Part shown: positions 1 to 32,670 of the stretch, one piece after another | Numbering within the stretch: the first letter of the stretch is position 1 | How the letters are laid out: every line of letters begins with the position of its first letter | From: a virus | DNA: 32,670 nt | IMG/VR virus record: IMGVR_UViG_3300044678_003538 | Location: 1 to 32,670 of that record | Direction: 5' to 3' (one strand) | The notes under the pieces: model-generated | Databases searched by the model: none | Told to the model about the DNA's origin: nothing | Seen by the model: only the letters and a program-made list of their open reading frames with translations | Translations under genes and position numbers: made by a program

Positions 1-590
1 ATGAAGTAAACTATGTTCATGACGGGACTACCATTGTGTATAATTCTTATGGTGAATTAAACATGGGAAATACTGTTGGCATAGGGACCTATAATTTGTA
101 TTATTCGGGTGGGAATATAAATATTGATTTGGCCCCGTTTGAACAGGACAACTTTGTGGTCAATTCAATTGTCATAGATTTTGATAACACGGCCACCACG
201 GTTGATTCACTATTTTTAAGTGGTAATTTGCTAGAATCTACCTATGTCGGGGTGGCCACGACAGGAACTCCTGCAAAATCATTAATTTATTCACATAATA
301 CTGATTACACTTCTGGTCTTCACCATTTGGTAATAACCGATACTGATAACAATGTAATCAATTCGGTCGAGGTTTTAGGTATATTAAATATTACAAATCA
401 GGATGTTTATCATGTAAAATTTGGTGACATGAGCACAAAAAATGAATTGGGTGAAATTGACGTTGAATATTCAAATGTTGATGGTAGTTTTGAAATCTAT
501 TTTACACCAAATAATGATATTAATTATGAGGTAAGAATTTTTAGTACATTAATTTCAAAATTTAGGAGATCTGAAACAGTAGAGTTATGA
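1..590 (+). CDS. Virion structural protein, C-terminal fragment (5' end outside window)
   Basis: The frame is open from nucleotide 3, with no stop before 588-590, so this is the 3' end of a longer gene. The GTG at 36 and ATG at 63 are internal codons rather than convincing starts, because the in-frame codons before them encode a plausible continuation (VNYVHDGTTIVYNSYGEL). The visible part is about 195 residues, rich in Gly, Asn, Thr and Val with alternating hydrophobic residues, as expected for beta-rich phage fibre or baseplate proteins. The YVHDGTT...YGELN...FTPN pattern resembles the C-terminal unit of large cyanophage virion proteins encoded upstream of gene 8. Its stop overlaps the start of the next gene (ATGA), suggesting translational coupling. 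The exact role is unknown; its position corresponds roughly to that of T4 gene 7. Confidence 0.7.
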   Translation, partial: EVNYVHDGTTIVYNSYGELNMGNTVGIGTYNLYYSGGNINIDLAPFEQDNFVVNSIVIDFDNTATTVDSLFLSGNLLESTYVGVATTGTPAKSLIYSHNTDYTSGLHHLVITDTDNNVINSVEVLGILNITNQDVYHVKFGDMSTKNELGEIDVEYSNVDGSFEIYFTPNNDINYEVRIFSTLISKFRRSETVEL

Positions 591-3500
591 GCAATATTTC
601 TTTTTCATCTGGCTATGGCGAATATACTAGCGGAGAATTTTTTAAGTCTGCCGCCTTTGAAATAACTTCTAATGGATTTTATATTTTCTCAAGAGAATTT
701 AGATCTAATTCCCCGAACTTTGTTAATTTAAATGAAGACCATTTTAATTTAACCCAACATAGTTTTGTTACTGGTGAAGAGCTTATTTATGATTATCCTC
801 AAAATGGCATATCGATTCCAATTGGCATCGTAACCACTACAATTTCTGGAGTCTCTACTGATATTCTACCCAGGACTCTTTATGCTGTTAAACAAGACTT
901 CTCCACACTTAAGGTTTCCGCTACAAAGGCAGATGCATTATTACCAAATCCAGTAACTCTGAGTCTAAGAAGCTATGGCACGGGAATTCATAAAATATCT
1001 TCTAAAAACCCAAATTTAAATTCTTTAATAACAATAAACAATATTATTCAAGATCCAATAATTTCCACGTCCACAACCACATCAACAGCCCAGTCTATTG
1101 TTGAAAGCGATCTTTCTGTCACAGTTGAAGACCCCGATGAATTAACCGGAGGAGACCTTATTCAAATCAATAACGAAATTATGAGGGTTCTTTCTGTTGG
1201 AATTGGAACCACTAATAATGTTTTTATTGAACGATTTATACTTGGAACAAATGCGGGTATCCATAGTCAAAATTCCTTAGTCACGAAGGTTCGGGGAAAT
1301 TATAATATCGTAGAAAACTTTATTCATTTTTCTGTTTCTCCTTATGGTAATAGTTTTGATCCTGAAAGTGGTTTAACTAATTCTTCTACTTTCAGTGGAA
1401 GGGTGTTTTTAAGATCCGGAAAAGAAGGCACGACTATCGGTCCTTATGACAAAAACTTTATTTTTGATTACATTTCTGAATCATTTACCGGTAAAAATTC
1501 TACTTTTACTTTAAAGAACAAAACAAATAATGTCGTAGGTATTTCTACCGATAACGCAATTGTGACCATAAATGATGTTTTCCAGGTCCCATCAAGACTG
1601 TCTGGAAATGTAATAAACGGCGCATACACATTAACCGAAAATGTTGGAATAAGCTCTATTGTTTTCACTGGCATTTCTACTTTTCCTGATTACGACGTTA
1701 ATATCTCAGAATACCCAAGAGGAGGTATCATTCTTTCTGTTGGGGCAACAGAAGGTTTTGGTTATCAACCATTAATTTCTGCTGGAGGAACCGCCATAGT
1801 ATCAACCGCCGGAACTATTCAATCAATATCAATTGGCTATAGCGGTTCTGGTTATAGGTCAGGAATTCAGACCGTCAATGTTGGTGTTGGTTATAGTGAT
1901 GTTATTGGTTTTGACCTAGAGCAAATAGGAACAGCATCAATATCAAATGGTATTATTGTTGGGGTTAGCATAACAAATCCTGGTTCTGGATATACAAATA
2001 CAAATCCACCAAATGTTTACTTTGATGCACCCCTTTCTTATGACAACCTTCCTCTGATCTATTCTGGTGGTTCTTCTGGCGTGGGCACCGGGGCAAAAAT
2101 TAGTGTTGTAGTGGGCCAGGGATCTAGCGTGATAAATTTTGAACTCACAAATCTAGGTTTTGGTTATGAAGAAGGGGAGGTGTTAACCGTACCTATTGGA
2201 GGAACTACTGGTATTCCTACAACATCTGATTTTAGGCAATTTCAAATACAAGTAGGTTCTGTTTTTGATGATGATTCAAGTGTCAGAACAATAGGTCAAC
2301 TTGTCATTTTAGATCCAATTGATTCATTATTTGATGGTAAAAGAAAATCATTTCCATTAAAATTAAATGGAGAACAAACAGCCATTTTGAGTAGAGTTGG
2401 TTCGGATCTTAATGTGGAAAATAATTTACTGATTTTTATTGACACTGTTCTACAGGTTCCAGCCGAGGCTTATAGTTTTAGAGGCGGAAGCATTATAACA
2501 TTCAAGGAGGCTCCTGTGGCTGGATCAAAATCAACCATTCTTTTCTATTCTGGAACCGAGGGAGTTGATACAAAATTAACCAATGTTCTAAAAACGGTTA
2601 AAATTGGGGATTATTTACAGATTTTTGATAACACAGATAGAATTGATGATCAAAATCCAAGATCAGTATCTGATATTTTGTCTGTAGACATCGTAAAAAC
2701 AAATCTATATGATAAACAAGGTATTTCTGATCAAGACGAAATAAGACCCGTAAAATGGTGTCCTCAAAATGTTGACAGATTTATTACTGGATCTGGATCG
2801 ACAACTAGTACAATTGTATCAAAAGACAGAGAAATTTATGAATCGGTAATTAGACCATCAACATTTGTTATTTCTGGAATTGGCAGTACGTCTAGTGAGA
2901 TATTTGTAGATAATGTAAAAACATTTTTTGATAATGTCAATGAATCTCTTGTTGTTAATAACATCAGCATAATCTCACAAATACCCCAATCACAAGCAAA
3001 TCTGATTGCAAATGTATCATTGGCCGGAACAATACAATCTGTTCAAATCGAGTCTGTCGGTCAAGGGTATCTTGTCCCACCAAAAATAGGCATCTCAAAT
3101 CCGGTTGGTCTAGGGACAACTGCAGTATTAACTTGTGCCTTAAATTCTTCTGGTGGAATTTCTACTGTGACTATTGTTAATGCCGGAATCGGTTACACAG
3201 GGCCACAACCTTTAGTAATTGTAGAAGAACCAAGGCAAATTATAGAAACCGCTTCTGATGTATCTTATGAAGGAGATTTTGGAATTATTGTAGGGGTGGG
3301 AACAACAACAGTAGGGGCATATTTTGACCTCTTTATTGAAGAGGATTCTTATTTAAGAGACCCTTCAATCAATTCAGTCGGTGCCGCAATAACCGGTCCT
3401 AGTGGAATCTCTACTAATTATTATTTCTACGTTTCAAACAGTAATGTTGGAAATGGTCTGACTTCTTTGAACATTTTGGATCAACCAATTGGAATTGGAA

Positions 3501-3787
3501 CAACATTTATTGACAATGTTTATCAGGTGAATTCATGGAATATTATTCAAAGAAATATAGTCGGGGTCGGAACAACTTTCGTTAAGAGAGTTAATGTCAA
3601 GGTGGGAGATAATTCTTCTCTTGTAGGACTTTCGGCCACTGCATATTATGGTGATTATAGTTGGGGTAGAATTTATAATGTGATTAAAACGGGAATTTCT
3701 ACTTTCCAGGCATATTCTCCTGGAATCACCACATCCACTATAATTCAAAGAAGTGTCCCTCTAAAATTTGTAAATTATCTAAACTAA
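587..3787 (+). CDS. Large virion structural protein with G-x-G-Y beta repeats (baseplate region)
   Basis: A 1066-residue protein whose ATG overlaps the stop of the upstream gene by four bases. It is dominated by Gly, Ser, Thr, Ile and Val with no membrane segment or enzyme motif. Residues about 165-225 form a module with INNEIMRV...ERFILGTNAGIHS, also found in gp15 and the giant protein downstream. Residues about 375-550 and 805-885 carry repeats of the type IxNxGxGY...P (IGYSGSGY, ITNPGSGY, IESVGQGY, IVNAGIGY), each followed by a Pro-containing strand. The segment near residues 690-760 (DYLQIFDNTDRIDDQNPRSV) resembles conserved parts of other cyanophage virion proteins. The position immediately before gene 8 suggests a baseplate wedge or peripheral tail protein. 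I cannot assign it to a numbered T4 gene. Confidence 0.75.
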   Translation: MSNISFSSGYGEYTSGEFFKSAAFEITSNGFYIFSREFRSNSPNFVNLNEDHFNLTQHSFVTGEELIYDYPQNGISIPIGIVTTTISGVSTDILPRTLYAVKQDFSTLKVSATKADALLPNPVTLSLRSYGTGIHKISSKNPNLNSLITINNIIQDPIISTSTTTSTAQSIVESDLSVTVEDPDELTGGDLIQINNEIMRVLSVGIGTTNNVFIERFILGTNAGIHSQNSLVTKVRGNYNIVENFIHFSVSPYGNSFDPESGLTNSSTFSGRVFLRSGKEGTTIGPYDKNFIFDYISESFTGKNSTFTLKNKTNNVVGISTDNAIVTINDVFQVPSRLSGNVINGAYTLTENVGISSIVFTGISTFPDYDVNISEYPRGGIILSVGATEGFGYQPLISAGGTAIVSTAGTIQSISIGYSGSGYRSGIQTVNVGVGYSDVIGFDLEQIGTASISNGIIVGVSITNPGSGYTNTNPPNVYFDAPLSYDNLPLIYSGGSSGVGTGAKISVVVGQGSSVINFELTNLGFGYEEGEVLTVPIGGTTGIPTTSDFRQFQIQVGSVFDDDSSVRTIGQLVILDPIDSLFDGKRKSFPLKLNGEQTAILSRVGSDLNVENNLLIFIDTVLQVPAEAYSFRGGSIITFKEAPVAGSKSTILFYSGTEGVDTKLTNVLKTVKIGDYLQIFDNTDRIDDQNPRSVSDILSVDIVKTNLYDKQGISDQDEIRPVKWCPQNVDRFITGSGSTTSTIVSKDREIYESVIRPSTFVISGIGSTSSEIFVDNVKTFFDNVNESLVVNNISIISQIPQSQANLIANVSLAGTIQSVQIESVGQGYLVPPKIGISNPVGLGTTAVLTCALNSSGGISTVTIVNAGIGYTGPQPLVIVEEPRQIIETASDVSYEGDFGIIVGVGTTTVGAYFDLFIEEDSYLRDPSINSVGAAITGPSGISTNYYFYVSNSNVGNGLTSLNILDQPIGIGTTFIDNVYQVNSWNIIQRNIVGVGTTFVKRVNVKVGDNSSLVGLSATAYYGDYSWGRIYNVIKTGISTFQAYSPGITTSTIIQRSVPLKFVNYLN

Positions 3788-3790
3788 ATA
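3784..3790 (+). promoter_or_regulatory. Candidate late promoter box before gene 8 (CTAAATA)
   Basis: CTAAATA overlaps the stop of the upstream gene (TAA at 3785-3787) and lies 15 bases before the gene 8 ATG. The longer string CTAAATACTA also occurs before the gp67-like gene at 27730. Confidence 0.4.
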
Positions 3791-3805
3791 CTATTAAAAA
3801 TACAA

Positions 3806-5386
3806 ATGGCCGCAATCATAACCGATAATTTAAGAATATCTAGGGCAAGACAGTTTGTTTCTGCTGCGTCTTCTTCAAATTATTATAGCTTTATTGGTTT
3901 ACCAAACTCCAATGAATATTCATCAGATTGGAATGTTTCCCCAATAGCCCCAAAAGATAGTTTTGATGAAGAATCCTCTTATTGGGACACGATGATTGCC
4001 CTTAAAAAGATTCATACGAATGACATAAGACAGGCCATAAGAAAAATAAAATGGGAGAGCGGCATAATTTATGATATGTACCGTCATGATATTACCCGAG
4101 ATAATATTTCTAGACCATCAAGAGCAACTAGCCTATATTCTTCAAATTATTACGTTGTCAATAGCAATTATCAGGTTTATATCTGCCTTTATAATGGTGT
4201 TTCTCCTGAAAACCAAGAGGGTAGACCATCTCAGTTTGAGCCAACTTTTACTGATCTAGAGCCAAGAACCGCCGGAAACGGTTCTGATGGGTATATCTGG
4301 AAGTATCTTTATACATTAAATGCTACCGAAATTATTAAATTTGACAGTACTAATTTTATCCCGGTTCCCCTAAATTGGGGCCAGGATCAACAAACATCCC
4401 TGATTAAAAACAATGCCCAGAATAATGGCCAAATAAAAACCTGCACTATAAAAAATCGAGGAAATTATGAAAACGTTTCTACTGTAAGAAACCGTACTTT
4501 TAGAAACATCCCCATTAAAGGAGACGGAACCGGGGCCACGGTATCTATCTCATTCAATAATAACTTTCAAGTAGAGAGTATTTTTGTTACTAATGGTGGT
4601 AGTAATTATACCTATGGTCGAATTGATTTAAGGGCGGGTGGTATTCTAGCAGCCCAGGTAGAGCCAGTATTTGATGTGATAATCCCACCCAAAGGAGGTC
4701 ATGGATTTGATATTTACAATGAATTGGGTGCATTTTATGTCTCGGCCTATGCTAGAATAGAAAATGATCTAGAAAATCCTGACTTTATAACCGGCAATGA
4801 AATTGCAAGAATCGGTATTGTTGAGAACCCAGAAAAGTTTAATTCAACCGATCTTTTAACCGTAGACAAGGCAAGTGCCCTTTCGGCCATAAAATTAGTC
4901 GGTATAACAAATCAAAATGATTATAACTCGGCCTCTTTCTCACCAGATTCTTTTATAACCCAGACAGTAGGTGCTGGTGTGACCGCTGTTGGTAGAGTAA
5001 TTTCTTATGATAAAAATACTGGAGTATTAAAGTATTGGCAAGATAGAACCTTAGTAGGGTTTGCCACAACTGGCGCCCAAAATTCTCCTACTTATGGATT
5101 TAATCTTGAGAAATTCACCTCGTCACCTGAAACTGGTGGAAGCCTTACTATTTCTGGTGGTAGTATCAATTTAAACATTGATGTTTCTTTTGGTTCTACT
5201 GAATCACCGGGTATAACTACAGTGATAAATAATAGGACGTATAAGTTAGGTCAACCATTTGTCAATGGGGTTTCTAATCCAGAAGTAAAGAAATATTCTG
5301 GAAACGTCATTTATGTTGATAACAGACCGGCCATTACAAGATCACAAAATCAAAAAGAAGACATTAAAGTAATTCTACAGTTCTAA
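3806..5386 (+). CDS. gp8: Baseplate wedge subunit gp8
   Basis: A 526-residue protein. The N-terminus (MAAIITDNLRISRARQF, NYYSFIGLPN) and the following WDTMIALKKI, YDMYRHDIT and DGYIWKYLYTL segments match the gp8 family of T4-like cyanophages. In T4, gp8 dimers join gp6, gp7, gp10, gp53 and gp25 to build each baseplate wedge. The protein is much longer than T4 gp8 (334 residues), as is usual in cyanophages. Part of the extra length (residues about 210-280) contains G-x-x-Y repeats (NRGNY, NGGSNY) like those in neighbouring virion proteins. A CTAAATA box overlaps the upstream stop codon, 15 bases before this ATG. No strong ribosome binding site is visible. Confidence 0.85.
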   Translation: MAAIITDNLRISRARQFVSAASSSNYYSFIGLPNSNEYSSDWNVSPIAPKDSFDEESSYWDTMIALKKIHTNDIRQAIRKIKWESGIIYDMYRHDITRDNISRPSRATSLYSSNYYVVNSNYQVYICLYNGVSPENQEGRPSQFEPTFTDLEPRTAGNGSDGYIWKYLYTLNATEIIKFDSTNFIPVPLNWGQDQQTSLIKNNAQNNGQIKTCTIKNRGNYENVSTVRNRTFRNIPIKGDGTGATVSISFNNNFQVESIFVTNGGSNYTYGRIDLRAGGILAAQVEPVFDVIIPPKGGHGFDIYNELGAFYVSAYARIENDLENPDFITGNEIARIGIVENPEKFNSTDLLTVDKASALSAIKLVGITNQNDYNSASFSPDSFITQTVGAGVTAVGRVISYDKNTGVLKYWQDRTLVGFATTGAQNSPTYGFNLEKFTSSPETGGSLTISGGSINLNIDVSFGSTESPGITTVINNRTYKLGQPFVNGVSNPEVKKYSGNVIYVDNRPAITRSQNQKEDIKVILQF

Positions 5387-5391
5387 TTATT

Positions 5392-8300
5392 ATGCCACAA
5401 GAAACTAATTTAAATGTATTTCCTTATTTTGATGATTTTAGTAGTGACAAGAATTACTATAAGGTCTTATTTAAACCCGAATATCCTGTTCAGGCAAGAG
5501 AATTAAATAATCTCCAGTCTATTTTACAAAATCAAGTTGAGCAGTTTGGTAATCATATTTTTAAAGAAGGTTCCGTTGTAATTCCTGGGCAACTATCTAT
5601 TGACAATCCTTTTTATGCTGTAGAAATTGAGCCAGAATTCAATAACATCCCGATCTCGGCATATTTTAACCAGATTTTAGGGAAAACTATACGTGGTCTA
5701 ATTAGTGGAGTAAGCGCAACAGTTGTTTATGTCTTAGACAAACAATTTTCAGAAAGAAATAATTATACTTTATACATACAATACCTAGAAAGTGGCGGTC
5801 AAGATTTTTCCAATAAGGTATTCTTTGATGGAGAAACCATCCTAACAGAATCAGTAATCACTTATTCTGGAATAACCATTCAGGCTGGTCAAAGTATTTG
5901 TAATACGATTGCCGAGAATGCAACCTCAAGTGGTTCTTCTGTTAACATTGCTCCTGGCATTTATTTTGTTCGTGGCACCTTTGCAAGAATAAATCAACAA
6001 AGAATTCTTCTTGATCAATACGGCACCTCACCTAGCTATAAGGTAGGTTTTAATGTAATTGAAAGAATCGTCTCGGCAGTAGAAGACGAGACCCTTTTTG
6101 ATAACTCCCAAGGATTTTCAAACTATGCGGCCCCTGGAGCCGATAGATTTCAGATTGAATTAGAATTAACGAAATATGGTCTAGACGAAACCCCGGATAA
6201 TTTTGTAGAGATACTAAGAATTGTTAATGGCACCACACAATTTCTTCAAAAAGATCCTCAGTATAGCCTAATACGAGATGAATTAGCCCGAAGAACCGCC
6301 GAAACAAATGGTGATTATTATGTAAAGCCATTTACTCTTTTTGTTCGAGATTGTCTAAATGATAGGGTATTAAATAATGGTATATACTTTGAGGATCAAA
6401 AAACCGTAAACGGCAATACACCAACCGAAGAAACAATGGTGTATGAAATTGGCCCCGGTAAGGCGTATGTTAATGGATACGACGTTGAAATTATTTCTCC
6501 TAGGTTACTAGAAGTTCCAAAAACAAGATCTACCAAAACAATTGAAGATCAATCGATTCCATATAATGCTGGTAAGTTAATTCAACTTAACAATGTAAGC
6601 GGAGCCCCTTATATTGGTCTCGGGACTGATGCAACAATCAGCCTGATGGATTCCAGAATTGGAATCAATTCAACCGTTGCTGCCGGAACAACTATTGGTG
6701 TTGCTAGGGTTTATGATTACGTTCCAGAATCTTCTTATGTTGATGACACCAGCATTCTAGATCTAAGACTATTCGATATTCAGACTTTTTCTAAAATAAC
6801 CCTTACTACCGAAATCACCCAGGCAATCCCCGCTCTTATTAAGGGCCAAAGAAGCAATGCTTCTGGATATCTATATCAGTCGGTTTCTAATAGTAAAGAC
6901 CTTATTCTTTATCAGGTATCCGGGGAATTTTCCCAAAATGAGCCGATCTCAATTAATGGAATCTCCAATGGCAGGCTTATTGCAAGTGTTACCGATTATT
7001 CTGCGGCTGACGTAAAATCAATTTATTCTGCAACATTCAATGCCGATGTAGTTTTAAACAATAAAATTCTAATCGCCCCATCCGGCAGCCAATTCAATAT
7101 CACTTCTGGATCTGGTGGAATCAGCACCGTAACTTCTATTTCGGACAATAACTTTATAGGAAAAATACAACCAAACGACATCGTATCTTATTCTAATCCG
7201 GCTGCCCAAAACATAATTTATAATAAGGTAGGAACCGTTGCGTCTGGTGGCACCAGTTTTACTCTCTCTGGAATAACCACTGTAAGCGAAATTTGTGATG
7301 GTAGACTACCCATTTCTAATTTAACCGTAACAAATTTAGTAAAAGTTTCTGGAGACATTTTCTCAAGGGATTCATCTCTTCTCACTAGATTAAATAGGTC
7401 AAACGTATCATCTATAAGTCTAGATAGTACCGAAATAAAGCAAAGAAGAATTTTTACAAACCAAACAATTGCCAGTGGATCTATTTCAGTATCCCTTTCA
7501 GATGATGACGTATTTTTCGATAATTTTGATGAAGACAAATACCTAATTTCTTATTCTAGTGGAATTATTGAGCCATTAAGAAGAGATAAATTCCAGTTTG
7601 TCGGTAGCACTGGTAAACAGATAAAATTTAATGGACTCTCTCAGCCAGATGGAACAACTGCGACTGTTATAACAACAGTAAAAAATATAAGACCAAATTC
7701 TAAGACTAAAATCTTAAATAAGGCAACCAAACTTACCATTGTAAATTCAAAATTTACCGCATCTGGTGTCGGGACAACCACCCTAAATGATGGACTGACC
7801 TTTAGTAATGTTTATGGCACCAGAGTACAAGACGAAGAAATCAGTCTAAACGTACCAGATGTTTTAAGGGTCATTGCGGTTTACGAATCATCGTCAACTT
7901 CCGATCCAAGTCTTCCTGTAATCCAGTTCTCATCTTTCAGCGGCCCGACTAATAGTAATCAAGATCTTTTTGTTGGAGAACAAATTGTTGGTAAAACTTC
8001 TGGAGCAGTTGGCCTAATTGTTAATAGAATTGATTCCGACAAGGTTGAATATGTTTACCTTAATACCTCAACTTTCTCTGAAAATGAGGTCATTAAATCA
8101 AAAGAATCCAATATAGAGGCCAATATTATTGGTGTAACATTTGGTGATGCCAATGTGACCCAAAACTTTATTTTTGATGATGGTCAAAGAGATTCCATTC
8201 TAGATTATTCTAGGATTATCCGCAAGAAAAATGTTTCGGAACCAACCAGAAAACTAACTGTTGTATTCCAAAATTATGTTATAAATTCAAACGATGATGG

Positions 8301-11300
8301 AGAATTTGTATCGGTAAATAGCTATAGATCTGAAGATTATAAGCACAATATTCCTTATTTCGATAAAGAAAGACTTTCTGATTATATTGATCTAAGACCA
8401 AGAGTTGCTCCTTATACATTAACAACTAGGTCTCCGTTTGAATTTAATTCAAGGAACTTCTCTGGTGATGGTCAATATTCAAATTACGTTATGGTCCCCG
8501 ATGAAAATCTTTTATTAACCTATTCTTATTATGTGCCTAGAACTGACGTAGTATTCCTAGATCAAGATGGTAAATTTGAGGTGGTTCAGGGAACTCCAGA
8601 TGATGTCCCACAACTTCCAGAATTTAAATCCAACTCTTTTGATATCGCCGTTGTAAATATTCCACCTTATGTTTATGATGTAAAAAACAATGTAGTTAAT
8701 ATGTCTCAACATAAGAGATATCGAATGGAAGATATTTCTTTATTAGAAGATAGAGTTAACCGAGTCGAAGAATTTACAGTTCTATCAAGCCTAGAAAGTA
8801 AGACTGAAAACTTTAATATAACAGACGCCGAAACTGGTCTGAATAGATTTAAATCTGGTTTCTTTGTTGATGACTTTAAGAGCCATGCATATCATGATCT
8901 ACAAAATTTCAACTTCAAGGCATCTATTGATAAACAGAAAAAGATTCTAAGGCCTCTTCATTATACGACTTCGGTTGATCTTCAACTTGGATCCGAGGCC
9001 ATTGCAAACTTTACTGGTAGCTTTTCACCTAATGCGGACCAGAGTTTTGTAACCGATCTTGGTTCAAATGGCGTCAAAAAGACTGGTGATCTAGTAACAC
9101 TTAATTATAATGAGGTTGTTTATGATCAACAATTACTAGCAACCAAAACAGAAAGTGTTACTGCATTCCTTGTTAGGTATTGGTCTGGACTTCTTAATTT
9201 AAATCCACCACTGGATACCTGGGTTGATGAAAGGGCCATAACAACAAATAGTTTCAATGAAGTTAGAACAACCGAGGATTCCCTTCCCGATGTCAATATC
9301 CTAATTGACAATACCGTAGCAGAAAATCAGGCCGTATTTAGAGATCCACCTAATGCTCAAAGTGGTATTCAACCATTTGATTGGCTAGAAAATGCAAGAA
9401 GAAGAATCGCGGCTGGCGGGGAAATAAGTCTTGGCGGACAATCTACCCAGAGCCGTAGGGCTCTTGTTATAGGCAGAAGTAGCCGAGGAAATAGAAGAAC
9501 CCTAGAAATTGTTAATGGCAATACAATTAGAATTGATGGTATAATCTGGACAACTGGGGATCTTTCGCTCCTAAGTCAATACGTGCCGACCGATGTTGCC
9601 CAGCAATTTTTAACCAGAATGCGGGCCACGGCCACAACTGGTCAGGCTGGGTTCTTAGAATTTACTCCAAATAACGCGACCTCCACAACAAGTACTCAAA
9701 CAACAACAAATACTGTAACCACAATAACGCCCGAAACAATTGTTGAAACCGTCAGCAATTCCTCTTCCTTATCAAATTACACTGAACCGGTAAGATACCT
9801 AAGAAGCCGGAATATTGAATTTGATGCTATTGGTCTAAAACCAAGAACCAGATTCTATTCGTTTTTCCAGGGCGTTAAAACAAATGACTACGTTATCCCT
9901 AAACTACTTGAAGTAGAAATGGTATCTGGAAGTTTTTCTGTTGGGGAAAAGGTAATTTCCGATCCAACTTTTGTTGATAAAAAAGTATCATTTAGACTAT
10001 GTACTCCAAATCATAAAATAGGACCACATAATAATCCAAGTGATACTTTTGAATTTAATCCTTATACCCAGACTTCTTTTGAGACAAATTATTCACAGAG
10101 TTCTACTGTTTTAAATGTTGACACTAGATCACTAGAACTTCAGACCGAAACCGATTTTTATGGTCAGGTTTCTCCCAATATGCGTCTTATTGGCACTTCT
10201 TCAGGAGCCGTTGCCAGGGTCACAAGAATTAATTTGCTGTCTGATAATAGCGGGCGCCTAATTGGATCTCTTTATATTCCTGATCCTAATGTAATTGGAA
10301 ATCCCAAGTGGATAAATGGTGAAAATACCTTTACCTTAATTGACACTTCTGACCTAGACCAACTTAAATTGGTAGAGTTTTCACCTGACTCTAGAATCAA
10401 TGAAAGTAGTGCCGAAACCGAGTTTACTTCAAGTGGCATAACGAATATTACAGAAAATAATATTCTAACAACCAGAAATATTAGAATCATTCCACCGAGA
10501 AATATTAATACTACTACTATCAATAATGTAACAACCAATACATCTAGTAGTAGTCAACAGATAAGTCCTGGTGTAGTTAATATTCAACAACCATATGATC
10601 CACTAGCCCAGTCTTTTTATGTTTTTGAAGACACTGGAGTGTTCTTGACATCTGTTGAGGTTTTCTTTGAGACAAAGGATTCCAATAATCTCCCAGTTAC
10701 ACTTCAAATTAGGCCATTACTTGCCGGGGTTCCAAGTAATGTTGTTGTTCCGTTCTCTGAAGTAACCCTTACTCCAGATAAAGTAAATCTTTCAGTTGAT
10801 GGTTCGGTTTCTACTAAGTTTACTTTTAGTTCCCCCGTTTTCCTCCAGGGTCCAAAGCAACAAACCGTCAGACAATCTCCTATTGCCAGCATTACCCAGG
10901 CCGAGTATGCGATAGTTCTTCTTTCAAATAGTCCTAATTATCGTGTCTTTATAACCCAGCTGGGTCAAAATGATATTGCTACTGGAGTTAAGGTCTCTAG
11001 CCAACCAACCCTAGGGAGCATGTTTAAATCCCAAAATGGCAGTGTTTGGACGCCTTCTCAACTAGAGGACTTAAAATATAAAATTAACCGGGCAGATTTC
11101 GTTAATGAAGGAATCGTTAGACTCTTCAATCCAAAGTTGGATATTGGAAACAAAAAGGTTTCTGTTACTGGGCCAAATCAATTTGAATTCTTATCAAAGA
11201 AAATAATTGTTGGTCTTGGTTCAACTGGTTATTCTCCAAATGTTACTCCTGGTGTAACTATCCAACAAGGCTCGGCAAGTGCAGTATTAACCGGAATTGC

Positions 11301-13101
11301 CGGAAGTGTTGCTGGGGCCGGTGTAACAATTAGTAATGTAGGTTTTGGGTATACCAATGGAACATTTACTGGGGTTAATCTAGAAACCGAAACAGGATTT
11401 GGTATAGGAGCTATTGCTACTATTGTTGTATCAAACAACCTAATAAATTCAGTAAGTATTACAAATGGTGGTTCTGGTTATCTGGTAGGCGATTCTCTTG
11501 TCGTCCCGCCTATCGGGCAAGGAGTCGGATTTGGCGGTAAACTGACCGTAACCAATATTGGTTCTCTCAATTCATTTGTTCTAGACGAGGTTCAAGGAAC
11601 CTTCTCGGTTGGTATAACAACCGTAAACTTTGTAAACTCTTCTGGGGTATCTACAACAGTTGGATCTGGAGTAACAATTTCCTCAATAACTGAGGATCAG
11701 TATTATGATGGCCTTCACATGAAGGTTTATCAGCAAAATCATTGTATGCATTCCTCTGAAAATTATGTAACCATTAGTAAGTTTAGGCCAGGAAATAATG
11801 ATTTAAATACAAGACTATCTTCGGCGGTTTCTTCTACTCAAACAACTCCAATTTCTGTTGTTTCTACTTCTGGTTTTAACACTTTTGAAGGATTAACTGT
11901 AAGTGGATCAAATCCTGGATACTTAATAATCGGTGAGGAAATTGTTTCTTATACTGGTATTTCTGGTAATACGTTTACTGGAATAACCAGAGGTATTGAC
12001 GGGACCCTTCCTATTTTATATCAAAACAATACTAGGGTTTATAAGTACGAATTCAATGGAATTTCTCTAAGGAGAATCAATAAGACTCATAATTTTGCTG
12101 AAGTTGATCCTACAAATACTGGTCGATTCCCAATTGATCTTAATAATTATTTTATAAAAATTGATACTTCCGATACTGATTTCCTGAACAATGTTATTGG
12201 GACAAATAGAGAAAATAATCTTTATTTTAGAAAGCATTTCCAAGGAGGCATTTCTGGAACAATTGTTTCTAATAATATTCAATATGAATCAATTTCTCTT
12301 GATGTTGCCAATCTTATTCCGGCAAAAACCAATATTTCTACTAAAATTAGAACCTTTACTGGAACAAGTGTTGGTGGTAATGAAAAATCATTCGTTGATA
12401 GAGGATTTGAAAATATCACGTTAGATACTCAGACCTATTTTAATGAGCCAAAACTAATTTGCTCTAGGGTTAATGAAGAAAGGTTTATGACTTCCTCTCC
12501 TGGTAATAAGTCTTTGACCTTTGAAATGCTTATGACCACGACTGACTCAAGAGTATCTCCGGTTATCGATACTGTCAATGCCGCAGTGACTTTATACTCT
12601 AACCTAATTAATAATCCAAATGGAATTGGTGAAGACTCTGATTATAGCCTTGACTCTAATGTAAGAAGTCTCAATAACGACAATCATAATCTTGTATATC
12701 TATCAAAACCAGTAAGACTAAAAATCCCTGCAAATGCTATTAAGGTTATCCTTAGCGCAAGCCGAAATGATCTAAATGACATCAGGGTTCTTTATCAAAT
12801 CTTTAGAGATGATGAATCCAATACTGAGCCTTCATTTAACCTATTCCCTGGTTATTCTAATTATCGGGTAGATGGTTCAGGAATTAAGAGAGTTATTGAT
12901 CCTTCTAAGAATAATGGATCTGCAGATTCTTTTGTTCAAGAAACATCAGACCGGGCCTTTAAGGACTATGAGTATTCAATTGATGATCTTCCCGATTTTA
13001 GTGCATTTGCAATAAAAATTGTGGGTGCAAGTAGTAATCAGGCAACCCCTCCTCTAATTAGAGAATTAAGGGCCATTGCAACAGTCAAACCTAGGATTTA
13101 A
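5392..13101 (+). CDS. Giant DUF4815-type baseplate/tail-fibre virion protein
   Basis: A 2569-residue protein, the largest in the window, starting five bases after the gp8 stop. Residues 1 to about 580 match the DUF4815 family (PYFDDF, KNYYKVLFKPEYPVQAREL, EGSVVIPG). Later conserved blocks include residues about 1735-1905 (DPLAQSFYVFED, LGSMFKSQNGSVWTPSQLED), about 2110-2140 (HCMHSSENYVTI) and the C-terminus (DLPDFSAFAIKIVG, PPLIRELRAIA). These recur in the large virion protein encoded at this place in cyanophages. Thr/Ser/Asn-rich linkers lie at about 1428-1460 and 1703-1726. G-x-G-Y repeats occur at about 1970-2046, and an RG-type module at about 2147-2220. It occupies the position of T4 genes 9-12 and probably serves as a baseplate-anchored fibre or wedge-outer protein; that role is inferred. 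Confidence 0.8.
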   Translation: MPQETNLNVFPYFDDFSSDKNYYKVLFKPEYPVQARELNNLQSILQNQVEQFGNHIFKEGSVVIPGQLSIDNPFYAVEIEPEFNNIPISAYFNQILGKTIRGLISGVSATVVYVLDKQFSERNNYTLYIQYLESGGQDFSNKVFFDGETILTESVITYSGITIQAGQSICNTIAENATSSGSSVNIAPGIYFVRGTFARINQQRILLDQYGTSPSYKVGFNVIERIVSAVEDETLFDNSQGFSNYAAPGADRFQIELELTKYGLDETPDNFVEILRIVNGTTQFLQKDPQYSLIRDELARRTAETNGDYYVKPFTLFVRDCLNDRVLNNGIYFEDQKTVNGNTPTEETMVYEIGPGKAYVNGYDVEIISPRLLEVPKTRSTKTIEDQSIPYNAGKLIQLNNVSGAPYIGLGTDATISLMDSRIGINSTVAAGTTIGVARVYDYVPESSYVDDTSILDLRLFDIQTFSKITLTTEITQAIPALIKGQRSNASGYLYQSVSNSKDLILYQVSGEFSQNEPISINGISNGRLIASVTDYSAADVKSIYSATFNADVVLNNKILIAPSGSQFNITSGSGGISTVTSISDNNFIGKIQPNDIVSYSNPAAQNIIYNKVGTVASGGTSFTLSGITTVSEICDGRLPISNLTVTNLVKVSGDIFSRDSSLLTRLNRSNVSSISLDSTEIKQRRIFTNQTIASGSISVSLSDDDVFFDNFDEDKYLISYSSGIIEPLRRDKFQFVGSTGKQIKFNGLSQPDGTTATVITTVKNIRPNSKTKILNKATKLTIVNSKFTASGVGTTTLNDGLTFSNVYGTRVQDEEISLNVPDVLRVIAVYESSSTSDPSLPVIQFSSFSGPTNSNQDLFVGEQIVGKTSGAVGLIVNRIDSDKVEYVYLNTSTFSENEVIKSKESNIEANIIGVTFGDANVTQNFIFDDGQRDSILDYSRIIRKKNVSEPTRKLTVVFQNYVINSNDDGEFVSVNSYRSEDYKHNIPYFDKERLSDYIDLRPRVAPYTLTTRSPFEFNSRNFSGDGQYSNYVMVPDENLLLTYSYYVPRTDVVFLDQDGKFEVVQGTPDDVPQLPEFKSNSFDIAVVNIPPYVYDVKNNVVNMSQHKRYRMEDISLLEDRVNRVEEFTVLSSLESKTENFNITDAETGLNRFKSGFFVDDFKSHAYHDLQNFNFKASIDKQKKILRPLHYTTSVDLQLGSEAIANFTGSFSPNADQSFVTDLGSNGVKKTGDLVTLNYNEVVYDQQLLATKTESVTAFLVRYWSGLLNLNPPLDTWVDERAITTNSFNEVRTTEDSLPDVNILIDNTVAENQAVFRDPPNAQSGIQPFDWLENARRRIAAGGEISLGGQSTQSRRALVIGRSSRGNRRTLEIVNGNTIRIDGIIWTTGDLSLLSQYVPTDVAQQFLTRMRATATTGQAGFLEFTPNNATSTTSTQTTTNTVTTITPETIVETVSNSSSLSNYTEPVRYLRSRNIEFDAIGLKPRTRFYSFFQGVKTNDYVIPKLLEVEMVSGSFSVGEKVISDPTFVDKKVSFRLCTPNHKIGPHNNPSDTFEFNPYTQTSFETNYSQSSTVLNVDTRSLELQTETDFYGQVSPNMRLIGTSSGAVARVTRINLLSDNSGRLIGSLYIPDPNVIGNPKWINGENTFTLIDTSDLDQLKLVEFSPDSRINESSAETEFTSSGITNITENNILTTRNIRIIPPRNINTTTINNVTTNTSSSSQQISPGVVNIQQPYDPLAQSFYVFEDTGVFLTSVEVFFETKDSNNLPVTLQIRPLLAGVPSNVVVPFSEVTLTPDKVNLSVDGSVSTKFTFSSPVFLQGPKQQTVRQSPIASITQAEYAIVLLSNSPNYRVFITQLGQNDIATGVKVSSQPTLGSMFKSQNGSVWTPSQLEDLKYKINRADFVNEGIVRLFNPKLDIGNKKVSVTGPNQFEFLSKKIIVGLGSTGYSPNVTPGVTIQQGSASAVLTGIAGSVAGAGVTISNVGFGYTNGTFTGVNLETETGFGIGAIATIVVSNNLINSVSITNGGSGYLVGDSLVVPPIGQGVGFGGKLTVTNIGSLNSFVLDEVQGTFSVGITTVNFVNSSGVSTTVGSGVTISSITEDQYYDGLHMKVYQQNHCMHSSENYVTISKFRPGNNDLNTRLSSAVSSTQTTPISVVSTSGFNTFEGLTVSGSNPGYLIIGEEIVSYTGISGNTFTGITRGIDGTLPILYQNNTRVYKYEFNGISLRRINKTHNFAEVDPTNTGRFPIDLNNYFIKIDTSDTDFLNNVIGTNRENNLYFRKHFQGGISGTIVSNNIQYESISLDVANLIPAKTNISTKIRTFTGTSVGGNEKSFVDRGFENITLDTQTYFNEPKLICSRVNEERFMTSSPGNKSLTFEMLMTTTDSRVSPVIDTVNAAVTLYSNLINNPNGIGEDSDYSLDSNVRSLNNDNHNLVYLSKPVRLKIPANAIKVILSASRNDLNDIRVLYQIFRDDESNTEPSFNLFPGYSNYRVDGSGIKRVIDPSKNNGSADSFVQETSDRAFKDYEYSIDDLPDFSAFAIKIVGASSNQATPPLIRELRAIATVKPRI

Positions 13102-13103
13102 AT

Positions 13104-13325
13104 ATGACTTATTTAAAAGTAAAAGATAATGATCATCTTTTGAGAGACATTAATTCAAATGGAATAATCAATACTGATGAAACAGAGTATAAAAATTATG
13201 TAAATAGTTACATAAGAAAAATAAATTCAAAGGCAAAATTAGAAGAACTTCAACAAGAAGTTGATGGAATTAAAACCGATGTTAAAGAAATAAAAGAACT
13301 TATTTTAAAGTTGTTAAATAGTTAA
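13104..13325 (+). CDS. Small conserved coiled-coil protein before gene 13
   Basis: A 73-residue protein starting two bases after the preceding stop and ending five bases before gene 13. The N-terminus (MTYLKVKDNDHLLRDINSNG) resembles a short protein often found here in cyanophages, with the pattern MTYLKV...L-RD...I-N. Residues about 42-72 form a likely coiled coil (LEELQQEVDGIKTDVKEIKE). The size, acidic/lysine-rich composition and position suggest a minor virion or assembly protein. No function is established that I can name. Confidence 0.65.
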   Translation: MTYLKVKDNDHLLRDINSNGIINTDETEYKNYVNSYIRKINSKAKLEELQQEVDGIKTDVKEIKELILKLLNS

Positions 13326-13330
13326 AAACA

Positions 13331-14149
13331 ATGGCAAAACCCTCCTCAAGGCAAGAACTAGTCGATTATTGTAAAAGAAAACTCGGAGCCCCGGTTTTAG
13401 AAATTAACGTGGCTGATGAACAAATAGATGATCTGGTTGATGATGCTATTCAACTTTTTCAAGAAAGGCATTTTGATGGTGTGGCCCAGACATTTTTAAA
13501 ATACGAGATAACCCAAGAAGATATTGACCGGGCCAGAGGCAAAACCGGAGAAGGAGTTTCTTCAAAAGTCGGTATTGCCAAAACTTATACATATCGAGAA
13601 AATTCTAATTACATCGAAATCCCGGATCACGTAATCGGTATTAATAAAATCTTCAAACTATTTGGTGGAAATAGTCTTGGTTATGGTATGTTTAACTTCA
13701 AGTATCAATTACTACTTAATGATCTTTATTATTGGGGCTCCACAGACATCCTGACCTATTTTTCAGTCAAAAGATATCTTGAGGATCTTGACTGGATTTT
13801 GAGTCCAGATATTATGGTAAGGTTTAATAAAAGAGACACTAAACTTTATATTGATATTGATTGGAAAACAGTTTCTCCCGGTAACATTCTTCTTATTGAT
13901 TGTTATAGGGCTCTTGATCCATCAGATTCAACAAAAGTCTGGAACGATAGTTTTCTTAAACAGTATCTAACGGCACTTATCAAAAGGCAGTGGGGTCAGA
14001 ATCTTATCAAGTTTAGAGGAGTAAAACTTCCTGGTGGGGTTGAGTTAAATGGTCGGGAAATGTATGATGATGCCCAAAAGGAAATTGATATGATTATGGA
14101 GCGTATGAGTTCATCATACGAGATGCCTACCTTCGACCTTATTGGATAA
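13331..14149 (+). CDS. gp13: Neck protein gp13
   Basis: A 272-residue protein, close to T4 gp13 (309 residues). The N-terminus (SRQELVDYCKRKLGAPVLEI, DEQIDDLVDDAIQLFQERHF) and the C-terminal WGQNLIKFRGVKLPGGVELN block are characteristic of the T4-like gp13 head-completion family. In T4, gp13 and gp14 form the neck complex that closes the filled head and provides the docking site for the tail. It is followed three bases later by gene 14, as in T4. The protein looks intact, with no inserted modules. Confidence 0.92.
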   Translation: MAKPSSRQELVDYCKRKLGAPVLEINVADEQIDDLVDDAIQLFQERHFDGVAQTFLKYEITQEDIDRARGKTGEGVSSKVGIAKTYTYRENSNYIEIPDHVIGINKIFKLFGGNSLGYGMFNFKYQLLLNDLYYWGSTDILTYFSVKRYLEDLDWILSPDIMVRFNKRDTKLYIDIDWKTVSPGNILLIDCYRALDPSDSTKVWNDSFLKQYLTALIKRQWGQNLIKFRGVKLPGGVELNGREMYDDAQKEIDMIMERMSSSYEMPTFDLIG

Positions 14150-14152
14150 TTT

Positions 14153-15559
14153 ATGTTAAACCCGTTCTTTCTCAATGGCTCTACCCCAGAACAAAATCTC
14201 ATAAATGACCTAGTAAAAGAGGCCATACAGATCCATGGTGTCGATGTTTATTATCTTCCAAGAGAGTACGTCACAAAAAGAACAGTCATAAGAGAAGTAA
14301 TTGAATCTAAATTTACTAATGCTTTTCCACTAGAAGCATACATTGATACTTATGAGGGTTATGAAGGAGCCGGTGTTCTTTTAAGTAAGTTTGGTATTCA
14401 ACCAAGCACTGATATTACTCTTATTATCTCAAAAGAAAGATATGAAACCTATATTACACCATTAATTAAAAATATCCCGAATATAAAATTACCAGACAGA
14501 CCAAAAGAAGGCGATTTAATTTGGTTTCCTTTAGGTGATAGATTGTTTGAAATAAAATTTATTGAACATGAAATTCCTTTTTATCAACTACAAAAAACTT
14601 ATGTTTATAATCTAAAATGTGAACTCTTTAGATATCAAGACGAAACAATTGCGACTGGTATTGATTTCATTGATGACAATACAATAAACGAAGGGTATAC
14701 TGAAATTTACAATATGTTGGGTATTGGTGCAACTGCTTCTGCAACCGCAACCATCGTTAATGGTGGTGTCAGATTTGTTACTGTAACCAATAGGGGCGAT
14801 GGGTATAAAATTCCTCCTCAGGTTTCATTTTCGGCGGCTCCTCCTCCTGGAGAAACTGCTGCTGGTATTGCATCAATGATTTCTGGTATTGTTGATCTTT
14901 GTGAACCAGACGCAACTCTTCTCAGGGTCCAATCTGTTCAACTAACAAATACTGGTTTTGGATATACTGTTGCTCCATCGGTTTCATTCAGTGGCGGTGG
15001 TGGAGGCGGCGCCCAGGCATTTGCAACAATTGGTGACGGTATTGTTGGTATTGTGAGCGTCACAAATGGCGGATCTGGGTTCCTAACGCCTCCAAATATT
15101 ACTTTTGTCGGAGCCGCAACAAGTTCTGCTATCGCGGTTGCTGTTCTTAACAATGGTTCTATTTCACAAATTAATATGATTGATGCTGGTTTGGGTTATA
15201 CAACTGCACCATCAATTGTTATTGATACTCCTTATAGCGCCGGTTTTGGTACTTATATTTTTAATGAAGAAGTTGTCGGTAGTGCATCTAGCATGACGGC
15301 CAGGGTAAAAGACTGGAATGTTCAGACCCTAAGACTACAACTTTCCAATACTTCTGGACCATTTACTCCTGGGGAATTAATTATTGGCCAAGAATCTGGG
15401 GCCAGTTATCAGATTATTAGCGGCAATCAGTTAATAACGATAGACGAAAAAATTGAAGACGGAATAGCGTTTGATGGGTTTACCCAAAACGACGATATCC
15501 AAATAGCCGCCAATGAAATACTTGACTTTAGCGAAAGAAATCCATTCGGGGTGCCATAA
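14153..15559 (+). CDS. gp14: Neck protein gp14 with inserted G-x-G-Y repeat module
   Basis: A 468-residue protein. Residues 1 to about 185 match the gp14 neck family (MLNPFFLNGSTPEQNLINDL, GVDVYYLPREYV, TFTNAFPLEAY-like TNAFPLEAYIDTYEGYEGAG). The C-terminus (EILDFSERNPFG) matches the usual end of cyanophage gp14. T4 gp14 is 256 residues. The excess is explained by an insertion at residues about 188-365 of four repeats (TNRGDGYKIPPQVSF, TNTGFGYTVAPSVSF, TNGGSGFLTPPNITF, DAGLGYTTAPSIVI). With gp13 it forms the head-tail connector. The repeat insertion may be a surface decoration on the neck. The gene ends at 15559 with TAATG overlapping the start of gene 15. Confidence 0.9.
   Translation: MLNPFFLNGSTPEQNLINDLVKEAIQIHGVDVYYLPREYVTKRTVIREVIESKFTNAFPLEAYIDTYEGYEGAGVLLSKFGIQPSTDITLIISKERYETYITPLIKNIPNIKLPDRPKEGDLIWFPLGDRLFEIKFIEHEIPFYQLQKTYVYNLKCELFRYQDETIATGIDFIDDNTINEGYTEIYNMLGIGATASATATIVNGGVRFVTVTNRGDGYKIPPQVSFSAAPPPGETAAGIASMISGIVDLCEPDATLLRVQSVQLTNTGFGYTVAPSVSFSGGGGGGAQAFATIGDGIVGIVSVTNGGSGFLTPPNITFVGAATSSAIAVAVLNNGSISQINMIDAGLGYTTAPSIVIDTPYSAGFGTYIFNEEVVGSASSMTARVKDWNVQTLRLQLSNTSGPFTPGELIIGQESGASYQIISGNQLITIDEKIEDGIAFDGFTQNDDIQIAANEILDFSERNPFGVP
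14716..15250 (+). repeat. Four G-x-G-Y protein repeats inside gp14
   Basis: Four units with the pattern V-(T/L/I)-N-x-G-x-G-(Y/F)-x-x-(P/A)-P-x-(V/I)-x-F, spaced roughly 35-60 residues apart, with Gly/Ala-rich connectors. Related units occur in the 1066-residue protein (about nt 1711-2240 and 3010-3230), in gp8 (about 4435-4650) and in the giant protein (about 11300-11530). Confidence 0.8.
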
Positions 15560-16560
15560 TGTTTGAACATTTTTATTACGAGGCCATAAGAAAAACGGTT
15601 ATTGCCTTTGGCACATTGTTTAATAATATTTACATTAAACATAAAAACAATGAGGGGAATATTGTTTCTACTCAGAAAGTTTCTTTCGCATATGGACCAA
15701 CCCAGAAATTCCTAGCCAGACTAGAACAATCACCTGATCTGAATAAGCCAATTCAGATCACGACTCCTAGAATGTCTATGGAAATTGTTGGGCTTTCTTA
15801 TGATTCTCAGAGAAAGGGTGGTACAATGAGAGCCTTTACAGCAACAGATGATAATAATAAACCAAGAAGATCTTATTTACCTGTACCATACAACATCAAT
15901 TTTGAACTAAGTATTTTTACTAAGTTAGAGGATGATATGTTCCAGATTGTGGAACAAATTCTTCCTTATTTTCAGCCACATTATACTATAACCATAACTC
16001 TTATTGAAGAAATTAATGAAAAAAGAGATATAAAATTTACCCTGGATAATATTTCATTAAGCGATAATTATGAGGGAAATTTTGAACAGAGAAGAGCCCT
16101 GATTTGGACATTGAAGTTCACTGCAAAAACTTATATGTTCTTGCCAATTTCCGGGACTTCTATTGAAAATAATATTATCAATAAGGTAACTCTTGGTTTT
16201 GCTGCAGGAGAAAACTCAAATACCATAAACAACGATATTGACATCACAGTTACTCCAAAAGCGGCCAAAAATTATACTGGTACTATTGTGACAACTGTTA
16301 AACAAGACACCGCTTCCGGCGACAAGTTAATTTATGTTGATGACGTCTCTAATTTGACTCCCCAAAGCATAATTCAAATTAATGATGAGACTCTTTATAT
16401 TGAGACTGTAAATGCTGATTCGATCAATGTAATTAGAGGGATTTATGAGACCCAGGCCCAGTTGCATGTTTCGGGGTCTGATGTGTTAAATATAACTACA
16501 GTAGATAATAATTTAATTCCACCAAATGATTTATTTGGTTTCATAAGCACATTTACATAA
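15559..16560 (+). CDS. gp15: Tail completion / sheath stabiliser protein gp15
   Basis: A 333-residue protein. The N-terminus (MFEHFYYEAIRKTVIAFGTL, NNIYIKHKN) and the RLEQSPDLNKPIQI and TPRMSMEIVGLSYDSQRK segments are typical of T4-like gp15, which caps the finished tail tube and sheath and joins the tail to the neck. T4 gp15 is 272 residues. The extra C-terminal segment (residues about 245-320) holds an added module, ASGDKLIYVDDVSNL...QINDETLYIE...IRGIYETQAQLHVSG, also present in two larger virion proteins here. Its ATG overlaps the last base of the gene 14 stop. It is followed four bases later by gene 16. Confidence 0.9.
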   Translation: MFEHFYYEAIRKTVIAFGTLFNNIYIKHKNNEGNIVSTQKVSFAYGPTQKFLARLEQSPDLNKPIQITTPRMSMEIVGLSYDSQRKGGTMRAFTATDDNNKPRRSYLPVPYNINFELSIFTKLEDDMFQIVEQILPYFQPHYTITITLIEEINEKRDIKFTLDNISLSDNYEGNFEQRRALIWTLKFTAKTYMFLPISGTSIENNIINKVTLGFAAGENSNTINNDIDITVTPKAAKNYTGTIVTTVKQDTASGDKLIYVDDVSNLTPQSIIQINDETLYIETVNADSINVIRGIYETQAQLHVSGSDVLNITTVDNNLIPPNDLFGFISTFT

Positions 16561-16564
16561 TACC

Positions 16565-17011
16565 ATGACTAAGAAATTTAAAGAATTGAATGATGCATTT
16601 GATATTGAGGTTCAAAGTGAAGTCATTTCTACTGCCATAGAACCTATAAAAGAAGAAAGAGTTCAAAAAACAGATATCAAACAAGATTATGAGTATTCAA
16701 GAGCAACCTTAACTTCTCTGGTTGATAAGGGTCAAGAAGCAATTGACAGTATTTTAGAATTGGCCAGGGAAACTGATTCTCCTAGGGCCTATGAGGTTGT
16801 GGGTCAACTTATTAAGACAGTGACTGATTCTGCAGAAAAGTTAATGGATATTCAAAAGAAACTTAAGGACCTAGAACAAGAAAAAACCGCAAGTACCGTT
16901 ACAAATAATGCCCTGTTTGTTGGGACCACTAATGAGGTCTTGACCTTATTGAAAAATGAATTGAAATTAAAGCCTAATAAATCTATAAATACTAAGAATA
17001 AAGAAGAATAA
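16565..17011 (+). CDS. gp16: Terminase small subunit gp16
   Basis: A 148-residue, charged, mostly helical protein, close to T4 gp16 (164 residues). The core (DYEYSRATLTSLVDKGQEAI, LARETDSPRAYEVVGQLIKT, LMDIQKKLKDLEQEK) is the conserved helical oligomerisation region of T4-like small terminases. The NNALFVGTTNEV segment near the C-terminus is also characteristic. In T4, gp16 forms ring oligomers that recognise DNA and stimulate the gp17 ATPase. Gene 17 does not follow directly: a 530-residue gene and a terminator intervene. The 3' end contains TATAAATA (16984-16991), identical to the T4 late promoter box, 22 bases before the next ATG. Confidence 0.88.
   Translation: MTKKFKELNDAFDIEVQSEVISTAIEPIKEERVQKTDIKQDYEYSRATLTSLVDKGQEAIDSILELARETDSPRAYEVVGQLIKTVTDSAEKLMDIQKKLKDLEQEKTASTVTNNALFVGTTNEVLTLLKNELKLKPNKSINTKNKEE
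16984..16991 (+). promoter_or_regulatory. Candidate late promoter box in the end of gene 16 (TATAAATA)
   Basis: TATAAATA is identical to the T4 late consensus. It sits inside the last codons of gene 16, 22 bases before the next ATG at 17014, the same spacing as other boxes here. The same string also occurs inside coding sequence near 31527, so chance is possible in this A/T-rich DNA. Confidence 0.35.
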
Positions 17012-17013
17012 AA

Positions 17014-18606
17014 ATGGCAAAACTTTCAGAAGACCATAAAGAAATCGCCTCTGGTCAGAAAATGGATGACGAAGGATATAGTGCGAAAATTGAAATGCAA
17101 AAAATTGTCCAGTCTATCAATAAACTAAAAAAGGTTATTAAAACCTCCGATCAACAAATCCCGGCATGGGTTCAATCAAAAATCACAAAAGCCAGTGATT
17201 ATCTAGATATCGCGGCTGATTATCTTGCGTCTGATGTTGAAATGAATGAGAATACCTCATTTACTATTAATCCAAAATCTCATACTCAGGCCCAAAAAAG
17301 AGAAAAGACTACACAAAAAATACAACAAAAAGCAATCAATAATCCGAGCCCAGAAGAAGAAAAAGTAGCAAAAACAATGCTTTCAAAAAGAGGACCTCAA
17401 CTTCCAGAAGAAACCTCTCTTGTTGATAAAATCCTGGCCGAAATGATGGGCGATAAGCCGGGATGTGACACAAAAAAGCCAAAAAAGCTAAATGCAATTG
17501 CAAAAAAACATAAAGTCTCCATTGAATCACTTGAAAAGCAATTGCAAAAGGGTATTAAAGTTGAAATGGAGCACACCAATGATAAATTAGAGGCCGAAAC
17601 TATTGCACTTCACCATCTAGACGAAATTCCTGATTATTATTCTAGGCTCCATAAGATGGAAAAGGGTGCCGAGCTGAATGAAGAATCAAAATCAGGAGAT
17701 TCTAATTTAAGAGACTGGTTTAAAAAATCTAGTGGAAAAGATCCCAAAACAGGTAAAGAAGTTCCTGGGTGGGTTCAGATTGGTGGTCCTTATGCTGGGG
17801 CTCCTTGTGCTAGGCAGCCTGGACAAAAATCTACCCCAAAATGTGGTAGCTCAAAAATGGCAGCAGACTTATCAGATGAGGAAGAAAAAAAAGCATTTAA
17901 AAGGAAAAATAGAAAGGATCCAAATCAACCAGAAAAGACTGGTTCGGCAAAACCAACTTATGTAAAAACCGAGCTTGAAGAAAAAGAAGGAAAAAAAGAT
18001 GCCTGCTATCATAAAGTCAAATCTAGGTATCGAGTATGGCCAAGTGCCTACGGCTCTGGTGCATTGGTTAAATGTCGTAAAGTTGGAGCAGATAATTGGG
18101 GTAAAACTGTGGATGAGGCAACAACCCGTCTCCCAATGCAGACTGGTCAACTTCTTAGAGTTCTTATTAATTGGAGAGGCAAGCATCTATCAGTCCAGAT
18201 GTTCTTCCCTCAACTAGGAACTCCTAGAAGAGACGAAATCACTTATGCGGTAAATAAGGTTTATCCAGAGGCCAGGGTAATCAGTTACGTGCCTTCTGAA
18301 TTAGATTCAAGTACTCCTATTGTTCAGGTGAGAGAGGAGTCTGAAATTAACGAAGATTGGCAAAAAGTTAATAAAAAAGACAAAACTGATGGGATGAGTC
18401 AAAAGGCGGTAGATGTTTATAGAAGAGAAAATCCAGGTTCAAAATTAAAAACGGCAGTAACAGAAAAAAATCCATCAGGGAAAAGAAAACAAAGAAGAAT
18501 TAATTACTGTACAAGATCAAAGGGTCAACAAGATATGCATAATATTGATTGCTCTAAAACCCCAGATAAACCAATTTGTAAAGCAAGGCGTCGTTGGAAG
18601 TGTTGA
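17014..18606 (+). CDS. Multidomain protein of unknown function (DUF5661/DUF5872-like) between terminase genes
   Basis: A 530-residue, Lys/Glu-rich protein that has no T4 counterpart between genes 16 and 17. Domains visible in order: a helical N-terminal region (1-85; EIASGQKMDDEGY, PAWVQSKITKASDYLDIAAD); a low-complexity Lys-rich linker; a DUF5661-like domain at about 158-215 (GIKVEMEHTND, ALHHLDEIPDYYSRLHKME); a DUF5872-like segment at about 231-280 (LRDWFKKSS, GWVQIGGPYAGAPC); a second at about 326-363 (DACYHKVKSRYRVWPSAYGS, LVKCRKVGADNWG); a small alpha/beta region at about 370-440; and a Cys-rich tail at about 498-530 (YCTRSKGQQDMHNIDC, CKARRRWKC). The DUF names are recalled from motifs, not searched. 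The position suggests a packaging, internal head or DNA-associated role, which is inference. A strong terminator follows 68 bases after its stop. Confidence 0.75.
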   Translation: MAKLSEDHKEIASGQKMDDEGYSAKIEMQKIVQSINKLKKVIKTSDQQIPAWVQSKITKASDYLDIAADYLASDVEMNENTSFTINPKSHTQAQKREKTTQKIQQKAINNPSPEEEKVAKTMLSKRGPQLPEETSLVDKILAEMMGDKPGCDTKKPKKLNAIAKKHKVSIESLEKQLQKGIKVEMEHTNDKLEAETIALHHLDEIPDYYSRLHKMEKGAELNEESKSGDSNLRDWFKKSSGKDPKTGKEVPGWVQIGGPYAGAPCARQPGQKSTPKCGSSKMAADLSDEEEKKAFKRKNRKDPNQPEKTGSAKPTYVKTELEEKEGKKDACYHKVKSRYRVWPSAYGSGALVKCRKVGADNWGKTVDEATTRLPMQTGQLLRVLINWRGKHLSVQMFFPQLGTPRRDEITYAVNKVYPEARVISYVPSELDSSTPIVQVREESEINEDWQKVNKKDKTDGMSQKAVDVYRRENPGSKLKTAVTEKNPSGKRKQRRINYCTRSKGQQDMHNIDCSKTPDKPICKARRRWKC

Positions 18607-18626
18607 GATTTAAATAGTTATTATGT

Positions 18627-18633
18627 CTAAATA
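18627..18633 (+). promoter_or_regulatory. Candidate late promoter box 1 before gene 17 (CTAAATA)
   Basis: CTAAATA lies 20 bases after the stop of the 530-residue gene. T4 late promoters use TATAAATA as a lone -10 element, and cyanophage relatives use similar A/T boxes. Transcription starting about six bases downstream would begin near 18639 and meet the terminator at 18674-18702, giving only a short RNA of about 60 bases. Confidence 0.4.
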
Positions 18634-18642
18634 ATAAGTCTG

Positions 18643-18653
18643 TTCAGATGGCA
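18643..18653 (+). repeat. Left arm of 11-base perfect inverted repeat
   Basis: TTCAGATGGCA here is the exact reverse complement of 18729-18739. The arms are 75 bases apart and enclose the terminator and the second promoter-like box. They could pair within one read-through RNA as a long stem-loop, or between two separate RNAs. Confidence 0.85.
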
Positions 18654-18673
18654 CTCTCTACGGACAAAGATTA

Positions 18674-18702
18674 GGCGCTCTTTATGGGCGTCTTTTCTTT
18701 TA
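18674..18702 (+). terminator. Factor-independent terminator upstream of gene 17
   Basis: The stem GGCGCTC (18674-18680) and GGGCGTC (18686-18692) pairs over seven positions, five Watson-Crick and two G-U. The loop is TTTAT, followed directly by TTTTCTTTT. It is by far the most GC-rich element of the gap. It should stop transcription from gene 16 and the 530-residue gene, so that gene 17 depends on the promoter-like box at 18718. Confidence 0.75.
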
Positions 18703-18717
18703 TGGCGAATTATTAAT

Positions 18718-18724
18718 CTAAATA
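18718..18724 (+). promoter_or_regulatory. Candidate late promoter box 2, for gene 17 (CTAAATA)
   Basis: CTAAATA lies 15 bases after the terminator and 37 bases before the gene 17 ATG, in an A/T-rich context (TTAATCTAAATAATAA). A start about six bases downstream would place TGCCATCTGAA at the 5' end of the mRNA. The terminator just before it makes a separate promoter here plausible. Confidence 0.5.
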
Positions 18725-18728
18725 ATAA

Positions 18729-18739
18729 TGCCATCTGAA
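18729..18739 (+). repeat. Right arm of 11-base perfect inverted repeat, in gene 17 leader
   Basis: TGCCATCTGAA is the exact partner of 18643-18653. It ends ten bases before the AAAGG ribosome binding site and 22 bases before the gene 17 ATG. Duplex formation here would lie in the zone that an initiating 30S subunit approaches. Confidence 0.85.
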
Positions 18740-18761
18740 TAGAATAGTAAAGGTAATCATT

Positions 18762-21700
18762 ATGTCTGATACAAATCATTACATGGGAAATCCTCTTCTC
18801 AAGAGGGCAAATATTCCCAGTGAATTTACACAAGAGCAATTAGTAGAATTAGCAAAATGCGCTTCTGATCCTGTTTATTTTGCTAAGAATTATATTAAAA
18901 TCGTTAACATTGATGATGGTCTTGTTCCATTTAATATGTGGCCATTTCAAGAAAAGATGCTTAGGACTTTTCATGAAAATAGATTTAGTATTTGTAAACT
19001 TCCTCGTCAGCCACTAGAAGATAATACTCCAATCCCGACTCCTAGTGGGTATAAAAAAATAAAGGATCTAAAAATAAATGATGTTGTTTATGATTTGTAC
19101 GGGAAACGAACAAAAGTCATAAACAAAATAAGTTATAAAAATACTGAAAAATGTTATAAGCTTTCATTTAAAGGAAAAACATTTGAAGAAGAAATCGTTT
19201 GTGATAAGGACCACTTCTGGAGAGTATATTTTGACGACACTTCTTCAGTACTAACAGCAGAGCAAATTTATGATTTAAAAAAAGAAGTTTTCTTAAAAAG
19301 ACAATCGTTTAATACATTAGTTGATAATTGGGGCGAAGTAATAAAATTAGTATCAATAGAAGAAGTCGAGCCCGTAAATGTTTCGTGTGTTGAAGTAGAA
19401 AATAAGGACCATTCTTTTTTATGTGGTAAGAATTTTATACCCACAATGAATTGTGGTAAAGCATTAGCATTAGATACTAAAATTCCAACACCAACTGGTT
19501 GGACCACAATGGGAGAACTAAAAGTTGGTGATGAAGTTTTGTCTCCTAGTGGAGATTCAGTCAAAGTATTAACCAAGACTGATCCAATGTATGATCATAA
19601 GTGTTATAAAATATATTTTGATAATGGAGAAGAAATCGTTGCTGACGCTGATCATTTATGGGAAGTATGCAAAAATAAGCAAAATAGTAAAAAAGAAATA
19701 ATAACAACCGAACAGTTAGTAGAAAAATATAAAAATAAGACTAGCAAAAGTGTTGTAAATTCGTATTATATAAATGTATCAAACTCCATAAATTGTTTCA
19801 CAAAAAAGGAACTCCCTATTGATCCATATTTACTTGGAGTTTGGTTGGGGGATGGTTATTCCGCAGGTGGTAGGATAATTGCGCATAAAAACGATTTTGA
19901 ATTCTACAAAACAAAAATTGATAATATTGGACATATAGCAGATTCTAATAATTGTTATAGATTTAATGTTATTGATTTACATTCAAAACTAAGACAAATA
20001 AATTTAATAAAAAATAAACATATTCCCCAAGATTATCTAAGATCTTCTCACAAAGACCGATTGGAAATCCTTCGGGGTCTTATGGATACAGATGGATCAT
20101 TAAGACCAAATAGTAGATCATTTGAATTTTATCAAAAAAATTATGATTTAATATTACAAGTAATTGAATTATTGGCAAGTTTAGGAATAAAATCAAGAAC
20201 TCGGATTAAAAAAATAAAGGACTGCTTGTATTATACAGTATCATTTAATACTGATGAAATCGTTTTTAATTTACCGAGGAAAAAAAATTTAATAAAAAAA
20301 ATCGATAAACCTCTTTATAGAAATAAAAGAGTCTACATTCAAAAAATAGAAGAAGTAGAAAGTGTTCCGGTTGCATGTATTTCTGTAGATAGTGAGGACG
20401 AATTATTTTTATGTGGCAATTCCTTTATTCCAACCCATAATTCCACAACCGCAGTATCATTCCTTCTACACTACGCAATTTTTAACGAAAACATATCAAT
20501 TGCTATCCTGGCAAACAAGGCATCAACCGCAAAAGATCTATTAGGAAGACTCCAAGTATCTTTTGAAAACCTTCCTAACTGGATGCAACAAGGTATTAAG
20601 TCATGGAATAAAACCTCATTAGAACTTGAAAACGGTTCAAAAATTATAACTGCTTCTACTTCCGCATCCTCTGTTCGGGGTGGTTCTTATAATATTATCT
20701 TTTTGGACGAATTTGCGTTCGTGCCAAATAATGTGGCATTGAATTTCATGAATTCGGTTTATCCGACTATTTCTTCTGGTAAAGACTCAAAAGTTATAGT
20801 TGTTTCTTGTGTAACTAAAGATACTTATTTATTAACGGATAAAGGATACAGAAGATTAGAAAGATTAATAGATGAGTCTAAAAAGGGAGCATATTATACA
20901 AACAATTATATTGTGAGAGGAAAAAATCGATTCTACTCTGGTAATATTGTAGTAAATAATAAAAAATCACCTACAAATATAATAAAAACAAGATATGAAG
21001 AGCTAGAGTGTTCTGAAGACCATAAATTATGGGCATTCAAAGAAGGGAAATACCAATATGTTAGAAGTAATGATCTATCTGTTGGAGATTTTATTGCAGT
21101 AAAATATAATCAACAAATATTTGGTAACGATGATTATATTGGTTATAATCCAGAAAAAGGTAAATGCACAAACTGTTTTTCCTGTGATTATGTCAATGAG
21201 GACATTGCATATTTTGTAGGATTATACGTTGCGGAGGGATATGCAAGAGAGGTTATTAGCAAGCGCACAGGGTCTCTTACGATGGGTCAAATTGTAATAA
21301 GTTGTGGTGATGATATCACAGAATCTTTGAACAAATTAGGAGTATCATATCAAGAAACAGACGAGGTTCATTATACAATAAACTCAAAACATCTTGTTGA
21401 ATTTTTAAAACTACTCGGGTTTAATATCAAAAATAAAGCAACTCAAAAAGTACTACCGGATAAAGTGTTATCGTGGTCTAAGAAAAATATTACTGCCCTA
21501 TTAAGAGGCATGTTTGATGGTGATGGTGGAGTGACTAAAAATGGTAGAGTAGCATATACCTCTACATCGAGAGAACTAATTAGGCAAGTGCAACTTTTAC
21601 TAGCAAATTTGGGTATTATTGGAACTGTTCGTAAAAATATATCGGCACCAACTAAACTTGTAAAAGTATATTCTACGCGTTATACTATTGAAATAGAAGG

Positions 21701-23150
21701 AAGTCACTCAGTCAAATATTTTGAGGAGATTGGTTTTGGTCTTAAAAGAAAACATGATCGCATATGTCATTTAAAAATTCCTAGAAAGATAGGATCAAAT
21801 TCTGATTTTGTTCCGAATTCTGCGGTTATTATAAGAGAGAATAAAAATAGGGAAATTCATGAATTAGGTCTTTTTATTGGTCGAGGAAAGAAATTTAAAA
21901 ATTTCTCTAGGGGGTTTTTAATCTCTCATAAAGAGAAAATATACGAGCATTCCAATGAAATTCTAAAAGAATTCTTTGATGATAATGTCCAAGAGGACAT
22001 GTATTGGTTAGAAATTAAAAGTATAGAAAAATCAGAAAATGAGGTTTTTGATGTTTCACTGCCAGATATTAAAGAAGATAAGTGGGCTCACTCGGTTCTT
22101 TATAATAACTTTTTAGGACATCAAACTCCTAATGGACTTAATCATTTCTATAAAATGTGGGATGAGGCCATAAAGAAAGAGAATGATTATATTCCATTAG
22201 AAATTAATTGGAACGATGTTCCTGGAAGAGACGATGAATGGAAGAGAAAAACTATTGCAAACTTGGGCTCCCAGAAGGCCTTCGACCAGGAGTTTAATTG
22301 CTCCTTCCTCGGATCATCAGACACCCTAATCTCTGGAGCAAAACTCCAAACACTAGTACATAATAAACCAATAAAATCCAAAAAGTTCCTTGACACTTTT
22401 GAAGAGCCGATAGAAGAACATCAATACATGATAACGGTTGACGTTGCAAGAGGCGTCGATCTTGACTATTCGGCATTTACTGTTATTGACATAACCAAAA
22501 TGCCTTATAAAATGGTAGCAAAATACAGGGACAACACAATCAAACCGATTATGTTCCCATACATCGTTAAGGACGTTGGGCTCCATTATAATAAGGCGTT
22601 TGTTTTATGTGAAACAAATGACGTTGGAGATCAGGTTGCCAATGCCCTCCATTATGACCTTCAATACCCCAACCTACTTACCTGTTTTATTAAAGGAAGA
22701 CAGGGGCAAATTTTAGGTCAGGGGTTTGGTGGAAACCGGGTCGAGTATGGCGTTAAAATGTCTAAAAACGTCAAAAAATTAGGCTCAATTAACCTAAAGA
22801 TGTTAATCGAAGAAGATAAACTATTAATCAATGATTACGATACGATTAATGAATTATCGACATTTATTCAAAAATCCAATTCGTTTATGGCCGAGGAAGG
22901 TAAAAATGATGACTTGGTTGCCTGTTTAATTCTATTTGCCTGGGCCTCGACAAACGAATATTTCAAAGAAATCACCGATGATGATATTAGAAAAAGACTA
23001 TTTCAAGAGAAACAGGCCAATGAAGAAAACGATATGCTCCCAATTGGGTTTTTAGAAGACGGTCTGCAACAAGAAACTTTTGTAGAAGACGATAAAATTT
23101 GGAGTGTTGTTTCTAATGAGGAACTAGCCGCCCTTTGGAATTTCTATTAA
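18762..23150 (+). CDS. gp17: Terminase large subunit gp17 interrupted by three inteins
   Basis: The precursor is 1462 residues. Removing inteins of 147, 327 and 439 residues leaves 549 residues, the normal size for cyanophage gp17. The extein reads FSICKLPRQ|CGK|STTAVSFLL at the Walker A P-loop, then IIFLDEFAF (Walker B, precursor about 645-653), then KVIVVS|TPNGLNHFYKMW. The RNase H-like nuclease domain keeps its three acidic positions: D1227 (MITVDVARG), E1284 (VLCETND) and D1383/D1384 (NDDLVA). The mature protein is the ATP-driven motor that packages DNA through the gp20 portal and cuts the concatemer. The chosen ATG has AAAGG eight bases upstream; the alternative ATG at 18783 is less likely. 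Activity must depend on splicing, because two inteins split the ATP-binding loop. Hand-counted samples give about 37% GC for extein and about 24-27% for inteins 2 and 3. Confidence 0.95.
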   Translation: MSDTNHYMGNPLLKRANIPSEFTQEQLVELAKCASDPVYFAKNYIKIVNIDDGLVPFNMWPFQEKMLRTFHENRFSICKLPRQPLEDNTPIPTPSGYKKIKDLKINDVVYDLYGKRTKVINKISYKNTEKCYKLSFKGKTFEEEIVCDKDHFWRVYFDDTSSVLTAEQIYDLKKEVFLKRQSFNTLVDNWGEVIKLVSIEEVEPVNVSCVEVENKDHSFLCGKNFIPTMNCGKALALDTKIPTPTGWTTMGELKVGDEVLSPSGDSVKVLTKTDPMYDHKCYKIYFDNGEEIVADADHLWEVCKNKQNSKKEIITTEQLVEKYKNKTSKSVVNSYYINVSNSINCFTKKELPIDPYLLGVWLGDGYSAGGRIIAHKNDFEFYKTKIDNIGHIADSNNCYRFNVIDLHSKLRQINLIKNKHIPQDYLRSSHKDRLEILRGLMDTDGSLRPNSRSFEFYQKNYDLILQVIELLASLGIKSRTRIKKIKDCLYYTVSFNTDEIVFNLPRKKNLIKKIDKPLYRNKRVYIQKIEEVESVPVACISVDSEDELFLCGNSFIPTHNSTTAVSFLLHYAIFNENISIAILANKASTAKDLLGRLQVSFENLPNWMQQGIKSWNKTSLELENGSKIITASTSASSVRGGSYNIIFLDEFAFVPNNVALNFMNSVYPTISSGKDSKVIVVSCVTKDTYLLTDKGYRRLERLIDESKKGAYYTNNYIVRGKNRFYSGNIVVNNKKSPTNIIKTRYEELECSEDHKLWAFKEGKYQYVRSNDLSVGDFIAVKYNQQIFGNDDYIGYNPEKGKCTNCFSCDYVNEDIAYFVGLYVAEGYAREVISKRTGSLTMGQIVISCGDDITESLNKLGVSYQETDEVHYTINSKHLVEFLKLLGFNIKNKATQKVLPDKVLSWSKKNITALLRGMFDGDGGVTKNGRVAYTSTSRELIRQVQLLLANLGIIGTVRKNISAPTKLVKVYSTRYTIEIEGSHSVKYFEEIGFGLKRKHDRICHLKIPRKIGSNSDFVPNSAVIIRENKNREIHELGLFIGRGKKFKNFSRGFLISHKEKIYEHSNEILKEFFDDNVQEDMYWLEIKSIEKSENEVFDVSLPDIKEDKWAHSVLYNNFLGHQTPNGLNHFYKMWDEAIKKENDYIPLEINWNDVPGRDDEWKRKTIANLGSQKAFDQEFNCSFLGSSDTLISGAKLQTLVHNKPIKSKKFLDTFEEPIEEHQYMITVDVARGVDLDYSAFTVIDITKMPYKMVAKYRDNTIKPIMFPYIVKDVGLHYNKAFVLCETNDVGDQVANALHYDLQYPNLLTCFIKGRQGQILGQGFGGNRVEYGVKMSKNVKKLGSINLKMLIEEDKLLINDYDTINELSTFIQKSNSFMAEEGKNDDLVACLILFAWASTNEYFKEITDDDIRKRLFQEKQANEENDMLPIGFLEDGLQQETFVEDDKIWSVVSNEELAALWNFY
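19011..19451 (+). mobile_element. Intein 1: class 3-like mini-intein, P-loop site a
   Basis: Precursor residues 84-230 (147 residues), with no homing endonuclease. It starts with Pro instead of Cys or Ser (PLEDNTPIPTPSGYKKI aligns with block A). It has the three class 3 marker residues: Trp in block B (CDKDHFW, intein position 70), Cys in block F (VNVSCVEV, position 126) and Thr in block G (FIPTMN, position 145). It ends in Asn, and the first C-extein residue is Cys231. In class 3 inteins the block F Cys replaces the missing first nucleophile. The penultimate residue is Met rather than the usual His, which may slow Asn cyclisation. It lies between PRQ and CGK of the Walker A motif. Confidence 0.9.
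19452..19460 (+). other. Three-codon extein (Cys-Gly-Lys) between inteins 1 and 2
   Basis: TGT GGT AAA is the only extein sequence between the two inteins. With PRQ before intein 1 and STT after intein 2 it rebuilds RQCGKSTT, the Walker A P-loop, including the phosphate-binding Lys. The Cys is the +1 residue for intein 1, and the Lys is the -1 residue for intein 2. Confidence 0.9.
19461..20441 (+). mobile_element. Intein 2: class 3 intein with LAGLIDADG endonuclease, P-loop site b
   Basis: Precursor residues 234-560 (327 residues). It starts with Ala (ALALDTKIPTPTGWTTMGEL) and resembles the class 3 DnaB and terminase inteins of actinobacteria and their phages. Marker residues are Trp at intein position 67 (DADHLW), Cys at 306 (VPVACISV) and Thr at 325 (FIPTHN). 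It ends His-Asn, followed by Ser561. A homing endonuclease domain with two LAGLIDADG-type motifs lies between the splicing halves: LLGVWLGDG near precursor residue 357 and ILRGLMDTDG near 437, both with their acidic residue. Insertion is between Lys and Ser of GKS. A 300-base sample (19681-19980) is 27% GC by hand count. Confidence 0.93.
20808..22124 (+). mobile_element. Intein 3: class 1 intein with LAGLIDADG endonuclease and C-terminal Gln
   Basis: Precursor residues 683-1121 (439 residues). It starts with Cys (CVTKDTYLLTDKGYRRLE, block A), has block B ELECSEDHKLW and ends FLGHQ with Thr1122 as +1 residue. The normal first nucleophile and the absence of the block F Cys place it in class 1, a different lineage from inteins 1 and 2. 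The last residue is Gln rather than Asn, a known minority variant. Endonuclease motifs are FVGLYVAEGYA near residue 818 and LLRGMFDGDGG near 914. A CTNCFSC cluster just before the first motif could bind metal. The site is VVS|TPNG, a conserved strand after Walker B. Confidence 0.93.
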
Positions 23151-23163
23151 ACATTATTTTTTT

Positions 23164-23170
23164 CTAAATA
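23164..23170 (+). promoter_or_regulatory. Candidate late promoter box before gene 18 (CTAAATA)
   Basis: CTAAATA lies 31 bases before the gene 18 ATG in a 51-base gap after gene 17, preceded by a T-rich run. A separate promoter fits the high demand for sheath protein. No terminator hairpin was seen before it. Confidence 0.5.
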
Positions 23171-23189
23171 ATTAATAGCAAATATATTA

Positions 23190-23196
23190 AAGGGAG
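23190..23196 (+). promoter_or_regulatory. Strong ribosome binding site of gene 18
   Basis: AAGGGAG ends five bases before the ATG at 23202. Together with gene 19 this is one of the few strong Shine-Dalgarno sequences in the window, matching genes whose products are needed in many copies per virion. Confidence 0.75.
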
Positions 23197-23201
23197 TACA
23201 C

Positions 23202-25373
23202 ATGGCTACACCTCAATTATCTCCTGGGGTTCTAATTAGGGAAGTTGATCTTACAGTTGGGAGAGTCGATAATGTCCTAGATAATATTGGCGCGATTGCT
23301 GGTCCTTTCCCAATTGGACCTGTCGAAGAAGCCGTAGATATTACAACCGAGCAAGATCTAATCAACGTTTTCGGCAAGCCTCAGTCCACAGATTCCCAGT
23401 ATGAGTATTGGATGAGTGCTTCCTCATTCCTCACTTATGGCGGCGTTCTAAAAGTCGTAAGAACCAGTGGTTCAAATCTTCTAAACGCTACTGCAGTACG
23501 AAATGCTGCTGGTGTTTCAACTGCTGGTATCGGCGTTACCATCAAAAACTTTGACGATTATGAGCTAAACCACGATAGCGACACCAAGGACTACATATTC
23601 GCGGCAAAAAATCCAGGGACCTGGGCAAATAATCTAAAGGTTGCTATTATTGACGACAAGGCCGACCAAGTTCTAGGGGTTACAACTTCTGTTGTGGCAT
23701 CTGCTGTGGTTGGTCAGGGTGTCACTGCATCAATCGTAAACCAGACTATCCCCGGAATTGGTGTTACTTCCGTTTTCAATGGCTATCTAAAAGGTATCAT
23801 CACTGGTCTTGGCACATCAACCCTTGATGTAAAGATTGTTTCTCTTGTTGCTGCCGGAACCACTGCAGATATCCCTGTAAATTATCAGCAACGTAATCAG
23901 GGTGGTTCTTTCCTTGTTGGAAACACTGTAACGGTAACTAATTCTTCTGGTGCGGCTGTTACTTCTCATACTCTTACCGAAGTAAGTGATTGGTACGATA
24001 ATCAGTTTATCGAACTAACCAATTCACGAATTCTCTGGAGTTCAATTGCCCCAAAACCAGTTTCTACTCAATATGCCCTTGATCGTAATGCAAAAAATGA
24101 TGCGATCCACGTTGCTATTGTTGATGACACAGGTAGCCTAACAGGGATTGCTGGTAATCTTCTTGAGAAGCACCTGTTCCTTTCAAAGGCAGAAGACTCC
24201 ATTTCTGCGGTTAATCCGGCTCAGAGAAACTGGTGGAAAACCTATATCGCCCAATTCTCCAATTATGTTTATGTTGGCGATAATCCTTCAGATAATTCAA
24301 ATCCTAACGAAAAGGTTTCTCAGACCGGTTTCTCTTCTGGTTTTGTGGGTCTTTCAACCGCACAGGGCCAATGGAACCTCCCGGCCCAAGGCAAGACTTT
24401 CTCTGCACTTGGCAACGTAACCTATAACCTCTCTGGTGGTAAAAATTATACTGTTACTAATGGTTATACCACTACTCTTGGCGATCTGGTTACTGCATAC
24501 AGGCTGTTCTCAAACCGCGACGAAATTGACGTTGATTATATAATTATGGGACCTGGCCTTGGTAATAAATTTGAATCTCAGGCAAAGGCCCAGGAACTCA
24601 TTTCAATTGCTAGTCAGAGAAAAGATTGTATTGCTGTCGTTTCTCCCCATAGAGGCGATGTGGTAGATATTACCAATTCTGACACCCAGACCGATAATAT
24701 CATCCAGTTCTTCGCCCCGCTAAGTTCTTCTTCTTATGCTTTCTTTGATGACAATTATAAGTACACTTATGATCGATTCAACAACAAGTTCCGTTATATT
24801 GCATGTAATGCGGATACTGCAGGCCTAATGGTAAGAACAAACCTAGTTGCCTTCCCTTGGTTCTCCCCGGCTGGTCAGCAAAGAGGTGTTCTTAATAATG
24901 CCATCAAACTTGCCTATAACGCAAGCAAGGCCCAGAGAGATCAACTTTATCCACAGCGCATTAACTCTTATATCAATCAGCCTGGTGTTGGCGTTCTTCT
25001 TTTTGGTGATAAGACTGCTCTTGGTTATGCATCTGCCTTTGATCGTATTAATGTTCGTAGACTATTCCTGACTATTGAACAGGCTATCGAAAGCAGTGCA
25101 ACTGCTCAACTCTTTGAACTTAACGATGATATTACTCGCTCCAACTTCATCAACATTGTAGAGCCCTATCTACGTGATGTCCAGGCCAAGCGAGGAATTA
25201 TCGACTTCAGGATTATTTGTGATGAAACAAACAACACCCCGGATGTTGTTGATAATAATGAATTCAGGGCCGACATCTTTATTAAGCCCGCCAAGTCTAT
25301 TAATTATGTCACTCTTACCTTTGTTGCCACTAGAACTAGTGCAAGTTTTGAAGAAGTAACCGGTAGAGTTTAA
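23202..25373 (+). CDS. gp18: Contractile tail sheath protein gp18
   Basis: A 723-residue protein, slightly longer than T4 gp18 (659). The N-terminus (PQLSPGVLIREVDLTVGRVD) is the standard sheath start. GPFPIGPVEEAV, FGKPQSTDSQYEYW and FLTYGGVLKVVRT follow as conserved blocks. The C-terminal half contains the conserved sheath core (INSYINQPGVGVLLFGDKTA, NVRRLFLTIEQAIESS, RDVQAKRGIIDF) and ends with an integration strand (ITFVATRT-like LTFVATRTSASFEEVTG). Sheath subunits stack in hexameric rings around the gp19 tube and contract on infection. Codon use is visibly more GC-rich and C-ending than in the flanking fibre genes, consistent with high expression. Residues about 155-260 form a variable, Val/Gly/Thr-rich surface domain. 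Confidence 0.95.
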   Translation: MATPQLSPGVLIREVDLTVGRVDNVLDNIGAIAGPFPIGPVEEAVDITTEQDLINVFGKPQSTDSQYEYWMSASSFLTYGGVLKVVRTSGSNLLNATAVRNAAGVSTAGIGVTIKNFDDYELNHDSDTKDYIFAAKNPGTWANNLKVAIIDDKADQVLGVTTSVVASAVVGQGVTASIVNQTIPGIGVTSVFNGYLKGIITGLGTSTLDVKIVSLVAAGTTADIPVNYQQRNQGGSFLVGNTVTVTNSSGAAVTSHTLTEVSDWYDNQFIELTNSRILWSSIAPKPVSTQYALDRNAKNDAIHVAIVDDTGSLTGIAGNLLEKHLFLSKAEDSISAVNPAQRNWWKTYIAQFSNYVYVGDNPSDNSNPNEKVSQTGFSSGFVGLSTAQGQWNLPAQGKTFSALGNVTYNLSGGKNYTVTNGYTTTLGDLVTAYRLFSNRDEIDVDYIIMGPGLGNKFESQAKAQELISIASQRKDCIAVVSPHRGDVVDITNSDTQTDNIIQFFAPLSSSSYAFFDDNYKYTYDRFNNKFRYIACNADTAGLMVRTNLVAFPWFSPAGQQRGVLNNAIKLAYNASKAQRDQLYPQRINSYINQPGVGVLLFGDKTALGYASAFDRINVRRLFLTIEQAIESSATAQLFELNDDITRSNFINIVEPYLRDVQAKRGIIDFRIICDETNNTPDVVDNNEFRADIFIKPAKSINYVTLTFVATRTSASFEEVTGRV

Positions 25374-25390
25374 TTATCTAAAAACAAACT

Positions 25391-25398
25391 AAGGAGGA
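25391..25398 (+). promoter_or_regulatory. Strong ribosome binding site of gene 19
   Basis: AAGGAGGA is a near-perfect Shine-Dalgarno sequence, seven bases before the ATG at 25406. It supports that start and suggests strong translation of the tail tube protein. Confidence 0.8.
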
Positions 25399-25405
25399 CT
25401 TAAAA

Positions 25406-26017
25406 ATGACACTTCGCACTATTTCACAATTTAAAAACCAGTTAAGAGGTGGCGGCGCTCGCCCAAACCTATTTGAAGTAAGCATGGATACATTGCCTGA
25501 AGGTATTTCCTGGAGTACTGATGTTGCAAGAAAATTTAAATTCTTATGTGAGGCGACTTCACTACCTGCTTCTACTGTAAACCCTATTGATATTCCTTTT
25601 AGAGGAAGAATTCTTAAGGTGGCCGGTGATCGTACTATTGATATTTGGTCTGTTACCATTATTAATGATGAGGATTTTGACATCCGTACAGCATTTGAGC
25701 AATGGGCAAATAAAATTAGTAAATTGGATAATGCATCTGGTGCAACTGATCCCAATTCATATATGGTTAATGCATACGTCAAACAACTTGGTAGGGGTGC
25801 CGAACAGTATTCTAGAAACAATAATACAACCGAAAATGCTGCTATTTTAAGAACCTATAAACTTTATGATATCTGGCCATCCTCTGTGGGTGCAATTGAT
25901 CTTTCTTATAGTGATAGCAACACTATTGAACGATTCACTGTAGATTTCCAGATGCAGTGGTTTGAGGTTGGTGTTGGTGACGGTAATAACAACGATGGCG
26001 GTCCTGAAATCAAGTAA
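25406..26017 (+). CDS. gp19: Tail tube protein gp19
   Basis: A 203-residue protein, near T4 gp19 (163 residues). The N-terminus (TISQFKNQLRGGGARPNLFE) and the FLCEATSLPASTVNPIDIPF, GRILKVAGDRTIDIWSVTII and FDIRTAFEQWANKIS blocks are characteristic of T4-like tube proteins. The C-terminal strand (VDFQMQWFEVG) is also typical. Hexameric rings of this protein form the inner tube through which DNA passes. It lies between sheath and portal genes, as in T4. The strong ribosome binding site upstream fits a major virion protein. Confidence 0.95.
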   Translation: MTLRTISQFKNQLRGGGARPNLFEVSMDTLPEGISWSTDVARKFKFLCEATSLPASTVNPIDIPFRGRILKVAGDRTIDIWSVTIINDEDFDIRTAFEQWANKISKLDNASGATDPNSYMVNAYVKQLGRGAEQYSRNNNTTENAAILRTYKLYDIWPSSVGAIDLSYSDSNTIERFTVDFQMQWFEVGVGDGNNNDGGPEIK

Positions 26018-26023
26018 TAAATA
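26017..26023 (+). promoter_or_regulatory. Candidate late promoter box before gene 20 (ATAAATA)
   Basis: ATAAATA overlaps the last base of the gene 19 stop, within TAATAAATAG, 21 bases before the gene 20 ATG. It matches the T4 late box at seven of eight positions, counting the preceding base. Confidence 0.4.
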
Positions 26024-26044
26024 GAGTAACCTTAACTCTTAATT

Positions 26045-27733
26045 ATGGCAAAACTTTTTGGATTTTCTATTAGTGATACAATAAAACTAAGCCAGTCGGC
26101 AGTCTCCCCCATTCCTCAAAATAACGAGGATGGGGTTGACTATTATTTAACGTCTGGTTTTTTTGGATCTTATGTTGATATCGAAGGTGTTTATAGAACC
26201 GAATATGATCTAATTCGTAGATATCGTGAAATGTCTCTTCACCCAGAAGTTGATTCTGCCATTGAAGATATTGTAAACGAGGCAATTGTATCAGATTCTA
26301 ATGATAGTCCGGTTCAAATAGAACTATCAAACCTAAACGCAAGTGACGGCATAAAGCAAAAAATAAGAGACGAGTTTAAATATATTCTACAACTCTTAGA
26401 TTTTGATAAAAAGTGCCACGAAATTTATCGAAACTGGTATGTTGACGGCAGACTTTATTATCATAAAGTAATCGATTTTAAAAAACCAGAACTCGGAATT
26501 CAAGAACTTAGATATATCGATAGCCTCAAAATGAGGTATGTAAGACAGGCAAAGAAATCTGAAAAAGACGTAAATAGATTAAATCGCATGGGGGAAGAAC
26601 TCGATCCAATGCGTCAGTCTTTCCCTGAGATTGAAGAATACTTTGTTTATAATTCAAAACCCAATTATCCATTATCCAATACTTCTATTAGTGCAACCTC
26701 TTCTGAGAATGCCAAAAGTGATGGGGCAATCAAATTTGCCAAAGACAGTATTGTTTATTGCACTTCTGGTCTGGTTGATCGAAATAAAAATACGACACTT
26801 TCTTATCTCAATAAGGCGATCAAATCACTTAATCAACTAAGAATGATTGAGGACAGTATTGTGATTTATCGAATGGTAAGAGGAACCGAAAGAAGGATTT
26901 TCTATATTGACGTGGGTAACATGCCCAAAGTGAAGGCCGAACAATACCTCAAAGAAACTATGATGAGGTATAGAAATAAACTAAACTATAACATTGAAAC
27001 TGGTGAGGTCCAGAATGATCGGAGATTCCAGAGTCTCATGGATGATTATTGGCTCCCTAGAAGAGAGGGCGGAAGAGGAACCGAAGTAACAACTCTTCCA
27101 GGTTCTAATAACCTAGGAGAACTAACTGACCTCAATTATTTCCAAAGAAAACTTTATAAGTCTTTAAATGTTCCTTCTTCAAGAATTGACGGCGAAAGTG
27201 GATTTAATCTCGGTAGATCTTCTGAGATCCTAAGGGACGAGGTTAAGTTTTCAAAGTTTGTTGGAAGACTGAGAAAAAGATTCTCTAAACTTTTTGTCGA
27301 TCTTCTTCGGACCCAGCTGATTCTCAAGAACATTATAACCCCAGAAGACTGGGAAGCAATGTCTGAACATATTCAGTTTGATTATCTTTATGATAATCAT
27401 TTTGCCGAACTTAAAGAATCAGAACTCCTGACAGAAAGACTGAATATGGTGTCAATGGCCGAGCCTTATGTTGGTCGATATTTCTCCCAAGATTACCTAA
27501 GAAGAAAAGTTCTAAGACAGACCGACGAGGAAATTGTTGAGCAGGATATTCTTATTAAAAAAGAAATCGAAGAAGGAATTATTCCCGATCCAACGATCCC
27601 TGTAGATCCCGAGACCGGTCAACCCCTCGCAGAACCCCCAGGAGAGGCTATTCAGGGTGATATGGGCAAGGTCCCAACAGAGCCTGGTGTTGATACAAAG
27701 GCCATGGAAATGCCCAAAGGTGGTGAGATCTAA
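26045..27733 (+). CDS. gp20: Portal vertex protein gp20
   Basis: A 562-residue protein, close to T4 gp20 (524). Diagnostic blocks are YRTEYDLIRRYREMSLHPEV, DSAIEDIVNEAIVSD, CHEIYRNWYVDGRLYYHKVI, VIYRMVRGTERRIFYIDVGN and LPGSNNLGELTDLNYFQRKL, which are the most conserved parts of T4-like portals and the basis of cyanophage g20 diversity surveys. Twelve copies form the ring at one head vertex. The portal starts prohead assembly, docks the gp17 motor and later binds the neck. The C-terminal 60 residues are a Pro/Glu-rich tail (DPTIPVDPETGQPLAEPPGE). No inserted module was seen. Confidence 0.96.
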   Translation: MAKLFGFSISDTIKLSQSAVSPIPQNNEDGVDYYLTSGFFGSYVDIEGVYRTEYDLIRRYREMSLHPEVDSAIEDIVNEAIVSDSNDSPVQIELSNLNASDGIKQKIRDEFKYILQLLDFDKKCHEIYRNWYVDGRLYYHKVIDFKKPELGIQELRYIDSLKMRYVRQAKKSEKDVNRLNRMGEELDPMRQSFPEIEEYFVYNSKPNYPLSNTSISATSSENAKSDGAIKFAKDSIVYCTSGLVDRNKNTTLSYLNKAIKSLNQLRMIEDSIVIYRMVRGTERRIFYIDVGNMPKVKAEQYLKETMMRYRNKLNYNIETGEVQNDRRFQSLMDDYWLPRREGGRGTEVTTLPGSNNLGELTDLNYFQRKLYKSLNVPSSRIDGESGFNLGRSSEILRDEVKFSKFVGRLRKRFSKLFVDLLRTQLILKNIITPEDWEAMSEHIQFDYLYDNHFAELKESELLTERLNMVSMAEPYVGRYFSQDYLRRKVLRQTDEEIVEQDILIKKEIEEGIIPDPTIPVDPETGQPLAEPPGEAIQGDMGKVPTEPGVDTKAMEMPKGGEI

Positions 27734-27736
27734 ATA
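27730..27736 (+). promoter_or_regulatory. Candidate late promoter box before gene 67 (CTAAATA)
   Basis: CTAAATA overlaps the gene 20 stop codon (TAA at 27731-27733), 23 bases before the gp67-like ATG. The extended CTAAATACTA is identical to the box before gene 8 at 3784, which argues against chance. Confidence 0.45.
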
Positions 27737-27759
27737 CTACAAGTTCATAATTAATCAAC

Positions 27760-27912
27760 ATGGAAGAACTAATTAATGCAATCATTGCTGATGAATCTCC
27801 TTCACAAATTAGTGACGGGATCAAGAATATTCTATCAGTCAAGGCAGTAGAAAAAATTGATAATTATCGCCCAGAAGTGGCGATGAGTATGTTTAACGGA
27901 TCCGATGAGTGA
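27760..27912 (+). CDS. gp67: Small prohead core protein, gp67-like
   Basis: A 50-residue open frame beginning MEELINAIIADESPSQISDG and ending MSMFNGSDE, in the place that gene 67 occupies directly after gene 20 in T4-like phages. The pattern MEELI-AII-DESPSQ...IK-IL--KA...RPEVA-SMF is the one I recall for cyanophage gp67. In T4 this small acidic protein is a component of the prohead scaffold core and is degraded during maturation. It is shorter than T4 gp67 (80 residues). The stop overlaps the next gene by eight bases (ATG at 27905), indicating coupling. Confidence 0.7.
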   Translation: MEELINAIIADESPSQISDGIKNILSVKAVEKIDNYRPEVAMSMFNGSDE

Positions 27913-28576
27913 TCTTTCTGATTTTTTTAAATTAGTATCAGAAGAAAAAAAGAAATCCAAAAAAGAGCTAGATGATCTTATCTCTGGCTCTTTTGAGGAA
28001 TCTTTTATTGCACCATTAACCGAAAAAGTAGCCCCGAAACAAAAAAAGATTACGCCCAAACCAAAGAAAAAAGAATCTTTTGGTGAACCTACTCTTATTC
28101 AAAAATCTCTAGGTCTTCTTGCAGAACCGATAAAAACGAACAATTCGGACCCATTAACCCCACTTAATCAAAAATTTGCTACTTTAGAGGATCTTCAAAA
28201 GCATTATAAGATCTTTATTGATCGGGTTCAACAACAACTTTCTACTTTAGGTGGAGGTGGTGAAGTCAATCTGACTTATATGGACGTTCCTATTACGTCC
28301 GTAACATCCGCTTCGTATTCAATAAAACCACAAGATTATTATATTGGCGTCAATTATGAGGGAGCCGTCACAATAACTCTACCAAAAACCGAAAGAGAAG
28401 GAAAAATATTTATTGTAAAAGACGAATTAGGAGAAGCATCTAAAGGATCTAATCGTTATATTACAATTTTACCATCTGGTTCAGATTTAATTGACGGAAG
28501 AGATCGCGCAATTCTTGCATTTGATTATGGTAGTTTAACATTTATATGGAAAGGTAATTCCTGGAGAGTAGTCTAA
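27905..28576 (+). CDS. Fibre-like virion protein with TPL-Q...LGGGGE motif
   Basis: A 223-residue protein. Residues 1-75 are charged and Lys/Glu-rich, probably helical. Residues about 80-124 carry a motif shared with the 635-residue protein downstream (DPLTPLNQKFATLEDLQKHY, RVQQQLSTLGGGGE). Residues about 130-223 form a beta-rich C-terminal domain (YIGVNYEGAVTITLPKTERE, FIVKDELGEASKGSNRYITI, GSLTFIWKGNSWRVV) that looks like a receptor-binding or capping domain of the kind found at the ends of phage fibres. It overlaps the gp67-like gene by eight bases and the next gene by one base, so the three are probably co-translated. The role as a short fibre or adapter is inferred. Confidence 0.7.
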   Translation: MSDLSDFFKLVSEEKKKSKKELDDLISGSFEESFIAPLTEKVAPKQKKITPKPKKKESFGEPTLIQKSLGLLAEPIKTNNSDPLTPLNQKFATLEDLQKHYKIFIDRVQQQLSTLGGGGEVNLTYMDVPITSVTSASYSIKPQDYYIGVNYEGAVTITLPKTEREGKIFIVKDELGEASKGSNRYITILPSGSDLIDGRDRAILAFDYGSLTFIWKGNSWRVV

Positions 28577-29826
28577 TGTCACATTTATATGAACCGTTTA
28601 AACCGCAAGATGATGCCTTCGGAAGACTAAGGACTTCGGATCCGTTTACCCTGGGGGATTATAAGCATTTATATTCAATTGATCCGGATTTCATTGATGT
28701 AAACGTGGGCACTGGATCAACCGTCATTTTTGACCAAAACCAGGCCGGGGCTATTCTAAATTCTGGCATCAGTACAAATGGCCTTTGTATTCACCAGTCA
28801 AAAAGATATCACCATTACATGCCAGGTAAATCGCAACTAATTTTTAGTTCATTTAACTTTGGTGAGCCACAGCAAAATGTATACAAAAGAACCGGATATT
28901 TTGATGATAGAAACGGCATCTTTTTTGAACAAGAAGCAAATGGAACCCTGAATTTTGTAATCAGATCTTTTACATCAGGTATTGCATCAGATAGAAAAGT
29001 AGCCCAAACGGTTTGGAACAAAGACAAACTGGATGGTTCAGGTCCTTCTGGATTTAATTTAGACACCACTAAAACCCAATTATTCTTTACCGATTTTGAA
29101 TGGTTGGGGGTAGGGAGAGTTCGTTGTGGATTTGCTATTGATGGAAAAAACGTAGTTGCCCATGAATTTTATAACTCAAATAACCTTGAGACAGTTTATA
29201 TGTCTAACCCTAATCTCCCTGTCAGATGTGAGGTTAGAAACACTGGAACTCAGGTTGGTGCTGGTGGGTCATTTTTACAAATTTGTGCAACAGTAATGAG
29301 CGAGGGTGGTTATACCGAGGCAGGTAGAGAATTTTCTCATGTGTCGCCACTTAGAACTGTCGGGGGTGGTTCTACTGTTCCGGTTATTGCAATTCGCCTT
29401 AAGAATTCTTTTAAGGGATATCCAAATAGGGCAACAGTAAAATTAGAAGATATTTCTATCATTAGCGTTGGAGAAAATATTAGATATGAGGTAGTAAAAA
29501 TTAAAAACTTTGTTGGTTTTTCTACACTTGGAACCTGGGTTTCTGAAAGCGATGAATCTGTTGTTGAATATAACCAGACAGCAACCGGGATTACTACTGC
29601 GGCGTTTGAGGATTTTATGGGAGGTTTTGCTTCAGGTGATAGTCAAAATATAAACAAACCAGCATCTAGTGGCTCACAATCTCAATTTGGCCCAACATCA
29701 AAGAAGAACTTTTTGTCTCAGAATTTTGATTCGACTGATTCAGAAATTTTCTCGGTCAGGGTTTCAAATATTGGATCCAATTCTACTAGTGTGGGAGTTG
29801 CCATAAGATGGCGAGAGATTTACTGA
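28576..29826 (+). CDS. Virion structural protein (DAFGRLRTSDPFTLGDYKH family)
   Basis: A 416-residue protein starting on the last base of the upstream stop (TAATG). The N-terminus PFKPQDDAFGRLRTSDPFTL followed by GDYKHLYSIDPDF, and then YHHYMPGKSQLIFSSFNFGE, recur in many marine phage virion proteins. The remainder is beta-rich (RTGYFDDRNGIFFEQEANG, WLGVGRVRCGFAIDGKNVVA, GRVFTH-like GREFSHVSPLRTVGGG) and resembles a jelly-roll or lectin-like carbohydrate-binding fold, but I cannot assign it. The last 80 residues are Ser/Asn-rich. The position among fibre genes suggests an exposed tail or capsid component. Confidence 0.7.
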   Translation: MSHLYEPFKPQDDAFGRLRTSDPFTLGDYKHLYSIDPDFIDVNVGTGSTVIFDQNQAGAILNSGISTNGLCIHQSKRYHHYMPGKSQLIFSSFNFGEPQQNVYKRTGYFDDRNGIFFEQEANGTLNFVIRSFTSGIASDRKVAQTVWNKDKLDGSGPSGFNLDTTKTQLFFTDFEWLGVGRVRCGFAIDGKNVVAHEFYNSNNLETVYMSNPNLPVRCEVRNTGTQVGAGGSFLQICATVMSEGGYTEAGREFSHVSPLRTVGGGSTVPVIAIRLKNSFKGYPNRATVKLEDISIISVGENIRYEVVKIKNFVGFSTLGTWVSESDESVVEYNQTATGITTAAFEDFMGGFASGDSQNINKPASSGSQSQFGPTSKKNFLSQNFDSTDSEIFSVRVSNIGSNSTSVGVAIRWREIY

Positions 29827-29832
29827 TAAATA
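29826..29832 (+). promoter_or_regulatory. Candidate late promoter box before the coiled-coil fibre gene (ATAAATA)
   Basis: ATAAATA overlaps the final base of the upstream stop codon (TGA at 29824-29826), 24 bases before the GTG start. The arrangement is the same as for genes 8, 20 and 67. Confidence 0.4.
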
Positions 29833-29856
29833 GCTCTAATAGAAAAGCAAGTAATA

Positions 29857-31764
29857 GTGGCACTTAAAAAACCTACTGAATATTTTAAAAAACAAAATAA
29901 GGTAGTATCTGTTGATGAAAGCATAGAGCAGGTAGCAAAACTACCTGAAATCAACACGTTTTCTGATGCCTTTGAATCGTTTAAAAACAATCTAAGCAAG
30001 ATTGAGACTCTTTCTTCTTTTTCGGATACTCTTGATAATTATAGGATTAATGTAGAAAGAATTAACCATATTTCAGAAAAAGTAGATTCTATTAATGAAG
30101 AGATTCAATCTCACCTAAAAAAGGAAGATCTGGATCATGCCATGATGGCACAACTTCTTGTTGTAGAAGATAGTCTAAAAGAAGTTCAGGCCAAGGTAAA
30201 AGGGATCAATGAAAAGAATCTTACCGAAATAAGAATAGACGTTTCTACTCTTACTGATTCTGTAAACGACTTTTTGGAAAATGATGTCCCAAAATACAAA
30301 AAATTAATTGTAGATAGTGAGTTTAGAACCGATAAAAGATTCACCAAATTTGAAGAAAATATCAATGAAACCCTTGAAGGTATTGGGGAACTTGTTGATA
30401 AGAAGTACCTAGAACTCACTGAAACCTTAGAAGGAATCAATGAAAAAAGTCTCTCTAGTATTCTTGAAGACTTTAAGTTAGTCGAAGAAAGTCTTAAAAA
30501 AATTCAAGAAGAAGAAATTCCAAAGTATAAGGGTTTTATTGTAGAAACCGAAAGAAAAACCGAAAGTAAACTCGATGAGTATGATGAAAAACTCTCTACA
30601 ACATTAACGTCTTTTAATTCTACTATTACGGAGAATTTAAATAATACTCTTGATAAATTATCTTTAATTGAAGACAATAAAAATCAATTAATTTCGGAGG
30701 TTACCCAAAAATTTAAAGAGCTTAAAGAATTAAGTCATTTAATTTCAAAAGAAGTTGAAACTAATGCTTCTTATAAGGAGCAAATCAAAGAAAGAGTTGC
30801 TGGTCTAGAAGTCAATATTCTTCGTAATGAAAAGCACATAAAGGATCAAAATAAAAATCTTCAAGAAATTGAAGAGGAAGTAAAGGATACTCTTTCAAAA
30901 ATAAATGTTGAAGAAATTGAAAGGCAAAATCATAAACTTGCCAAAAAAATTAAGTATCTAGAAGAAGTATTTGAAAAGTTTAGTGAAAAAGAAATTCTAT
31001 CTGAGAACAATTTTACCGAACCTCCTTCTGTAAAAAATACTGATCCAGTAACTCCTTTAGATCAGAATTTTGTAACCTTAGATCAACTTCAGCAGCATTA
31101 TAGATTATTCATTAATAGGGTCCAACAACAGCTCGCAACCCTTGGTGGCGGCGGTGAAACCAGATTAAAGTATCTTGATGATATTGTTGGCATCGCAACT
31201 AATCCGGCTGCTTATGATGGCAAGTTTCTTAGATATAATCATCCAGAAAAAAACTTTGAATTTGTAACAGTAGAGGCTGGTGGTCCTACTGATAACATCA
31301 CGACAAATTCTATTAGTATTGTTGATAATGAATCAGATACTCAATATTTCGATGAAGTAGTAACCCTACAAAAAGCAACTACTGCCGTAACAAATACCAC
31401 TAACCCAACATCAATTCATAAGGCAATATCAATTTCAAATTATGCCACAGTCGAGTATTTAATTCAGGCAACAAAGGGTCTTTCTGTCAATACGGTGAAA
31501 TTATTGTCGGTTAACGATACCATAAATATAAATACTATTGAGGCTTATTCGGCATCAATTGGTTCAACTTTTGTTAATTATAGTATAAATATTGATGATG
31601 GTTTTGTGAATCTTATTGCAACCCCAAATGATATATCCACAATCGTATATAATATATCATACACTGCAATCACTAGACAAAACGCCGAATTTATAATCAA
31701 AACAGAAGACGATCAAATAATCCTTACTGAAGATGGGGACATGATACAAACAGAGGTAGCATGA
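29857..31764 (+). CDS. Coiled-coil fibre-like virion protein with tandem 77-residue repeats
   Basis: A 635-residue protein with a GTG start (MALKKPTEYFKKQNK); no in-frame ATG nearby gives a better start. Residues about 15-385 are a long, almost continuous coiled coil rich in Glu, Lys, Leu and Ser, including two copies of a 77-residue unit (115-191 and 192-268). Residues about 393-441 repeat the motif of the 223-residue gene upstream (DPVTPLDQNFVTLDQLQQHY, RVQQQLATLGGGGETRLKYL). The C-terminal part (about 450-635) is beta-rich and ends with two echoing strands (FIIKTEDDQIILTEDGDMIQ). This is the architecture of a trimeric fibre: helical shaft, connector, beta tip. The stop overlaps the next ATG (ATGA). 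Confidence 0.75.
   Translation: MALKKPTEYFKKQNKVVSVDESIEQVAKLPEINTFSDAFESFKNNLSKIETLSSFSDTLDNYRINVERINHISEKVDSINEEIQSHLKKEDLDHAMMAQLLVVEDSLKEVQAKVKGINEKNLTEIRIDVSTLTDSVNDFLENDVPKYKKLIVDSEFRTDKRFTKFEENINETLEGIGELVDKKYLELTETLEGINEKSLSSILEDFKLVEESLKKIQEEEIPKYKGFIVETERKTESKLDEYDEKLSTTLTSFNSTITENLNNTLDKLSLIEDNKNQLISEVTQKFKELKELSHLISKEVETNASYKEQIKERVAGLEVNILRNEKHIKDQNKNLQEIEEEVKDTLSKINVEEIERQNHKLAKKIKYLEEVFEKFSEKEILSENNFTEPPSVKNTDPVTPLDQNFVTLDQLQQHYRLFINRVQQQLATLGGGGETRLKYLDDIVGIATNPAAYDGKFLRYNHPEKNFEFVTVEAGGPTDNITTNSISIVDNESDTQYFDEVVTLQKATTAVTNTTNPTSIHKAISISNYATVEYLIQATKGLSVNTVKLLSVNDTININTIEAYSASIGSTFVNYSINIDDGFVNLIATPNDISTIVYNISYTAITRQNAEFIIKTEDDQIILTEDGDMIQTEVA
30199..30660 (+). repeat. Two tandem copies of a 77-residue (231-base) unit
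   Basis: Unit 1 is residues 115-191 and unit 2 is residues 192-268 of the coiled-coil fibre protein. Matching landmarks keep an exact 77-residue offset: GINEKNL/GINEKSL, VPKYKKLIV/IPKYKGFIV and DSEFRTDKRF/ETERKTESKL. The DNA copies are diverged, so this is an old duplication. Partial resemblance before unit 1 (EDSLKEVQ) and inside unit 2 (EESLKKIQ) hints at a shorter underlying period. Confidence 0.8.
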
Positions 31765-32670
31765 TAGGAACAATCAAAGTCAGTCAAATACCACCAGCCG
31801 GGCCAATATCCGGAGCAGATAATCTGATCGTAAATCAATCAGGTAGTACTCGTCTGACTACTGTTGGTGAAGTAGTAGGTATTGTTACTTATGTTGGAGC
31901 GTCTGGAATTTCTAGTTATGCCTCTGTTTCTGGTATAGCCACAGTAGCCGAAGGTCTTACTGGAAACCCTTCAATTTCCGTTTCGGCTTTAAGTGTTTCT
32001 GGTGTTTCAACATTAGGAAATGTTCAGGTTTCTTCTGGAATTGTTACTGCCACTTCAGGTATTGTTACTTATTATGGTGACGGTAGTAAATTACAAAACA
32101 TTATTTCTGGAGTAGGTATCCAGTCCACTGGAACTGTAATTGGGACTGGAATTACTACTCTTAATTTTACTGGTCTAGGAAATACTTTTTCGGTTAACGG
32201 AAGCACTGTTGATATTAATATTTCTGGTAATACAAATATTTCTTATGCTTCTACTACAAGAACTTTAAGCAGCAGCACTGGTATTGGAACTGTTCTGCCA
32301 TTAGTCTCCACGTCTTCGGCGGGTTTGGCGCCGGCAACAGGCACCCCGAGCGGGAAGTACCTCAAGGACGACGGCACCTGGGCCACGGTCGAGGCTAGCG
32401 CATCCCCTGCAGGTAGTGGCACCGAGATTCAGTACCGCAACAGCAGCGTGCTGGGCGCGATCCCCAACAGCAGCGTGGATGGCGCCACGGGCGCCGTGAC
32501 GCTGGCGAGGCTGATCCTGGCGGCGAATGGTGCGGCTAACACGCCGCCGATGGCACTGACTGGGACGTGGTTCACGGGCGGCACCAGCACAACCACCAAG
32601 CCAGCGTTACTGATTGAACCAACTGGCACCACGTCAACAAGCTGGAGCACTGCTGGCACGGGGTTTGGCG
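31761..32670 (+). CDS. Tail-fibre-like protein, 5' part (runs off window end), chimeric composition
   Basis: The ATG overlaps the upstream stop (ATGA), and the frame stays open to the window end, giving at least 303 residues. The N-terminus MIGTIKVSQIPPAGPISGAD resembles the base of phage fibres that attach to the tail. Residues up to about 170 are Gly/Ser/Thr/Val-rich and repetitive (SSGIVTATSGIVTYYGDGSK). From about residue 178 (LPLVSTSSAGLAPATGTPSG) the protein switches to a different module (AGSGTEIQYRNSSVLGAIPN, LTGTWFTGGTSTTTKPALLI) seen in diverse phage fibre proteins. At the same point GC content rises from 35% (31981-32280) to 65% (32341-32640) by hand count. The frame is continuous across the change. 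Confidence 0.75.
   Translation, partial: MIGTIKVSQIPPAGPISGADNLIVNQSGSTRLTTVGEVVGIVTYVGASGISSYASVSGIATVAEGLTGNPSISVSALSVSGVSTLGNVQVSSGIVTATSGIVTYYGDGSKLQNIISGVGIQSTGTVIGTGITTLNFTGLGNTFSVNGSTVDINISGNTNISYASTTRTLSSSTGIGTVLPLVSTSSAGLAPATGTPSGKYLKDDGTWATVEASASPAGSGTEIQYRNSSVLGAIPNSSVDGATGAVTLARLILAANGAANTPPMALTGTWFTGGTSTTTKPALLIEPTGTTSTSWSTAGTGFG

Follow-up and report, generated by a model that had tools for sequence, protein, structure and literature searches.

The stretch of DNA analysed here (the window) is IMG/VR record IMGVR_UViG_3300044678_003538, positions 1 to 32,670, with a length of 32,670 bp. Judged from its gene content, it is the structural region of a Kyanoviridae-like freshwater cyanomyovirus with about 36% GC. 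Pfam and PHROG matches show T4-type terminase, sheath, tube and portal genes in cyanophage order, and the phage was identified as a T4-like cyanomyovirus because its portal protein is of the T4 type (Table 1). The nearest DNA relative of the window, both among the phage records and among cultured phages, is Synechococcus phage B23 (Kyanoviridae), with which it also has gene order in common. The gene before the tip gene encodes a coiled-coil fibre-like protein, and its RLKYLDDIVGIATNP region is present in gp272 of B23 as well. In this corresponding B23 fibre the terminal tip has a GC content of 32%, and low GC is therefore the expected state at the end of the fibre.

Table 1. Position of the portal gene and of the fibre features in the window.
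Feature	Position	Strand	Evidence
T4-like portal (gp20)	26045..27733	+	Pfam Portal_T4, 2.3e-181
Coiled-coil fibre-like protein, just before the tip gene	29857..31764	+	Homology to the N-terminal part of B23 gp272
Tail-fibre/adhesin gene, cut off by the contig end after 303 codons	31761..32670	+	ORF list, translation
N-terminal fibre head, diverged from G002 (58-75%, 60-column blocks)	31761..31904	+	Pairwise alignment
Low-GC stem, 98-100% identical to G001/G002	31905..32303	+	BLASTN, alignment
20-bp junction GTCTCCACGTCTTCGGCGGG, coding VSTSSAG	32304..32323	+	Exact scan, contexts, codon table
High-GC tip module, probably foreign, start only	32302..32670	+	BLASTN, 369 bp, 97.6% DNA identity to the L008 fibre

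The fibre gene that follows runs without a stop from an ATG at 31761 to the end of the contig, and its weak PHROG matches (4.5e-10) are to baseplate wedge and fibre proteins of T4-like cyanophages. The initial annotation had described a jump from 35% to 65% GC within this single frame, accompanied by a flip in codon choice, and our measurements agree on both points. In the composition profile, GC was 0.353 at 31950-32249 and 0.637 at 32250-32549. A base-by-base scan located the steepest 300/300-bp step of the window, +0.33, at 32305; with a binomial error of about 0.04 on such a difference, this corresponds to about 8 standard errors. The GC content of third codon positions was 0.17 before the junction (31761-32303) and 0.76 after it (32304-32669), as compared to 0.32-0.35 in the portal and sheath genes. 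Only the position had to be corrected, since 32281, where the change had been placed, is about 20 bp short of the exact join at 32302-32304. In about 62 other related cyanomyovirus fibre loci, collected by a search with the stem protein, no in-frame step near +0.30 was found, the largest upward step being +0.21. The next-largest step elsewhere in the window, +0.22 at 14718 (14700-14750), falls inside ORF 14153-15559.

When IMG/VR was scanned with a 29-mer of the tip, one other contig was found, L008. Its fibre gene is 97.6% identical in DNA to positions 32302-32670 of the window, and BLASTN detected no further similarity between window and L008 beyond these 369 bp; upstream of the shared tip, the L008 fibre is unrelated to the stem of the window. 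The two tips differ by 5 synonymous and 4 nonsynonymous changes in 122 codons. L008 is a fragment of 62% GC with lambda-like packaging genes, and its large terminase shows 59.7% identity over 99% to that of S-LBS1, a siphovirus infecting freshwater Synechococcus whose GC content is 60.2% (PMC6157547). By the criteria of high GC and of a large terminase nearest to those of S-LBS1, S-CBS1 and S-CBS3, L008 is an S-LBS1-like cyanosiphovirus. S-LBS1 is the closest cultured phage to this carrier of the window's tip (terminase 60% identical), but its own fibre, of 53.8% GC, lacks the VSTSSAG linker; S-LBS1 is related to the tip carrier and is not the source. In L168, a near relative, the tip family runs more than 200 residues past the part held in the window. 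The window therefore contains only the start of the tip: the contig stops 347 bp past the 20-bp junction and includes approximately the initial 122 residues of the foreign module.

A recent acquisition of the tip from a high-GC phage, as proposed in the initial annotation, is thus supported by the 97.6% DNA identity to L008 and by the low GC of the B23 tip. The tip proteins had no match in 50,697 phage records and none in plasmids, and no cultured phage with the window's tip was found. Genome contigs, in which a host for the tips was sought, contained neither a match to the degenerate linker pattern nor a relative of the gene following the tip.

These data bear on two readings that dispense with a transfer into the cyanomyovirus. 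The high-GC tip might be an old resident module, its composition dictated by its protein sequence; the stem end is homologous, at the protein level, to the same linker family as the tip side, and the junction region is ancestrally common. However, a change of third-position GC from 0.17 to 0.76 is not set by protein sequence, the DNA match to a 62%-GC phage contradicts long residence, and a comparable step occurs in 0 of the approximately 62 related low-GC loci, which makes this reading extremely improbable. We consider it just as improbable that the tip passed the other way, from the cyanomyovirus into the high-GC phages. One pair of sequences cannot prove a direction, but in third-position GC the tip (0.76) is close to the stem of the high-GC phage itself (0.80) and unlike the recipient (0.17-0.35), and the tip family is carried by many high-GC relatives. 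The transfer was most probably directed from high-GC to low-GC phage.

Two further records, IMGVR_UViG_3300046011_012270 (G001) and 3300046010_013872 (G002), represent the same phage type as the window. They are separate records with neighbouring IMG dataset numbers, possibly from one site and perhaps dependent samples, and they are identical to each other across 8326 bp spanning the junction. Their backbone is 93-98% identical to that of the window, in 60-column blocks immediately before and within the fibre head the identity is 58-93%, and over stem and junction (31904-32323) it is about 99%. After the same 20 bases, G001 and G002 carry a different high-GC tip than the window. At 31904-31919, inside the fibre gene, the identity with G002 rises abruptly, from about 60% to 98-100%. 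Because of this jump, these positions appear to be a second recombination breakpoint, and the stem itself would have been recently exchanged.

Over 1128 bp, the second tip and the gene following it share 94% identity with G007/G013, and over 763 bp about 94% with G004; no other similarity of G002 to these records was detected at the threshold used. G004 is a contractile-tailed phage with 47% GC, whose capsid is 78% identical to that of cyanophage S-TIM5. G007/G013 is siphovirus-like, with 66% GC, a portal distantly like that of S-CBS4 and a sigma factor closest to, and below the cut-off of, the cyanobacterial RpoD subfamily model. In both pairs, window and L008 as well as G002 and G007, genomes that are otherwise unrelated have nearly the same distal fibre DNA, as is characteristic of exchanged tips. 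With the window and its sisters, L008, G004 and G007/G013, no fewer than four unrelated cyanophage types thus have two tips in common. The gene next to the G002 tip (L006:196-927, minus strand; 243 aa) belongs to a family without assignment and moves together with the tip. Its product has a 92% identical counterpart in G007 and weak relatives in B23 and S-CREM2, and is possibly a fibre chaperone.

The 20-bp junction sequence was found exactly in 14 IMG/VR stretches, in frame at the VSTSSAG linker in all of them, behind several unrelated stems and before three or more types of tip. In L013, L018 and L019, which are records of a single phage, the copy is a broken stub. Four of the 19 matches to a degenerate pattern (L021, L022, L024 and L025) proved to be unrelated sequence and were set aside. 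On the stem side, no non-sister locus stays identical for more than 8 bases to the left of the 20-mer, so that about 28 bp of identity are available for recombination. Codon usage was tabulated for 30 linkers, gathered mostly by tip homology and in a few cases by match to the 20-mer. Inside the 20-mer several codons are near-fixed (GTC for 24 of 28 Val, TCC for 20 of 23 Ser and GCG for 24 of 29 Ala); the invariant Gly at its end is encoded by four codons (12/8/7/3), and the neighbouring codons are variable. In this set of related sequences, synonymous positions thus look conserved at the DNA level inside the 20-mer, unlike its flanks. A recent spread by recombination would equally yield this pattern of codons. 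It is rather unlikely that the 20-mer is a dedicated crossover site acting at the DNA level, either maintained because it promotes exchange or serving as the target of a recombinase, at which T4-like, S-TIM5-like and siphovirus-like cyanophages pool their tips.

At the protein level, the stem holds cyanophage repeats, VTYYGDGSKLQN, and its end is a linker repeat, NTNISYASTTRTLSSSTGIGTVLPL. A linker repeat of the same type, in a moderate-GC form, builds the long tail fibres of the Kyanoviridae S-CREM2 and ME01, in which repeated NLSYTSSTRELASSTGTNVTLPL linkers match the stem end of the window; in those two phages, however, the repeats run on into a fibre of moderate GC (about 0.50), and no foreign tip was seen after them. 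The protein linker family is old. From the kinship of the stem end to the S-CREM2 and ME01 repeats it follows that donor and recipient had a homologous linker before the swap. In G007/G013 the linker region (108 bp, 96%) is repeated 2.3 kb downstream, where it is joined to a broken beginning of a tip of the window's type; in G007 the copies lie at L029:7870-8523 and L029:9924-11183, both on the minus strand. This second copy looks like the scar of an earlier insertion.

The junction could also be an artefact of assembly, with a low-GC cyanomyovirus contig fused to a fragment of a high-GC phage that co-occurred with it. Tips of the window's family occur commonly in freshwater viromes. Like G004, G005 and L008, the window and both sister records end 0.2-1.3 kb past the junction, a typical site of chimeric ends, so that no contig is seen to re-enter low-GC cyanomyovirus DNA after the high-GC tip. 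Shared cassettes, however, likewise make assembly graphs end near such a junction. Moreover, three records join the same stem to the same foreign 20-mer, with two kinds of sequence beyond it, and the identity of G001 and G002 continues across the junction. The 8 bases to the left of the 20-mer are too few for a k-mer bridge, unless the low-GC genome already had the linker, and stem and tip are fused in frame, at a domain boundary. For these reasons we regard a chimeric assembly as unlikely.

Two tips on the same stem might instead derive from programmed switching within the phage, by an invertase, a shufflon-like cassette array or a diversity-generating retroelement, with no exchange between phages. 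G007/G013 would fit such a system in having its second linker copy 2.3 kb away and a serine recombinase gene within a few kb. However, this recombinase is integrase-sized (438 aa), and serine recombinases are missing from most records: they were found in 4 of 15 and not in the window, G001, G002, G004 or G010, the records being fragments. The 15 records, all fragments, gave no match to a reverse transcriptase (RVT_1), and whole-tip swaps are unlike the adenine mutagenesis of a diversity-generating retroelement. A confident tyrosine integrase was likewise found in none of the 15. Programmed switching is therefore quite improbable, and a dedicated recombinase in tip exchange is not supported.

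The reading that we prefer, with a probability of about 0.83, is that the distal part of the fibre of the cyanomyovirus was recently replaced by a high-GC cyanophage tip, through short-homology recombination at a recurrent linker. According to this model, homologous recombination over approximately 20-28 bp of identity would have exchanged the distal fibre part of a phage with about 36% GC for the tip module, at a linker common to the modular fibres of several unrelated cyanophage lineages. As the linker lies at a domain boundary and the frame is preserved, any tip joined there could yield a working fibre. Recombination at a linker that keeps both frame and fold seems to be the simplest account. 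One low-GC stem would have received at least two tips in the sister phages, and because the same stem is found with at least two tips, tips may turn over faster than the rest of the genome. In view of what is generally known of phages, the tip may plausibly bind the host receptor and alter host range.

Exchange of fibres, also with their chaperones, between unrelated phages is already established, and the notable detail of the present case is the shared linker. In the coliphages P2, Mu, P1 and lambda and in T4-like coliphages, distal fibre parts and assembly genes are exchanged via conserved segments, and some of these systems employ an invertase. The likeness lies in modular fibres whose distal parts are swapped between unrelated phages; hosts and sequences differ, however, and neither the window nor its sisters gave evidence of an invertase. 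In the Alteromonas phages A5, V22 and P24, a host-recognition module made of the fibre and the next gene, a chaperone, is common to different morphotypes on related hosts, and horizontal exchange was inferred (PMC10579305). There, entire modules are concerned and the transfers were described as old (PMC10579305), whereas here the distal portion of a single gene (with the next gene in the case of G002) appears to have moved recently, at a 20-bp linker and across a gap from 36% to 65% GC. In the part of the literature covered, mostly titles and abstracts, we found no published account of the VSTSSAG linker or of tip sharing among T4-like, S-TIM5-like and siphovirus-like cyanophages. The locus offers a concrete case in which lytic T4-like cyanophages would gain fibre ends from unrelated and compositionally distant siphoviruses, beyond their close relatives; donor siphoviruses and T4-like cyanophages probably have cyanobacterial hosts in common. 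The short linker provides a searchable tag for counting, in freshwater viromes, how often and between which partners tips are exchanged, and the influence of a tip on host binding can be put to the test.

Elsewhere in the window, the gene for the large subunit of the terminase (18762-23150; 1462 aa) gave LAGLIDADG, Hint and intein-splicing matches at separate places, which suggests that this protein carries two inteins.
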